This document shows, piece by piece, positions 1 to 64,000 of a DNA stretch of 64,000 bases. Source of the stretch: Corynebacterium spheniscorum (GTDB lineage: Bacteria; Actinomycetota; Actinomycetes; Mycobacteriales; Mycobacteriaceae); contig NZ_FOPJ01000005.1 in assembly GCF_900113445.1 (NCBI RefSeq), forward strand, positions 62,001-126,000, written 5' to 3'. The notes beneath the pieces were generated by a model, which ran no database searches, was not told the origin of the DNA, and was given only the letters and a program-made list of their open reading frames with translations. Every line of letters begins with the position of its first letter. Position 1 is the stretch's first letter. Both the position numbers and the translations under genes were made by a program.

Positions 1-1
1 T

Positions 2-871
2 CGGCAGGGCCCGGGCAGTATCTTGCATGCTCGCGTTAGCGGGATGGATCCGGAACCAGATGAACACCTTGATCGCGTCAATGCTGCGATCGCCACAATC
101 CGTACCTCGCGCTTAGACAAGGTGGTGCTGGCGCGAGCGGTTGATATTGCTTTTTCTGAGCGCGTGGATCCACGACTGGTGGCGGCGCGGCTGATTGATA
201 ATTCCTACCACCGCGATGGTTTCATTGCGGACCTCTCCCCTGCCGGCGCGGAGTATGAAGGCCATATGTTGGTGGGGTCTTCCCCGGAGGTATTGGTACG
301 CCGCCAAGGCGACCAGGTAACCGCGTACCCGCTGGCTGGTTCTGCAGCGCGGCATCCAGACCGTGACCGTGATGCGGTGGTCGCGCAGCAATTGCGCACC
401 AGTAAAAAAGATTTGGCTGAGCACCGTTATGTGGTGGATCATCTGCAACGCTTATTGGTCCCGGTGTGCTCGGAGCTCAGTATTGCTAAGCACCCGGAAT
501 TAACGCGCACCAATGAGATGTGGCATTTGGCTACTCCGATTCGCGGTACTTTGAAGCGCGCGGATATGAATGCCTTGGAGTTGGCGGTGCTGGTGCATCC
601 CACACCGGCTATTTGCGGTACTCCAACAGATGCTGCGGAGTCTTTGATCCGAACAGCAGAATCCGCCCGCGGCTTTTATGCCGGGGCGGTGGGTTGGTGT
701 GATCGTGATGGTGATGGTGAATATATGGTGGCGATTCGCTGCGCCGAGGTTGCTGGCGATTGGGCCCGCGCCTGGGCGGGTGGCGGCATCGTCGCGGACT
801 CCAACGCCATTGAGGAGTATGAGGAGACCACGGCGAAGCTGCGCACCATTATGCGTTCGCTGGGGCTTTAG
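2..871 (+). CDS. Isochorismate synthase, 5' end outside window
   Basis: Chorismate-binding enzyme that isomerises chorismate to isochorismate for menaquinone or siderophore synthesis. The reading frame is open to the left edge, so the N-terminal part lies outside the window; the first in-frame TTG at 23 is not a credible start. Visible family motifs are KVVLAR, which holds the general-base lysine of isochorismate synthases, HPTPAICGTP, FYAGAVGW, and a C-terminal EEYEETTAKL block with Mg-binding glutamates. It converges on the oxaloacetate decarboxylase gene with a 4-bp overlap of the ends. The family is clear. I cannot separate a MenF role from an EntC-like role without the missing part and its neighbours. 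Confidence 0.85.
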   Translation, partial: RQGPGSILHARVSGMDPEPDEHLDRVNAAIATIRTSRLDKVVLARAVDIAFSERVDPRLVAARLIDNSYHRDGFIADLSPAGAEYEGHMLVGSSPEVLVRRQGDQVTAYPLAGSAARHPDRDRDAVVAQQLRTSKKDLAEHRYVVDHLQRLLVPVCSELSIAKHPELTRTNEMWHLATPIRGTLKRADMNALELAVLVHPTPAICGTPTDAAESLIRTAESARGFYAGAVGWCDRDGDGEYMVAIRCAEVAGDWARAWAGGGIVADSNAIEEYEETTAKLRTIMRSLGL

Positions 872-1665
872 GCCCTTTCCACGGGGGAACCGAGCTTACC
901 GAGACCCGGAATTTCGATCTCAATGAAATCACCGGGCTCCATGGCTTCGGTACCGGCAGGTGAGCCGGTGCAAATCACATCGCCGGGCAGCAGGGTCATC
1001 GAGGCGGTAATGAACTCGATGATCTCCCCTAGGTTCATGATCATCTGGTTGGAGTTGGAGTCCTGCTTAATGGTGGTGACACCCTTGTGAGTGAGATGGG
1101 CTTTAATCGGCAGGTTGGTGGTGTCGATGGAGTCGATATCGGTTTCAATCCAAGGACCCAGCGGGCAGAAAGTATCAATGCCTTTAGCGCGGGCCCATTG
1201 GCCATCTTTAAATTGCAGGTCACGCGAGGACACATCATTGACGATGGTGAACCCGCGGATCACGCTCTTCCAATCCGCGGCCTTAACGTTCTTGCAGGCG
1301 CGGCCAACAATCATGGCTAATTCACCTTCGAATTCGACCTTGGTGGCGAACTCGGGGATACGGATGGCTGCGCCTGGCCCAATGACCGCTGTTGGGGGCT
1401 TGAGGAAGAGGGTGGGTGGTAGGTGTTCAGCTGATTTTTTAAAGACTTCGGCGACGTGGTCGGCATAATTACGGCCGATGGCGACGATCTTGCCCGGCAG
1501 CATGGGGGCAAGGAGTCGGACGTCGGCGAGTGGCCATTCGCGGCCGCTAAACACGGGGTCAGTAAATGGGGTGCCTTCAATTTCTTTGGCAATCAAATTG
1601 GGCTCTTCGCCTTCAATGACGCAGAAACACATTCCCTCGGGGGTGGCAATTCTTCCAAAGCGCAT
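868..1665 (-). CDS. odx: Oxaloacetate decarboxylase, FAH family (Odx)
   Basis: Soluble divalent-metal enzyme of the fumarylacetoacetate hydrolase fold. The C. glutamicum orthologue (Cg1458, Odx) decarboxylates oxaloacetate to pyruvate, and this 265-residue protein resembles it closely throughout. The metal triad of the fold is visible as E111 and E113 in EFEGE and D144 in VNDVSSRD. A conserved SPAGTEAMEPGD segment lies near the C-terminus. I chose the ATG at 1665 (MRFGRIATP) because the family starts there; an ATG three codons upstream is also open. It is the last gene of the minus-strand serA-leuB-odx run and lies 31 bp after the exonuclease gene. Other FAH activities, such as acylpyruvate hydrolysis, cannot be excluded. 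Confidence 0.85.
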   Translation of the reverse strand: MRFGRIATPEGMCFCVIEGEEPNLIAKEIEGTPFTDPVFSGREWPLADVRLLAPMLPGKIVAIGRNYADHVAEVFKKSAEHLPPTLFLKPPTAVIGPGAAIRIPEFATKVEFEGELAMIVGRACKNVKAADWKSVIRGFTIVNDVSSRDLQFKDGQWARAKGIDTFCPLGPWIETDIDSIDTTNLPIKAHLTHKGVTTIKQDSNSNQMIMNLGEIIEFITASMTLLPGDVICTGSPAGTEAMEPGDFIEIEIPGLGKLGSPVERA

Positions 1666-1705
1666 GCGGAACATCGTACGCCACGGGGGTAATCAACTTA
1701 GGTAA

Positions 1706-2380
1706 TTAGGGGTTGGCAAGCTGCTTCACTGTTCGAGCTTTGGTGTGCGCTAATTGGGCTAAATACAATTCGGCACAGCTCAGCGCGTCACTGAGTGCAT
1801 CATGGCGGCGATGATTAACGGGAAGACCATAGCGTTCCCGTACCCGAGGTAAGCGCAGGTCTTCTCCACGTGGGTAGGTGCTCATGCGTTCCATGTGGCG
1901 GCGTTCGATGGCGAAAGTGTCGATCACCGCGGGGATTTTCAAGGCGGCGCCGAAGTGTTCTTGGCAGGCCGCTGAGAGGAATTGAGTTTCAATAGCCGAG
2001 AAGTGGCATAACAATGCGCGGCCTTTTAACTGCTCTAATAACTCGGTCAACGCTTCTTTTACCGCCACCCCTTTATCCGCTAAAGCATCGTCGGTAAGCC
2101 CATGAATCACGGCGGACTGCCCCACGGATGCGCCGAGGAGTAAGCGGTGCCCAGCTTGACCGCAGCGGATTTTGGCGGCTGGGGAATCCGCGGTACCAGC
2201 GCCATCAACAGCAACCCACCCGATGCTCAGCAGGCTATCGCGCTTGGGATCTAACCCCGTGGTCTCCACATCGACTGCTAGGAGGTTGAGTTCATGCAGT
2301 GCGGTGCGGGGACCAGGGTTATCTGCTTCGAGGTAGTCGCGTAGTGGTCCTTCGGGGGCTCGTTTGGAAAAGAACCTCAT
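1706..2380 (-). CDS. DnaQ-like 3'-5' exonuclease
   Basis: 224-residue exonuclease related to the DNA polymerase III epsilon subunit. ExoI (AVDVETTGLD, near residue 36) gives the first Asp and Glu; the C-terminal HDALSDALS supplies the His and Asp of a DEDDh site. The start overlaps the end of the upstream CBS gene by 4 bp (ATGA), implying translational coupling. C. glutamicum has the same pair next to odx, annotated dnaQ2. It probably is not the main polymerase proofreader, since it is short, lacks a polymerase-binding tail and sits with a CBS/nucleotidyltransferase protein. Role unknown; repair or RNA turnover are possibilities. Confidence 0.8.
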   Translation of the reverse strand: MRFFSKRAPEGPLRDYLEADNPGPRTALHELNLLAVDVETTGLDPKRDSLLSIGWVAVDGAGTADSPAAKIRCGQAGHRLLLGASVGQSAVIHGLTDDALADKGVAVKEALTELLEQLKGRALLCHFSAIETQFLSAACQEHFGAALKIPAVIDTFAIERRHMERMSTYPRGEDLRLPRVRERYGLPVNHRRHDALSDALSCAELYLAQLAHTKARTVKQLANP

Positions 2381-4245
2381 GCGATAGTTCCTACCGGATA
2401 CTTTGTGGCCAGCGCGGATTGCATGGCTTTGATGATGTGGAAGCTATCGCGAAGATGCTCGCGTTCCATCCGCGGCAAGCTATTCGGATCGATGCGATAG
2501 TCCGGGGTGTCACCGGCATGCAATTGGCGGCTTTGGTGTTTAAAGCTGGTGGTTTGCAGGTAGTCGAAGGCGTCGATGAGATCAGTTGCGCCGCGTTGGG
2601 ACACAGCTTTGGTTCCCGCAACTGCTTCAAGTCGCTCGCGGGTACCCAGCAGGTCGATGCCTTCGGTAAGCGCGAAGAGTCGCGCCATTTGGACGATGGC
2701 TGCGGTGCCACCTTTTTTAATATCCAAGGTGTTGACGTACTCACCGGAACGCTCGACCACGAGGCCGCGGAAGAAGCCCAACGGGGGTTCGCGGGTAGCA
2801 GCCAAGGTGGCTAGGTGTGCATGCATGCGGCGGGCGGAGACTGCCATGTCGACGGCGTGTTTGTGGACGGCGTTGGCGAGTTCTTCATCGCCGTAGATGG
2901 GGCGGAAGTCGAAGAAGGTTTGGGCGTGCAGCAAAGCATCTGGTTCAGGGGCGCGCACCCATTGGTGGAAGGTGTCTTCCCACTGTGAGGCAGTCATCCG
3001 CCATTGGGGGTTCATGGCCATCATGTCGCCTGGGCAGAGCACGAGGCCGGCGTGGTCGAGGCCGTGGCAGACTTTTTCGGAAAATGCTGCGAAGTATTCG
3101 GCGTGCTCTTCGCGGTACTCATTGGAGATCACCAGGGCGTTGTCTTGGTCGCTGGCGAAACCCATCTCTCGGCGACCATGGGAACCAAGCACCACGAATG
3201 CATAAGGCACTGGGGGTGGGCCGAGTTCTTCTTCTGCCAATACGGCGAGGCGGCGGCATAGTGCATCGGCGGCGGTACTAAGAATGGTAGAGGTTTCCGC
3301 GGAGCTAGCGCCACGGTCAATAAAGCGCATGGCCACTTGTGCGGCACGTTGGTGAGAGTCGCGGAGTTCTTCTGGGGTGCTGCGTCGCGATAGATCTGCG
3401 GTGAGGTAGATCGGGTCGTGGCGCAGTAGGCGCATGATGTCTGGGGTGGAGACAATGCCTTGGATGGCGCCTTGGGCATCAACGACCGGCAGGTGGTGGA
3501 TGGAGTATTCGGCCATCAACATCATGGCTTCGAATGCCAAGGTGTCTGGGGTGATGGTGCGCGGCGCTTCGGTCATGATTTCGGAGAGCGCTGTGTGTGG
3601 GTCTACTCCGACAGCGAGTACGCGGGAGCGAAGGTCGCGGTCGGTGAGGATGCCTTTAAGGGTTTCGCCTTCGGTGACCAGCAGACTGGAGACGCGCTTT
3701 TGGTGCATGAGCTGGGCGGCTTCTTGGATGCTGTGCCCAGCGGAGATGCAGATGGGGTCTTCCACCATGACTTCGCTGATTTTGGTGCGCAGGATTTCGC
3801 CGGAGAAGTTTTCGCGCAATTGGTCTACGGCGGCGCTAATGCGACGAGATTGGGTGGAATAGAAGCGCTCGACATCGGGGTTGTCTTTGGCGATGCGTTG
3901 GAATTCTGCTTTGGGCAGGGTGATCAGCAGGGAGTCTTCTACTGCGATCATGGTGTAGCCGCTGGTTTGGTTGACTCCATCACCTACCAGGGTGGAGTAA
4001 CCGAAGGAGCGTCCGGCGTCGCGGCGGTCGAGGAGGATGTCTTCGGGGCCGAGGACGTCGACGGCACCGGAGCGAATGAGATAAAGCTGCTCATTGGGTT
4101 GGCCGGTGGCAATAATGGTCTCCCCGCGGCGGACATAGTGCATGTCCATAGTCGCGGGGAGTTCTCTTAGGGTGTCTTCCGGCAAGTGCGCGAAGGGCTC
4201 GCAGTTGTTGAGGAAGTCTAGGACATCATCAAGCTCAGCTTTCAT
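2377..4245 (-). CDS. cNMP-binding/CBS/DUF294 nucleotidyltransferase-like protein
   Basis: 622 residues with three parts. Residues about 10-125 form a cyclic-nucleotide-binding-type beta barrel (RRGETIIATGQPNEQLYLI). About 155-285 are two CBS domains (MVEDPICISAGHSIQEA, TDRDLRSRV, IMTEAPRTITPDTLAFEA), which usually bind adenine nucleotides. About 300-430 are a GlnD-like DUF294 nucleotidyltransferase with GSHGRREMGFASDQDN, the G-S-x-G-R-x-E-x-x-x-x-SD-x-D signature, followed by the DUF294 C-terminal helical domain. This build suggests a protein that senses nucleotides and modifies or signals to a partner. Its stop overlaps the exonuclease start by 4 bp and leuB ends 27 bp upstream. The substrate is unknown; the C. 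glutamicum counterpart is also only a predicted signalling protein. Confidence 0.8.
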   Translation of the reverse strand: MKAELDDVLDFLNNCEPFAHLPEDTLRELPATMDMHYVRRGETIIATGQPNEQLYLIRSGAVDVLGPEDILLDRRDAGRSFGYSTLVGDGVNQTSGYTMIAVEDSLLITLPKAEFQRIAKDNPDVERFYSTQSRRISAAVDQLRENFSGEILRTKISEVMVEDPICISAGHSIQEAAQLMHQKRVSSLLVTEGETLKGILTDRDLRSRVLAVGVDPHTALSEIMTEAPRTITPDTLAFEAMMLMAEYSIHHLPVVDAQGAIQGIVSTPDIMRLLRHDPIYLTADLSRRSTPEELRDSHQRAAQVAMRFIDRGASSAETSTILSTAADALCRRLAVLAEEELGPPPVPYAFVVLGSHGRREMGFASDQDNALVISNEYREEHAEYFAAFSEKVCHGLDHAGLVLCPGDMMAMNPQWRMTASQWEDTFHQWVRAPEPDALLHAQTFFDFRPIYGDEELANAVHKHAVDMAVSARRMHAHLATLAATREPPLGFFRGLVVERSGEYVNTLDIKKGGTAAIVQMARLFALTEGIDLLGTRERLEAVAGTKAVSQRGATDLIDAFDYLQTTSFKHQSRQLHAGDTPDYRIDPNSLPRMEREHLRDSFHIIKAMQSALATKYPVGTIA

Positions 4246-4272
4246 AGCCTGAAGTGTACGGGGTCACACCCC

Positions 4273-5307
4273 TTAGGCGCTGGCTTTTGCTTCCTTAACT
4301 TTTTTAGCGATGCGATCTCCAACCTCGGTGGTCTTCACGGTGGTTTCTTCGCGGGCGGAGACATCTTCGGCCACAATCTTCTCGATGAGCTGCGCATTAT
4401 CTTCTTCACCGAGGTGGCGAAGCAGCATGGCGGCGGAGAGGATGGCGGCGGTGGGATCTGCGATTCCCTTGCCGGCAATATCTGGTGCGGAGCCGTGGAC
4501 TGGCTCGAACATGGAGGGGTTGGTGCCAGTGGCGTCGATATTTCCGGAAGCGGCAAGGCCGATGCCGCCGGTGACTGCGCCGGCGAGGTCGGTGATGATA
4601 TCGCCGAAGAGGTTATCGGTGACGATCACGTCATAGCGGGAAGGGTCGGTGACCATGTAGATGGTGGCGGCGTCGATGTGGTTGTAGTCTACGGAGACCT
4701 CTGGGTATTCGGAGGCGACTTCATCGACGGTGCGCTGCCAAAGTCCGCCGGCGTTGACGAGCACATTGGTTTTATGGACCAAGGTGAGCTTCTTGCGGCG
4801 GGATTGGGCGAGGTCGAAGGCGTAGCGGACCACGCGTTCGACACCATAGCGGGTGTTTTGGGAGACCTCGCTGGCGACTTCATGCGGGGTGTTTTCGCGT
4901 AACACTCCCCCATTGCCGCAATAGAGGCCTTCGGTGCCTTCGCGGACCACGACGAAGTCGATCTCACCGGGGTTAGCCAGGGGGCTTACGGCGGTGGGAT
5001 ACAAGGTGGAGGGGCGCAGGTTGACGTGGTGATCGAGCTGGAAGCGCATTTTGAGCAGCAGGCCACGTTCGAGGACTCCTGGGGGGACATCACCTGGGGC
5101 GCCGATGGCGCCGAGCAAGATGGCGTCATGTTCGCGCAGGCTGGCGAGATCATCTTCGGTGAGGAGTTCGCCATTGCGCAGGTAGCGGCGGGCGCCGAGG
5201 TCATAGTCGGTGGTTTCTAAGTCCGGGTGGATTGCTTTGAGGACTTTGAGGGCCTCTTTGGTTACCTCGGGGCCGATCCCGTCGCCACCAATCACCGCGA
5301 GTTTCAT
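4273..5307 (-). CDS. leuB: 3-isopropylmalate dehydrogenase
   Basis: NAD-dependent oxidative decarboxylation of 3-isopropylmalate, third step of leucine synthesis. The 344-residue product has the Rossmann-less IDH/IPMDH fold with [14 protein letters not shown] at the N-terminus, LLGAIGAPG, the RxxxGLY substrate loop ([10 protein letters not shown]), VHKTNVL with the catalytic Lys, and the signature [18 protein letters not shown] with metal-binding aspartates. The ATG at 5307 is chosen because AGAAAGGA lies about 10 bases upstream and the family starts there; the upstream ATG adds seven unlikely residues. serA and leuB lie on the same strand here as in C. glutamicum, with one small gene between them. 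Confidence 0.97.
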
Positions 5308-5352
5308 ATTTTGGGATTCCTTTCTCACCTGATGGTCCTAGGGCTTAGGTTA

Positions 5353-6156
5353 TCAGATGCGATGCAGGACGCTACGCAATTGGGTTGCGGCCCCCACCAC
5401 ACCTAAGCGGACGGCTTGGTCGACCTGCTCATCGCTTAATCCGGCACGGCATGGGGCGGCGAATTCGGCGGCGGCCCACCACTGGTCATCGCGGAAAATC
5501 ACGCAGACGGCGGCACCGGTGGGTTCGGATAATTCATTGAGGTTGACGCGGTTGCATAGGTCCACCAGGCGGGCGGCATCTGGTTCCATGGGAACGCGGG
5601 CAATGACCCGCACATGGGCGGTGCTGGGATCACCGTAGGGAATATCGACGGGGGTTCCGGCGAAGGATAAATTGAGCATCTGTGTTGCGTTGTCTGCAGG
5701 TACCTCTGCCAACCCACGCGCGCGGAAAACCTTTTCCACCCGATCTCGGGTAAAGCCCAGTCCTGAAGGTGAAGCGAGGGAGGGGAATCCCGCGTCGCGA
5801 ATGGGTAAATCGAGCCCCTCGGTCATGGTGCGCACGAGGATGTTGGCAGCCTCAATGGCGGCGGTGGCGAAACCGTGGAGCTGCTCATCGTTGAGGGTGC
5901 CGGGGTGCACGAGGCGGGCGACGGCGACGTAGTCCTCGGGGTTGATGCCGGGCGCGTCGAGGTCCTTGGCGGGCACGATCATGGCGATGGGCCAAGGGTG
6001 CGAGGAGTTGATGAGATTGGCCAGGGACAGCGCCTCGATATAGCGGGCGCGGTGGATGGCGGTGCGCCAGACGATGGTGGCGGTGGAAAGCTCCGGAGAT
6101 GAGTCGAAGGCGATAGCACAGGTGCCATCGCCTTCGGGGAGGTGGGGGAAGTTCAT
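5353..6156 (-). CDS. Conserved hypothetical protein between serA and leuB
   Basis: 267-residue soluble protein without signal peptide or membrane segment. I do not recognise a catalytic motif. The C-terminal half (from NATQMLNLSFAG to the end) has alternating hydrophobic strands and a helical end that resemble YbjN-like or secretion-chaperone-like folds, but this is only an impression. The start at 6156 (MNFPHLPEG) is chosen because the upstream extension runs into serA; this start is 10 bp after the serA stop, so co-transcription with serA and leuB is likely. C. glutamicum also has one uncharacterised gene in this place. Confidence 0.7.
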   Translation of the reverse strand: MNFPHLPEGDGTCAIAFDSSPELSTATIVWRTAIHRARYIEALSLANLINSSHPWPIAMIVPAKDLDAPGINPEDYVAVARLVHPGTLNDEQLHGFATAAIEAANILVRTMTEGLDLPIRDAGFPSLASPSGLGFTRDRVEKVFRARGLAEVPADNATQMLNLSFAGTPVDIPYGDPSTAHVRVIARVPMEPDAARLVDLCNRVNLNELSEPTGAAVCVIFRDDQWWAAAEFAAPCRAGLSDEQVDQAVRLGVVGAATQLRSVLHRI

Positions 6157-6166
6157 ACCCCTCAGA

Positions 6167-7753
6167 CTAATGCAGGTCGATTTGGATCGCGGAGGCGTCC
6201 AGGACCTGGCAAATATCCTCGAGTAGATCCTCCGGGACGATGCCATCGAGGCGAAGGATGAGGGTGGCGGAATCGGCATCCGTTGGGGTCAAGGCGGCGG
6301 CATTGATATTGATGTCAGCGTCGCCGAGGCGAGTGCCGACCTTGCCGAGCGCGCCGGGCAGATCCTTATAGCGCAGGAAGAGGTTGAAGCCGTGGGCGCG
6401 CATATCCACACCGCGACCATTGATTCGGACGATCTTTTCGATGCGGTCCAGGCCGGTGAGCGCACCGATGACACTAGCGCGGGCACCTTCGGCACCGATG
6501 ACGGTGACCTCGAGGACGCTGCGGTGCGTGGTGGATTCGGTGGCGGTGGAGACCTTGAGGTCAACGCCGCGTTCTTCAGCGATGCGCGGGGCATTAACGA
6601 AGGTGACGGGCTCTTCAATGACTGCGGAGAAGAGGCCGCGGAGTGCGGAAAGGCCAAGGCCTTCCACGTTTTCGGTGGAGAGTTCGCCGCGGGCTTCGAC
6701 CTCGATGGCGACTGGGGCTTGGCCCAGCAGGGCACCGGATAGGCGGCCGAGCTTGCGGGCGAGTTCCATCCACAGGGCAACTTCTTCGCTGACGCGTCCG
6801 CCGGCAACGTTGACGGCATCGGGAACGAACTCGCCGTTAAGGGCCTTCAGGACGCTGGCGGCCACATCGGTGCCGGCGCGGTCTTGGGCTTCGACGGTGG
6901 AGGCGCCCAGGTGCGGGGTGACAACAACCTGCTCGAGCCCAAAGAGCGGGGAGTCGGTGCAGGGTTCGCTGGCGTATACATCGAAGCCGGCGCCGCGGAT
7001 GCGGCCTTCCTTAATGGCTTCGGCCAGAGCTGCTTCATCCACCAGGCCACCGCGGGCTGCGTTGATGAGGATCTGGCCGGGCTTTGCCTTGGCCAGGAGC
7101 TCAGCATTGAACATGCCGGCGGTTTCTGGGGTCTTGGGCAGGTGGATGGTGACGAAGTCGGCGCGCTCCATGAGTTCAGGGAGTTCGACGAGTTCTACGC
7201 CGAGCTGCGCTGCGCGAGCCGGGTTGGCATAGGGGTCATAGGCGATGATGGTGGTTTCGAAGGCGGCGAGACGCTGGGCGAAGAGCTGCCCGATGTGTCC
7301 GAAACCGACGATGCCGACGGTTTTGCCATAGACTTCCACGCCCTTGAAGGAGGAACGCTTCCACTCCCCTTCGCGCAGGGTGTGGTCTGCGGCGGGGATT
7401 TGGCGGGCGGTGGCCAACAGCAAGGTGATGGCGTGCTCGCAAGCGGAGTGAATATTGGAGGTGGGGGCGTTGACCACCATGACGCCGCGCTGGGTGGCTT
7501 CGGTGATATCGACATTGTCGAGGCCGACACCGGCGCGGCCAATGATCTTGAGGTTGGGGGCGGCGTCGAGAACTTCTTTGTCGACGGTGGTGGCGGAGCG
7601 CACCAAGATAGCGTCGGCTTCCGGGGCTGCGGCTAGAAGTTCGGGCCGGTTGGGCCCATCCACCCAGCGGATCTCGACGGAATCGCCAAGAGCGTCCACG
7701 GTGGATTGGGCAAGTTTATCGGCAATGAGTACTACGGGGCGACGACTGCTCAC
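6167..7753 (-). CDS. serA: D-3-phosphoglycerate dehydrogenase
   Basis: Oxidises 3-phosphoglycerate to 3-phosphohydroxypyruvate, the first committed step of serine synthesis. The 528-residue length is that of the long (type I) actinobacterial enzyme: substrate and NAD domains ([10 protein letters not shown] nucleotide loop, [11 protein letters not shown] with the catalytic Arg, TPHLGAST with the catalytic His), an intervening allosteric-substrate-binding domain at about 310-450, and a C-terminal ACT domain at about 455-528 ([20 protein letters not shown]) that binds serine in homologues. The start codon is GTG at 7753, preceded by CAGGAGAA 10-17 bases upstream. First gene of a tight six-gene run ending in odx. 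Confidence 0.97.
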
Positions 7754-7846
7754 GTGAGCGTTCTCCTGAAAGAGGTTGGGCGGTTTTCCCGCTCATCTTA
7801 CTCATTGCACTGCATAATTTTCATTCGTGCCCCCAACCTTGGGTAC
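7754..7846 (-). promoter_or_regulatory. Promoter region of the serA gene run
   Basis: The 93-bp gap upstream of serA is AT-richer than its surroundings. On the minus strand TAAGAT, which fits the corynebacterial -10 pattern TAnAnT, lies about 40 bases before the GTG start. I see no leader peptide or attenuator. The promoter assignment is inference from base composition and position. Confidence 0.4.
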
Positions 7847-9541
7847 CTACTGATAGGAGACGAACCAGGGGCGTGGCTCGACGGCGTAGGTTTGCTCCGG
7901 GGTGAAGGTTGGGCTGTCTTCGTCATAGAAGTTCTTCCAGGCCATGAAGAAATCTGGACTTAAACCTTGGCGAAGCACGTTCCAGGTGTCGAACTTCTCT
8001 TCCGGCACTCCATGACCATCAGCATGTAGAACAAAGGCCAATTCTGGATAATCCGTGCGGATCTGTTCGCGATCGCGCAGCATTTGTACCTGGAATTGGT
8101 GCAAAATGAGGGCCTTTTGGGGAAGTTTCTTTTCCCGCACCAGGTTAGCGAGCCATTCAGAGACCTCATTGACCTCTTGGGCTTCGACATGTCCCACCCG
8201 TTGCAAGGGCTTTTCATCTGGACCGATGCGCCATTCGGGGTCCAGGGCGAGGCCTACATTGGGGCGCGAGAGGAGGTCCTCATAGAGCTTGGCTTGTTCC
8301 AACAAGGTGGAGCGGCCGGGTTGGAGATCAATAACCGCATAACCCCCGGCATCGACAACTGCGTCGATATAAGGCTCAACTAGTTCCGAGGGGAATTCAT
8401 TGGAATAATTTCCATCTTCTCCGGGGAATTCGCTCGCCACGGTGACCATGACTTCTACTGCCGGAATAACTGGTTGGGATTCCAAGGGCTGGTATTGGGC
8501 GACCATATCTTTAAGCCGGGCGACCGTGGCTTCTGGGTCTTGGTCCCCCATTGCGCCTAGTGCGGGGCCGGTGGGGTGACCATAGAGCGCAATCATGCGG
8601 CGCCCGGGGAAGACTAAGCCGCCACCGCCGGGAAGCTCGGTGGTGATCTCTTCGCCGAGGCGGATCTTATCCGCCAGTAGCTCGCCGCTACCGAAGGCCG
8701 AACCTAAAGCGAGTAAGGGTTTATCGGCTAGCCCGGCGACCATGTCCATGGTGTCGTGGTTGAGCCGGGGATCGGCGTAGTCCATGAAGCGGACCTCGGC
8801 GCCATAGCTACGCGCATTGGCGACATCAATAATGTCGGATTCCGGGGAAGCAATCACGACCGGCGCGGCATCAGCGTCGCGGCGCGATTGAATGGGGAAA
8901 GCAGGTAGCTTCTTGGCTTCCTTAATGGCATCTTTATCCGGGGCGGCGGTGCTTGGGCTATTGCTCAACAAGGTCGGGTCATTGCCTAGTTCGGCAACTG
9001 CTTTGACCGGGTTCTCATAAGACTGCGCATCAAAGTGAGTGGCGGTGAGTTGGGTCAGCGCCTCGGTGGTGCCGGGGTCTTGGATGAAGGTGCGCTCGCC
9101 CGTGGTTGCGGCGATCTCTACCTCGCCTACCAGCAAAATGGTTTTTGCTCCCAGCTCTTCTAGGGCCGCAAGGAGTTCAGCGCGTTGCTCTGAGTCATAG
9201 CGGAATACCGGCGCGTGGGCTGTTACCGCGATGGATGCGGCACGCATGAGGGATTCTTCATCTCCGGCGCTAATGACTGCGGTATCGGATTTATCGAAGA
9301 AGAGCTTCGCGGACTCTAAACCATTGGCATCAGGAATAACGGTGGGTTTAGCTGGGAAGCGTGGATCCACATTGCGATTTTGGTTTGCTGAGCGGGCTTC
9401 GGCATAGGGTCCGGCAGGGCTGGGTGAAGAGGCTGCCTGAGGGTCCTGCGAATCTTTAGGTGAGTTTTCACCGCACGCTACTAGGGCGGTGCTGCAGCTA
9501 AGGAGGAGAGCAATCAGGGCGCGACTCGAGCGAGAAGACAC
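7847..9541 (-). CDS. Lipoprotein with CWB2-like and TIM-barrel-like domains
   Basis: Secreted lipoprotein of about 564 residues. From the GTG at 9541 the N-terminus is SSRSSRALIALLLSCSTALVAC, a basic start, hydrophobic stretch and lipobox LVAC. A GTG 11 codons upstream is open but falls inside a hairpin and would give a worse signal peptide. Residues about 55-330 resemble putative cell-wall-binding repeat 2 units (FDKSDTAVISAGDEESLMRAA, LGAKTILLVG). Residues about 340-564 look like an alpha/beta barrel with acidic motifs AVIDLQPGR and LALDPEWR and HADGHGVPEE, suggesting a cell-surface glycosidase-like domain; no catalytic family can be named. It lies 104 bp after the DUF262 gene. Function unknown. 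Confidence 0.7.
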   Translation of the reverse strand: MSSRSSRALIALLLSCSTALVACGENSPKDSQDPQAASSPSPAGPYAEARSANQNRNVDPRFPAKPTVIPDANGLESAKLFFDKSDTAVISAGDEESLMRAASIAVTAHAPVFRYDSEQRAELLAALEELGAKTILLVGEVEIAATTGERTFIQDPGTTEALTQLTATHFDAQSYENPVKAVAELGNDPTLLSNSPSTAAPDKDAIKEAKKLPAFPIQSRRDADAAPVVIASPESDIIDVANARSYGAEVRFMDYADPRLNHDTMDMVAGLADKPLLALGSAFGSGELLADKIRLGEEITTELPGGGGLVFPGRRMIALYGHPTGPALGAMGDQDPEATVARLKDMVAQYQPLESQPVIPAVEVMVTVASEFPGEDGNYSNEFPSELVEPYIDAVVDAGGYAVIDLQPGRSTLLEQAKLYEDLLSRPNVGLALDPEWRIGPDEKPLQRVGHVEAQEVNEVSEWLANLVREKKLPQKALILHQFQVQMLRDREQIRTDYPELAFVLHADGHGVPEEKFDTWNVLRQGLSPDFFMAWKNFYDEDSPTFTPEQTYAVEPRPWFVSYQ

Positions 9542-9573
9542 GTCTAAACAGTTAGCCTTTCGACATAGCAGCA

Positions 9574-9607
9574 CGCGCGCAACCCACGATTTCGTAGGTG
9601 CGCGCGT
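9574..9607. other. GC-rich hairpin between DUF262 gene and lipoprotein gene
   Basis: CGCGCGCAACC is followed after 13 bases by GGTGCGCGCG, so the two arms pair with one bulged A, and the loop side adds ACGA/TCGT pairing. On the minus strand it stands between the DUF262 stop and the lipoprotein start. No T-run follows, so it may be a weak terminator, an RNA-processing stem or a leader structure of the lipoprotein mRNA. Confidence 0.45.
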
Positions 9608-9645
9608 TGGATGGGCGAATCAGAAATAAATCACGGGTTGGTGAA

Positions 9646-11481
9646 TCATTCTACAAAGGCGCTTGGGCCCTCATCGCCACCGCGTAGGTCACTATCATCA
9701 ACATCGCGGATGACCTCCTTATCTAGCGCATATTCCACCATCCCGAGGATCCTTTCGCGACGATCCGCGAAGAACGCTAAGGCATCGCAGCTATGCAATA
9801 GCTTCGGGGTGATTTCATGGCTAGCGAGAAGCTCATCGAACTCTTCATCATCGAGCAGGGACTTGGATTGGATCCGCGGCAAGTAGCGCGCCGGGGAGTT
9901 ATTTTCCATCATCACTCGAGTACGAGCACCCAAGGGGGTGCGGTTGAGCACGCTATCGGCGAGGATCGGATCAACACCCATTTCATGTAACCAGTGCGCC
10001 GGGAAGATGCGCTGGAATACCGGTTCCAGGGCGTCGTAGCTCCACTGGTCGAAGGTTTGACCAGTACGCCAATCGCGCGCACCACGGGCCATCAACAGGG
10101 AGACAATGCCCTTATAGACACCGGAGTTCTCGCCGATGCTGAGCAGACGCGATTCGGTGAAGGATGCATCCGCCACGGTCTTGGGTACTTCATCGCTTTC
10201 ACCGCGGATCCAGGCAGAGACTTGGTCCACATCATGGGCAGCACGGATGGTGACCGCCGGGGAGCCATAAAGTTCACCGAAAACACCGGACCAGAACCAG
10301 CGGTTGAGCAGGTCCCAGCCTTGGGTGGTAGCTAGTGCGGCGGGAGTATCGGCGAGCATCGCCAAAATAACAGCCAGCGGTACCAGCTGAGCCGGGTAAG
10401 GCACATGTTCGGGTTTGAGGAAGCAACGCTGGTTGAGGAAGACTGCGGCTTCGACGAAGGTGATCCGAAGCACCTCGGAGGCCTCCAGGTAGTCCTTGAG
10501 GCTGAGGTTCAGGATATCTTCGCGTTGACCAGCCGCACGCCCACGACGACCGGTAACCAAAAGGCTGGCGGCCATGAGGAAGCGAGTGCGATCCACAGCA
10601 TCCAAAACCGGGTATTGACGCAGAATAGCTTCGGTTTCTGCCCAGTGTTGGGCCAGGTGGAAGTCCTCATCCTCGGCAGCGAAGACCGCGGTAAGGAGCT
10701 CGAAAACATCCATTTGCAGGCCAGCGGAGTTTACTTGGGCGAAGATGGAGCCCACGCCGGACTTGGCGGTTTCACGCCCGATGCGGATAACCGGCACGGT
10801 GTAGCCAGAAAGCGGGGCGACGATGCGGCGTTGGAACTCCTTGATGGCGTGAGCCAATTCTTCATCAGCGGTGGCCGCTAGATCGAAGAGCAGGTCAGTG
10901 GCGCGGCCATCAAGTAGGCGGGCTACTGGGACGCAGCCATTGCGCAGGGCGTCTTCATAGGAGTTAATTCCCTCGGGGATCTTCGGGCCAAAGTGCGAGC
11001 GCACTTCGCCGGAAGGCTCCACGGAAAATACTGCTTCATCGGGCATAACGTCCTTGCCAGAGACTGCGCGGCGGATATCCACGTAGAAGGTGCGGCGCAC
11101 TTTCTTGCTGCGGAAATCTACGGAGTCCACGGTGCCGTCGCCGCGGAAGCAGTGGTACAAGGTGGTGAGGCGTTGTTGGCCATCAAGCAGGAGGAGCCCA
11201 GGGTTACTTCCGGTATCCGGGGCGCCGACTAGGGGCCGTGGGCGAAAGCGCATTGGTTCATTGCGGGTATCCAGGGCCATGAGGCAGCCGATGGGATAGC
11301 CGCGCAGCACGGTCACTACTAGCGCCCTGATGAGGTCAACATCCCAAGCGTAGGAGCGCTGGAAGTCAGGTAGCTGTAGTTCACCGCGATCAACGCGGGA
11401 AAAGAGGTCGGGTAGGTCGTAGCTCGGCGTGGTGAAACCCATACCTGTGATGATAGACCTGTGATCGGACATTCGCGCCAC
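9646..11481 (-). CDS. DUF262 (GmrSD-like) protein with degenerate HNH region
   Basis: 611-residue member of the DUF262 family, the ParB/Srx-like fold found in GmrS and many defence or repair proteins. The N-terminal signature is LPDFQRSYAW near 37-46 and LLLDGQQRL near 97-105; DGQQR is the nucleotide-binding motif. The C-terminal region (IFPAHWLHEMG, then SVLNRTPLGARTR and SPARYL) aligns with the DUF1524-type HNH domain of relatives, but the usual His-His before IFP is Gln-Arg, so nuclease activity is doubtful. The GTG start at 11481 has GGAGGGGGAG six bases upstream; ATG codons at 11472 and 11442 are alternatives. It stands alone, without a restriction or modification partner. Function unknown. 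Confidence 0.75.
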   Translation of the reverse strand: MARMSDHRSIITGMGFTTPSYDLPDLFSRVDRGELQLPDFQRSYAWDVDLIRALVVTVLRGYPIGCLMALDTRNEPMRFRPRPLVGAPDTGSNPGLLLLDGQQRLTTLYHCFRGDGTVDSVDFRSKKVRRTFYVDIRRAVSGKDVMPDEAVFSVEPSGEVRSHFGPKIPEGINSYEDALRNGCVPVARLLDGRATDLLFDLAATADEELAHAIKEFQRRIVAPLSGYTVPVIRIGRETAKSGVGSIFAQVNSAGLQMDVFELLTAVFAAEDEDFHLAQHWAETEAILRQYPVLDAVDRTRFLMAASLLVTGRRGRAAGQREDILNLSLKDYLEASEVLRITFVEAAVFLNQRCFLKPEHVPYPAQLVPLAVILAMLADTPAALATTQGWDLLNRWFWSGVFGELYGSPAVTIRAAHDVDQVSAWIRGESDEVPKTVADASFTESRLLSIGENSGVYKGIVSLLMARGARDWRTGQTFDQWSYDALEPVFQRIFPAHWLHEMGVDPILADSVLNRTPLGARTRVMMENNSPARYLPRIQSKSLLDDEEFDELLASHEITPKLLHSCDALAFFADRRERILGMVEYALDKEVIRDVDDSDLRGGDEGPSAFVE

Positions 11482-11597
11482 CCAGTACTCCCCCTCCGGC
11501 GGATTCTTTCACCAATTCAGCCCAGCAACCAGGCTTTTTCAAAAACAAACGGGAGGAAACAAACATCGTTTCCCTCCCGCTTGCATGGACCTGATTC

Positions 11598-12587
11598 TTA
11601 GCAGACGGTCTCGTGTTCAATATGGAGCGGCGTTTCTAGCTGGATCGTGGAGTGATCGATACCATGCGCTGCGAAAACCGCATCTGCTGCGTCTAGGATC
11701 CGGCAGTGTTCACCGGGGGCGCAGCCTTCATCAGCCACAACGAGGTGGCAGGTGGCGAGCAGACGGGTGCCGTCAGTGGTCCATACGTGCAGGTCATGGA
11801 CTGCTTGAATATCGGGAAGCTCGGTGAGCTTTTCTTCCAGGCCTTGCATATCAACCCGGCGCGGTGCGCGTTCAAGGAGCACATCGAGGGTATCCATGAG
11901 CAGACGGATGGAGCGTGGGAGAACCAGTGCCGCGATAATCAGCGAGGCAATGGTGTCGGCGATGAGCCAGCCCGTCCAGTTAATAATGAGTCCGGCCACG
12001 ATCACGGCGAAGGAGCCGAGAAGGTCCGATAGGACATGGAGATAAGCGCCCTTCATATTCAGGCTGTCGTGTTGGCGACGAACCAGAATCCAGGCGGAGA
12101 TGGCGTTAGCAAGTAAGCCGATCATGCCGACGGTCAGCATGAGTCGGGTGTCGATCTCATCGGGGTGACGGAAGCGTTGGATAGCTTCCCAGACGATCCA
12201 CACGCAAACGAGGGAAACGGTTAGTGCGTTAATGAGTGCGGCGAGCACTTCTACGCGGCGATAGCCGTAGGTGGATCGGCGGTCGGCGGCGCGGCGGCCA
12301 ATAACGATAGCCACGAAGGAGAGGATCAACCCGGTGGCATCGGAGAGCATGTGCATTGCGTCCGATAGCAGAGCAAGGGATCCAGAGATAAGACCAGCGA
12401 TTAATTCGGCGAAGAAAATTGTGCCGGTCATGACTAATACGATGCCCAGCGCCTTTAAGGAGCTCGGGGCATGCGAGTGCACTAATCCACCGTGCTCATG
12501 ATCGTGACCGTGATGATCATGGTCATGGTGATGGTGGTCGTGCGCTTCCCCGGCGTGCTTATGGGTAGGGGCATCTGCGTTATTCAT
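11598..12587 (-). CDS. CDF-family zinc/cobalt/cadmium exporter with His-rich N-terminus
   Basis: Cation diffusion facilitator that exports divalent metal, most likely Zn2+, in exchange for protons. The first 45 residues hold a His/Asp run (HDHHHHDHDHHGHDHEHGG) typical of zinc transporters, followed by six membrane segments. Metal-site residues are visible in LLSDAMHMLSDA (HxxxD in TM2) and YLHVLSDLLGS (HxxxD in TM5). The C-terminal cytoplasmic domain contains VHDLHVWTTDG. Start at ATG 12587; a TTG three codons upstream is open. A CDF gene stands at a similar place in C. glutamicum and is zinc-inducible there. The upstream gap carries Zur-like half sites. Confidence 0.92.
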   Translation of the reverse strand: MNNADAPTHKHAGEAHDHHHHDHDHHGHDHEHGGLVHSHAPSSLKALGIVLVMTGTIFFAELIAGLISGSLALLSDAMHMLSDATGLILSFVAIVIGRRAADRRSTYGYRRVEVLAALINALTVSLVCVWIVWEAIQRFRHPDEIDTRLMLTVGMIGLLANAISAWILVRRQHDSLNMKGAYLHVLSDLLGSFAVIVAGLIINWTGWLIADTIASLIIAALVLPRSIRLLMDTLDVLLERAPRRVDMQGLEEKLTELPDIQAVHDLHVWTTDGTRLLATCHLVVADEGCAPGEHCRILDAADAVFAAHGIDHSTIQLETPLHIEHETVC

Positions 12588-12854
12588 GCCACTCAAGCTA
12601 CGCTGCCTTGCTCCCTATTGCAAGCTTATTGAAAATGAATAGGGCGGCCTTTCTTAAAAAGTTCGGCTCGCCGATCACTGTTGAATGGGGGAACCAATTT
12701 CAACAAGGGTTTTTCTTGAACGTGCACCTCAGCGACTCGAGGAGAAAAACCGACCGAGAGATCGTCAATAAATACTTACTCAGACGTAGGTGAACATTTG
12801 TGTCAGTTTCCCTGATCTGTACCGTCCTTATTGAAAATGGAACGGCGGGTTGCG
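12588..12854 (-). promoter_or_regulatory. Upstream region of the zinc exporter with two TTATTGAAAATG half sites
   Basis: TTATTGAAAATG occurs at 12626-12637 and again at 12828-12839. TGAAAATG resembles half of the actinobacterial Zur operator (TGAAAATNATTTTCA). The first copy lies between CCCTATT (12613-12619) and AATAGGG (12638-12644), which form an inverted repeat. Zur control of a CDF gene is known in C. glutamicum; here it is inferred from half sites only. No convincing gene lies in the gap. Confidence 0.4.
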
Positions 12855-13649
12855 TTAGCGTGGCACCACGAGCGGCCCACCGTGGTAAGGGTCGGTAAGC
12901 ACCCCCGCTTCTAACCCGAAGGTGTCGGCGAGTAGCTCTGGGGTGAGAATCTCTTTGGCTGAGCCGGTTGCCGCTACCCTGCCTGGGCCCATAACCACCA
13001 GGTGGTCAGCAAAGCGCGCGGCTAGGTTGAGATCATGCAGCACCATCACAATGGTGCGGCCATCTTCTTGTTTCATGGTCTGCACTAGGCGCAGTACATC
13101 TACAGAATGAGCCAGGTCCAGGTAGGTGGTGGGCTCATCAAGGAGTAAAAGATCTGTGTCTTGGGCAAGCACCATCGCAAGCCAGGCGCGTTGGCGCTGA
13201 CCTCCAGAAAGTGAAGATAGCGGGCGATCGCCTAGTTCTTTTACTCCAGTTTTTTCCAGGCAGGCATCGACTACTTCCGAATCAGCTGAAGACCATTGCC
13301 TAAACCAGGATTGGTGCGGGTGCCTCCCGCGGGAAACTAGATCTTGGACGGTAATACCATCGGGGGCTTGGGGCGATTGAGGAAGAACCGCAAGCCGGCG
13401 GGCGAGATCACGTCGGCTAAGTGCTCGGGCATCTTCCCCATTGATGGTTAGTTGTCCTTGAGAGGGCAAGAATTGCGAGAGTGCTTTGAGCAAGGTGGAT
13501 TTACCACAACCATTCGGCCCAATGATTGCGGTGACTTCGCCTGCCGGAAGAGTAACGCTGAGGTCTTCTAAGATTGTGTGTTCACCGTAGGCGACGTGGA
13601 GGTTGTGAGCTGCCAGCGCGGTGCTAGTCGATATGGTGGGGACGGTCAT
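12855..13649 (-). CDS. Fe3+-siderophore ABC transporter ATP-binding protein
   Basis: FecE/FepC-type ATPase that powers siderophore import. Walker A GPNGCGKST near residue 45, signature LSGGQRQRAW near 150, Walker B LLLLDEPTTYLDL, and the switch His in VMVLHDLNLAARFADH are all present; length 264 is normal. The ATG at 13649 is chosen because it overlaps the permease stop by 4 bp and matches the family start; the frame upstream is spurious. Last gene of a three-gene minus-strand operon whose binding-protein gene is divergent. Confidence 0.95.
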   Translation of the reverse strand: MTVPTISTSTALAAHNLHVAYGEHTILEDLSVTLPAGEVTAIIGPNGCGKSTLLKALSQFLPSQGQLTINGEDARALSRRDLARRLAVLPQSPQAPDGITVQDLVSRGRHPHQSWFRQWSSADSEVVDACLEKTGVKELGDRPLSSLSGGQRQRAWLAMVLAQDTDLLLLDEPTTYLDLAHSVDVLRLVQTMKQEDGRTIVMVLHDLNLAARFADHLVVMGPGRVAATGSAKEILTPELLADTFGLEAGVLTDPYHGGPLVVPR

Positions 13650-14752
13650 GCGTTGGTCCTCCGGTTTGCACGGATGAGGAGATGGATAAGGAAGGGTGCG
13701 CCAATAGCTGAGGTAACCAGGCCTACGGGGACTTCCCATGGCAATGCGCTTCGACCGATCAAGTCTGCGAAGGTCACCAATAGTGCGCCTACGGCACCGG
13801 ATGTGAGTAATGGTTGGGTGGGGGTTCCGGCTAATCGCATGGCAACTTGGGGTGCAACAAAGGCGACAAAGCCGATGGGGCCGGCAGCGGCGACGGCGGC
13901 TGCAGATAATACGACTGCAGCAAGTAGCAGAAGGGCTTGTCCCCATTGGTGAGATACACCTAACCCGGATGCGGCTTGGCTGCCCAAAACGATGGCATGG
14001 AGTTGGAAGCTCAGCCACGCCACGACGGGCAGAACAACGATCAATGCGATAATCACGGGACGTAAATCGGGCCATTTACTATCTGAGAGCGATCCAGATA
14101 GCCATACTCGAGCAGCACCTACGTCTCGAATATTGGCGGTAACCATCAGCAGCATGACATAGGCATGCAAAATTGCCGATAGTGCGATGCCGATGAGCAC
14201 TAGCCGGAACGGGTCCACACCTTTTCGCCAGGCCAGCACCCAAATCAGTGCTGCAGTAATGAGTGCTCCGAGCAGTGCCACCAACGGAAGGGTGATAGCG
14301 CTCAGCCCCTCAGATAAGGCCTTACCCCACACTGCCCCACCAAAAACTGAGTTGAAGACGATCACGGTGACAGCTGCGGCGGCAGCTCCTTGGGTGATGC
14401 CGAGGATATCGGGGCTGGCCAGAGCATTGCGAGCGGTGGCTTGGGTTAAAGCACCAGCTATCCCCAGGGCATAGCCGATGAGGATGCCGAGGATGCCACG
14501 TGGGAGGCGTCTTTCTACCACAATGGTGTGGTCTAGTTTGGTTCCTCCACCAAAGAGGGTTTTGGCCACGTGGATGGGGGTGATCTCGTATTTCCCGAGG
14601 GCGAGCGCCAGTATCAACACGAGGAAGGTAAGCGCACTAATGAGTAGGAATACGCTGATGACCCGAGGTTTCCAGCTCATTGATACTCGCCCGATTTCCA
14701 CGGTGCTTCGCCCAGTGTAGTGAGTGCGGGTGAAAGTCGAGGTTGAGGTCAT
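13646..14752 (-). CDS. Fe3+-siderophore ABC transporter permease (second)
   Basis: FecCD-family integral membrane permease of 368 residues with about nine or ten membrane segments. Diagnostic family stretches are GILGILIGYALGIAGALTQATARNALASPDILG, quoted here only as landmarks at about residues 84-117 in shorter form, and VAAAGPIGFVAFVAPQVAMR near 280, which contains the EAA-like coupling loop region. Both ends overlap neighbours by 4 bp (ATGA), so the three genes are translationally coupled. The pair of permeases would form the heterodimeric channel. Confidence 0.93.
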   Translation of the reverse strand: MTSTSTFTRTHYTGRSTVEIGRVSMSWKPRVISVFLLISALTFLVLILALALGKYEITPIHVAKTLFGGGTKLDHTIVVERRLPRGILGILIGYALGIAGALTQATARNALASPDILGITQGAAAAAVTVIVFNSVFGGAVWGKALSEGLSAITLPLVALLGALITAALIWVLAWRKGVDPFRLVLIGIALSAILHAYVMLLMVTANIRDVGAARVWLSGSLSDSKWPDLRPVIIALIVVLPVVAWLSFQLHAIVLGSQAASGLGVSHQWGQALLLLAAVVLSAAAVAAAGPIGFVAFVAPQVAMRLAGTPTQPLLTSGAVGALLVTFADLIGRSALPWEVPVGLVTSAIGAPFLIHLLIRANRRTNA

Positions 14753-15795
14753 AGGGATAGCAGCCTCTTTCGGCGAACAAAGGCGATGAAGAAGGGGCCT
14801 CCGATGAAGGCCAAAACAATGCCGACTTCTAATTCGCCGCTGGACAGGATGATTCTTCCGAGCACATCGGCGATGGTGAGCATGAGTGCCCCGGCAAGTG
14901 CTGAAAGCGGTAATATCCAGCGGTTATCCGGCCCAGTGAAGGTTCTAGCTATATGTGGAACGACCAGGCCGACAAAGGCAATGGGGCCGGCTGCGGCAGT
15001 GGCGGTTCCAGCTAAAAGAGAAATTAACACCAATCCGATAATGCGGGCCCGGGTGACATTAACCCCTAGCCCGGAAGCAGATTCTTCGCCTAAAGCTAGG
15101 GCGTTGAGCGTTGGTCCGGTGCTCAGCGCAATCGCCACGAAAATCAGCATGATAGGACCTAATACCCAGGCGGTATCGAGGGTCGCTCGAGCCACGGATC
15201 CGACCGTCCAAAAGCGGATGCGGTCCATGGTGCGGGCATCTGCAAGCACCAATGCGGTGGTCATGGAGCCTAAAAGCGCTGATAGTGCTGCACCGGCAAG
15301 GATGAGACTCAGCGGATTAACTGAGCCTCGCCCCATAGCGGCAATACCGAAAACCGCTGCGGCCGCCGCGAGCGCCCCGATGAAGGCGGCGATGGCGGTA
15401 GCGGAGGTGGACTCCACGCTTAGGAAGGTGAATCCGAAGACTACGGCGAAGGCCGCACCGGAGGTCACCCCGAGGATTCCGGGGTCCGCGAGAGGGTTGC
15501 GGGTATGCCCCTGAATGAGGGCACCTGATACTCCTAGTGCGGCTCCCGCGCAGAGCGATATCACGGTGCGGGGGACGCGGAGCATGGCGATGACTTCCCC
15601 ATCGGATCCGCCGGTAGTGCGGGTATGGAGAGCTTCCCACGCTGGCCGGATCGCGGTGATGAGATCGCTTAAGCTCATGAATCTGGCACCTAATGCGAGG
15701 CTGGCGATACCCGCAAGGATTACCCCCGCTGCCAGCAGACAGACCCCTAAAAACCGGCGCGTACCGGGCCTCGTGGGGGCCGTGAGGTTTTCCAT
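14749..15795 (-). CDS. Fe3+-siderophore ABC transporter permease (first)
   Basis: FecCD-family permease of 348 residues, first gene of the operon. It shares with its neighbour the features ALIQGHTRNPLADPGILGV near residue 95 and AAAGPIAFVGLVVPHIAR near 270. Hydrophobicity suggests about nine or ten membrane spans. The ATG at 15795 is 30 bp from a DtxR-like operator, so iron repression of this operon is expected. The substrate siderophore cannot be read from sequence. Confidence 0.93.
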   Translation of the reverse strand: MENLTAPTRPGTRRFLGVCLLAAGVILAGIASLALGARFMSLSDLITAIRPAWEALHTRTTGGSDGEVIAMLRVPRTVISLCAGAALGVSGALIQGHTRNPLADPGILGVTSGAAFAVVFGFTFLSVESTSATAIAAFIGALAAAAAVFGIAAMGRGSVNPLSLILAGAALSALLGSMTTALVLADARTMDRIRFWTVGSVARATLDTAWVLGPIMLIFVAIALSTGPTLNALALGEESASGLGVNVTRARIIGLVLISLLAGTATAAAGPIAFVGLVVPHIARTFTGPDNRWILPLSALAGALMLTIADVLGRIILSSGELEVGIVLAFIGGPFFIAFVRRKRLLSL

Positions 15796-15824
15796 AGTTG
15801 ACCTTTTCCGCCCAGGAACTTGAC

Positions 15825-15843
15825 ATTGGTTCGGCTAACCTTA
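15825..15843. promoter_or_regulatory. DtxR-type iron box between divergent siderophore-uptake genes
   Basis: ATTGGTTCGGCTAACCTTA matches the DtxR consensus TTAGGTTAGGCTAACCTAA at 15 of 19 positions by my count. It lies 30 bp before the permease start and 49 bp before the binding-protein start, so one site could control both directions. DtxR is the iron-dependent repressor of such systems in corynebacteria; binding here is inferred. Confidence 0.75.
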
Positions 15844-15891
15844 TTGTGGTGTAGGAAACATAGTCAACCTGGAATACAGAGGTTCCATCTG

Positions 15892-16932
15892 ATGAAGAAA
15901 TCCATCAAGTCGGCGCTTGCCGTCGGCGCCGCAATGAGCGTGCTGCTCAGCGGGTGTTCCAAAGACGCGGGGGACGCACCTCCCCCCGCTAGCGAATCGA
16001 ACGTAAGCAGTAGCTCGGCAAGTTCTGCTGCTGCAGAGGCTACTAGCAGCGAAAAGGCCGCGGGGACGGTCACGATCAAGCATGCGTGGGGGGAAGATGA
16101 GTACCCCGTGAACCCAAAGAAGGTCGTGGCTATGGGGGCTGCAGTTGATGATCTTCTTGCTTTGGGCGTTGTTCCTGATGTGGTGGTGGGCGCGAAGCGC
16201 GACAATGAGTCGCCGTGGCGTAAGGATCAGATCCAGAACTCGAAGTTCGTGGAAGTGACGAATTTCCGTGAGTTGCCCATCGAGGAAATTGCCAATGCCA
16301 ACCCGGATATCATCGTCGGTGACTTCTGGACGGTGAACCAGGATGTCTATGGGTCGCTCAAGGATGTAGCACCGATTATTGGTGGTATTGGTGCTTCCCC
16401 GGCGGAGCGCGGTTGGCGCCCACGTACAGAAGCGTTGGGCGAGATCTTCGACAAGGAAGCAGAAGCTGCGAAGGTCATCAAGGAACATGACGAGCTTTTC
16501 GCTAAAACCGCGAAGGATCTTCCGGGACTTGAAGGCAAGAGCGGCATTGTTGCGCAGTACGCCAAGGAACGCGGCGGCATTGGCGTGGTGATTGATCCGG
16601 AAGAGCCCGGTAACTCCTTCTTGAAGGAATTGGGCATGAAGCTTCCGGATGGTTTTGCCACCTTGAAGGACAATGGTTCGGGTCGTTCGATTGTGTCGGC
16701 GGAAAATATTTCGGCGATTGATTCTGACTTCGGCGTGATTTACGCGGTCAGTGGCACTGAGGACGAGATCCATGCCATCCCAGGTTTTGATGATCTCACC
16801 CAGGTAAAGAATGACACCTTGGTATTTGGTGACCATGTGTTGGTGCAGGCTCTGAATAACCCTTCGGCTTTGAGCATGAAGTGGGCTCTTGAGCAGCTGC
16901 GCCCCGCACTCGAGAAAGTCTCCAAGATCTAG
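15892..16932 (+). CDS. Fe3+-siderophore-binding lipoprotein
   Basis: Substrate-binding protein of an ABC importer, 346 residues. It starts MKKSIKSALAVGAAMSVLLSGC, a lipoprotein signal with lipobox LLSGC, followed by a Ser/Ala linker to residue 55. The periplasmic-binding-protein class III body shows KKVVAMGAAVDDLLALGVVPD, ANPDIIVGDFW and a C-terminal helix. The ATG at 15892 has the natural signal sequence; the longer frame starting at 15820 would run through the DtxR box. Divergent from the permease/ATPase operon, with which it forms one uptake system. Confidence 0.93.
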   Translation: MKKSIKSALAVGAAMSVLLSGCSKDAGDAPPPASESNVSSSSASSAAAEATSSEKAAGTVTIKHAWGEDEYPVNPKKVVAMGAAVDDLLALGVVPDVVVGAKRDNESPWRKDQIQNSKFVEVTNFRELPIEEIANANPDIIVGDFWTVNQDVYGSLKDVAPIIGGIGASPAERGWRPRTEALGEIFDKEAEAAKVIKEHDELFAKTAKDLPGLEGKSGIVAQYAKERGGIGVVIDPEEPGNSFLKELGMKLPDGFATLKDNGSGRSIVSAENISAIDSDFGVIYAVSGTEDEIHAIPGFDDLTQVKNDTLVFGDHVLVQALNNPSALSMKWALEQLRPALEKVSKI

Positions 16933-16983
16933 CGGAAACTATCTCCTCCCGATACCGCTATCTGAGCTCGCTACAGAGCTCTT

Positions 16984-17010
16984 CCCTGGCCTGTGATAAG
17001 CAGGTCAGGG
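16984..17010 (+). terminator. Hairpin after the siderophore-binding protein gene
   Basis: CCCTGGCCTG and CAGGTCAGGG pair across a 7-base loop 50 bp after the stop, followed by AGTATTTCGT. The T-run is short, so termination is probable rather than certain. The rest of the gap to 17121 holds no gene that I can see. Confidence 0.5.
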
Positions 17011-17121
17011 AGTATTTCGTTCGCTACTCGCGGCTAACCACTGACCCGGCGTGGCATAGCGCAGCCCTTGGCTGCGGTAGCTTGCGCCTCCTCACCCCTG
17101 CCCCACGGTCTCGAGAATGCA

Positions 17122-17158
17122 AAAATTCCCCAACCACCTAAGGTGGCCGGGGAATTTT
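17122..17158. terminator. Bidirectional terminator after ilvC
   Basis: AAAATTCCCC and GGGGAATTTT form the outer stem, with ACC..GGT pairing inside. A and T runs flank both sides, so it can stop ilvC transcription from the right and read-through from the left. It ends 12 bp from the ilvC stop. Confidence 0.85.
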
Positions 17159-17170
17159 AGGGCGCTGTGA

Positions 17171-18360
<1,190 letters not shown>

Positions 18361-18879
18361 TTAGTTGCGGGCGGGAACCAGGTTCTTCGGACCGCGGTTC
18401 ATAGCAATCAGCCCAGATTGCATCATTTCGCGGATACCGAAGGGCTCCAGCACCTCCAGGAGGGCACGCAGCTTGGCCGGCTGCCCCGTGGCCTCAATGA
18501 CCACCGATTCCGGCGCGACATCCACCACGCGGGCGCGGAAGATTTTCGCGGCATCCACCACCTGCGGGCGGTTGGCGTTATCGGCCTTGACCTTCACCAA
18601 CATGATCGCGCGGGAGATGGAGGTGTCATCATCGAGGCGCACCACCTTGAGCACCGGGATGAGCTTATTGAGCTGCTTGGTGATCTGTTCGATGCGGACT
18701 TCATCCGCGTCAACGACCAAGGTGATGCGGTTGACACCTTCGGTCTCGGTTTTTGCCGACACGATGGACACCAGCGAGAAACCACGGCGGGTGAACATTG
18801 CGGAGACACGGGAGATGATGCCGTCGGCGTCCTGCACCAGGACGCTCAGGGTATTGCGAGTAACAGTCGTGTCAGCCAT
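18361..18879 (-). CDS. ilvN: Acetolactate synthase small (regulatory) subunit
   Basis: 172-residue regulatory subunit that binds branched-chain amino acids and stimulates IlvB. The N-terminal ACT domain reads LSVLVQDADGIISRVSAMF and GFSLVSIVSAKTETEGVNRIT; the C-terminal half is the second regulatory domain. Its ATG shares one base with the ilvB stop (TAATG), so the subunits are translationally coupled and made in matching amounts. Confidence 0.97.
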   Translation of the reverse strand: MADTTVTRNTLSVLVQDADGIISRVSAMFTRRGFSLVSIVSAKTETEGVNRITLVVDADEVRIEQITKQLNKLIPVLKVVRLDDDTSISRAIMLVKVKADNANRPQVVDAAKIFRARVVDVAPESVVIEATGQPAKLRALLEVLEPFGIREMMQSGLIAMNRGPKNLVPARN

Positions 18880-20741
18880 TAGTTCTCCTTGAGCGCGTCG
18901 ATGGTTTCATCGATCTCGGCGGGCGGTTCGGCGGCGGATTCTTCATCGAAGAAGGGGCGCAGGCCAAGGGCATATTGGATATCAGAGTTGGAGTTACCGG
19001 CAGCCACCATCGGCCAGACCTGGGCGTCTTCGCCGACAATGAAGTCCAGCACCACCGGGCGGTCATTGATCTCACGGGCTTTTTGGATGGCCGGCAGGAC
19101 TTCTTCCTTCTTTGTCACGCGGATAGCCACGCAACCAAGGGATTCCGATAGGGCAACAAAATCAGGCAGGTATTGGCCCTTATCGCGCAGCTTGGTGTGC
19201 GAGTACTTGCGTTCATAGAAGAGGGTTTGCCATTGGCGCACCATGCCCAGGTTGCCGTTATTGAGCAGGCAGACCTTAAAGGGGAAGCCTTCGATTGCGG
19301 CGGTGACCAGTTCTTGGTTGGTCATTTGGAAGCAACCATCACCATCAACGGCCCACACCTCGCGTTCGGGGGCACCGGCTTTAGCGCCCATGGCCGCGGG
19401 GATGGCATAGCCCATGGTTCCCAGGCCACCGGAGTTGAGCCAGGTACGGGGGCTTTCGAAGTCAATGAACTGTGCGGCCCACATTTGGTGTTGGCCGACG
19501 CCAGCGCAATAAATGGCTTCAGGCCCGACTTCCTTGGAGAGAACCTCCAGGACATATTGCGGGGAGAGCGAACCATCTTCTTGTTCGTCATAGCCGCGCG
19601 GGAAGCGATCTTTAAGACCATCGAGGTACTTCAACCATTCCGCGGTATCCGGGGTGTCCACCCGATCAGTTGCCTGGTAATGCGCCAGAAGTGCTTGGAG
19701 CACCTCGCGGGCATCACCGACGATGGGCACATCCACTGCGCGGATCTTGCCGATCTCAGCTGGGTCCACATCAGCATGGATCACCTTGGCGCCAGGGGCG
19801 AAGGAATCCACATCACCGGTAACGCGGTCATCGAAGCGTGCACCAATGGCGATCAGCAGGTCAGAACGCTGCATGGCGCCGACGGCGGGGACGGTGCCGT
19901 GCATACCGGGCATACCCATGTGCAGTGGGTGCGAATCCGGGAAGGAGCCGAGTGCCATCAAGGTGGTGACGACCGGGATCTTGGTGTACTCAGCGAAAGC
20001 CTTGAGCTGGGCAGAAGCTTCGGCTTTAATGACGCCGCCACCGATATAGAGCACCGGGCGCTTGGATTCACCAATGAGCTTGACCGCTTGAGCGATCTGG
20101 CGGGCATGCGGGGAGGTAACCGGCTTGTAGCCAGGCAGATCAATCCGCGGTGGCCATAGGAAATCCATGGTGGCGTTTTGGACATCCTTGGGGATATCCA
20201 CCAACACCGGGCCGGGGCGACCAGTGGCGGCCAGGTGGAAGGCCTCCGCGATCGCACGCGGAATCTCATTGGGGTTAGTCACCATGAAGTTGTGCTTGGT
20301 GATCGGCAGCGTCACACCACGGATATCGGCTTCTTGGAAAGCATCCGTACCCAAGAGGTTCTGGCCGACCTGGCCGGTAATGGCAACCACCGGAACGGAA
20401 TCCAGGTGGGCATCAGCAAGGGGGGTGACCAGGTTGGTCGCGCCGGGGCCGGAGGTGGCGATGCACACGCCGACGCGGCCAGAGACCTGGGCGTAACCGG
20501 TTGCGGCATGGCCTGCACCTTGTTCGTGGCGAACCAGTACGTGCCGGACCTTCTCCGAACCGTGCAGCGCATCATAAAGCGGCAATACGGCGCCGCCGGG
20601 AAGACCGAAAACAAGATCGGTACCGAGTTCCTCCAAGGAACGCACAATGGCTTCGGCACCGGTAATGCGTTCGGGCTTGGGGACGGAGGGGCGACGCGCG
20701 CCAGGGCGCGGTCGCTGATCTGTGGACGCTGCCTCGTTCAC
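18879..20741 (-). CDS. ilvB: Acetolactate synthase large (catalytic) subunit
   Basis: Thiamine-diphosphate enzyme that condenses pyruvate with pyruvate or 2-oxobutyrate. 620 residues. The catalytic Glu lies in [15 protein letters not shown], the FAD region follows, and the ThDP/Mg motif is [15 protein letters not shown] with [14 protein letters not shown] 25-residue N-terminal lead ([17 protein letters not shown]) is typical of corynebacteria. Start codon GTG at 20741, preceded by AAGGAGCA. Expression is likely set by the leader peptide and attenuator upstream. Confidence 0.97.
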
Positions 20742-20896
20742 GACTGGGGTGCTCCTTCAAAAAGGTGGACTATGGGGGATATGTACTTTTCCTTCGCTCC
20801 CATATGGGTGGTGGGAGTGCGTGCGTCCTTCAAGGGGTGTTGAAGTCCGAGATCATCATTCCTTGTACATGGGATGTTAGCCCTAACAATGAGAAA

Positions 20897-20933
20897 GCCC
20901 CCGAGCAGCCACGTGTTTCGTGGTGTCGAGGGC
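20897..20933 (-). terminator. ilvBNC attenuator terminator
   Basis: On the minus strand CCCTCGACACCAC pairs with GTGGCTGCTCGGGGG across a 7-base loop, and CTTTCTC follows. It lies 27 bases after the leader-peptide stop and about 155 bases before the ilvB start, the arrangement expected of a translation-controlled attenuator. Confidence 0.8.
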
Positions 20934-20959
20934 GCTTGCTGTGTACGACTATTCGTCCG

Positions 20960-21007
20960 TCACGGCAGGCGCCGGCACGGTACGAGAATAAGTCGAGTGA
21001 TGATCAT
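20960..21007 (-). CDS. ilv leader peptide
   Basis: Short ORF encoding MIITRLILVPCRRLP: of 15 residues three are Ile, three are Leu and one is Val. This resembles the C. glutamicum ilvB leader peptide in length, composition and the RRLP end. Starvation for these amino acids should stall ribosomes and prevent formation of the downstream terminator. A second in-frame ATG two codons upstream (21013) is possible, but the promoter spacing places the transcript start at about 21007-21008, so a leaderless start at 21007 is favoured. No Shine-Dalgarno sequence precedes it. Confidence 0.8.
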   Translation of the reverse strand: MIITRLILVPCRRLP

Positions 21008-21014
21008 GGCCATG

Positions 21015-21043
21015 ATTCTAAAGGGCGGAAAGATAAATCACAA
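21015..21043 (-). promoter_or_regulatory. ilvB promoter
   Basis: On the minus strand TTGTGA (21043-21038) and TAGAAT (21020-21015) are separated by 17 bases; TAGAAT fits the corynebacterial -10 TAnAnT. Seven or eight bases further is the leader-peptide ATG at 21007, implying a leaderless leader mRNA. Position and spacing are seen; activity is inferred. Confidence 0.6.
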
Positions 21044-21106
21044 TTCGGGTTGAAGGTGGGCTATCTGTACCCCTACGACGGCGGTGGCGGGGCTACCATC
21101 GCTGTC

Positions 21107-22663
21107 ATGCCGAACTCCTACATTGCGAACCTGCTGTGGAACTGGGCCGCCCACACTGGGTTACCTCTCGCTTTAGTGGTTGTTGCTGCGTTTTTAGTGC
21201 CCCGGGTGGGGCGCTTTATTATCCGCATTGTTGACCACTCCATTGCCTCCCGAGATGACCACGATGAGGGCAAAACCCGGCGCGCCTTCGCGGGGGTAGC
21301 TGTCTATCTAGGACAGCTGCTGGCCTACTTCCTCTTGTTGGTGGCACTGCTGAAAATCCTGGGCTTCTCTTTGGTGGGTGCAGCGATCCCCGCCACGGTT
21401 GCTTCGGCTGCTATTGGTTTAGGTGCTCAAAGCATCATCGCGGACTTCTTAGCTGGGTTCTTCATCCTCACCGAGAAGCAATTCGGTGTGGGCGATTGGG
21501 TGCGCTTTGAGGGCAATGGCATTCAGGTGGAAGGCACCGTCATCCAAATCACCATGCGGGCAACGCGGATCCGCACCTTGGCAGAAGAAACGGTGATTAT
21601 TCCGAACTCCACTGCGCGGGTGTGCATCAACTCCTCTAACTATTGGTCTTGCGCGGTAGTGGTGATTCCGGTGCCGCTATTGGGGTCTGATTCTCCGCAG
21701 GAAGCAATTGAGCGTTCCCGGCGCGCTGCCCAAGGTGCTTTGGAGCGTAGCGATATTCAGCCGATGATCCGTGGGGATTTAGAGGTACAACCAGCGGTGA
21801 GCATTACTCCCCCGACCACGGTGGGGATGCCCTGGATGATGGATATGCGGCTATTGGTTCAGGTGAATGCGGGTTCGCAGTGGGCGGTAGAGCGTGCGAT
21901 TCGTACCGCGATTGTCTCGGAATTCTGGGATGAGTATGGTTCCGCCACCACCATGACTGGGCATGTTCAGCGCGATCTGAAAGCGCATATTCCGGGGATG
22001 GATGTTCCTGAACCAGCCCCAGGTGAGCATTATCATTCGCCGCGCGCCGGGGCGGCGGAAGTTCATGAGATTCAGGATCCCGCTAGCACCGATAACCTCA
22101 ACGGGCCACAACCCAAACTGAGCCGCATGGCGCGAACAGAAGAAGAAGTTGATGAGGCTGCGGGGATGAGTGGGCTTTTTAGGACCGAGCACTATAAGGG
22201 GGCGACGCGCCAAATCCTCTCCTTGGGTGGGAAGATCCGGCCCTCTACTGGTTTCTTGCTCTTCTTATTGGGGTTGCTCATTGTGTTGCGCGGGATGACG
22301 CTTCAAACCGGGGAGAACTGGGATGGCCCGGATGGTTGGTTGGCTCCCCCACGGTCTTCTACGTCCTCCACCTCAACTCCGGCACCTAGCTCGCCCTCGG
22401 CGCCGGTGTCTCCTAGTGTGAGCTCGCCGGTGCCGACTACTGGCACGCAGCAGCCTCAGGAAACTCCTCGGGATGGGGTGCGGGAGACACCTCGGGAAAG
22501 TGCCGAGGCGGGCACGCGGCCGAATCCTGAGGAAACGCCGCGGGATACGGCTACCTCAACGCCAGGGAATGCCCCGGATGAGCGTGGCTCGGAGAGCTCT
22601 ACCGCTCGGGTCTCCCCCACTGAGAGATCATCGGAAGTAAGTACCACAACACCTGTGCGTTAG
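21107..22663 (+). CDS. mscCG: Mechanosensitive channel MscCG (glutamate exporter)
   Basis: MscS-type channel of 518 residues close to C. glutamicum MscCG (NCgl1221), which opens on membrane tension and exports glutamate. Three N-terminal membrane segments lead to the pore helix region AAIPATVASAAIGLGAQSII and the beta domain FGVGDWVRFEGNG. The corynebacterial C-terminal extension is present: an acidic linker, a fourth membrane segment (STGFLLFLLGLLIVLRG, near 380-400) and a Ser/Thr/Pro-rich outer tail of about 100 residues. ATG at 21107 chosen because the channel homology begins there; the long upstream frame crosses the ilv leader. Adjacent to ilvB as in C. glutamicum. Confidence 0.93.
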   Translation: MPNSYIANLLWNWAAHTGLPLALVVVAAFLVPRVGRFIIRIVDHSIASRDDHDEGKTRRAFAGVAVYLGQLLAYFLLLVALLKILGFSLVGAAIPATVASAAIGLGAQSIIADFLAGFFILTEKQFGVGDWVRFEGNGIQVEGTVIQITMRATRIRTLAEETVIIPNSTARVCINSSNYWSCAVVVIPVPLLGSDSPQEAIERSRRAAQGALERSDIQPMIRGDLEVQPAVSITPPTTVGMPWMMDMRLLVQVNAGSQWAVERAIRTAIVSEFWDEYGSATTMTGHVQRDLKAHIPGMDVPEPAPGEHYHSPRAGAAEVHEIQDPASTDNLNGPQPKLSRMARTEEEVDEAAGMSGLFRTEHYKGATRQILSLGGKIRPSTGFLLFLLGLLIVLRGMTLQTGENWDGPDGWLAPPRSSTSSTSTPAPSSPSAPVSPSVSSPVPTTGTQQPQETPRDGVRETPRESAEAGTRPNPEETPRDTATSTPGNAPDERGSESSTARVSPTERSSEVSTTTPVR

Positions 22664-22673
22664 CATGGTCCCC

Positions 22674-23336
22674 ATGGCTGATTCTGTCACTGGTTCTGAA
22701 ACCAAGGTTTTCCGCCCCGAACGCACCCATATTTTCGCCGCGGTGCTTATTACCCTCATCAGCTTATTGGGTATCGGGGCGGAGCCTCTCAAACTCGGGT
22801 GGTTACTACTTTTCCCGCTGGGGTATATCTATTGGACGCTGCGCGCCCGCACCGAGGTGTCCCCCACTAAAGGAATCAGCGCGAAGTATGGTTTCCGCGG
22901 CAACCAGTCTGTCACCTGGGAGGATTTCCAGGGCATTGGGTTTAAAGGTGGCAGCACCTTTGCGCAACGCCGCGATGGCAGCACCTTCAATCTTCCGGCC
23001 GTGTCCTTCAATTCCTTACCGGAGCTTTCGGTTGCCTCCCAAGGCCGCATCCAGGATGCGTTGAGCGAAGGCCGTGCCGCAGCGGATGAGAAGATCGTGG
23101 TCACTTATAAGGATGGCCGCCAGGTGCTGATGACCCGCGAGGAGTATGCGGCAACGCACCCGGATGAAGCCATCCCCGGGGAGGCGCAGGCAGAGCCTAA
23201 GGCAGAGCGTCAGGCAGAGGCGCAGGCGGAGCCTAAGGCAGAGCGTCAGGCAGAGGCCGCGGCACAGCCCGTAGCAAAGCCCGCGGCGCAGCCAAACCCC
23301 CAAGAAGAGCGCAAACCAGAATCCCAGGTGGACTAG
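22674..23336 (+). CDS. PH-domain membrane protein (CFP-6-like)
   Basis: 220 residues with one or two N-terminal membrane segments (HIFAAVLITLISLLGIG, LGWLLLFPLGYIYWTL) and a bacterial PH_6 domain at about 50-160 (YGFRGNQSVTWEDFQGIGF). M. tuberculosis has the PH protein CFP-6 (Rv3004) next to ilvB1, so the neighbourhood is conserved. The C-terminal 60 residues are a low-complexity Ala/Glu/Pro/Gln tail with a perfect 12-residue duplication. Start at ATG 22674; another ATG at 22665 lies directly after the mscCG stop. Function unknown. Confidence 0.8.
   Translation: MADSVTGSETKVFRPERTHIFAAVLITLISLLGIGAEPLKLGWLLLFPLGYIYWTLRARTEVSPTKGISAKYGFRGNQSVTWEDFQGIGFKGGSTFAQRRDGSTFNLPAVSFNSLPELSVASQGRIQDALSEGRAAADEKIVVTYKDGRQVLMTREEYAATHPDEAIPGEAQAEPKAERQAEAQAEPKAERQAEAAAQPVAKPAAQPNPQEERKPESQVD
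23181..23252 (+). repeat. 36-bp tandem duplication in the PH-protein tail
   Basis: Two copies, 23181-23216 and 23217-23252, differ at one base and encode EAQAEPKAERQA twice, with a third start (EA) following. In-frame, so the copy number can change without a frameshift. Confidence 0.9.
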
Positions 23337-23364
23337 CTAGAAAGGACCTTCTACCCTTAGTCCG

Positions 23365-24663
23365 GTGATAAAGAGCAGCCCGACTTCTTCTCCCCGCAGT
23401 GCATCTTCTTTTGATGGCTACCGCCTCGCTGATCTTTTGAATATCCTCACGGTGCTTGGCCTGCTCGCCGGCGCCGCTGCGATTTTCAAACAAACCCGCA
23501 TCACCGATTTCCCGGTTGATATGGCGGTCTACCGCGAAGGTGTTCGCGCCTTCCTTGCAGGCGAGCCGGTCTACTCCGTGCCCATGAATGTGGGCGATCT
23601 GGAGCTGCCTTTTATTTACCCACCTTTCGGGGCGCTCATCATGTCGCCACTGGTGCTCATCCCCGGCATCAATGATGACCTAGCCGGCAATATTATGATC
23701 CGGCTGTCCGGGGTTTTGCTTCTCGGCTGCCTCTATTTCACCGCCCGAGCAGTATTCTCCCGCCGCTATGGCCTGGTGTTGGCGGCCGTGTGCTGGCCCT
23801 TGGTGCTCATGATGGAGCCGGTGTGGCTCAACGCCGGTTTCGCCCAAATCAATATTGTGATTATGTCCCTGGTGGTTTTCGACCTCGTACCCAGGCGCCG
23901 CTGGCTTCCCCAAGGCTCACTTATCGGTATTGCCGCCGCCATCAAGCTCACGCCCTTAGCGATGCTGCTTTTCTTCCTGCTCCGCAAGGACTTCCGCGCC
24001 ATTATCACCGCAGGAGTATCCGCGCTACTTATGACCGCGGTGGCAGCCCTGGTGCGTTTCGATGCCACCAAGGAATATTTCTCTACCGTCATCTTCGGTC
24101 TTGGTACTAAAGCTGACTTCGGAGTGGATACCGCTTATACCTCGAATTCTTCACTCAAGGGCATGCTCATGCGCTGGCACCTTTCTGAAGATGCCATGCT
24201 GCATTCCAGCTGGCTAGCCCCGGTGTGGCTGATCCTGGTTATCGGCACCATTATCGGTGGTGCGCTGATTATGTGGGCATTATTAAAACGCGGCCTGGAA
24301 GTCGAATCCTGGCTGGTCAACGCCGTAGTGATGTTGCTGATTTCCCCGGTGTCTTGGTCGCATCACTGGGTGTGGTTGGCGCTGGTGCTGCCGGTCGCCG
24401 CAGCATGGGCAGCGCATCTAAAGAACTGGGCGATGCTCGGCGTTGTCGCGCTTTGGGCCTGCTGGGTACTCAGGGAACCGCCCAAGTGGTGGTACGGGGA
24501 TGGCAATAGTGGCTACTTCCTGAATTTCTGGCAGAAGATCCTGGTCAGTGATTTCACCTGGCTAGCCCTCGCCCTCTTACTCACTATTGCGTGGACTCTG
24601 TGGAGCTCCCGCGGCGAAGGCTCCCGCAGGCAACACAACCCACACGCCGCAAGCAACGCCTAA
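23365..24663 (+). CDS. GT87-type polyprenyl-phosphate-dependent mannosyltransferase
   Basis: 432-residue polytopic glycosyltransferase of the DUF2029/GT87 family, which adds alpha-1,2-mannose from polyprenyl-phosphate-mannose to lipoglycans. About ten membrane segments. The first periplasmic loop holds the family pattern TDFPVDMAVYREGVRAFLAGEPVY, here shown only in part (DMAVYREG), with the catalytic Asp, and FIYPPFGAL. SPVSWSHHW near 330 is the second family landmark. GTG start at 23365, preceded by AGAAAGGACC about 20 bases away. Its acceptor is not deducible; corynebacterial lipomannan is likely. Confidence 0.85.
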   Translation: MIKSSPTSSPRSASSFDGYRLADLLNILTVLGLLAGAAAIFKQTRITDFPVDMAVYREGVRAFLAGEPVYSVPMNVGDLELPFIYPPFGALIMSPLVLIPGINDDLAGNIMIRLSGVLLLGCLYFTARAVFSRRYGLVLAAVCWPLVLMMEPVWLNAGFAQINIVIMSLVVFDLVPRRRWLPQGSLIGIAAAIKLTPLAMLLFFLLRKDFRAIITAGVSALLMTAVAALVRFDATKEYFSTVIFGLGTKADFGVDTAYTSNSSLKGMLMRWHLSEDAMLHSSWLAPVWLILVIGTIIGGALIMWALLKRGLEVESWLVNAVVMLLISPVSWSHHWVWLALVLPVAAAWAAHLKNWAMLGVVALWACWVLREPPKWWYGDGNSGYFLNFWQKILVSDFTWLALALLLTIAWTLWSSRGEGSRRQHNPHAASNA

Positions 24664-24695
24664 GGCGCAAGCGCCACCCAATACGAGCAATAGAA

Positions 24696-24724
24696 AAAGC
24701 ACCCCGCGAAAGCGCGAGGTGCTT
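24696..24724. terminator. Terminator between convergent GT87 and DoxX genes
   Basis: AAGCACC-CCGCG and CGCG-AGGTGCTT form a hairpin with a short loop, preceded by AAAAA on the plus strand, so it suits minus-strand termination best and may work both ways. Confidence 0.7.
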
Positions 24725-24735
24725 CAAGGCTCTCG

Positions 24736-24777
24736 AGCCCCAAAAGGCCCAAGCCCCAAAAGGCCCAAGCCCCAAAT
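24736..24777. repeat. 16-bp short tandem repeat
   Basis: AGCCCCAAAAGGCCCA occurs twice in direct succession (24736-24751, 24752-24767) plus a partial third copy. It lies in the gap between the terminator and the DoxX stop. Confidence 0.8.
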
Positions 24778-24809
24778 GGCACTCAGGCGCCGAAAGGCTC
24801 TCAGCCTAC

Positions 24810-25838
24810 TTAGCGCAGCGGGTTGACACCTGCGCCGAACCACCACAGTGCCACGCCACCGGCGATCGCCAGGACCACGAAGATCCAGGAGCTAGCCAAG
24901 GGGCGACGTGCCCAGGAGCGGTTGAGGTCGAAGGAGTAAAGACCCGGGCCGGTGAACTGCAGAACCAGGGAAATCACCAGCAGCATAATCGGCAGGGTCA
25001 CGGTCTCCGGCCAGGCGAAGACATTAAAGCCAACTCCACTTTGAGTCAGCGCATGCAGCGCCATAAAGGACGTGACAATAGTCGCGACCGCCGCAAACAG
25101 CGGAGTAATCAGGCCGAAGATCAAGAACACACCAGCAGCCAATTGCATGCTCGGCACCGCAATGGAAAGCAGCGATGCCTGGTTATAGCTGGCGAATTCC
25201 GCTTCCAGCCCGCTAAGCCCGGAATTACCGCCGAGGCGGAAGAAGGTACCCAGCGCAGTGATCACCAGGTAAGCCCCGAGCAAAAGACGCAGGATCAGAA
25301 TGCCCCAGTCCATGGTGCCGCGGCGAGGATCTAAAGCAACGGCAGCTTCCTCTTCTTCTTGGTCGGTGAGGTAACCATTTTCCGGATAACCCGGCGCAGG
25401 CGTGGCCACAGGGGCTGCCGGCGGGGCAATCACTTCCGGTTGAGCCGGGCGCGGTGCCGCGGGCTGCGCAAAATCTTGGTCCCGATAAGGCTCCGCCGCA
25501 GGTGCCGCAGGTGCAGCCGGAGGAGGCGTACTCGGCCGATCAAAAGCGGTGGTCGGAGCGTCAGAACGCAAAGGAGCGTCAGAACGCAAAGGAGCATCCG
25601 AGTGCACAGGCGCATCCGACTGCAGCGGTGCTTCAGTGCGGTCTAGGGAGACCGTCTCCGCATCCGCACGCGGGGGAATGGACTGCGGCGCAGCACGACC
25701 AGTCCGCGAGTAAATATCGTCCCCGGAGCTAACTTTGTTTTCCGGGGCCGCACCATCACCGCGGTAGGTGGGCACATCCAGGTCATCGAAATCATTGGCG
25801 CCCGCGCGATCGGGCACCTGATTATTGTTATTCGTCAT
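24810..25838 (-). CDS. DoxX-family membrane protein with long disordered N-terminus
   Basis: 342 residues. The C-terminal half is a DoxX/DoxD-like four-helix membrane domain (WGILILRLLLGAYLVITAL, QLAAGVFLIFGLITPLFA, VTLPIMLLVISLVLQFTG, WIFVVLAIAGGVALWWFG). The first 180 residues are hydrophilic, rich in Asp, Pro and Ala, with SDAPLR-type repeats. M. tuberculosis Rv3005c, a DoxX protein, is in the same ilvB/CFP-6 neighbourhood and takes part in a membrane oxidoreductase complex; that role is only a suggestion here. ATG at 25838 preferred over GTG at 25847. Confidence 0.85.
   Translation of the reverse strand: MTNNNNQVPDRAGANDFDDLDVPTYRGDGAAPENKVSSGDDIYSRTGRAAPQSIPPRADAETVSLDRTEAPLQSDAPVHSDAPLRSDAPLRSDAPTTAFDRPSTPPPAAPAAPAAEPYRDQDFAQPAAPRPAQPEVIAPPAAPVATPAPGYPENGYLTDQEEEEAAVALDPRRGTMDWGILILRLLLGAYLVITALGTFFRLGGNSGLSGLEAEFASYNQASLLSIAVPSMQLAAGVFLIFGLITPLFAAVATIVTSFMALHALTQSGVGFNVFAWPETVTLPIMLLVISLVLQFTGPGLYSFDLNRSWARRPLASSWIFVVLAIAGGVALWWFGAGVNPLR
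25558..25629 (-). repeat. 18-bp repeats in the DoxX N-terminal region
   Basis: Four successive 18-bp units; the first two (25558-25575, 25576-25593) are identical and the next two diverged. They encode the SDAPLR/SDAPVH series. Confidence 0.85.
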
Positions 25839-25970
25839 GCCTGCCACAATAGGCGAGGCTAAGCCCGAACATCGGTAGCCGCCGCGGCGTGTGTACGAAA
25901 AGATGGGAACTTGTTAGCCGCTTGTTATCCCCTCATTTCCGGAATACAGCCTGCGCATATGCAAATTTCT

Positions 25971-26813
25971 TTAAGAAACTGACTGCCCACAACCACTCAG
26001 CACCCGATCAATCGCCTCATATTCCGCCTGCGTCACCCACAACCGATACGCCGCTTTTACCTCCACTTGTCGACTCACATACTCGCAGCGAAAACCCTTC
26101 GCCGGCGGCAACCATGTCGCCGCATCCCCAGCCCCTTTTTGCTGGTTCAAGCGCCCATCCACCGCCAGCAAATTCCGCGGATCATTCGCAAAATTCCGGC
26201 GCGCTTGCTCACTTAATTGCTGTGCCCCCTTCACCCACGCATCCGCCAGCGGCACCACATGATCGATCTGCACTTTCGCACTTTCCGACCCACGTTCAAA
26301 CTCAATAATCTCACCGGAATATGGGTCCTCCAGGGTGCCCGTGAGCACCACGCAATCTCGAGTTCGTGGTTTATAGGTCACATTCTTTAAATCGCGATTC
26401 AAAATGTCATTTCGAGTATCGCATCCGTTATGCCCAAATTCCACCTCCACATCATCGCTCCAACGCTGCCCAAATTTCGCCCGCTCATACCCAGTTTTCG
26501 GCGCGCGTCCCTTAATCTCCAAAGTGTTCAACAGCTCGCGGGCTGAACTCCCCTCAGGAAGCGGTACCGGCGCAGTCACCGTCCCGCTCACTTCCTCCGA
26601 CTCGGACTCCCCTGCCACCGGCTCCCCAAGCGATCCCGCGGTAACCTCCACCGTGGTCGTCACCTGTTCAGTGCTGGTCACCGTCTCGGTATTGGTCACC
26701 ACCACCGTTCGCGGCTCCCCACATGCCCCCAGCACAACAGCGCACACAGTCATCACAATCGCGAAGAAAACTTTGGGCAAAGCTTCTCGAGATCGGGTGC
26801 CTGGGGTTCTCAT
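25971..26813 (-). CDS. Secreted HNH endonuclease lipoprotein (DUF1524)
   Basis: 280 residues. N-terminal signal with lipobox VLGAC (residues about 26-30), a Val/Thr/Glu-rich linker to about 85, then the GmrSD C-terminal-like HNH domain: CDTRNDILNRDL, a disulphide-type Cys pair region, QIDHVVPLADAW with the catalytic His, and NLLAVDGRLNQQKGAGDAATWLPP. This is a known actinobacterial family of exported nuclease-like proteins; targets are not established. ATG at 26813 gives the best signal peptide; two upstream starts are open. It stands next to lysG without obvious coupling. Unlike the DUF262 protein of this window its HNH residues are intact. Confidence 0.82.
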   Translation of the reverse strand: MRTPGTRSREALPKVFFAIVMTVCAVVLGACGEPRTVVVTNTETVTSTEQVTTTVEVTAGSLGEPVAGESESEEVSGTVTAPVPLPEGSSARELLNTLEIKGRAPKTGYERAKFGQRWSDDVEVEFGHNGCDTRNDILNRDLKNVTYKPRTRDCVVLTGTLEDPYSGEIIEFERGSESAKVQIDHVVPLADAWVKGAQQLSEQARRNFANDPRNLLAVDGRLNQQKGAGDAATWLPPAKGFRCEYVSRQVEVKAAYRLWVTQAEYEAIDRVLSGCGQSVS

Positions 26814-26896
26814 TTCAGCTTGGGCAAGCAAGTGGGTGGGCGTAAACATCACGGGGCACACCTTAACTAATCCGCTGGGTCACACCCTCTTCTTAA

Positions 26897-27781
26897 TTAG
26901 TCTTTTTGTTCGAGAACCTGGTGTGCAGCATCCACCACTGCCCTGGTCAACCCCTCTAATAGTCGAGATTCCAAGCGCCAGCGCTGCCAATGCAACTCCA
27001 CCGAAAGCACCTCATCATCAAGGCACACCAGCTCCCCGCTTTCCACCAAGGGGCAACACTGTAATTCCGGCACCAGCGCCCACCCCAACCCCGCGCAACA
27101 AGCTTTGACAAAAGCCTCTGAGCTGGGAATATTCGAGATCCTGCGCTGCCCCAAGGTGGCTGATTGTACACGCCCATGCAGGTCTTCATCCTGCAGCGCA
27201 TCCCTTGGACCGAAACGAAGCGCCGGCATCGCCGCCCAATCCAATTCGCCATTATCTAAACGAAAGGCATCGCGTAGTTCCGCGGTTCCTACGGCGCGAT
27301 AATGCATCACACCTAAAGATAAGGAGTCACAGCCTGACACCGGCTGAGATTCCCGGGTCACCGCCCCCATCACATCACCTCTGCGCAAGAGGTTCAGGGT
27401 GTGCGCCTCATCTTCAATCCGCAACCTCAAAGTCGCTTCGCCGGCTTGGGCCACGCTCCTAAACACCGGGGAAAACCAGGTAGCCACAGAGTCCGCATTC
27501 ACTGCAATGCTCAAGGGCACACGATCCAAGCGCTCCCGCAGCCGCGCATCCGTTTCCGCCTGCAACAGCGCCATCCTCCTGGCGGCCTGCACCAACACTT
27601 CGCCCGCTTCGGTAGCGGTTGGTGGCGCGGTCCGGTGAATAAGAATCCTCCCCACCTGTTTTTCTAACGCCTTAATGCGCTGACTCACCGCCGAAGGGGT
27701 GATCGCCAGCTGCGCAGCAGCGGCTTCAAAACTGCCTTCGTCGAGGATAGCGAGGAGGGTGCTCAACTGTGCCGGGTTCAT
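26897..27781 (-). CDS. lysG: LysR-type activator of lysine/arginine export
   Basis: 294-residue LysR-family regulator. Winged helix-turn-helix at about 3-60 (TLLAILDEGSFEAAAAQLAI), effector domain after 90. It is divergent from lysE, the arrangement of C. glutamicum lysG/lysE, where LysG with L-lysine, L-arginine or L-histidine activates lysE. The 70-bp shared promoter region is AT-rich and should hold the LysG site. Identity rests on family plus synteny. Confidence 0.93.
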   Translation of the reverse strand: MNPAQLSTLLAILDEGSFEAAAAQLAITPSAVSQRIKALEKQVGRILIHRTAPPTATEAGEVLVQAARRMALLQAETDARLRERLDRVPLSIAVNADSVATWFSPVFRSVAQAGEATLRLRIEDEAHTLNLLRRGDVMGAVTRESQPVSGCDSLSLGVMHYRAVGTAELRDAFRLDNGELDWAAMPALRFGPRDALQDEDLHGRVQSATLGQRRISNIPSSEAFVKACCAGLGWALVPELQCCPLVESGELVCLDDEVLSVELHWQRWRLESRLLEGLTRAVVDAAHQVLEQKD

Positions 27782-27851
27782 GAAGCTATTCTAAGCCATC
27801 TCAAGAAAATATAAATGGACTTATTCGGGCGTTGCTTTGAGAATGAGAGCC

Positions 27852-28595
27852 ATGAGCACTTCGTTTCCGATCGTCCTTGCCGGACTCGCACTGGGTTTCT
27901 CCCTGATTTTGGCTATTGGACCCCAGAATCTCCTGGTGCTAAAAACCGGTATCCGCAAAACCGGCATTACCGCAGTCATCATCACCTGCGTTATTTCCGA
28001 GATCTTGTTGTGTACCGCCGGTGCTCTCGGCGTGGGCGGCATCATTGCGCACCTACCCCAAGTAATGAACGCAATTCGTTATGCCGGGGTGGCCTACCTG
28101 CTCTGGTTCGCTTTCCTCTCCGCTCGCGACGCCATCTACCCCAAGGTCGCAGTCCAAGACATCGAAAACTCCGCGCCCACATCAGCGCCCACGGCAGCGT
28201 CTACAAACAGCGCACCCACCACACAAAACACCACCCACACCACCTCCACCGAACCCCTCCATTCCGGTAGCGCGGTGCTCACCAAAGAACGCGTCCGCGC
28301 CCAAAAAACCTGGGTCAAACCAGTCACCGCTGCCCTGCTTATGACCTGGCTCAATCCCGGCGCCTATGTGGATGCCTTGGTCATCATTGGTGGTATCGCC
28401 AACCAATATGTCGGCCCGGAGCGCTGGTATTTCATCGGCGGCTGCATTCTTGCCAGCCTCATCTGGTTCCCCGCCTTAGGCTATGGCGCCCGTGCGCTTG
28501 CCACTCCCCTATCCAGCCCCCAAGTCTGGCGCGGCATAAACGCCGGGGTTGCCTTAGTGCTGACAACCCTGGCGCTTAAATTGCTGACTATGTAG
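27852..28595 (+). CDS. lysE: Lysine/arginine exporter
   Basis: Founding-type LysE translocator, 247 residues, exporting basic amino acids. Hydrophobic segments begin IVLAGLALGFSLILAIGPQN, the family signature with GPQN; a second signature is VKPVTAALLMTWLNPGAYVDA. The central cytoplasmic loop is Thr/Ser/Ala-rich and longer than in C. glutamicum. ATG at 27852 chosen because AGAG stands just before it and the membrane domain follows; ATG at 27843 is possible. Divergent from lysG. Confidence 0.93.
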   Translation: MSTSFPIVLAGLALGFSLILAIGPQNLLVLKTGIRKTGITAVIITCVISEILLCTAGALGVGGIIAHLPQVMNAIRYAGVAYLLWFAFLSARDAIYPKVAVQDIENSAPTSAPTAASTNSAPTTQNTTHTTSTEPLHSGSAVLTKERVRAQKTWVKPVTAALLMTWLNPGAYVDALVIIGGIANQYVGPERWYFIGGCILASLIWFPALGYGARALATPLSSPQVWRGINAGVALVLTTLALKLLTM

Positions 28596-28603
28596 CCGCG
28601 GCT

Positions 28604-29689
28604 TTAGTCCTCGTCATCCTCACGGATCTTCGAGGCGGTGGCTTGCGCCCAAATATTAATGCCCGCATCGAAGGCCACATCATCAATGGCCTTGAGTTCC
28701 GCATCGCTGAACTCCAGGTTATTGATAGTGTCTAGGTTCTGGTCCAATTGCTCCACCGAGGAAGCACCCACCAGCGCCGAGGTCACAGTCTCCTCGCCAT
28801 AATCACCTTGGGGACGCAAGATCCACGCCAAGGCCATCTGCGCGAGGGTTTGGCCACGCTCCTGGGCAATATCGTTAAGGCGGCGCACCATATCCAGGTT
28901 CTTATCGCTGAGCATGTCCTCATCAAAGGACTTATGTGCCGCCACGCGGGAGTCCTCCGGAATGCCATCCAAGTAGCGATCCGTTAGCAGGCCCTGTGCC
29001 AGCGGCGAGAAGGCAATCACGCCCAACCCGGTATCCGCGCAGGTCTCTAACAGCGAGTCACCGTCTTCACCGGGTTCTTCCACCCAGCGGTTCACAATGG
29101 AGTAGCTGGGCTGGTGGATCAGCAAGGGGCAGCCCTCATCGGCCATGAATTCCGCGGCTTCCGCGGTGAGCTCCGGACCATAGGAAGAAATGCCCACATA
29201 TAGGGCCTTCCCGGAAGCCACAATATCGCGCAGCGCGTAGAGGGTTTCCTCCAGCGGCGTATCCGGGTCCGGGCGGTGGTGATAGAAAATGTCTACATAA
29301 TCCACGCCCATGCGCTCGAGGGATTGATCCAAGGAGCTGACCAGGTACTTCCGCGAACCACCGAAGCCATAGGGGCCGGGCCACATATCCCATCCGGCCT
29401 TGGAGGAAATAATGAGTTCATCGCGGTGGTTCTTCAGGTCCGCTTTTAAAATGCGGCCGAAATTAGTTTCCGCGGAGCCATAGGGCGGGCCATAGTTATT
29501 GGCCAGGTCAAAGTGGGTTACTCCGCGGTCAAAGGCCCGGCGGATGATGGCCCGCTGTTGATCCAGCGGGCGGTCATCACCGAAGTTATGCCATAGGCCC
29601 AAAGAGATGACGGGAAGTTTCAAACCGGAATGTCCGACCGTGCGATACGGCATGGTCTCATAGCGGTCAGGCGCAGGTAAGTAGCTCAT
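28604..29689 (-). CDS. Aldo/keto reductase (YghZ-like)
   Basis: 361-residue NADPH-dependent aldo/keto reductase of the AKR14 type (L-glyceraldehyde-3-phosphate reductase YghZ group). Catalytic tetrad: Asp in HFDLANNYG, Tyr in the same motif, Lys in IISSKAG, His in DIFYHHR. GPPYGSAETNFGRIL is the group marker. ATG at 29689 is chosen because the upstream frame is a translated DNA repeat rich in Cys. Convergent with lysE, 8 bp apart. Probable role: detoxification of short aldehydes or methylglyoxal. Confidence 0.92.
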   Translation of the reverse strand: MSYLPAPDRYETMPYRTVGHSGLKLPVISLGLWHNFGDDRPLDQQRAIIRRAFDRGVTHFDLANNYGPPYGSAETNFGRILKADLKNHRDELIISSKAGWDMWPGPYGFGGSRKYLVSSLDQSLERMGVDYVDIFYHHRPDPDTPLEETLYALRDIVASGKALYVGISSYGPELTAEAAEFMADEGCPLLIHQPSYSIVNRWVEEPGEDGDSLLETCADTGLGVIAFSPLAQGLLTDRYLDGIPEDSRVAAHKSFDEDMLSDKNLDMVRRLNDIAQERGQTLAQMALAWILRPQGDYGEETVTSALVGASSVEQLDQNLDTINNLEFSDAELKAIDDVAFDAGINIWAQATASKIREDDED

Positions 29690-29738
29690 GTCTTCAAGTG
29701 TGCCTGTCTGATAGCCCATTTCGCCACTTTCACCCGAG

Positions 29739-29830
29739 CAGCCACCCAAGCACCTACCCGAGCAGCTCAACAAGCAGCCACCCGAGCACCTACCCGAGCA
29801 GCTCAACAAGCAGCCACCCGAGCACCTCTC
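29739..29830. repeat. 36-bp intergenic tandem repeat, 2.5 copies
   Basis: Unit CAGCCACCCRAGCACC followed by TACCCGAGCAGCTCAACAAG. Copies lie at 29739-29774 and 29775-29810, differing at one base, with a partial third copy to 29828. It is between the aldo/keto reductase start and the YkvI-like stop. No spacers separate the copies, so it is not a CRISPR. Confidence 0.9.
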
Positions 29831-31077
29831 TAGTGCGGCTCAGTACCATCCTCTAGGAGCTTGCCGATCTTGCCTTCCATGGTTTCGCGCAATTCATGGT
29901 CATCAATATTGGAATCGGCAATCTCCTTCGCCAAATCCCGGCGGTCGCGCCTGGTAAAGGGCTTCGCCGGATCCAGCTTCAAGGTCACCAAATCACGCAC
30001 CCTAATCCGTCGTTCAGTTTCGGCCTTAATCAGCGCGCGATCCTTAATCCACGAGAGCACCATCAGCACACTTAAGGCCACGCCCACATACCCCAGAATC
30101 GGGTACACATAGGTCACCAAGGTGCGGAAACCGAAGAAACTAATAACGAAGCCGCTCAGCGTTAAGCCCACAAATACTTTGTAGAAACGCTCCGGATGAT
30201 CGCTGGTAAAGCGGCGCCCCAGCGCGTAGAACATACCGATGGCGCTATTGAGAATCATCAGGTAAATCACCACGGCCATCGCAGTACCCATCCAGGGGTG
30301 CATCTTGCCTACCAGGGTCAACATCGGCAGGTCATCATGGCGCACGGTAGCTGCCTGAATAAAGAGTGCAATGGCGGAACACACCAGCAGCAGGCCGAAA
30401 ATAAAGCCGCCGAGCAGTCCACCTAGCCCAGCGGTCCGCGGGTTGAGATGGTAGCCACCAATAACGATGGACATACTCACCGGCACCATCAAAGAGAAGC
30501 CCAAATAGTTCAGCGCCGCGATCCAGAAGTTCGGCAAAGTGGTGTGGATCTTTTCGGTTTCAGGCACCAAGGAATGCCAATCTGCCGGCATATTCATCAC
30601 GGAATACACAAACGCCACCAGAATAAACACCACAATCAGCGGCGAGATTGCGCCAATAACATTGGAGACTTTATCCACATCCAGGCGCCCCAATACCAGC
30701 ACAATCACCAGCAATACCACTGCCCCCACCCAGGTCGGCAGCCCAAATTGTTGCTTGAGGTTACTGCCCGCCCCGGCAAACATCACAAAACCGATGGAGA
30801 AAATGGTGAGCACCACGGCCGCATCAAAAAGTTTGGCCAGCGGTGTGGGCGCAATTTCATCAAGCACCGCGGTGTGCTCGTCTGCCTGGTGATAGCTGCC
30901 CAATTGCACCATCACTAACCCCACGAGGCACATTCCCAGCCCCGCGAAAATCGCGCCACCTAACCCCTTGACGCCAAAAGCAACAAAGAATTGGAGGATT
31001 TCTTGTCCCGAAGCAAAGCCCGCGCCGACACTTAGTCCGACGAAAGCCATCGCCACGGCGAGAACTCTCTTAATCAT
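29830..31077 (-). CDS. YkvI-family membrane protein, copy 1
   Basis: 415-residue polytopic protein of the uncharacterised YkvI/COG3949 family, distant from amino-acid and solute permeases. It starts MIKRVLAVAMAFVGLSVGAGFASGQE, given here as VGAGFASGQEILQF: the helix-breaking GAGF resembles the substrate loop of APC/NSS-type carriers. About ten membrane segments and a charged cytoplasmic tail. Start at ATG 31077. A similar paralogue follows at 31334-32668. Substrate unknown. Confidence 0.8.
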   Translation of the reverse strand: MIKRVLAVAMAFVGLSVGAGFASGQEILQFFVAFGVKGLGGAIFAGLGMCLVGLVMVQLGSYHQADEHTAVLDEIAPTPLAKLFDAAVVLTIFSIGFVMFAGAGSNLKQQFGLPTWVGAVVLLVIVLVLGRLDVDKVSNVIGAISPLIVVFILVAFVYSVMNMPADWHSLVPETEKIHTTLPNFWIAALNYLGFSLMVPVSMSIVIGGYHLNPRTAGLGGLLGGFIFGLLLVCSAIALFIQAATVRHDDLPMLTLVGKMHPWMGTAMAVVIYLMILNSAIGMFYALGRRFTSDHPERFYKVFVGLTLSGFVISFFGFRTLVTYVYPILGYVGVALSVLMVLSWIKDRALIKAETERRIRVRDLVTLKLDPAKPFTRRDRRDLAKEIADSNIDDHELRETMEGKIGKLLEDGTEPH

Positions 31078-31136
31078 GGCGAAAACGCCATCCTTCCCAG
31101 TCAGTACGCTACAAGAAATCACTTTAGTCTTATCAA

Positions 31137-31151
31137 TGGTGTGACACACCA
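31137..31151. promoter_or_regulatory. 15-bp perfect palindrome upstream of YkvI copy 1
   Basis: TGGTGTGACACACCA, a perfect dyad around the central A, lies 60 bp before the start of copy 1. A second dyad, TGTGC-TAAA-GCACA, is at 31194-31207. Likely operators for an unidentified regulator. Confidence 0.5.
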
Positions 31152-31221
31152 CTCGCCCCCACCCGCGCGCAGCTGCCCACAACTGTGCTAAAGCACACTT
31201 TCATAGCCTCAGAAAAACAAC

Positions 31222-31295
31222 AATAACCCCAGCTCAACCACTATTCTCGGGAATTTTTACTTTCCCGAGATCGGGGCGCTCAAGCTGGGGTTATT
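31222..31295. terminator. Nested double hairpin downstream of YkvI copy 2
   Basis: Outer arms AATAACCCCAGCT (31222-31234) and AGCTGGGGTTATT (31283-31295) enclose a second perfect stem TCTCGGGAA (31245-31253) and TTCCCGAGA (31262-31270) with loop TTTTTACT. Lying 38 bp after the copy 2 stop, it probably terminates that gene on the minus strand. Confidence 0.7.
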
Positions 31296-31333
31296 CGCGG
31301 GGCTATACATTATGTGCGGGTGTACACACGCAC

Positions 31334-32668
31334 TTAATTTTTTGCGGGGGAATGCGAATCACTGGCGTCGTCGATTGCCGGATCGGTCTTACCCTTCGGC
31401 GGCAAAATATTATCGGGGCGCTCATAATCCACTTCCGGATCAGCCTCCAGTTCCGCCGAAACTTCTTCCCCAATCATTTCCACGATATCGCGGTTCGGGG
31501 CATCCGCTGCTTCCGCTGCCTTGCGCAATTGCTGGGCATGCTTGCGGGTATAGCGGCGCTCCGGGTGCAGGCGGCGGTGCAAGAGCGCACCAATGCGTTC
31601 GCGGATCTTAGATTCGCGATTAATCCGCACGCGGGATTTCGCCCACCACGCCACCAGCACCATAACCATGAGGATGCCGATATAGCCGATGATGGGATAG
31701 ACATAGGTCATCAGCGTGGAGAATCCAACGAAGCTCACGGCATAGCCAATCAAGCAGACTCCGATATATACGGGCGCGAAACGCTCCGGCTTGGAGGCCG
31801 TGAGTCGGCGACCCAAGGCATAGAACATGCCGATGCAGGTGTTATAGATCATCGCGAAGATAATCCAGACCATAATCTGCGCCAACCAGGGGTTAATGGA
31901 GTTGAAAAGCTCCAGCATGGGCACCGGTGCATCAAGCACCAGCGGGCCATTAAAGAAGAGCGAGAGCGCTGCCATCAACAACATGAGGGTATAGAGCAAC
32001 CCACCCATCAACCCGCCGCGGCCAGCAGCCTTGGGGTCCGAGTGGCTACCACCAATCACCAGGCACATAGACACACCCAGCATGAGGGCTAGGCCGTTAT
32101 AGTTCAGCGCAGAAAGCCACCAGGGGCTCACCGGCGAGGACTTTTCCGCCGCCATCTCCGACAGCCCAGCGGTGCTTTCCGGCAGGTGTAACATGGTCCA
32201 TCCGAAAACAAAGACCACCGCAATAATGATCACCGGGGTGATCATGGAAATAATATTGCTGACCTTATCCACATCCAGGAAGCCGGTGGCAATCACCATC
32301 AAGGTCATAATCCCGGCACCAATAAAGCTCTTCAACCCGAATTGTTGTTCCAGGTTACTGCCGGCACCAGCAAGCATCACAAAGCCAACGGCGAATAGGG
32401 TGAGCACCACTGACCAGTCCAGAATCCTCGACACAATGGGATGCGAGACATTGCGGAACACGGTGTTATGTTCATCCGCAATGAAGTAGCTTCCAAGTTG
32501 GAGGATCACCGCCCCGGCCAGCGTCATCAGTACGCCGGAGAGCACCACACCCCAAATGCCGGTGAGGCCGAAGGAAATAAAGTACTGGATAACTTCCTGG
32601 CCGGTGGCAAAACCTGCACCAACCATAAGCCCCACAAAAGCGAGAGCAATTGAGATGGATCTCTTCAC
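31334..32668 (-). CDS. YkvI-family membrane protein, copy 2
   Basis: 444-residue paralogue of the downstream gene. Shared blocks include FVGLMVGAGFATGQEVIQYF, GFVMLAGAGSNLEQQFGL, RLDVDKVSN / FLDVDKVSN and GMFYALGRRLT. About ten membrane segments and a longer acidic C-terminal tail (about residues 385-444). The ATG at 32668 is preceded by AAGGAGTG. Two copies in a row suggest duplication followed by divergence in substrate or partner. Function unknown. Confidence 0.8.
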   Translation of the reverse strand: MKRSISIALAFVGLMVGAGFATGQEVIQYFISFGLTGIWGVVLSGVLMTLAGAVILQLGSYFIADEHNTVFRNVSHPIVSRILDWSVVLTLFAVGFVMLAGAGSNLEQQFGLKSFIGAGIMTLMVIATGFLDVDKVSNIISMITPVIIIAVVFVFGWTMLHLPESTAGLSEMAAEKSSPVSPWWLSALNYNGLALMLGVSMCLVIGGSHSDPKAAGRGGLMGGLLYTLMLLMAALSLFFNGPLVLDAPVPMLELFNSINPWLAQIMVWIIFAMIYNTCIGMFYALGRRLTASKPERFAPVYIGVCLIGYAVSFVGFSTLMTYVYPIIGYIGILMVMVLVAWWAKSRVRINRESKIRERIGALLHRRLHPERRYTRKHAQQLRKAAEAADAPNRDIVEMIGEEVSAELEADPEVDYERPDNILPPKGKTDPAIDDASDSHSPAKN

Positions 32669-32730
32669 GAGCTCCGAACACTCCTTAGGTTTTTCTGCGT
32701 GTTAGCGTTAAAGAGCCTAGCAAACACACG

Positions 32731-32761
32731 GTGTACACATAAATAACTATGCATACATAGT
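32731..32761. promoter_or_regulatory. Promoter-proximal dyads upstream of YkvI copy 2
   Basis: GTGTACAC (32731-32738) is a perfect palindrome, and ACTATG-CATA-CATAGT (32746-32761) a second dyad in an AT-rich stretch 63-93 bp before the start. GTGTACAC also occurs at 31320-31327 just after this gene. Confidence 0.4.
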
Positions 32762-32803
32762 GTTCAGTTGTGGTGCACCCTTACCCCCATTTGGAGATGC
32801 AAA

Positions 32804-32846
32804 AACCTCCCCACACCGAAACATCAGGGGTCGGCGAGGGGAGGTT
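32804..32846 (-). terminator. Terminator after gatB
   Basis: AACCTCCCC and GGGGAGGTT are separated by 25 bases that contain further weak pairing; AAAAA on the left gives a T-run on the minus strand, 16 bp after the gatB stop. Confidence 0.75.
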
Positions 32847-32861
32847 ATTGAGCTACGTGCT

Positions 32862-34367
32862 TTAGGCGAGCTTCTCAGCGATTAGCTTATTCACCTGAGC
32901 AGGATCAGCCTTACCGCGGGTTGCCTTCATCACGGCACCCACAATCGCACCGGTCACCTTGTGGTTACCAGCACGGTATTTCTCCACGATGTCCGGGTTA
33001 GCGGCCAAGGCTTCATCCACAGCCTTCTCAATGGCACCATCATCGCGCACCACTTCCAGGCCGCGGGCCTTAATAACCTCATCCACATCACCTTCGCCGG
33101 CAAGCACACCGTCGATGGCTTGGCGGGCGAGTTTGTTGGTGAGCTTGCCTTCATTAACCAAAGCCACCACGCGGGCAACCTGGGTGGGGCTCACGCCAAC
33201 GCCTTCAAGTTCCACACCGGCCTGGTTTGCCTTCTGGGAAAGGTAGGACACCCACCATGCCCGGGCTTCATCCGGGGTGGTGCCTTCTTCCACGGTGGCA
33301 ATAATCAGTTCCAGCGCACCGGCGTTCACCAGGTCGCGCATCTCGGCATCCGAAAGCTTCCATTCTTCTTGGATGCGGGCGCGGCGTACCCAGGGTAGTT
33401 CCGGCAGGGTTGCGCGGATTTCTTCAACCCATTCGCGCGGTGCGATCACCGGCGGCAGGTCGGGATCATTGAAGTAGCGATAATCTGCGGAGGTTTCCTT
33501 CGGCCGCCCCTTGGAGGTCGAACCATCAGTTTCCTGGTAGTGGCGGGTTTCCTGAACAATTTCCTCGCCATTTTCCAGGCAATAGGCTTGACGCTGCATT
33601 TCGAAGCGTACCGCCTGCTCCACGGATTTCAGGGAGTTAATATTCTTCGTCTCGGTGCGAGTGCCAAACTCGGTGGTGCCCACCGGGCGCAGCGAAAGGT
33701 TGGAGTCTACGCGCATCGAGCCTTGGTCCATGCGCGCATCGGACACGCCCAGCGCCTTCACCAGTTCACGCAAAGCGGTGACATAGGCACGGGCTACTTC
33801 CGGGGCGCGCTCCCCTGCCCCTTCAATGGGTTTGGTCACGATCTCAATAAGCGGAACACCAGCACGGTTGCAGTCCACCAGCGAAGCCGTAGCACCGGTA
33901 ATGCGGCCATCGGCCCCACCGAGGTGCGTGAGCTTGCCGGTGTCTTCTTCCATATGGGCGCGTTCAATCTCAATGCGCCACGGGGTGCCATCATCAAGCA
34001 CCACGTCGAGGTAGCCGTCATAGGCAATCGGCTCATCGTATTGGGAGATCTGGTAGTTCTTCGGCTGGTCCGGGTAGAAATAATTTTTGCGGGCAAAGCG
34101 CGAGGATTCCGCGATGCTGCAATTTAAAGCCAAGCCAATTTTGATGGCCCATTCCACGCCCTTGGCATTAACCACCGGCAGTGCGCCGGGCAGCCCGAGG
34201 GAGGTGGGGTCCACGTTGGTATTCGGGTCGGCACCGAAGTGCGCGGAGCTAGCCGAAAACATTTTGGTTTCGGTGGCTAATTCCACGTGAACTTCGAGCC
34301 CCATAACGGGGTCGTACTTTTCTAGGACCTCGTCGTAGTCCATGAGCTCATACATCGCAGCAGTCAT
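32862..34367 (-). CDS. gatB: Asp/Glu-tRNA amidotransferase subunit B
   Basis: Subunit that binds mischarged Glu-tRNAGln or Asp-tRNAAsn and activates it by ATP-dependent phosphorylation. 501 residues: cradle domain starting [19 protein letters not shown], the Asp/Glu-rich site [28 protein letters not shown], and the C-terminal YqeY-like helical tail ([21 protein letters not shown]). gatA and gatC are about 10 kb away on the same strand; this split is common in corynebacteria and mycobacteria. Confidence 0.97.
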
Positions 34368-34433
34368 GCGAGACAGTCTAGTTCCCTTCCCTTGAGCATG
34401 TGATGATCAGATGCGTTAAGCCACCAAGCAGGC

Positions 34434-35456
34434 TTATACCCTCGTGCGGTCTTGTGCATCGGCGCGGCGACACAGGGCAGCCAGGATCGCACCGGAGAGG
34501 TTATGCCAAACGGAAAATACCGCGGCCGGTAGTGCAGCCAGGGGCGACATGTATTGGGCCGCCAAGCTGGCAGCCAAACCGGAGTTTTGCATACCCACTT
34601 CCACCGACATGGTGCGGCGCACAGGTGCTTCATAGCCAAGCACCCGCCCACTAAGGTAGCCCAGCAGGTAGCCGCCGGCATTGTGCAGTACCACCGCAAT
34701 GAAGACAATCAGCCCAGCTTTGGCGATGCTGTCTTTGGAGCCAGAAACCACAATCGCGACGATCGTGGCAATCGCCACCACCGAGATCCACGGCAACACC
34801 GGCAAGATGGCTTCCACTGCGCGCTTAAGCAGCACGCGCACCACCAAACCGGCCACCACGGGGATCAGCACCACCTTCACAATGGACCACGCCATCGCAC
34901 CAGCGCTCACCGGCATGTACTGCCCCGCCAACCACAAGGTGAGAAGAGGGGTGAAGATGGGCGCCAAAAGCGTGGAGATGGAGGTCATCGTCACCGAGAG
35001 CGCCACATCACCGCGGGCCAGATAAGACACCACATTCGAGCTGGTACCACCGGGGGCACAACCCACCAGAATCACACCCGCAGCGATCTCACTGGGCAGT
35101 CCCATAATCTTGACTACCACCAGCGCGAGCAGCGGCATGATCACATATTGCGCGATCACGCCCACCAGCACCGGCAGTGGGCGCTTGGCCACCAGCGCAA
35201 AGTCCACGGGGCGCAGGGTTAAGCCCATGCCGAACATCACGATGCCCAGCAGCGTCGAAGTCCAGCCAGCAATGCTGTGGGTTTGTTCATTAAAGAAGTA
35301 GCCGATCAGACCACCAATAATCACCAATACCGGGAACCCAAGCGCGGCAATATACGCAGCACGTTCCTTCGCAGCATCTTCCTGGGTCATGCCTTGGTGT
35401 TGTGCATTGACTTTCGCCAGCTCAGCAGCTGGCGCATCCTGTTGATGATCTGGCAT
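34434..35456 (-). CDS. Bile acid:sodium symporter (BASS) family transporter
   Basis: 340-residue carrier with about ten membrane segments. Family motifs are LGIVMFGMGLTLRPVDF and VGCAPGGTSSNVVSYLARGD (the sodium/substrate crossing region), plus EVGMQNSGLAASLA in the second half. Members move organic anions such as pantothenate precursors, 2-keto acids or bile acids with Na+; bacterial substrates are rarely known. It ends 66 bp before gatB, so gatB could be read from the same transcript. Confidence 0.88.
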   Translation of the reverse strand: MPDHQQDAPAAELAKVNAQHQGMTQEDAAKERAAYIAALGFPVLVIIGGLIGYFFNEQTHSIAGWTSTLLGIVMFGMGLTLRPVDFALVAKRPLPVLVGVIAQYVIMPLLALVVVKIMGLPSEIAAGVILVGCAPGGTSSNVVSYLARGDVALSVTMTSISTLLAPIFTPLLTLWLAGQYMPVSAGAMAWSIVKVVLIPVVAGLVVRVLLKRAVEAILPVLPWISVVAIATIVAIVVSGSKDSIAKAGLIVFIAVVLHNAGGYLLGYLSGRVLGYEAPVRRTMSVEVGMQNSGLAASLAAQYMSPLAALPAAVFSVWHNLSGAILAALCRRADAQDRTRV

Positions 35457-35630
35457 CTGGGATATCCCTTTTCCTTCGGTCTCATAAGGAGGTGGTGCGC
35501 GCTGAATACCAGCGCGCTTCGGTCAAGGGGTCCGCCACAAAGCTTTCCGCGCTAGCAAGATAGTTTCCTACGCGGAAATGACGAACCTTGAAAGAATGGC
35601 TTACTCCCTATTGCCCGAAAAATACATACC

Positions 35631-35647
35631 CCTACCTCGAAAGTAGG
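35631..35647 (-). terminator. Probable terminator after the amino-acid permease
   Basis: CCTAC/GTAGG arms with a 7-base loop six bases after the permease stop; on the minus strand a stretch GGGTATGTATTTTTCGGG follows. Short stem, so moderate support. A second hairpin, GCGCGCT/AGCGCGC around 35497-35518, lies nearer the BASS gene. Confidence 0.4.
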
Positions 35648-35653
35648 TAATCC

Positions 35654-36874
35654 TTATTGCCAGCCCGTGGGCACCACACCCAGGATCGACAAAATGGAAT
35701 AGATAAATGCCACCCCATACACCAGGATGATCGTCGCCTGAATCACCACATTGCCCTGCCAGGTCACCCGCCATTGCGGTTCATGATCGCCCTGCTTGCG
35801 CGATACCCACAATAACGCCACCGGAATCACCGACATCACGGCCCCAGCAAAACCACCGGCATAACTTAAGGCAGAAACAAAACCACCTAAGCCGAGGAAG
35901 GCCACAATCAACGGCGGGGTAATCGTCGCCAGGGTCGCCACAATGCGGCCCGGCCCATGCTGCTCCCATTTACCAATGTCGAGGAAATTGCGCATGGCGG
36001 TAAACCCAATGGCAATAAAGGAGGTCAGCATGGCACACAGCGCAAAAATATTCGCCAGGTAATACGCCACCACACCTAGTTCTTCACCCCACGCGATGGT
36101 GACCACTTCGGTTACCTCGCGTCCAAGCAGCCCAAGGGCAGCAAAGGGCACTAATGCCAGGGTGAAGGCGGTAGCGATCATCCCGCCAATTACGGCTTTA
36201 GGTACCCCAGCGGGATTATGGTGCTGCATACCACGGGCAATTTCGGGCACCACATATTGCGCCAGGAAGGTAAATACCGCCAGATTCAAAATTGGCACAA
36301 TGAAATAGGGGTGAAACACCAGCACATTACTGATCGAAATTCCTGGCCCAAAGAAAGTCCATCCGCACAAAATCGCAATAATCAACGCCATGCCGGTGGT
36401 GATGGCTCCTTCCACCAGCCCGGTGGCCTGCAGCCCGCGGTAAATCACAAAGGTTCCAATGGCATAGAAAATCAGCGTGCCGGCCACCGGCGGCAGCCCA
36501 AAAATATTATTGACCAGCTGTCCTGAACCCGCCGCATAAGCAATCAACGCCCCATAGGCATTAATCACAATGGCGGCGAACACCAGCCAACGCCCCCAAT
36601 TGCCCAGATATTTCTCCGCCAGCCCGGACATTTGCAGCGGCTCTTTAGTCCGCATTGAAACTTCCGCGATATACAGCATCGAAATGGTCGTCAGCGTTCC
36701 CGCAATCAGCAGTGCCACCGCGAGCGCCAAAAATCCACCATTTCGCGCCGCATAAGGCAGGCTCAACACCCCGGCTCCAATATTCGTTCCAAAAATCAGA
36801 GCCACGCCCTGCCCGGTACTCAGCCGCGGCTCCAGCACGGGTTCCAGCAGCCGCCGTTCTAAGGTTTTGGTCAT
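35654..36874 (-). CDS. Amino-acid permease (HAAAP/AAAP type)
   Basis: 406-residue permease with about eleven membrane segments, beginning with the typical GVALIFGTNIGAGVLSLPYA, where GTNIGAGVL is the unwound helix-1 motif. Starts one base after the gabT stop, so it is translationally coupled to gabT. In C. glutamicum the GABA cluster includes a permease (gabP); this position suggests import of GABA or a related amino acid, although the family resembles aromatic-amino-acid and tyrosine/tryptophan carriers. Assignment of substrate is inference. Confidence 0.85.
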   Translation of the reverse strand: MTKTLERRLLEPVLEPRLSTGQGVALIFGTNIGAGVLSLPYAARNGGFLALAVALLIAGTLTTISMLYIAEVSMRTKEPLQMSGLAEKYLGNWGRWLVFAAIVINAYGALIAYAAGSGQLVNNIFGLPPVAGTLIFYAIGTFVIYRGLQATGLVEGAITTGMALIIAILCGWTFFGPGISISNVLVFHPYFIVPILNLAVFTFLAQYVVPEIARGMQHHNPAGVPKAVIGGMIATAFTLALVPFAALGLLGREVTEVVTIAWGEELGVVAYYLANIFALCAMLTSFIAIGFTAMRNFLDIGKWEQHGPGRIVATLATITPPLIVAFLGLGGFVSALSYAGGFAGAVMSVIPVALLWVSRKQGDHEPQWRVTWQGNVVIQATIILVYGVAFIYSILSILGVVPTGWQ

Positions 36875-36875
36875 T

Positions 36876-38219
36876 CTAAGAAGCCTCTTCCTTAAGGAAC
36901 TGCGCCATCAATTCCAGCCCCTCATTCAACAAATCTTCATTAATCACCAGCGGCGGCAATAACCGAATCACATTCCCATCCATCCCACAGGTCAAGGTCA
37001 GCACACCCGCGGCTTTCAAACGCGCCGCAACCTTCGAGGTCAATTCCGGATCCGGAACCAGCTTCCCTTCTTTTTGCTTCCCGAGTTCGAGTGCCATCAT
37101 GGCCCCACGTCCGCGCAGCTCGGCAATAATTCCCTCTGCCACAAGTGGTTCGAATACCTTGCGAGTAGCCCGCTCAATACCCTGCGCCCGCTCAGTTAAG
37201 CGCAGTTCTTCCATTTGCTCTAGCGCAGCCAGCGCCGCTGCACAGGCCACCGGGTTACCACCGTAGGTGCCACCCAAACCACCGACCACTGCAGCATCCA
37301 TCATTTCTTTGCGCCCGGTTACAGCAGATAGCGGCATACCTCCAGCCAATGCCTTCGCAGTGGTAATCAGATCCGGCACTACTTCTTCATGATCACAAGC
37401 AAACCACTGCCCGGTCCGGCACAAACCAGATTGAATCTCATCGGCGACAAACACCACATCATGCTCACGGCACCAGGCAATCAATGCTGCTAAGAAGCCT
37501 TCCGCGGGTTCAATAAACCCACCTTCACCCTGGATCGGCTCATACACCACGCACGCTAAGTTCTCAGCACCGATTTCCCCTTCAATCATGCGGATCGTAC
37601 GCGCGGCAGCTTCTTGCCCACTTAGCCCATCGCGGAGCGGATACGAGGTCGGGGCGCGGAAAATATCCCCCGCAAAGGGGCCAAACCCAGTCTTATAGGG
37701 CTTATTCTTCGCGGTCATCGCCATGGTCAGGTTGGTGCGACCATGGTAGGCATTATCAAACACCACCACCGCATTGCGTCCGGTATAAGCGCGAGCAATC
37801 TTCACCGCATTCTCAATGGCTTCCGCCCCGGAGTTCAACAACACGGTCTTCTTCTCGTGATCCCCTGGGGTAATCGCATTGAGCTTCTCGCACACCTCCA
37901 CATAGGAGGCATAGGGGCTGACCATAAAACAGGTATGCGTCAGATGCTTGGCTGCTTCCGCAATTGCCTGAGCAACCTTCGGGTTCGAGGCCCCCACCGA
38001 AGTCACCGCAATGCCACTGGCAAAGTCGATGAAGGAATTGCCATCGGCATCCAGCAGTACGCCACCATCAGCATCCACCACGTAGCCGGGCAGTCCTGGG
38101 GATAGGGCTCGCGCTACCGCATTGATGCGGCGTTCATCCCATTCTTTGCTCTTCGGTCCGGGTAGCTCAGCGGTCTTAATCCGGCGGACCTGTTCTAGAC
38201 GATGCTCCAGATGCTCCAT
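36876..38219 (-). CDS. gabT: 4-aminobutyrate aminotransferase
   Basis: Class III PLP aminotransferase, 447 residues. Key parts: NSGAEAIENAVKIAR (phosphate site), FDNAYHGRTNLTMAMT, EPIQGEGGFIEPAEGF, VADEIQSGLCRTGQWFACDH (Asp that holds PLP) and TTAKALAGGMPLSAVTG (PLP-Lys). Best fit is GABA:2-oxoglutarate aminotransferase. ATG at 38219 is chosen for the usual MEHLEHRLEQVR start. No succinate-semialdehyde dehydrogenase gene follows, unlike gabTDP of C. glutamicum. A PucR-type regulator is divergent. Confidence 0.88.
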   Translation of the reverse strand: MEHLEHRLEQVRRIKTAELPGPKSKEWDERRINAVARALSPGLPGYVVDADGGVLLDADGNSFIDFASGIAVTSVGASNPKVAQAIAEAAKHLTHTCFMVSPYASYVEVCEKLNAITPGDHEKKTVLLNSGAEAIENAVKIARAYTGRNAVVVFDNAYHGRTNLTMAMTAKNKPYKTGFGPFAGDIFRAPTSYPLRDGLSGQEAAARTIRMIEGEIGAENLACVVYEPIQGEGGFIEPAEGFLAALIAWCREHDVVFVADEIQSGLCRTGQWFACDHEEVVPDLITTAKALAGGMPLSAVTGRKEMMDAAVVGGLGGTYGGNPVACAAALAALEQMEELRLTERAQGIERATRKVFEPLVAEGIIAELRGRGAMMALELGKQKEGKLVPDPELTSKVAARLKAAGVLTLTCGMDGNVIRLLPPLVINEDLLNEGLELMAQFLKEEAS

Positions 38220-38254
38220 GATGAAGGTTCTCACTCCTTAAAACACTGCGAACC

Positions 38255-38324
38255 CCAGCACTGTGCTGGTGATGTGGCTAGTATCGGGTCCCAAAAGTGC
38301 CCCACGACATATCCACTGTGGATA
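38255..38324. promoter_or_regulatory. Two 15-bp palindromes between gabT and pucR-type gene
   Basis: CCAGCACTGTGCTGG (38255-38269) and TATCCACTGTGGATA (38310-38324) are both perfect dyads and share the core CACTGTG. Their centres are 55 bp apart. They are the natural candidates for binding of the divergent PucR-type regulator. Confidence 0.55.
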
Positions 38325-38387
38325 AAAACCACTTAGATACTCTCCCTGGCGGATATTCCTGGTTTCCTCAAGCAGAAAGCCCTCAGC

Positions 38388-39908
38388 ATGAGCACCCCAC
38401 TAGCCTCACTCAAAGTTTCCTGGTTGCTTGCCCAAAAACGCCTCGAGCTCATCCCCCATGTCCCCACCGACGCCGAATTCACCGTCGTCTACCCCTCCGA
38501 GCTCCGCGACCCCCGTGAATTCCTCTCCCCTGGTGACGCAGCTGTGGTACTCACCCTAGGCCTAGCCTTCGAGGAAGATCCCGAAAGTTTCGAAGACTAT
38601 GTCATCCGACTCAAAGCCGCCGGATGCGCTGCCATTGGTTTCGGTACCGGGCTGTGCTTCCCCGCCGTGCCAAAATCCCTCATTAGCGCCGCCACCAAAC
38701 ACCACATTGGGCTATTCGAAGTCCCCCGGAAAATCCCCTTCCTTTCTATTCTCGCCAGCGTGCATGGGGAATTTTCCCGCCAACTCACCCGCACCCAAGA
38801 CCGCCTGCTCGCCCTTCAAGAAGAACTCAATAAAGCTGCGATTCATGGTGGTCTCGAAGAACTTCTCCACCGCACCTCCACGGTTTTAGAATCCGCAGTT
38901 GCCGTGATCGACAATGACGGCCGCATCCACGCCAGTGCTGATTACCAACAACTTTCTGCAGTGGATACCGCCCGGCGCGCCGTGGCTACCGGTCGTGGTT
39001 TAAGCCGCGCCGAGATTAACTCCGTGATTCACCGCATGGCTAGCCAGGGGGAACGTCACCATATCTTCGTAGTGGTTCACCACGCACCGCTTCATGCCCA
39101 AGCCCGGGCTCTTATTAAGCATTCTGCTGGTCTGGCCGATATTTTATTGCAGCGCCCCAGCTACCTGCGAAAAGCCCGAAGTGAGCTAAATACCCTCGCG
39201 CTTTCTTTACTCCTCGGGATAGGTGGCCAAGGCCAAGCCATTAGTTCGGCTCTTCATTCGGTCACCGATTCCCGCGGGGAACTTCGCCCCATGGTGGTGC
39301 AGGCTGATGATGCTCACCGTTTGCAAAAAACTTTGAGCACCATTGATGAGCGCCTCGGTGATCATGGCCGTACTTTCTTCGCTCTTCCTTTGGATGAGAC
39401 CACTGCACTGGTGGTCTTGCGCGGTACCCGCGGGGTGCAGGAATGTGCGGCGCACTGCGGTGATCATCGTTCGCGGCTGCGCATCGCCGTCGGTGCGCCG
39501 GTGTTGTGGAATCAACTCAGCCTGCAATCGGTAGAAGAACTGCGCACGGTTGCTGCTGCTACCCCACGTGGTGATACTTCTGGTCCCCGTACCCATGGTG
39601 CGAAGTGGCTGAAGGATCCGGTGGTTCAGGATATTTTGCGCCGCCGTACCGAAGAGGTGTTAGGTCGCCTACGCAGCCATGATCGGGAAACCGGTGAGGA
39701 ACTCTGCGACACCTTGGTGGCCTATGTGCGCGCCGGGGGTTCGATGGGTTTAGCTGCTGAACAGCTAGGGGTTCACCGCCACACCATGCGTTCCCGGGTT
39801 GCCAAGATATCGCGGCTCATCGAGGTCGATATTGATGATCCGCTCACCCGCGCGGAGTTATTGCTGGTGGTGGTCGCTAATGCTCCCACCAGCGGCACCT
39901 CGGGATAA
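38388..39908 (+). CDS. PucR-type transcriptional regulator (GabR-like)
   Basis: 506-residue PucR-family protein: N-terminal PucR/purine-catabolism-type sensory domain at about 15-130, a central GGDEF-like regulatory region, and a C-terminal HTH_30 domain (TLVAYVRAGGSMGLAAEQLGVHRHTMRSR, here the helix-turn-helix is GSMGLAAEQLGVHRHTMRSR). C. glutamicum regulates gabTDP with a PucR-type protein, GabR, and this gene is divergent from gabT, so an activator role on gabT and the permease is likely. ATG at 38388; no earlier credible start. Confidence 0.85.
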   Translation: MSTPLASLKVSWLLAQKRLELIPHVPTDAEFTVVYPSELRDPREFLSPGDAAVVLTLGLAFEEDPESFEDYVIRLKAAGCAAIGFGTGLCFPAVPKSLISAATKHHIGLFEVPRKIPFLSILASVHGEFSRQLTRTQDRLLALQEELNKAAIHGGLEELLHRTSTVLESAVAVIDNDGRIHASADYQQLSAVDTARRAVATGRGLSRAEINSVIHRMASQGERHHIFVVVHHAPLHAQARALIKHSAGLADILLQRPSYLRKARSELNTLALSLLLGIGGQGQAISSALHSVTDSRGELRPMVVQADDAHRLQKTLSTIDERLGDHGRTFFALPLDETTALVVLRGTRGVQECAAHCGDHRSRLRIAVGAPVLWNQLSLQSVEELRTVAAATPRGDTSGPRTHGAKWLKDPVVQDILRRRTEEVLGRLRSHDRETGEELCDTLVAYVRAGGSMGLAAEQLGVHRHTMRSRVAKISRLIEVDIDDPLTRAELLLVVVANAPTSGTSG

Positions 39909-39912
39909 GAAA

Positions 39913-39948
39913 AAGGCACCGCCGGGAAATTTTTCCCGGCGGTGCCTT
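39913..39948. terminator. Strong bidirectional terminator between pucR-type gene and pfkA
   Basis: AAGGCACCGCCGGGAAA and TTTCCCGGCGGTGCCTT are perfectly complementary 17-bp arms with a 2-base loop, flanked by A-run left and GTGTTTTTCTTTT right. Serves both convergent genes. Confidence 0.95.
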
Positions 39949-39960
39949 GGTGTTTTTCTT

Positions 39961-40992
39961 TTAGCCGAACATGGCTTGAGCAGTGATATAGCGTTCCATC
40001 GGAACTTCCTTGAGGGTGCCGACGGCTTCTTCGAGGCGGATCATTTCGATTCGTTCGCCGTGCAGTGCCACACAGGTGCCATAGTTTTCTTCATGGCAGG
40101 CGCGCGCTGCCCGCACACCATAGCGGGTTGCCAGCACACGGTCGAAGGCCGTTGGGGTGCCGCCGCGTTGGATATGCCCCAGCACAGTGGTGCGCACATC
40201 GTGGCCAAGTCGGTGGTGGATCTCATCGGCGATCTGCTGTCCGATGCCGGTGAAGGTCTTATGCCCGAATTGGTCGACTTCGCCTTCGCGCAGCTCCATC
40301 GTGCCTTCCTTCGGCAAGGCGCCTTCGGCGACCACGATAATCCCGTATTTTTCGCCCATTTGGAAGCGTCGTTCCATGGCCTTGGCGATATCAGCGATAT
40401 CGAAGGGGGCTTCGGGGATCACTGTGTAGTGTGCGCCGCCGGCCATACCGGCGTGTAGGGCAATCCAGCCGACGTGGCGTCCCATGACTTCCACGATCAT
40501 CACGCGGTTGTGGGATTCAGCGGTGGTGTGCAGGCGATCAATAGCGTCGGTGGCTACCGATACGGCGGTGTCGAAACCGAAGGTGAAATCAGTGCCGTTG
40601 ACGTCATTGTCAATGGTCTTCGGTACGCCTACTACCGGGATGCCATTATCGGAGAGCCATTTGGCACCCTTGAGGGTACCTTCGCCGCCGATGGGGATGA
40701 GTGCGTCGATGCCGGCGTCGGCAAGGTTTTCTTTGATCTGGTCGATTCCGGCCTTGAACTTATCCGGGTGCAGCCGACCGGTTCCGAGGATGGTGCCGCC
40801 GCGCAGCAGGATACGGTCGATATCTTCGTCGTCATAAAGCTGAACTCGTTTGTCCTCCATGAGGCCGACCCAACCATCCTGGTAGCCGACGACAGTGGAC
40901 CCAAACTCAGCGCTACAGGTGCGGACGATGCCGCGGATAACGGCGTTGAGTCCCGGGCAGTCGCCGCCAGAAGTTAGTGTCGCGATTCGCAT
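39961..40992 (-). CDS. pfkA: 6-phosphofructokinase
   Basis: Phosphorylates fructose 6-phosphate. 343 residues from [16 protein letters not shown]. The nucleotide loop reads GGEGTLKGA with Gly at the position that is Asp in PPi-dependent enzymes, while [12 protein letters not shown] has Lys where E. coli PFK has Gly. This Gly/Lys combination is that of ATP-dependent actinobacterial enzymes. [15 protein letters not shown] and [15 protein letters not shown] are substrate motifs. ATG at 40992; the upstream GTG adds three residues. Lies between gatB and gatA as in relatives. Confidence 0.96.
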
Positions 40993-41031
40993 AACCACCA
41001 CTCTAACCCTATTAGCCCGATAACGCCCGAT

Positions 41032-42567
41032 TTAGTCCGTTTGGGCATCTCTTTTTGCGGGTTGTTCTGCGGCTGCTTCCGACTTTTCTACTATCGCCAG
41101 TTCTTTTCTTTGGTGCTTATCCAAATCGGAGCGGAAGGCAGCGACCGAAGCAAAGCCCAGTAAGAGGGCGGCAGCGGGCAGTAGTAATGCCGTACCCATG
41201 GCGTCTTCCACGCTGGTTCCAGGTCGTGCGATACCTGCTTGCATAAGCGCTCCCACAGCGGCAGAGCCTATGACCGATCCGGTTTGCCGGGTCGTGTTAT
41301 ATACCCCCGAAGCAGCCCCCATGAACTTCGGTGGGATGGTGCGCATGGCGGTTGCGGAGTTCGGTGCCCAGATCAAGGTGGAGCCCACTCCCATGACAAA
41401 CATGGAGATTAAGAATGCGGTTAATCCCCAATCGCGCAGCATCACAATGCCTAAGGCCCCAAGGGAGAGGCCCATGGTGCCAAAGCCAGTCATGGAAAGA
41501 ATGCGGGGATGGATGCGGTCGCAGAGTTTTCCTACCACCGGGGAAAACACAATGGAGACGAACATCATCGGCATGGTCATTAATCCGGCGGTGCGGGCAG
41601 CCATGCCGAGGCCTTCTTGAAGGTAGAACATGGTGGGCAACATCATGGACGCTACTGTGAAGCCCATGGTCGAAATCGAGAAAGCAGCGATCGAGAAATT
41701 CCGCACCTTAAAGATGGCCAAAGGCACCAGCGCTTCAGTCCCCCGCTTTTCGGCGGTGGTTTGCAGCCAGAGGAATACGCTCATCAAGGTGATGCCGCAG
41801 GCAATGGCCGCAATACTGAACCAATCCCCGCCGCGGCGTGGTCCTTCCAAAATGCCGTAGACCAGAGAAGACATGCCCAGCAGCGACACCACCACGCTGA
41901 GAGCATCAATACGTCGGGCATGACGGGGCATCTCCGGCACCCAGAGGGTGACTAATACAAAGGACAAGATGCCAAACGGGATATTGATCCAGAAGATGGC
42001 AGGCCAACCAGCGGCAGATACTAAAAAGCCACCAAGTAGCGGTGCGATGACGCCTGCTAGTCCGCCGACTGATCCCCAAACACCATAGGCGGTACCGCGG
42101 CGATCACGAGCGAAAACGCGGTTAATCACGCTCATGGTTTGGGGCATCAAGATCGCTGCCCCCACACCTTGGATCGCGCGGGCGAAAATCAGCCATTCAA
42201 TGGTGGGCGCTAAACCGCAGGCCGCAGAGGAGATCGTGAACAGCGTGATGCCCACGCGATAAATATTTCTCTGCCCATAGCGGTCCCCCAGGCGTCCGGT
42301 GAAAAGTAGTGGGACAAGAACGCACAGTAGATATACGGAGCTCACCCACACCACGCCGGTGAAATCCGCGTCGAGGTCTTCCATCATGGCTGGCGCTGCC
42401 ACGGCCACAATGGTTTGGTCGAGCAGGATCATAAAGAACCCCACCACCAAGGCAGCTAATGCCTGCCATGCCTGCTTTTCGGGGAGCACAAGGTCCTGAT
42501 CCGCAGTGGGGATCGGCCGCTTCCCGCGAAGGCGTCGGCTCTTTCCTGTCGAAGGGGTCGTCATCAA
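41032..42567 (-). CDS. MFS drug:H+ antiporter, DHA2 family
   Basis: 511-residue 14-span exporter of the EmrB/QacA type. Motif D1 LDQTIVAVAAPAMMEDL in helix 1, motif A GRLGDRYGQRNIYRVG, and antiporter motif C region GGLAGVIAPLLGGFLV are visible. Charged tail at the C-terminus. Start at ATG 42567 (or 42564). No dedicated regulator adjoins it. Substrate unknown; multidrug or amino-acid-like efflux are possible. Confidence 0.9.
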   Translation of the reverse strand: MMTTPSTGKSRRLRGKRPIPTADQDLVLPEKQAWQALAALVVGFFMILLDQTIVAVAAPAMMEDLDADFTGVVWVSSVYLLCVLVPLLFTGRLGDRYGQRNIYRVGITLFTISSAACGLAPTIEWLIFARAIQGVGAAILMPQTMSVINRVFARDRRGTAYGVWGSVGGLAGVIAPLLGGFLVSAAGWPAIFWINIPFGILSFVLVTLWVPEMPRHARRIDALSVVVSLLGMSSLVYGILEGPRRGGDWFSIAAIACGITLMSVFLWLQTTAEKRGTEALVPLAIFKVRNFSIAAFSISTMGFTVASMMLPTMFYLQEGLGMAARTAGLMTMPMMFVSIVFSPVVGKLCDRIHPRILSMTGFGTMGLSLGALGIVMLRDWGLTAFLISMFVMGVGSTLIWAPNSATAMRTIPPKFMGAASGVYNTTRQTGSVIGSAAVGALMQAGIARPGTSVEDAMGTALLLPAAALLLGFASVAAFRSDLDKHQRKELAIVEKSEAAAEQPAKRDAQTD

Positions 42568-42717
42568 AGTCCTGCACTAGAAGTTTTCACTGTATGTGTG
42601 GGTGTGTCGAGGCGCTTTCCTTTATGAAGGTACCTTGCCCCATCACACTCTGTACATGGGGTGGGCGCCAAACAACCCCGCCCACCATACCGCCCACCTG
42701 GGGCTACACTCAGGTGC

Positions 42718-43038
42718 ATGAACACGACTCTGAAGAAACCTCAAGATGTCAATACCGCCGCTGTTGTCTCAGTGGGTCTCATCGGCGGCTGGCTCACCGC
42801 TCGCGAAACTGGGATCCGCCCACTCGGTCTCGTCCCCCTCGGCTCTGCTTTGGGCTGGGCGGGCCGCAGCTGGCTAGCTAAGCGTGATTGGAAGGTCTGC
42901 GCTTTGCTTTCCGCTCTCTACATCGGTGCCTTCGGTGCTTCCCACCCCTTGGCTAAGAAGATCGGTGCTTGGCCTTCGGTTCTCACCGTCACCGGTTCGG
43001 TTGCTGCCGCAGCCTACGCGCTCAGCGACTCTCAATAA
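42718..43038 (+). CDS. Small conserved membrane protein
   Basis: 106 residues with three probable membrane segments (about 16-34, 60-76 and 84-102) and a basic middle (RSWLAKRDWK). Start at ATG 42718, with AGGTGC directly upstream and an appropriate composition. I recognise no family. An inverted repeat CCCCAT..ATGGGG lies in the upstream gap (about 42633-42662), where the divergent MFS gene also starts. Confidence 0.65.
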   Translation: MNTTLKKPQDVNTAAVVSVGLIGGWLTARETGIRPLGLVPLGSALGWAGRSWLAKRDWKVCALLSALYIGAFGASHPLAKKIGAWPSVLTVTGSVAAAAYALSDSQ

Positions 43039-43187
43039 TCCTCCTTCCGCTTTCCTCCCTGGCACTGCGGTGCTGGGGGTGATTTTTTCTGCACGGATTC
43101 AGGGCGAGTATTACGCTGGCCTCCCATGGGGACCAGATCACCCCACATTCCTTAATAGGAATGAAAACTACTCGCAATTAGAGGTGT

Positions 43188-43240
43188 CCCATATTCCTTA
43201 TTGGAAATAGTTAGCGCAAGATAATTTCCACGAATATGGG
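43188..43240. promoter_or_regulatory. Long imperfect dyad upstream of the SDR gene
   Basis: CCCATATTC (43188-43196) pairs with GAATATGGG (43232-43240), and inside GGAAAT (43203-43208) pairs with ATTTCC (43224-43229). It ends 44 bp before the SDR start. A separate dyad ATTCCTTAATAGGAAT lies at about 43148-43163. Likely operator or hairpin; regulator unknown. Confidence 0.5.
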
Positions 43241-43284
43241 GATAGCGGCACCTCCTGACATATACATTTAAGGAGCCCAACAAT

Positions 43285-44037
43285 ATGGGAAATTCTCTAC
43301 ACAATCGTGCCGCAGTGGTCACCGGCGCGGGTGCCGGCATCGGCCGCGCAATCGCTTTAAAGCTCGCTGCTGAAGGCGCCAGCGTCGTAGTCTCAGACAT
43401 CGATGAAAGCGCTGCCCAAAAAGTAGCCGAGGAAATTAAGACCAGCGGCGCACAAGCTGTCGCGGTGAAGGTTGATGCCAACTCACCCGAAGACAATGAG
43501 CTGCTGGTTTCCACCGCTGTTAAGGAATTCGGGTCCTGCGATTTAGCAGTGAATAATGCTGGTCTGGGCGCCCCGCCGGCAAAGCTTGCAGAGATCGATG
43601 ACGCCACCTTTAACCGTGCTGTCGATGTGACCTTAAGGGGCACGTTCTATGGCATGCGCGCACAGCTAAAGCAGATGGAAAAGCAAGGTCAAGGCGCTAT
43701 CGTCAATATTTCTTCGATCGCTGGCCTGCAAGCTTCCCGACTCTTGTCGCCCTATATTGCCGCCAAGCATGGTGTGGTGGGCCTAACACAGACCGCTGCC
43801 TTGGACTATGCCGAGCAGGGCATTCGGATTAACTCTGTAGCCCCAGGTCCGGTGCGTACTGCGGCTTTTGCCACCTTGCCGGAAGAACGCATTAAGGAAG
43901 AAGAAAACAAGGTTCCGCTGAAGCGTTTGGGCGAGCCAGAAGACATCGCTGAGGCAGTCAGCTTCTTGCTCTCCGAGCAGGCCAGCTTCATCACTGGTGT
44001 GGTGTTGCCGGTCGATGGCGGCTCGGTTGTTGCCTAG
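43285..44037 (+). CDS. Short-chain dehydrogenase/reductase
   Basis: 250-residue classical SDR. TGAGAGIGRAI (cofactor loop, residues about 14-24), NNAG at about 90, catalytic Ser in NISSIAG and YIAAKHG with the YxxxK pair, then NSVAPGPVRT. The Asp in VVVSDIDES suggests NAD preference. Best resembles the 3-oxoacyl-ACP reductase/glucose dehydrogenase group; substrate not deducible. AGGAGCC precedes the ATG by 7 bases. Flanked by unusual regulatory repeats on both sides. Confidence 0.9.
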   Translation: MGNSLHNRAAVVTGAGAGIGRAIALKLAAEGASVVVSDIDESAAQKVAEEIKTSGAQAVAVKVDANSPEDNELLVSTAVKEFGSCDLAVNNAGLGAPPAKLAEIDDATFNRAVDVTLRGTFYGMRAQLKQMEKQGQGAIVNISSIAGLQASRLLSPYIAAKHGVVGLTQTAALDYAEQGIRINSVAPGPVRTAAFATLPEERIKEEENKVPLKRLGEPEDIAEAVSFLLSEQASFITGVVLPVDGGSVVA

Positions 44038-44144
44038 CTTCCTCGTTGTGATGGGAAACTACCCCGCTTTATTGCCCCTAGCCTAAAAGTGGCTAAGGGT
44101 GTATAGTTTCCGAATATAAACGCGCTATGGGGTTGATCCATTAG

Positions 44145-44159
44145 AGGTTAGATTAACCT
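44145..44159. promoter_or_regulatory. Orphan DtxR-like operator
   Basis: AGGTTAGATTAACCT is a palindrome (AGGTTA-GAT-TAACCT) and differs from the DtxR core AGGTTAGGCTAACCT only at two central bases. No annotated gene starts nearby: SDR ends at 44037 and gatA ends at 44304 on the other strand. -10-like TATAGT (44102-44107) and TATAAA (44115-44120) lie just upstream for plus-strand transcription. Confidence 0.6.
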
Positions 44160-44189
44160 TATTGGAAATACTCTTCGCGAAGGTTTTTA

Positions 44190-44240
44190 GTGTACGACAG
44201 GTCCACCGCCAAAACTGCACTCTTCATCTTCGCGCCATAG
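44190..44240 (+). CDS. Candidate 16-residue peptide behind the DtxR-like box
   Basis: GTG ORF encoding MYDRSTAKTALFIFAP. GAAGG stands six bases before the GTG, which is a good corynebacterial spacing. The ORF is 30 bp after the DtxR-like box and 10 bp before a strong terminator. It could be a real iron-regulated micro-gene, or the transcript could be a small RNA and the ORF chance. No homologue is known to me. Confidence 0.25.
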   Translation: MYDRSTAKTALFIFAP

Positions 44241-44249
44241 CACGTTGAA

Positions 44250-44286
44250 AATAACCCCCCTGAGCCTTCGGCCCAGGGGGGTTATT
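44250..44286. terminator. Strong terminator between 44.2 kb and gatA
   Basis: AATAACCCCCCTG and CAGGGGGGTTATT are perfect arms with further GCC/GGC pairing inside and a short TTC loop. It ends 17 bp from the gatA stop, and would end both gatA and any plus-strand transcript from the left. Confidence 0.9.
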
Positions 44287-44303
44287 TAGCTTCGCAGCGC
44301 GGT

Positions 44304-45797
44304 TTAGTTCAAACCAGCCTCGAAGGCGGCACCTACTCGGTAGAGGCGATCATCCTGGAAAGCCGGTGCCATAATCTGCAGCCCCACCGGAAGCTGGGTA
44401 TCAGAGGCAAACCCAGCCGGAACGGACATGCCGCACAGCCCCGCCAAGTTCAACGGCAGGGTGCACAGGTCGAAGTTGTACATCTCCAAGGGGTCTTCCG
44501 ACTTCTCACCCAGCTTGAAGGCGGTGCTCGGGGTAGTCGGGGAAATCAGTACATCGCACTGCTCATAGGCAGCCTTGAAGTCCTGGGCGATCAGCGTACG
44601 CACGCGCTGTGCCTGCAGGTAGTAGGCATCGTAGTAGCCCACCGACAAAGCATAGGTACCTAGAATAATGCGGCGCTTAACCTCCGGGCCGAAGCCCTCG
44701 GCACGAGAGATCGCCATGACTTCTTCTGCAGAGTGCGTGCCATCATCCCCGGCGCGCAGGCCATAACGCATGCCATCGAAGCGGGCCAGGTTGGAGGACA
44801 CCTCACAGGGCAGGATCAGGTAGTAGGCGGCCAGCGCATCATCAAAGTGCGGGCAATCAACCTCAACGATCTTCGCCCCCTGAGACTTCAGCTGATCCAC
44901 AGCAGCGGCGAAGCGCTCCAGCACACCGGCTTGGTAGCCTTCGCGGTTAAATTGCTTGACCACACCGATGGTCATGCCGGAGAGATCTCCCTTAGCGCCT
45001 TCGCGGGCAGCCTCCACCACGGGAGCTACCGGGCGGTCCACGCTGGTGGCGTCGAACTTGTCATGTCCGGCAATCACTTCATGCAGCAGCGCGGTGTCTA
45101 GCACTGTGCGGGCGCAGGGGCCACCTTGGTCCAAGGAAGATGCGCACGCAACCAGGCCATAACGCGAGACCGTGCCATAGGTGGGCTTCACACCCACGGT
45201 GTTGGTCAATGCAGCTGGCTGGCGGATGGAACCACCGGTGTCAGTACCAATAGCCAGCGGGGCTTCACCGGAAGCAAGGGCGGCGGAGGAACCACCACCG
45301 GAACCACCAGCGGTGCGCTCCGGGTCATAGGGGTTGTGGGTAGGGCCATAAGCAGAGTTCTCAGTAGAAGAACCCATGGCGAATTCATCCAGGTTGGTCT
45401 TGCCGAGAATCGGGATGCCGGCTTCGCGGATGCGGCGGGTAACGGTTGCATCATAGGGGCTCATATAGCCCTCAAGCATCTTCGAACCGCAGGTAGTCGG
45501 CGCATCAGTGGTGGTGAATACGTCCTTGAGTGCCAACGGCACACCAGCAAGGGCGCTGGCGGGTTGCTCACCGGCATCCAGGGATTTATCCACTGTATCG
45601 GCGGCAGCGAGGGCAGCTTCTTCGCCTACGTGTAGGAAGGCGTGGAGCTCGCCATCAACATCTTTGATGCGCTTAAGGTGAGCTTCGGTGACTTCACGGG
45701 AGCTGACTTCGCGGGAGTGGATTTTTTGGGCCAGTTCGGCGGCGCTCAGGCGAGTAAGTTCCTCGGCGGAGTCAGTGACAATAAAGGTTTTAGCCAT
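44304..45797 (-). CDS. gatA: Asp/Glu-tRNA amidotransferase subunit A
   Basis: Amidase subunit that releases ammonia from glutamine for transamidation. 497 residues, amidase-signature family. Catalytic triad Lys in [10 protein letters not shown], cis-Ser and Ser in [15 protein letters not shown], with [10 protein letters not shown] as the oxyanion region. ATG at 45797; gatC ends 9 bp upstream. Short N-terminal lead ([14 protein letters not shown]) precedes the usual [15 protein letters not shown]. Confidence 0.97.
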
Positions 45798-45806
45798 GAT
45801 GAGTTC

Positions 45807-46100
45807 TTACTCCCCCAGGATCTGTGGAACGACGAAACGCTGATCTTCAACATTGGGTGCTTGATCCAGCGCTTGTTCGGCGGTCAGGGTTTTCACCACA
45901 ACATCTTCACGCATGCTGGTGCGAATATCGTGGGGGTGGCTCATCGGTTCAACACCTTCGGCGGCCACCTGCTGCACGGCGCTCACATTGGCGATGATGC
46001 CGTCAATTTGTTCAGCGAATTGATCGAGTTCCTCATCGCTGAGCGCTAATCGGGCTAGTTTCGCGAGGTGTGCGACCTTGTCGCGCGAAATCTCAGGCAC
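45807..46100 (-). CDS. gatC: Asp/Glu-tRNA amidotransferase subunit C
   Basis: 97-residue small subunit that wraps GatA and GatB together. Family pattern ISRDKVAHLAKLARLALSDEEL and the central AEGVEPMSHPHD are present. GTG start at 46100. First gene of gatCA; gatB is elsewhere. Confidence 0.95.
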   Translation of the reverse strand: MPEISRDKVAHLAKLARLALSDEELDQFAEQIDGIIANVSAVQQVAAEGVEPMSHPHDIRTSMREDVVVKTLTAEQALDQAPNVEDQRFVVPQILGE

Positions 46101-46392
46101 TTTGCGGCTTCTTTCCTCGTTCGTAGAGATTCTTAGAAGAGTCTTTTCCTTTTGCGGGATATACCTCGCTCATACTACTGCACCCCCTCAAGGCGAGGCA
46201 GGTGCCGGGGCGGGTGTGGCAGCGCTGCCGCCTAGACAATCATCTGATGAGTGCAACCCCGAGAGGGGTTAAGGGGCTCTTCCCTGCGCCCGGTTCGTGA
46301 CGTTACTATCCTTGACACGTGGGGCATTCCCACACCCCTCACACTGCGCTGCCGCATTCTTGCGACCTGATCACCCTGGAAGGTGATTTCCT
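46101..46392. other. Intergenic region between gatC and ACT protein
   Basis: 292 bp shared by two divergent promoters. TTGACA at 46313-46318 is a perfect -35-like hexamer, but no good -10 follows at normal spacing. CCCCGAGAGGGG (46258-46269) is a short hairpin. I find no tRNA, riboswitch or ORF with support. Confidence 0.4.
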
Positions 46393-49220
<2,828 letters not shown>

Positions 49221-49325
49221 CTACTCGCGTGTTAAGAGTCATCAGCTGCGGCATACCCTCACCCCGCGTGTGCCGCGGGATCACTATGCCCCCCTAATGC
49301 CCGCGGGTCTCGGATAAAGCAAAGG

Positions 49326-49371
49326 GAAGACCCATGAAGGAAGCGAGTGGAACGCCCCTTCATGGGTCTTC
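49326..49371. terminator. Terminator between TDT transporter and ligA
   Basis: GAAGACCCATGAAGG and CCTTCATGGGTCTTC are perfect 15-bp arms with a 16-base loop. On the minus strand CCTTTGCTTT follows, so it should end the TDT transcript before ligA. The remainder of the 229-bp gap holds no gene; it must carry the ligA promoter. Confidence 0.8.
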
Positions 49372-49428
49372 GGATACCAGCCTACGTAGTACCTCTGGGT
49401 TTTGTGAAGTTTTGCGGAATAATTGTTA

Positions 49429-50403
49429 TCACTTCGAGGACACCCGCGGTACACCGCTGAGCCAGCCGAGGAAGCGCACAGCGCTCACCCCCCAGTGGCA
49501 GAACAAGATTATCAAGAAGATCAGACTGAGGGAGTCCCACCAGGCATGACCACTGCTAGCAGCTAAATAATGGCTACCCAGGCACAGCGTTCCGGTGGGG
49601 AAGGTAGAGCCCCACCAGCCGGGCGTGTAATCCGGGATTTTGGGTAGCGAACCCCAGAATTTGTAGGCCGCGTAGGCAAACATGGGGATCCCTAAGGTGA
49701 ACATCACATAGCCGTAGATCACGCCCACATGCTTCCAGGTATCCCCCACGGCGAGTACCTGCGCGGCGGCGGTGGATTGCCCAACAATGCCCAGTGGGAT
49801 CCAGGCGGTGCCGCTTAACCCCAGCGGGAGATGGAAATTGCCGCGGATCACAGAAAGGTAGACGCGCGCGAAGGTCGGCGGTGCGGTGAGGAAGCTCATG
49901 AAGAAGCACACCACCGCCAGGCTATGGATGGTATGCGAGGTGGACTCGCTGAAGAACCCAGATTGCGCTAATTGGCCGCCCACCGTTGCCCCAACCATGG
50001 GGGCCACGAGTGCCAAGCCCCAGAGGAAGGTGGGCGCGCCGTGGAATTTGCGCAATTGATTAAGGCACACCACCACACCTAAGGCGGTGCCAATAATCCA
50101 GGCATAGGCTTGGACTGACCAATGCCCGGTTAAAGACGTCATGGCCGCACCCCAGGCGAGGATGCCCATGCTGGTCATCCCCCATGGCCCCATGAATTCT
50201 TGGTGGAAATGTGGGTTCCGGTATTTCAGGAAACCGAAGATGATAACTAAGAGAATGGCGGTGGCAAGCACCACCATAACGTCGCCGAGCAGCTCAAAGT
50301 GGTGAACATGGCTTAAGGTCGCCGCAATACTGGTGCCCATCAGGCTACCGGCCCAGGCGGGGCCTGCCGGTGGAAGCTGCGGCCGCTCAATTTTTAAGGT
50401 CAT
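49429..50403 (-). CDS. TDT (TehA/SLAC1-type) transporter
   Basis: 324-residue tellurite-resistance/dicarboxylate transporter family protein with ten predicted membrane segments. PAWAGSLMGTSIAATLSHVH at the N-terminus and the repeated five-hairpin pattern suit the family, whose members are anion channels or sulphite and C4-dicarboxylate exporters. Divergent LysR regulator 72 bp away suggests specific induction. Substrate unknown. Confidence 0.85.
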   Translation of the reverse strand: MTLKIERPQLPPAGPAWAGSLMGTSIAATLSHVHHFELLGDVMVVLATAILLVIIFGFLKYRNPHFHQEFMGPWGMTSMGILAWGAAMTSLTGHWSVQAYAWIIGTALGVVVCLNQLRKFHGAPTFLWGLALVAPMVGATVGGQLAQSGFFSESTSHTIHSLAVVCFFMSFLTAPPTFARVYLSVIRGNFHLPLGLSGTAWIPLGIVGQSTAAAQVLAVGDTWKHVGVIYGYVMFTLGIPMFAYAAYKFWGSLPKIPDYTPGWWGSTFPTGTLCLGSHYLAASSGHAWWDSLSLIFLIILFCHWGVSAVRFLGWLSGVPRVSSK

Positions 50404-50474
50404 GAAGGGCTATGTTAGGCCCTTAGCGTGGGCTTATGCCCCAACGATCACCTTGGCGGGGGTACCATGGTTTC

Positions 50475-51371
50475 ATGTACCCACAAGTCCCTGATGTTGC
50501 CCACCTCAAGGCATTACGCGCCGTCGCCAGCGCAGGTTCGATCTCCGGTGCTGCGCGTGAATTAGGGATCCCCCAGCAAACCGTGTCCGCGCGGATTGCG
50601 CGCTGCGAAAAACTTTTGGGACTGCGGCTTTTCCTGCGCACCCCCACCGGTGTGGAACCCACTGAGCGCGGCAAGGCCGTTATTGGGGCTGCTACCCCGC
50701 TGCTGGATGCCGCGCAGCAATTCAGTGAACATGTGGCCTCGCTGACCCAGGTGGATTTCAGCGGCAGCTTCCCCATTGCGGTATCTCACACCATTGCAGA
50801 GATTTATTTCGCTACCTGGGCAGCGGAGTTTCGCCGCGCGCGCCCGAAGGTGCGCATCCATATGACTCAGGCTAATTCCCAGCAGGTCCGCGAGTTAGTG
50901 GCCCAAGGCCGGGTGCGGTTGGGCTTAGTAGAAGATGCCCGGCGCGCCACCCCCAGCCAATCGGAGGTGGATTTAGGCCAAGACTCCTTGATTTTGGTGG
51001 TGCCCCCTACTCACCCTTGGGCAGGCCGCGACGCGGTAACGCGTGAGGAGCTTCAAGAAGCTTCGCTGGTGGTGCGCGAACCAGGTTCTGGTACTCGCCG
51101 CGTGATTGAGGAGGTGTTGGGCCCCTTAGGGCCTTCAGCTGGGGAGTTTGGTTCGCTATCGGCGATGCGCTCGGCGATTATTTCTTTGGATGCACCGGGC
51201 ATTATTGCGGCAAAAGCGGTGCACGATCAGATTGACAGTGGGAAGTTGGTGCAGGTTCCCACCCCTGAGTTGAATTTCAGTAGGCGTTTAATTGCGGTGC
51301 AGCCGCCAGGCTATGTCTCTGATTCGGCGGCAGAGTTCCTCATCGGGATTGCGCAGAATTCCTTTAAATAA
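50475..51371 (+). CDS. LysR-type regulator divergent from TDT transporter
   Basis: 298 residues. DNA-binding domain at about 8-65 (LKALRAVASAGSISGAARELGI, QQTVSARIARCEK), then the periplasmic-binding-like effector domain. Start at ATG 50475, with GGCGGGGGT upstream. By position it probably controls the TDT transporter and itself. Confidence 0.9.
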   Translation: MYPQVPDVAHLKALRAVASAGSISGAARELGIPQQTVSARIARCEKLLGLRLFLRTPTGVEPTERGKAVIGAATPLLDAAQQFSEHVASLTQVDFSGSFPIAVSHTIAEIYFATWAAEFRRARPKVRIHMTQANSQQVRELVAQGRVRLGLVEDARRATPSQSEVDLGQDSLILVVPPTHPWAGRDAVTREELQEASLVVREPGSGTRRVIEEVLGPLGPSAGEFGSLSAMRSAIISLDAPGIIAAKAVHDQIDSGKLVQVPTPELNFSRRLIAVQPPGYVSDSAAEFLIGIAQNSFK

Positions 51372-51487
51372 CCCCTGCTGGGGTTAGCTGCTGTTCGATT
51401 GCAAAATAGCTATTGAGCTGCAGTGTTATTGGGGGTCGTCGAATAGTGGCACACCCGTGTTCCGGCCCGAGTCTAAAGTATGGGGGC

Positions 51488-52156
51488 ATGACCTTCGATC
51501 GCTCCCGTCTTTTAAGCTTCGACCTCGAAACGACCGGCCTGGACCCACACACGGCCCGGATTGTAACCTCCGCGATGATTCGCATCGAGGGGCGATCTGT
51601 CGACCCCCTGGAACTCCTGGCCGATCCCGGCTGCGAGATCCCCGAAAACGCCACGAAGGTTCATGGCATCACCACCGAATATGCTCGCGAACATGGTCAA
51701 CCTCATGATGAGGTACTCAAAGAAACCATTAGTCGCATCCGTGCCGGTTGGGATGATGGCCTTTCTTTGGTGGTGTACAACGCCCCCTATGACCTGTCGA
51801 TTTTGCGTTGTTTGGATCCCGAATTCACGGTCACAGGATTGGTCTATGACCCCTATATTATTGACCGCATTAAAGATCCCTACCGCAAAGGTAAGCGCAC
51901 CTTAACGCACCTGTGTGAGCATTATGGTGTGCGCATCGATAAGGCCCATGAGGCAACCTCAGATGCCCTGGCGGCGGCCCGCATTGCTTGGAAACAAGTG
52001 CAGGTGTGGCCGGAGTTGGCGCAGATGAACGAAGGGGAACTCATGGAGTTCCAGGCGGTCGGCTTCTATGAGGTTCAGCAGAATCTGCGCGCCTGGTTAA
52101 GTGAGCAAGGAAAAGACACCACCCGGGTGTTTACCTCCTGGCCCATGCAAGGCTAA
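51488..52156 (+). CDS. DEDDh 3'-5' exonuclease
   Basis: 222-residue DnaQ-like exonuclease. ExoI SFDLETTGLDPHTARI (residues 10-25), ExoII VVYNAPYDLSILR, ExoIII HEATSDALAAARI with the catalytic His. Second such enzyme in the window, but distinct from the one at 1.7 kb: it has the extended VHGITTEYAREHG substrate loop and a C-terminal ASLSEQGKD-like tail. Start at ATG 51488, with GGGGGC directly before it. Proofreading-type or repair exonuclease. Confidence 0.88.
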   Translation: MTFDRSRLLSFDLETTGLDPHTARIVTSAMIRIEGRSVDPLELLADPGCEIPENATKVHGITTEYAREHGQPHDEVLKETISRIRAGWDDGLSLVVYNAPYDLSILRCLDPEFTVTGLVYDPYIIDRIKDPYRKGKRTLTHLCEHYGVRIDKAHEATSDALAAARIAWKQVQVWPELAQMNEGELMEFQAVGFYEVQQNLRAWLSEQGKDTTRVFTSWPMQG

Positions 52157-52195
52157 TTCCTATCTTAGGCGAAGTGCTGTGTCCGAGATCCTGGA

Positions 52196-53215
52196 CTAAA
52201 GGTCGCCTGCGTCTCGATACAGCATCGAAGCAATGCGGCTTAGCCGACGGTAGATTGCGGCTTGGCCCGAGTAGTGGGCAGCAGCCGGGGCGTGGTGCAC
52301 GTCAATACCTTCGGTGAGCACTTCCCGGGATAATCCGAGTTCATCAACGAGCCGCGCAATTTCTGTGGCTGCGGTGCGATCAGCATCTTCATCATCAATG
52401 GCGGCTAGATCCAATCCGAGCCCTACCCTTAAGTCTGGGATGCTCAGCGCGCGGGCGAGATTATCTAAATCGTGGTGCGTGCGCAGTTGATCTAAGGACA
52501 GCTGAACTGTATCTGCTTCGGAGATACCCACACCGGCGTGAAAGAGCAGCTCCCATAAGACGGGTTGCCCGCAGAGATTCAGCATCACCGAGGCACAATG
52601 TTCTTCGGCGCGTAGCTTCTCTGCGATCCTGCCAATCAGCTGCGCTAGGTCTTCTTGGCGAATGGGGGGAAGCTCATCAAAATCAGTGGTGCCGCGGATC
52701 CGGCCGGCTGCGATCTGGGCGATCAACGGTTCATCTATTTGCACATGGATCGCTGGGTCTTCAAAACGGCGGGCAAGTTCAGCACAATGCTGGGCAATCC
52801 CATCGGCAAGAGCTTCACTTAGATCCCGGCGCGCCCCCGCATCGCTTAACACCAAGTGCCCATTAGTCACCTCGATGCTGACCGCTAAACTCCAGGGCCC
52901 CATAACTTGGGTTTTTAAGCTAGGAAGCCTTGTTCCCCAGGTTTCCTCGCAGGCATCCAGGTCAGCTTCTAGCAGGTCCCAGCTTCGGCGAGTAAGCAGT
53001 TGGGGGCGATCACGTAAGACCCAGGCGCGTGGCCCGCGGTCAATGCTGAGGTGGCGTATTATCGCTGCGCTTCGGCCCACCGCATCCGCGCCGAGGCCGC
53101 GTTCGCTGAGCTGCGGCAGGTGCGGGAAATCGGGGGTTTCCCCGGTGATGATATCGGCGGCTAGGTGAATATCGGTGCCGGGGAATTCACCAATCCCATA
53201 GGCCCGCACACTCAT
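52196..53215 (-). CDS. MetE-fold protein without zinc ligands (Rv3015c-like)
   Basis: 339-residue member of the cobalamin-independent methionine synthase superfamily. [25 protein letters not shown] and a C-terminal barrel strand ([14 protein letters not shown]) support the fold. Classical MetE has His-x-Cys and distal Cys/Glu zinc ligands; here the equivalent stretch reads VMLNLCGQP with Asn in place of His, and no distal Cys is present, so ordinary methyl transfer is unlikely. Starts within the last 4 bp of mnmA (translational coupling). A homologue lies near ligA in mycobacteria. Function unknown. Confidence 0.75.
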
Positions 53216-54312
53216 TCTTGGCTGCTTCTTCCGGTGGCATTAATGGTGCCTGAGCCCACCACAATATCGCCGAGGTCATCATCGGCTGGAAGGTAGAGCA
53301 CCGCGGCTTGGCCTGGGGCCACGCCTTCAAGCGGCTGGTGTAGCTCCAGGGTTAAAGAATCTGCCGCACGGTCCACGGTGGCATGGCAGGGTGCTAACCC
53401 ACCATGGGCACGTACCTGCACGGTGCACTCAAATTCTCCATCCATAGCTGGGTGTAAATACTTCAGGCGATCAGCATGAATGCGGGTAACAGCCAGGTGT
53501 TCGCGCGGGCCCACGGTAACAGTGCCGCAGGTGGGGTCCACCGCGGTGACATAACGGGGGCGGCCATCTTTAGCAGGGGTTTTAATATCCAGACCTTTGC
53601 GCTGACCAATGGTGTAGCCAAAGACATCGGTGTCTTCTTTCAGCACGGTGCCTTCGGCGTCTTTGACTACCCCAGGGCGCACCCCAATGGTGCGGCCTAA
53701 AAAAGCGCGGGTATCCCCATCGGGGATGAAGCAAATGTCATAGGAGTCTGGTTTATTAGCCACCGGGAACCCATGGCGGGCGGCTTCCTCGCGGATCTGC
53801 GGCTTGGGAGTATCCCCCACCGGGAAAAGGCAATGGTCTAATTCATGGCGGCCGAGTACCCCCAGCACATAGGACTGATCCTTCTTCGGATCCTCGGCGC
53901 GGCGGAGGTGGCCTTCATCATCAATCCGGGCGTAGTGTCCGGTGACAACCGCATCAAAACCTAAGGCGATGCCGCGTTCCAAAAGGGCGGCGAACTTAAT
54001 GCGCTCATTGCAGCGCAGGCAGGGGTTGGGGGTTTCACCACGGGCATAGGAGTCCATGAAGTCGCCGATGACTTCGCGGCCGAAGCGTTCGGAGAAATCC
54101 CACACATAAAAGGGGATGCCGAGGATATCGCAGACGCGGCGGGCATCCGCGGAGTCTTCTAATGAGCAGCAGCCGCGGGAGGATTCCCGCACTGCGGCGG
54201 GGTCCTTCGATAGTGCAAGGTGCACGCCAATAACGTCGTGGCCGGCTTCAACTGCACGGGCTGCAGCTACGGCTGAATCCACTCCGCCGCTCATGGCCGC
54301 AATCACGCGCAT
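53212..54312 (-). CDS. mnmA: tRNA-specific 2-thiouridylase
   Basis: Thiolates U34 of Lys, Glu and Gln tRNAs using ATP and persulphide sulphur. 366 residues. P-loop [10 protein letters not shown] near residue 6, first catalytic Cys in [12 protein letters not shown], second in [12 protein letters not shown], and the C-terminal beta-barrel domain. ATG at 54312 has a strong AGGAAGGGAAG upstream. The cysteine desulfurase at 60.2 kb, on the same strand, may supply its sulphur. Confidence 0.97.
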
Positions 54313-54429
54313 GATCTGCTTCCCTTCCTCTTTCATATCCTTAGGGTTTAGTAACGGCGTGTCAGTGTACCTTCGTGGCCTCAGGGGCACATAGTCAGTG
54401 CCACCTGCGGCTTGTTAACCTTAAGCCCC

Positions 54430-55323
54430 ATGGCCAGAAGATCGCGCGCCCACAAACATAACGCCGCACCGCAGTCACGTATTCCACTTAATGAAGATAT
54501 CCCCATTGATACTGGCGTGGCTCGTGTGGAGGAAGATCCTTATCGCAGCGGTGGGCTGATTCTTTATATCAATGGGGTGCCCTCTTCGCATGTGGTAATC
54601 GGTGATCCACAGGCCCTGGAATTTGAGTACATGCGGTGGATCGCTGCGCTAATAAAAATTTTGGTGCATGCCCGCGAGGACTTGGTGGAAAGCTCCTTGA
54701 AGATCACGCACCTAGGTGGGGCGGGGTGTTCGCTGGCGCGCTATTTCGCAGACCTCTACCCGCAGTCGCGGAATACGGTTGTGGAATTAGATGCCAAGCT
54801 GGGGGAATTAGTGCGCGATTGGTTTGATATCCCGCGTGCCCCACACGTGAAGATCCGCGCAGCAGAAGCACGGGAGGCGACGGAAAATTTTTATCCCGCT
54901 AGCCGCGACATCATTATTCGCGATGTATTCGCCGGGGATAAAACCCCGCGCTCGCTGGCGACCGTGGAATTCTTCCAGGCGGTGAAGAAGTCGCTTAAGC
55001 CTACTGGGGTGTATGTGGCTAATTGTGGGGATCATAAGGAATTGCATGGTGCCCGCGCGGAGCTTGCTGGGTTGCGGGAAGTATTTGCCCATGTTGGGGT
55101 GGTTGCGGATCCTCCGATGCTTAAGGGGCGACGCTATGGCAATATCATTTTGATTGCTTCGGATGGGGAGATCCCAGCTGAGGATAGTTTCTTGCAACGC
55201 AAACTCGCCGGTGAGCTTTTAGGCGGTGCCGTGCCGGCGCAGTACCACGGGGATTCTTGGGTGAAAAAATTTGTGGGCCAGGCGAAACCTTGGCGTGACA
55301 AGGCGCCTGACCCACAGGGCTAG
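54430..55323 (+). CDS. Spermidine-synthase-like methyltransferase-fold protein
   Basis: 297 residues with the Rossmann-like spermidine synthase fold: ITHLGGAGCSLARY (glycine-rich loop), VVELDAKLGELV (acidic ligand), and DIIIRDVFAGDKTP where the catalytic Asp would sit. No N-terminal beta domain or membrane part. Basic N-terminus (ARRSRAHKHN). Likely an orphan polyamine synthase homologue; real substrate uncertain. ATG at 54430 starts the conserved part. Stands divergent from mnmA. Confidence 0.82.
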   Translation: MARRSRAHKHNAAPQSRIPLNEDIPIDTGVARVEEDPYRSGGLILYINGVPSSHVVIGDPQALEFEYMRWIAALIKILVHAREDLVESSLKITHLGGAGCSLARYFADLYPQSRNTVVELDAKLGELVRDWFDIPRAPHVKIRAAEAREATENFYPASRDIIIRDVFAGDKTPRSLATVEFFQAVKKSLKPTGVYVANCGDHKELHGARAELAGLREVFAHVGVVADPPMLKGRRYGNIILIASDGEIPAEDSFLQRKLAGELLGGAVPAQYHGDSWVKKFVGQAKPWRDKAPDPQG

Positions 55324-55330
55324 GGAAGAA

Positions 55331-58072
55331 TTATTTCTCGGAAGTCGCCAGCATCTTCACGGCTTTGACGGCATCGCGCGGGGAGAAATCCGGCAGGTAG
55401 CAACCAGAGATCGCAATACCGATCTTCGGTAGTGCCAGCTCATCGTTGTAGCAGAGGAACCAATCATGGTGCTGGGGGTGGAACTTATATTTCGAAGCCG
55501 CCAGCGAACGGAACCCATAGAGCGGTTCCATTAGCTCCCCAAGTTTTTCTAGCCCCTGGTCAAGGAGCTCCGGGCGCAACACCGAAGGGATCTCCTCAGT
55601 GAGCATCGGGGTGTTATCTGCTTCCGGGTTGCTAGCGGCGAGCTGGTGCTCCGCTGGCTTGGCAGTGTCGGTGCTTGGGGCTTCTTTACTTGGTGCCTGA
55701 GTTCGGGCGAGCGGCGCGCCGGAAAGGGATACCCATTGCAGGCCTAATTCCGCGGCTTTCACTGCTGCTTCAGCCAATAGGTACTCGATTACGGGGCGGA
55801 AGCCTGCGGTATTGCGGCGCATAAAGTCCAGGGTGTAGCCCACAATCTGCCCATGCTCATAGACCGGCAACCAGCTGGTGACGCCGTGGACTTGGTTTTC
55901 TTCATCCACCGCCAAAAGCAGCATGGTGTCAGGGTCTTGAAGCTCCTCAATGCCACCTAAGGTAAAGCCCATTTCCGGTAAGGACTTATCAGCCACCCAT
56001 TCTTCCGAAAGGGCAATAATGCGATCCTGTAATTCCGGGCTAGTGTCTGCCCAACTCAGCCACTCAGTGCGGATGCCCTCTTTCTTGGCGCGGTTGCGGG
56101 CGGTGCGAATATTTTGGAATTTCTTGCCCTTGAACTCAATGGCGTCGGTGCTTAGCACGGATTCTTCTGCCACCCGCACGCGATAATAACCACGGTGCAG
56201 GGCGCGGTTTCTGCTAAATTCCTCGCGCACCGAATACCAGGCCACATCCCAGCCTTGGCCGCTGGCAAATTTTTCAAACTCATCAGCCAACTGCGCCACC
56301 AAGCGCTGGGTATCTTCACCCACCAAGGCGGAATCGTGGAAAGGCTTATGGCTAGCAACGGGTTCACCAACGGTGACGGCAATCCCATTACGTACACGGT
56401 AGGCAACATAGCCGCGATCGTCTGAAGCAAACCAATAGCGGTTATCTGGCCACACCGTCATCCAGGACAAATGGTCACCACTACCGCGGCGGAGTAATTC
56501 CCTAGCGCGGTCGCGGTCTCTTTCTGCTGAGGGGTCCGGCACGCTCATGAGCATGAAGTACAAGGCCACCGCAATCGGCAACCACAACAGGTTGGTCACC
56601 CAGGCACTTAAGGTCAAGGTCAATGGGGTTTGGGCTACCAGGGCATGATCCAACATGGTGGCAAACACCGGCGGCAACCAGATGCCGGGGAGGTCTTGTA
56701 ATAACAACCCCACCGTGGCGGTAGGCCGGAAGCTGCTTTTCACCGACAACCCCACGAGGATCCACACTGCAGCGCTAAAGGCTTGGGCGATGACAAACCA
56801 CAATGCGAACCAGCTAATACTTTCCAGGCGGATCGGTACCCGGAAATAATGCCGGGTGGTGATCAAGGTCAGCAGGCACACAATCCAGGGCAGGCAGATG
56901 AAGCAGCCCAAAAGAACCCAAATATGAAGATCAAGGCTTTCGCCGCTGACAGTGGCATTGCGTTGCAAGGTAAGATACAGCTGGCTCATGGCCACACCCA
57001 TGGTGACTAGCTGCGCCACGATGGCCAACCACCATGCCACATGCCGTCCGCGAGCTAAGCCCCAACAGATCACCGCCTGCACAATCAGCGGCATGAGATT
57101 AGCAATCGCTGCCCCTACCCCACTGAATTGGGAGTTGATCAACGCATTGCGGCAGGCCTCTGATTGTGCATCAGCGGTGCACACAACTTGGAGGTATTCC
57201 AAGGATACTTCCGGCTCCCATAAAAACGCGGTGGTCACTGAGAAGGGTCCATCGGCAAGGGGGTTTAAACCGGCGATCACGGGGCCGAAGGCAACCAGGA
57301 AACACAGCATGGCTACTAGGTTGCGGCCTTCGCGGTGGGATACGTGGCGGCCAATCAGCGGCAGCGGTTCTTTGCGCACCACCATGCCATCTAAAAGACC
57401 AAGCGCTACCGCCACAGCCGCTAGAACATCACTAAGGTTCCCGGAGTAGAGCACCATTGCGGCTACCAGTACCCCAAGGATGAGGCGCACGCGGCGACGC
57501 CACAACAGCGGCATGCGGCTCGTGGCAAGAGCCGCGGTACCTAAAATCCAACCCATGGGGGTCAGCAGGAATTCCTTCATCAAAGCCCCGCCCCAGAAAT
57601 TCAGGCCGCTGCTATCTACCAGGTGTACCCCAACCATGACGATCGGCACGCCAATAACATGCAAGCCGAAGGCGGTAATAGCAAAGCGCACGCTGCCTAA
57701 AAGGCGTTCCGCGGGCACTGCGAAGATAAGGGCGGCGATGGTGGCTAGGATCGCCCCGGAGTGCAGCCCAGTGGATAAGGCGCTGCTAAAAAGATGCCAA
57801 TCGAAGATCTTAAAGGGCATGCTCATTCCCAGGGCTGCCCACATGTTTTCTGGGTCAGGTCCAATGAGTGCGCGTAGCAGCCACATCACTGCGATAAGGG
57901 TGATGGTCACTGGGGTGCGCAGCACTTGGCCTAGGAGCCACTTCAACCCGAATACGGTACTGCGGTAAATCTCTTTGAGGGGGCCGGGCAGGCTGATTGT
58001 CTTGGCTGCAGGCTCCGCAATACTCGTAGTATTCACTGGATTCTCGGAAGTCATCTGGGTCTTTTCGTTCAT
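55331..58072 (-). CDS. MprF-type aminoacyl-tRNA-dependent lipid aminoacyltransferase
   Basis: 913 residues. The first 530 hold about twelve membrane segments, the flippase-like part; about 550-910 are the DUF2156 GNAT-type synthase domain (WMTVWPDNRYWFASDDRG, AYRVRNGIAVTVGEPVAS, YSVREEFSRNRALHRGYYRV and TLDFMRRNT). Such enzymes transfer an amino acid from charged tRNA to phosphatidylglycerol or related lipid; C. glutamicum has enzymes for alanyl-lipids. Lysine or alanine cannot be chosen here. A linker of about 50 residues rich in Ala/Thr/Ser interrupts the synthase domain before TEEIPSVLRPELLDQG. The membrane esterase gene is 53 bp upstream on the same strand. Confidence 0.88.
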   Translation of the reverse strand: MNEKTQMTSENPVNTTSIAEPAAKTISLPGPLKEIYRSTVFGLKWLLGQVLRTPVTITLIAVMWLLRALIGPDPENMWAALGMSMPFKIFDWHLFSSALSTGLHSGAILATIAALIFAVPAERLLGSVRFAITAFGLHVIGVPIVMVGVHLVDSSGLNFWGGALMKEFLLTPMGWILGTAALATSRMPLLWRRRVRLILGVLVAAMVLYSGNLSDVLAAVAVALGLLDGMVVRKEPLPLIGRHVSHREGRNLVAMLCFLVAFGPVIAGLNPLADGPFSVTTAFLWEPEVSLEYLQVVCTADAQSEACRNALINSQFSGVGAAIANLMPLIVQAVICWGLARGRHVAWWLAIVAQLVTMGVAMSQLYLTLQRNATVSGESLDLHIWVLLGCFICLPWIVCLLTLITTRHYFRVPIRLESISWFALWFVIAQAFSAAVWILVGLSVKSSFRPTATVGLLLQDLPGIWLPPVFATMLDHALVAQTPLTLTLSAWVTNLLWLPIAVALYFMLMSVPDPSAERDRDRARELLRRGSGDHLSWMTVWPDNRYWFASDDRGYVAYRVRNGIAVTVGEPVASHKPFHDSALVGEDTQRLVAQLADEFEKFASGQGWDVAWYSVREEFSRNRALHRGYYRVRVAEESVLSTDAIEFKGKKFQNIRTARNRAKKEGIRTEWLSWADTSPELQDRIIALSEEWVADKSLPEMGFTLGGIEELQDPDTMLLLAVDEENQVHGVTSWLPVYEHGQIVGYTLDFMRRNTAGFRPVIEYLLAEAAVKAAELGLQWVSLSGAPLARTQAPSKEAPSTDTAKPAEHQLAASNPEADNTPMLTEEIPSVLRPELLDQGLEKLGELMEPLYGFRSLAASKYKFHPQHHDWFLCYNDELALPKIGIAISGCYLPDFSPRDAVKAVKMLATSEK

Positions 58073-58125
58073 GTTCTGGGGAAGAAAAATATAGCGGAAA
58101 GAAGCGTTACTCGGAGGATCGTCGA

Positions 58126-59397
58126 TTAGGGGTTAATGCCGCCACGGCGCACCACCCAATCCAGGTTTTCTCTAAGAGCCACCCGCCACACCTCATAGGA
58201 GTGCGCGCCAGGCACGGTGGTGAACTCGGTGCGCATGCCCACCTGCTGGGTGAGATCATTGAGTTTGGCTAGTGCCTCACCGGAGGATTGATCGCGTTCA
58301 CCGGCAACAAAACGCCCGGCGATACCGCGGAAGCGTTGATCTTTATCGGCTGCTGCGCGGGATAAGATAGTAGCCGGGTTGATCGCTTCGAAGGCCTGCT
58401 CACTGCCGCCGAAGAAGCGGTCCAAGGTTTCCTTGTGGCTCCCGATGGTTGGTTCGGCTTGACCGGAGAAATTCAAGAAACTGCCATAGGCCCGTGGGGA
58501 GTTAGTCACCACCTGTAAAGCGCAGGTGCCGCCGTAACTTAAACCACCAATGGTCCAGGAACGTTGATCAGGGTTAATCCGCGGGAAATGTTGATGGATA
58601 AGTTCTGGCACATCACGCGAGAGATAGGTCTGCACCTGGTCTTCTGGCCCATCAATGCATAAGGGGTTGGCGGTTAAAGAGCCAGTGGCATCGACGCTTA
58701 CTATCACCGGGGCAATGCCATCGTGTTGAGCTTGGTAATTATCGGCGGTGATTTCTCCTTGGCCATTGGAAAACCATTGCATGGGTTGCCCGGGGTTTCC
58801 TGCCATAAGTACCAACACCGGGAGTCTGAGTTCCGGTTTAGTCCAATAAGCGGGCGGTACATACGCCACCGCATCCCGGGCTTTGAAGCCAGAAACCTCA
58901 CCAGTTGCCGGAATTCTCACCAAAGCACCGGCTGCCTCGCCATCAATAGTCGGAGGCAGGGAAAGTTTTTGGAATTCTTGGTAATCCATCCGCACTGCCT
59001 GGGGTGCAGGATGTAAAGACGCCAGGGTTGGGTATTGCTGGTACACCAGATTCGCGCATCCCCACGCCGCGGCAATCGATAGCACTGCGGGCAGAATCAG
59101 CCTGATCCGCCAGCCGCGCACCACAAGGGCGCTCAGCACCACAAAGGCAGAAGCCGCGCTGGCTAGATAAACCCGAAGCGGTACGGGGTCTGGGAAGGGG
59201 CGCCAGATTTTTTCTAAAACTAGCCACACCACCGCGGTGAGCGCTAGGGAAATAATAAGCGTCCAGCTAGTGCGCGAGCGTTTTTCAGGGTCAAAAAACC
59301 CGAGGGCGGCAATCAGTGCGCAGATAGTCACGGCGCTAACTAGCACTATCGCTGCGGGGGTATCCACTAAAGAAATGGAACGGGCAAATTGGCTCAC
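58126..59397 (-). CDS. Membrane-anchored alpha/beta hydrolase (esterase D family)
   Basis: 423 residues. Four N-terminal membrane segments (to about residue 125) and an extracytoplasmic esterase of the PF00756 type at 150-420: nucleophile in GGLSYGGTCAL, acid around VAGERDQSS, His in VPGAHSYEVW. PF00756 also contains mycolyltransferases, but the membrane anchor and lack of the mycolyl signature argue for an esterase. Upstream of the MprF-type gene by 53 bp; such esterases hydrolyse aminoacyl lipids in Enterococcus, suggesting synthesis and removal are encoded together. GTG start at 59397. Confidence 0.82.
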   Translation of the reverse strand: MSQFARSISLVDTPAAIVLVSAVTICALIAALGFFDPEKRSRTSWTLIISLALTAVVWLVLEKIWRPFPDPVPLRVYLASAASAFVVLSALVVRGWRIRLILPAVLSIAAAWGCANLVYQQYPTLASLHPAPQAVRMDYQEFQKLSLPPTIDGEAAGALVRIPATGEVSGFKARDAVAYVPPAYWTKPELRLPVLVLMAGNPGQPMQWFSNGQGEITADNYQAQHDGIAPVIVSVDATGSLTANPLCIDGPEDQVQTYLSRDVPELIHQHFPRINPDQRSWTIGGLSYGGTCALQVVTNSPRAYGSFLNFSGQAEPTIGSHKETLDRFFGGSEQAFEAINPATILSRAAADKDQRFRGIAGRFVAGERDQSSGEALAKLNDLTQQVGMRTEFTTVPGAHSYEVWRVALRENLDWVVRRGGINP

Positions 59398-59512
59398 GCC
59401 ATCCGAGCCTAAGGCAACAACAGCCCAGCTTAGGCACGGAAATGCACTTCCCCAGGAAACTCACAGCAAGCTCTGGGCACACCGCCACGTTGAAGACGCT
59501 AATCTCAGAAAC

Positions 59513-60178
59513 ATGTCCTGGATTACCCGGATTCCCACACATTTACCGCTACCGGATCCCGTTCCTTGGGATAAGGCGCACCGGATAGTGGTGGTTTTGC
59601 ATGGTACCGCCAGCTCCCCGGGTATTTTCCGAAGGCTCGCCCGAGAAATGCGGGCAGATCACGTACGTGTCGAAGGGGTCCCCTACGCGGCTGCCGGTAC
59701 TGGGGATTTACACCGCGGGATTGAAGAGGTAGCCGAAAAGGTCAATGAGATTATTGCCAAAGCACAAGGCCGCCGCGTAGATGTGGTGGGGCATTCTCTG
59801 GGCGGATTAATGGCGCTGCGGCTTTTGCATCGCCGCCCACATATTCGCCAACGCATCACCACCTTAATTGGTTTGGGGGCGTGTTGGCGTGGGGTGCCCA
59901 CCATGCGCGCACGTTGGGCGGAGTGGATGGTGCGTTTGATCGGTGGGAAGGCTTTCACCCAAATCAAACAACCCCTCCCCTTTAGCCCGCAATTACCAGA
60001 GGGTGTAAAGGTGGTGTCGGTGGTTTCTGATGCCGATACGGTGGTGCCCGCGGATTCTGCCACCTTGGGCACGGTGGTTCCCATTAGTGGGGTGAGCCAC
60101 CGCAAATTACCGGGAGAAACTGGGTTGATCCGCAGGCTCTTGGATCTACCCTCAAAAAAGCACGCGCACCAGGACTAG
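59513..60178 (+). CDS. Lipase-like alpha/beta hydrolase
   Basis: 221-residue lipase (class 2/PGAP1-like). VVVLHGTASSPGIF oxyanion strand, nucleophile motif GHSLGG near residue 90, Asp in VSDADTVVPADS and His in GVSHRKLPGE. No signal peptide, so a cytoplasmic esterase is likely. The ATG at 59513 is preferred since the earlier frame overlaps the divergent esterase gene. Ends 1 bp from the converging cysteine desulfurase stop. Confidence 0.85.
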   Translation: MSWITRIPTHLPLPDPVPWDKAHRIVVVLHGTASSPGIFRRLAREMRADHVRVEGVPYAAAGTGDLHRGIEEVAEKVNEIIAKAQGRRVDVVGHSLGGLMALRLLHRRPHIRQRITTLIGLGACWRGVPTMRARWAEWMVRLIGGKAFTQIKQPLPFSPQLPEGVKVVSVVSDADTVVPADSATLGTVVPISGVSHRKLPGETGLIRRLLDLPSKKHAHQD

Positions 60179-60179
60179 A

Positions 60180-61334
60180 TTAAGCCATACCTGCTGCGCG
60201 GGCTTGTTCCACAATGCCGGGAAGTACCGCCAACAACTGATCAACCTCAGCTTCGGTGGTGGTGCGCCCCAAACTAAAGCGTACTGCCCCCCGTGCATCT
60301 GCTTCACTTACCCCCATTGCTAAAAGCACATGGCTGGGGCGATTCACCCCTTGTGAGCAGGCCGAACCAGTTGAAGCAGCAATTCCTTGGGAATCGAGCA
60401 GCATAATCAAGCTATCGCCTTCAGCACCGCGGAAGCAGATATGCACATGCCCGGGAAGCCCCTCACCACTGTCACTATCAGCACTGATGGTGAGCACATC
60501 CGGGATGCTCGCCTGAATACCGTGCAAAAGCCGATCGCGAAGTACTCGGCGGGAAGCTGCTTCTTCTACTTGTTCGGCGCAGGCTTCTTCTAAAGCAGCC
60601 GCTAGGGCGGCGGCAGAGGCCACATCGGAGGTGCCGGGGCGCAGCCCACGTTCTTGGCCACCGCCGTGTAATACCGGTAAGGGGGCTGGGGAACGTTTGG
60701 CTAAAAGCACCCCAATTCCACGGGGACCACCGAATTTATGGGCGCTTAATGCCAAGGTGGTGGCACCCAATTCATGGAAATTCACGGGAATGTGGCCCAC
60801 TGCTTGGACGGCATCGATATGCACCGGCACACCATATTCTTGGCCCAGGGCGCATAATTCTTTGACCGGTTGGATTCGGCCAGTTTCATTATTGGCCATC
60901 ATGCAGGCAATAAGTGCAGTGTCTTCGGGGAGGTGTTCGGGCACCTCAATAACTCCACAATCTCGCGCTGTGAGGAAGTCGGTGCGGGCCCCCTCAGCCA
61001 TCAGGGTGCGCGCAGGTTCGAGCACTGCGGAATGCTCGATCTCGGAAAGCGCAATGCCGGGGCGTGGGGTGTCGCCTTGGCGTGCCCGCCATAGCCCCGT
61101 GAGCGCCAGATTATCGGCCTCGGTGCCACTACCTGTGAAAATAACCTCCATGCGGTCCGCGCCTAAGCAGGCGGCGATGCTATCGCGGGCATCTTCGAGG
61201 ACCTTGCGGGCGGCGCGTCCGGCGGCGTATTGCCCGCCGGGGTTCAGCAGTCCGCTGTGGTGGACCCAGGTGTCGCGCGCGATGTCGCGCATGGGGGTGG
61301 TGGCGGCGTGGTCGAGGTAAATCTGAGTGTCCAT
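60180..61334 (-). CDS. Cysteine desulfurase (NifS/IscS type)
   Basis: PLP enzyme removing sulphur from cysteine for tRNA thiolation or Fe-S clusters. 384 residues. PLP-binding Lys in LSAHKFGGPRG, substrate His in EIEHSAVLEP, persulphide Cys in STGSACSQGVNRPSHVL with the long loop of class I. In M. tuberculosis the orthologous gene iscS lies next to mnmA and etfA; a role in MnmA sulphur supply is inferred. Lies 2 bp before etfA on the same strand. Confidence 0.95.
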   Translation of the reverse strand: MDTQIYLDHAATTPMRDIARDTWVHHSGLLNPGGQYAAGRAARKVLEDARDSIAACLGADRMEVIFTGSGTEADNLALTGLWRARQGDTPRPGIALSEIEHSAVLEPARTLMAEGARTDFLTARDCGVIEVPEHLPEDTALIACMMANNETGRIQPVKELCALGQEYGVPVHIDAVQAVGHIPVNFHELGATTLALSAHKFGGPRGIGVLLAKRSPAPLPVLHGGGQERGLRPGTSDVASAAALAAALEEACAEQVEEAASRRVLRDRLLHGIQASIPDVLTISADSDSGEGLPGHVHICFRGAEGDSLIMLLDSQGIAASTGSACSQGVNRPSHVLLAMGVSEADARGAVRFSLGRTTTEAEVDQLLAVLPGIVEQARAAGMA

Positions 61335-61336
61335 AG

Positions 61337-62296
61337 TTAGGCTTTGCGTTCGCGAATTTCGCGGGCTAATTCGGGTGCCAAATCATGGACGTCGGCAACT
61401 ACACCTAAATCCGCAATCGACATGATGGGGGCATCTTCATCATTGGTTACCGCAATAATCGTGCGGGAGGTTTGCATCCCGGAGGTGTGCTGAATAGCAC
61501 CGGAAATACCCAGGCTAATATAAAGATCCGGCGAAATAGTAACGCCAGTTTGGCCAATTTGTAGGGCGCTGGGGCAATAACCCAAATCCACGGCATCGCG
61601 GGTGGCACCTACTGCAGCACCCATGGAATCGGCTAGGCCTTCCACCAATTCTGCGAAGCCTTCGGCCGAGCCCACGCCGCGGCCACCGGCGATCACGGTT
61701 TTTGCTTCCGCCAAGTCTGGGCGGTTGCCGCGCTCAGCGGGGCTAAAGGAGGTGATTTCCACGTTCTTTTGGTCCGGAGCGGGCAGCTCAATGGCCAGCA
61801 ATTCGCCAGCACCCGGGGTGGCTGCGCTGGCCTCAATGGCGCCGCGGCGCACGGTATAGACAGGGCTTTCGCCACCGACGGCGGTATCCACGGCAATGGT
61901 GTCGCCGAAAATGGACATGGTGGCGCTGCGATCAGGGTTAATGCCGGTGACATCCACCAGCACACCGGAAGCCACGCGGGCGGCAACGCGCCCAGCGATC
62001 TCATTGCCGGCGGCGGTAGCGGAAATAAGGATCGGGCCCGCTTCACCCGCAGCCAGGGAGCTCAACGCATCCACTGCGGGGAGGATGAGGCGGCGGCTAG
62101 CGCCTTCAGCTTCAGCGGCGATAATGCGGGCCGCGCCGAGGGCTTGGAGTTCAGGTTGGAGGGCGGCGGCGGTGCCAGGTTCGCCGACGACCACCGCGGT
62201 GGCTTCGCCTAAACCTTGGGCGAGGGTGAAAAGTTCCGCTGCGGCGGAGTCAACGTGGCCATCATTGTGGTCGATGAGAATATAAACAGTGCTCAT
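61337..62296 (-). CDS. etfA: Electron transfer flavoprotein alpha subunit
   Basis: 319 residues. Holds FAD and passes electrons from acyl-CoA dehydrogenases to the quinone pool. C-terminal FAD domain motifs: VIAGGRGVGSAEGF, GATRDAVDLGYCP, IGQTGVTISPDLYISLGISGA (landmark GQTGVTISPDLYI) and TNDEDAPIMSIADLGVV. Normal length. Same strand, 69 bp after etfB. A 5-bp GGCCT/AGGCC hairpin is in that gap. Confidence 0.96.
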   Translation of the reverse strand: MSTVYILIDHNDGHVDSAAAELFTLAQGLGEATAVVVGEPGTAAALQPELQALGAARIIAAEAEGASRRLILPAVDALSSLAAGEAGPILISATAAGNEIAGRVAARVASGVLVDVTGINPDRSATMSIFGDTIAVDTAVGGESPVYTVRRGAIEASAATPGAGELLAIELPAPDQKNVEITSFSPAERGNRPDLAEAKTVIAGGRGVGSAEGFAELVEGLADSMGAAVGATRDAVDLGYCPSALQIGQTGVTISPDLYISLGISGAIQHTSGMQTSRTIIAVTNDEDAPIMSIADLGVVADVHDLAPELAREIRERKA

Positions 62297-62365
62297 GGTT
62301 TTCCTTCAGGGGGCCTTTATCAGGCCTTCGGGGTTTTGAGGCGGGCGTAGTTCTGGAGGGCGTGC

Positions 62366-63181
62366 TTAAGAGAGCAGCTTTCGTTCTTCCAGGAAATCGA
62401 CAATGGCCTTCGCGGTGGCGGCGGAATCATTGTCGCGAATCACTTCACCAGCCTGCCGCTCCGGGCGGCGCGCAGCATTGGTGACCACAGTTGCGGCGTG
62501 GGCTTGGCCAACCTGCTCGGCAGCCACCCCCAGATCAGCGATGCTGATAGCGGGGATCTCCGTTTTCTTCGCTGCCATAATGCCCTTGAAGTTGGGGAAA
62601 CGTGGGCGATCAGCCTGATCGGTGACCGTCACCAGCGCGGGCAACCCGGCGCGTAGTTCATAGCTGCCTTCATTGCTCACGCGGGTACCGCTAATGCTGG
62701 CAGCCGCGGGATCTACCTGCATGCTGGTGAGGTGCGTAAGCGCAGGCAGCTGCAGGTATTCGGCGATAATGCCCGGCAGTGCACCGGTACCGGCATCGGA
62801 GGAAGCATTACCGGCAATCACCAGCTGCACATCTTCTAAGGAGTTAATGGCATTGGTCATCGTCCAGGCGGTGGCCAGCACATCAGAGCCTGCTAGGGCA
62901 TCATCGAGCACATGCAGGGCGGAATCTGCGCCCATGGCAATGGCTTTACGCAGGGCTTCTTCGGCACCCTTGGGGCCAATGGTGATGGCGGTGACGCTAT
63001 ATCCGGCATCGGGGTGCGCTTCGCGGATGCGCAGGGCTTGTTCCATCGCGTACTCATTGATTTCGTCGATCACCGCATCGACATTTTCCCGGTCAAGGGT
63101 GTAATCATCCTTGAGGTCCTTGGTGGACCAGGTGTCCGGCACATTCTTCACAAGTACGGCAATGGTGGGCATCTCGGACAT
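62366..63181 (-). CDS. etfB: Electron transfer flavoprotein beta subunit
   Basis: 271 residues, partner of EtfA; binds AMP. Motifs VLVKNVPDTWSTKDLKDDYTL (landmark VLVKNVPDT), NEYAMEQALRIRE and the conserved NEGSYELRAGLPALVTVTDQADRPRFPNFKGIM region (landmark RPRFPNFKGIM). The ATG at 63181 (or 63172, MPTIAVLV) is preceded by AAGGTGAA. Begins the etfB-etfA-desulfurase run. Confidence 0.96.
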   Translation of the reverse strand: MSEMPTIAVLVKNVPDTWSTKDLKDDYTLDRENVDAVIDEINEYAMEQALRIREAHPDAGYSVTAITIGPKGAEEALRKAIAMGADSALHVLDDALAGSDVLATAWTMTNAINSLEDVQLVIAGNASSDAGTGALPGIIAEYLQLPALTHLTSMQVDPAAASISGTRVSNEGSYELRAGLPALVTVTDQADRPRFPNFKGIMAAKKTEIPAISIADLGVAAEQVGQAHAATVVTNAARRPERQAGEVIRDNDSAATAKAIVDFLEERKLLS

Positions 63182-63316
63182 TCACCTTCACAAAATTAGG
63201 GTTCAAATACTTCAGGTTTGCTTAACCGCCATAGTCTAGCCTCCCCAAGCACTCGACGTTAAGACCCCCGTGGCCGCCGTCACAATACCGCTGATACTGC
63301 TGCCCTAATCCGCTGC

Positions 63317-64000
63317 TTAGTCTTCGCGCAGGTGTGGGGGAATATATTCGATTCTTTCGATCCGCTTGGTGGTATAAAAATCTCGGTATTTCGGGTCATC
63401 CACGGGATCACCAATAACGGGGCGCATATCAGCGAATTCCGCGCCGGCTAAGGCTTCTTCCACGGTGCGATAATTAGTTAATTCCTGTAATTGCGCCCAC
63501 GTGGGAATCACAAATCGCACTAACCCGGCGCGCCACCCATCAAGTAATAGTTGGGGTGGGAACCACCCGGCAGAATCCGCCTCCGAACAATCCCCATCGG
63601 GGTACTGCCCTTCTGGCACGGCGGCAATAAAAGAGAAGGTATCAAACCAGGTTCCGGAATTAGACGGCCCCACCCACCTGGCCCAAGGCCGCAGTAAATC
63701 CGCATTTACCCGCAAATTATTATCACTTAACACATCGGTGAGCGAGAGCCGGTGACTTTCTAATCCGAGCCTTTCCACGTGATAAGAGTTCGCATCATCG
63801 ACGGTATTGCCATCAGAATCAATAGCTAAAAGCAGCCCTGTTTCTTCAAATAGTTCCCGAACAGCCGCGAAAACTAAGGCATGCCCTTTTTCCTTCGTCG
63901 CCCCCATTCGCCGCGCCATCGAAATAACCGAAGGCCCCGCCCACAAGTCACCAGAATCCCAGGTTTTCTCGGGATAATCACGGTCATCTACTCCCCCACC
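63317..64000 (-). CDS. Nudix hydrolase, 5' end outside window
   Basis: At least 227 residues; the frame stays open to the right edge (GGGVDDRDYPEKTW), so the true start lies outside. The Nudix helix RELFEETGLLL supplies the REUxEExGU catalytic part. The preceding GHALVFAAV lacks the usual upstream Glu, as in the NUDT19/RP2p-like subgroup, so CoA- or acyl-CoA-type substrates are possible. The segment PSNSGTWFDTFSFIAAVPEGQ is also typical of that subgroup. Convergence with no neighbour; etfB starts 135 bp away. Confidence 0.85.
   Translation of the reverse strand, partial: GGGVDDRDYPEKTWDSGDLWAGPSVISMARRMGATKEKGHALVFAAVRELFEETGLLLAIDSDGNTVDDANSYHVERLGLESHRLSLTDVLSDNNLRVNADLLRPWARWVGPSNSGTWFDTFSFIAAVPEGQYPDGDCSEADSAGWFPPQLLLDGWRAGLVRFVIPTWAQLQELTNYRTVEEALAGAEFADMRPVIGDPVDDPKYRDFYTTKRIERIEYIPPHLRED

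Follow-up and report, generated by a model that had tools for sequence, protein, structure and literature searches.

A MetE-like gene of Corynebacterium spheniscorum that overlaps the end of mnmA encodes a protein that has lost the zinc site of methionine synthases, and in Corynebacterium this gene is under purifying selection. We studied it in a window comprising the whole 64,000-nucleotide stretch of DNA analyzed (contig NZ_FOPJ01000005.1, positions 62,001 to 126,000). Our proposal is that the protein is a MetE-like pseudoenzyme that binds a ligand or a macromolecular partner, most likely in the MnmA-dependent thiolation of tRNA U34. As a whole we give this reading about even chances, and its pseudoenzyme part is well supported. 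We infer all three elements of it, namely the loss of catalysis, the action by binding and the role in tRNA thiolation. Among the papers listed in our searches of the open-licence literature we found no description of zinc loss in MetE-like proteins of Corynebacterium.

A predicted single MetE-type barrel behind mnmA

An earlier note, made from the sequence of the window, had placed the open reading frame at 52196-53215 with a 4-bp overlap with mnmA, and both are exact, the shared ATGA lying at 53212-53215 (Table 1). The upstream gene is identified as mnmA by NF001138 (E 9.4e-115; 383 bits, with the cut-off at 284). Among named relatives, Corynebacterium records come nearest to the MetE-like protein. 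An RDAGDL-like tail (residues 334-339 of the window protein) closes many Corynebacterium copies; the shorter copies and the aligned zinc-keeping relatives do not have it.

Table 1. Features of the MetE-like gene and its neighbours in the window.
Feature	Position	Strand	Basis
Zinc-less MetE-like single-barrel protein, 339 aa	52196..53215	-	ORF from ATG to stop; AlphaFold2 model; homologues in 149/151 genomes of the genus
ATGA shared by the stop codon of mnmA and the start codon of the MetE-like gene	53212..53215	-	sequence
mnmA, tRNA 2-thiouridine(34) synthase, upstream gene	53212..54312	-	NF001138; start ATG assigned by eye
Codon 10, Glu where zinc-keeping relatives have Ser (position of MetE Ser433, in GxGS)	53186..53188	-	alignments
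QIDEP, residues 159-163; D161 corresponds to MetE Asp599	52727..52741	-	alignments
Codon 213, Asn replacing the zinc His (MetE His641)	52577..52579	-	alignments
Codon 215, Cys kept (MetE Cys643); Thr or gap in most other Corynebacterium rows	52571..52573	-	alignments
Codon 240, Ser, third ligand position; Asp in zinc-keeping relatives, MetE Glu665	52496..52498	-	alignments
Codon 310, Pro replacing the distal Cys (MetE Cys726)	52286..52288	-	alignments
ligA, usual next gene in other Actinobacteria	47055..49199	-	named by eye; downstream, same strand
Cysteine desulfurase-like gene, upstream of mnmA with other genes between	60180-61334	-	named by eye

Searched as a single protein, the window protein had no match in Pfam, NCBIfam or the PDB sequences (PDB at E 10), a search of the PDB sequences with two profiles (E 1) gave none either, and the protein by itself stays below the gathering cut-off of PF01717 (Meth_synt_2). 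In a PF01717 scan of its own genome only the MetE frame was found. Kinship with MetE follows instead from the predicted fold and from the relatives: PF01717 is matched by 48 of the 80 members of alignment A3 with E values no higher than 0.1, the best being 1.6e-63. The AlphaFold2 model consists of one barrel with a mean pLDDT of 94.9, and its best structural match is the core methionine synthase MesD (3rpd; Z 20.2 over 275 residues, rmsd 3.3), with MetE entries nearly tied through either of their two barrels (Z 17.7-19.9). The assignment to the MetE fold, for which structure prediction had been suggested as a check, is thus upheld in that a single barrel of the type found in core and full-length methionine synthases is predicted. 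With 339 residues and one barrel, the protein differs from full-length MetE, which has two barrels and about 754 positions. Structures of uroporphyrinogen decarboxylase (UROD) form the next family with Z 16.0-18.6 at sequence identities of 9-14%, and a UROD is the top Foldseek match of the model. A zinc-keeping mycobacterial relative was modeled with a pLDDT of 86.9 and matches the methionine synthases slightly better than the window protein (3rpd Z 23.0, MetE 22.5). The N-terminal half of full-length MetE also aligns well (3ppf residues 1-383, Z 19.9; 2nq5 residues 1-360, Z 19.7). That half is not known to carry zinc and is fused to the active barrel, whereas the window protein is separate and stands beside mnmA.

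By full-length homology, predicted fold, position behind mnmA and, usually, before ligA, the protein resembles the single-domain MetE homologues of the Rv3015c type. The window protein as query found the gene in 169 of 197 genomes across the class, and with profile A2 it was found in all 151 genomes sampled from the wider family. The order mnmA, MetE-like gene, ligA on one strand is also present in the window, where transporter-like, LysR-like and exonuclease-like genes (named by eye) intervene before ligA. The Rv3015c-type relatives, which we compared via those of Mycobacterium, mostly keep H-x-C, the Asp and the distal Cys, whereas the window protein has lost the His and the distal Cys. PMC4428469 calls the activity of the actinobacterial single-domain MetE homologues unclear.

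Loss of the zinc site

MetE binds its zinc through His641, Cys643, Glu665 and Cys726 and its homocysteine through Ser433, Glu484 and Asp599; in MesB the Glu665 position is Asp (PMC7857596). The window protein has N213, C215, S240 (or Asp, presumably D242, in another alignment) and P310 in place of the ligand set His641, Cys643, Glu/Asp665 and Cys726. The pair of homocysteine contacts is likewise incomplete, Ser433 being changed to E10 and Asp599 kept as D161, and Q35 is the candidate counterpart of Glu484, with Glu there in 36 of 38 non-Corynebacterium rows. The QIDEP motif (159-163), the Asn in place of the zinc His in LNLCGQP (212-218, N213) and the missing distal Cys (P310) had all been read correctly from the sequence; the retained second ligand C215 had gone unmentioned. 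Aligned with hhalign, the profile of the zinc-keeping relatives covers 283 columns of the MetE from the window protein's own genome and pairs IGSWPGT with IGSFPQT, FDEP with VDEP, LHSC with THLC, SVD with SIE and PACGLA with PDCGLK. The probability of this alignment is only 26% (E 0.0007), so the residue mapping to MetE leans on these motifs. The Corynebacterium profile aligned to the same MetE over only 48 columns, and in the other barrel.

As judged from this mapping, the zinc-keeping relatives appear to carry H-C-D-C together with the Ser and Asp that would hold homocysteine. L050, L031, L042 and others have a complete HCDC site of the core methionine synthase kind. The third-ligand Asp is present in 104 of 105 zinc-keeping entries; among Corynebacterium it is kept in 27 of 42 rows, or in 60 of 118 entries in another alignment. 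Conserved alternative metal ligands would have spoken against the earlier note, and we looked for them across the genus without finding any: in these alignments, the C-terminal half of the Corynebacterium copies has no conserved Cys or His, and in none of the 118 Corynebacterium entries does an H-x-C occur after residue 150. The His column does contain a His in 30 of these entries, but the Cys two residues further along is missing from them. The window copy nevertheless retains C215, and perhaps D242 or H307/H308, and may still have a metal site that is weak or has been rebuilt.

Such residues raise the question of whether the window protein is still a working core methionine synthase with Asn213, Cys215, D242 and H307 or H308 as substituted ligands. 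Asn is reported to be a rare zinc ligand, two MesB proteins have Asn at the Cys726 position (PMC7857596), and C215 is kept. However, the substitutes are not genus-wide (N213 in 11, H307 in 10 and C215 in 1 of 42 rows), the Ser433 and distal Cys positions are changed as well, and the genome has a MetE. We therefore regard this alternative as very unlikely. The full-length MetE lies on another contig, scores 911 bits over all 754 positions, slightly below the curated 929.95, and retains HLC and NPDCGLK; MetH was looked for in the same genome and not found. With an intact MetE elsewhere, methionine synthesis should not depend on the window protein, which also lacks residues for this reaction.

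The core methionine synthases MesA-MesD have the same single MetE-type barrel, and the Z score of MesD 3rpd, the nearest solved structure, is within 1 of that of MetE. By and large they keep the zinc and homocysteine residues (PMC7857596), whereas the window protein keeps Cys643 and Asp599, has other residues in place of Ser433, His641 and Cys726, and is ambiguous at the third ligand. A closer parallel, from a different phylum and likened here by its published description, are MesB-like proteins of Chloroflexales, which have the core MetE fold, have lost the zinc residues (FSHG, YCDQ, YREQ) and for which another function has been proposed (PMC7857596).

Distribution of the loss

In one alignment of 236 entries, the set of His, Cys and distal Cys is kept in 0 of 118 Corynebacterium entries, which include many repeats and the window gene twice and amount to 94 distinct sequences at 98%, and in 105 of 118 others. 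The set is absent from the other 13 non-Corynebacterium entries, one of which is truncated at the end of its contig. Among 40 genomes across actinobacterial families, whose loci were hand-picked from the listed matches to spread over families, 38 keep the three residues; the exceptions are L241, which lost the set, and L266, with a gap at the distal Cys. The Mycobacterium, Rhodococcus and Nocardia rows of a tree of MnmA also keep them. The earlier note had asked whether the loss is common to the whole Rv3015c-type group, and the answer is no, other Actinomycetia mostly keeping the ligands.

These counts describe an uneven sample, in which loci are mostly the best matches of each genome search and a scan of contigs gave at least 80 loci. 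Alignment A1 leaves out L001 (the window gene again) and L019 (a near-duplicate), A2 consists of 31 chosen rows, A3 leaves out L135 (233 aa), and A4 was composed of zinc-keeping rows, without the two from Haloechinothrix.

In the MnmA tree (131 loci, taken from 198 full-length MnmA rows), the ligand state changes at least 5 times, and in an independent tree of LigA, GatA and cysteine desulfurase (51 loci) at least 4 times, both trees being quick builds with some long branches and the method not distinguishing gain from loss. We read the changes as losses since the full site is widespread. The four changes fall on Corynebacterium together with g113, g114 and perhaps g116; on g128; on G069; and on one g121 genome whose very closely related sister keeps zinc. 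Haloechinothrix is a further case outside the 51-locus tree, its copy being 64% identical to a zinc-keeping one of Amycolatopsis and having P-D-R-G-R in the five columns. At least five separate losses of the zinc site are thereby suggested, which is a lower estimate, and the decay of the site probably predates the split of Corynebacterium from its nearest genera.

Two kinds of copies stand out. L221-L235 form a divergent Corynebacterium group in which D161 is mostly His (HEP) and the N-terminal third is rewritten; they mostly keep GPW, E115, H120 and D125. Some copies have a length of only about 281-285 residues (L018, L022-L024 and others like them), with gaps around strand 5 at the place of the first two ligands, so the complete barrel may not be needed.

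Selection and retained residues

The gene was found in 149 of 151 Corynebacterium genomes. We estimated dN/dS by the Nei-Gojobori method from non-overlapping pairs with dS of 0.08-1.3 only. The median for the MetE-like gene is 0.135 in Corynebacterium (20 pairs), 0.144 in the divergent Corynebacterium group (5 pairs) and 0.155 in other zinc-less copies (4 pairs), versus 0.221 in zinc-keeping copies (41 pairs). We do not read the lower Corynebacterium values as stronger selection, given that base composition and dS saturation may differ. For mnmA the medians of the same pairs, where available, are lower still (0.056, 0.051, 0.080 and 0.102 in the same order, from 13, 5, 4 and 27 pairs). The MetE-like gene of Corynebacterium is under purifying selection. 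A pseudogene was considered and rejected for this genus, its median dN/dS giving no sign of relaxed selection.

A decaying relic is likewise extremely unlikely, even though several functional residues have been lost, deletions around strand 5 occur in some species (281-aa copies), one in-frame stop is present in each of four Corynebacterium matches among the matches listed, and 2 of the 151 genomes are without a match. The single zinc-less g121 copy also has a dN/dS of 0.383 against its sister, with its neighbours at 0.05-0.13. Two other g121 pairs, however, are high too (0.403 and 0.524), the one with 0.403 being between two zinc-keeping copies. A median of about 0.14, near-universal retention and a fold predicted with high confidence do not agree with decay in Corynebacterium.

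We compared conservation between 47 non-redundant Corynebacterium and 71 zinc-keeping sequences. Nearly invariant in both sets are E26, D85, D87, G106, P107, E115, G119, D125, A128, E162, P163 and G171. S10, E35, H213, C215 and C310 are conserved only in the zinc-keeping set, as is D240, although Asp is the commonest Corynebacterium residue at this position as well (27 of the 42 rows). R63, W65 and W93 are conserved mainly in Corynebacterium. From residues 5-175 to residues 205-339, mean conservation falls from 0.651 to 0.408 in Corynebacterium and from 0.713 to 0.516 in the zinc-keeping set; the C-terminal half is more variable in both, somewhat more so where zinc was lost. In the model, several of the kept residues are placed directly after strands 1, 3 and 4 and hence at the barrel mouth, which suggests that they form a retained putative binding site.

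The window protein would thus belong to a branch without zinc in an actinobacterial family of single-barrel MetE-like proteins, most of which otherwise have what looks like a complete metal site. In this branch the mouth of the barrel would have decayed in its zinc-thiolate half, where strands 5, 6 and 8 exit, and would have kept the half formed by the exits of strands 1, 3 and 4, with GxGxxPG, GPW, E115/H120/D125 and D/E-P. A mouth altered in this way should not activate a thiol for methyl transfer, and the binding of a ligand or partner is more likely. Counting against strict retention of the site, D161 is mostly His in the most divergent Corynebacterium copies.

Conservation by itself would not separate binding from a metal-free reaction. 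E115, H120, D125, D161 and E162, at the exits of strands 3-4, could form an active site that works without metal or with another metal, in which case the protein would still be an enzyme with a different reaction. Several of these residues lie at the mouth by strand position and are nearly invariant, and UROD follows MetE closely in the structural comparison. UROD is a related barrel that is not known to use zinc. No new conserved Cys or His has appeared in the C-terminal half across the genus, though, and D161 changes in the divergent group. In addition, the retained residues are about equally conserved in the zinc-keeping relatives and so need not be a new active site. We consider another reaction rather unlikely.

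Genomic neighbourhood

mnmA lies upstream on the same strand at 91 of 94 distinct Corynebacterium loci, at 12 of 12 other zinc-less loci (the truncated L053 is excluded from the zinc-less lists) and at 73 of 92 zinc-keeping loci. It is within 100 bp at 73, 11 and 49 of these, and the 4-bp overlap is found at 30 of the 94 Corynebacterium loci, gap lengths depending on start codons chosen by script. Loci with long flanks allowed a comparison with other neighbour genes, for which the stretches searched differ in length. At the 44 Corynebacterium loci of this kind, mnmA was found 44 times, ligA 32 times and a cysteine desulfurase gene 7 times, with mnmA alone at 11 loci. The corresponding counts are 9, 8 and 9 at 9 other zinc-less loci and 28, 31 and 28 at 38 zinc-keeping loci. 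The mnmA junction in Corynebacterium outlasts the other neighbours, as expected of a working pair, and the co-occurrence that had been put forward for checking is real and stable.

Given this position behind mnmA, the partner process would most likely be the MnmA-dependent 2-thiolation of tRNA U34, and the ATGA overlap would allow MnmA and the MetE-like protein to be made in step. In Mycobacterium tuberculosis, iscS and trmU (mnmA) are described as an operon pair whose protein products associate (PMC10848736). The same organism requires MnmA for the U34 thiolation signal, and the enzymes that usually modify s2U further have no apparent homologues in it (PMC10531406).

Alternatively, the mnmA neighbourhood could be inherited gene order only, with the MetE-like protein serving an unrelated process, for example one-carbon or thiol sensing. 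The order mnmA, MetE-like gene, ligA extends across many actinobacterial families: in the 40 cross-family genomes mnmA is upstream in 35 and ligA downstream on the same strand in 36. Moreover, the 4-kb flank contains no mnmA at 10 of the 38 zinc-keeping loci with long flanks (8 from Pseudonocardiaceae-type genera and 2 from Mycobacterium), so an adjacent mnmA is not obligatory. The evolutionary rates also show no coupling with MnmA. Median MnmA/LigA distance ratios are 0.81-0.93 in the zinc-less groups, 0.937 in the zinc-keeping relatives and 0.789 in outgroups, and the MetE-like/LigA ratios are 1.65-2.67 in the zinc-less groups versus 1.98, somewhat faster in most of them. An acceleration of MnmA together with the loss of zinc had been hinted at by long MnmA branches, but was gone with LigA and GatA as controls. 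On the other hand, inherited order does not account well for the persistence of mnmA over ligA and cysteine desulfurase in Corynebacterium (44/44 against 32 and 7) or for the recurrence of the overlap (30/94). We hold inherited order to be a real possibility, somewhat short of even chances.

Among the side cases, the zinc-less copies of Haloechinothrix (L162, L183) start 89 bp after mnmA. The best matches of these mnmA genes among the compared loci are MnmA of Mycobacteriales (66-69%), and at eight loci from related genera, among them Amycolatopsis and Actinokineospora, the 4 kb upstream contain no mnmA. The Haloechinothrix mnmA may therefore have been transferred in beside a resident MetE-like gene.

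Implications

The earlier note had suggested a role linked to tRNA thiolation or sulphur handling rather than methionine synthesis. The second part of this claim stands, in that a methionine synthase is very unlikely with the His641, Cys726 and Ser433 positions replaced and an intact MetE in the genome. The first part has its basis in gene order; in zinc-less lineages MnmA shows no change of rate. We thus keep to a pseudoenzyme that acts by binding, with a link to MnmA that the gene neighbourhood suggests. A bolder version, which we think improbable, is that the MetE-like barrel is a dedicated component of U34 thiolation in actinobacteria, docking on MnmA or thiolated tRNA via the conserved half of its mouth; zinc-keeping copies would handle a thiol or persulphide by their metal, and zinc-less copies would only dock. 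If this were true, the protein could be, or could assist, the missing factor that gives rise to the s2U derivatives of Actinobacteria.

The family is often annotated as MetE homologue (PMC4428469). Such an annotation is misleading where the defining residues are lost, which concerns the whole genus Corynebacterium and, independently, several other lineages. Loss of zinc under continued selection, in Corynebacterium at least, suggests that the essential property of the family is not zinc chemistry. The repeated losses amount to a natural experiment, in which an activity common to zinc-keeping and zinc-less copies would be the core function of the family, and mnmA is the first place to look for it.
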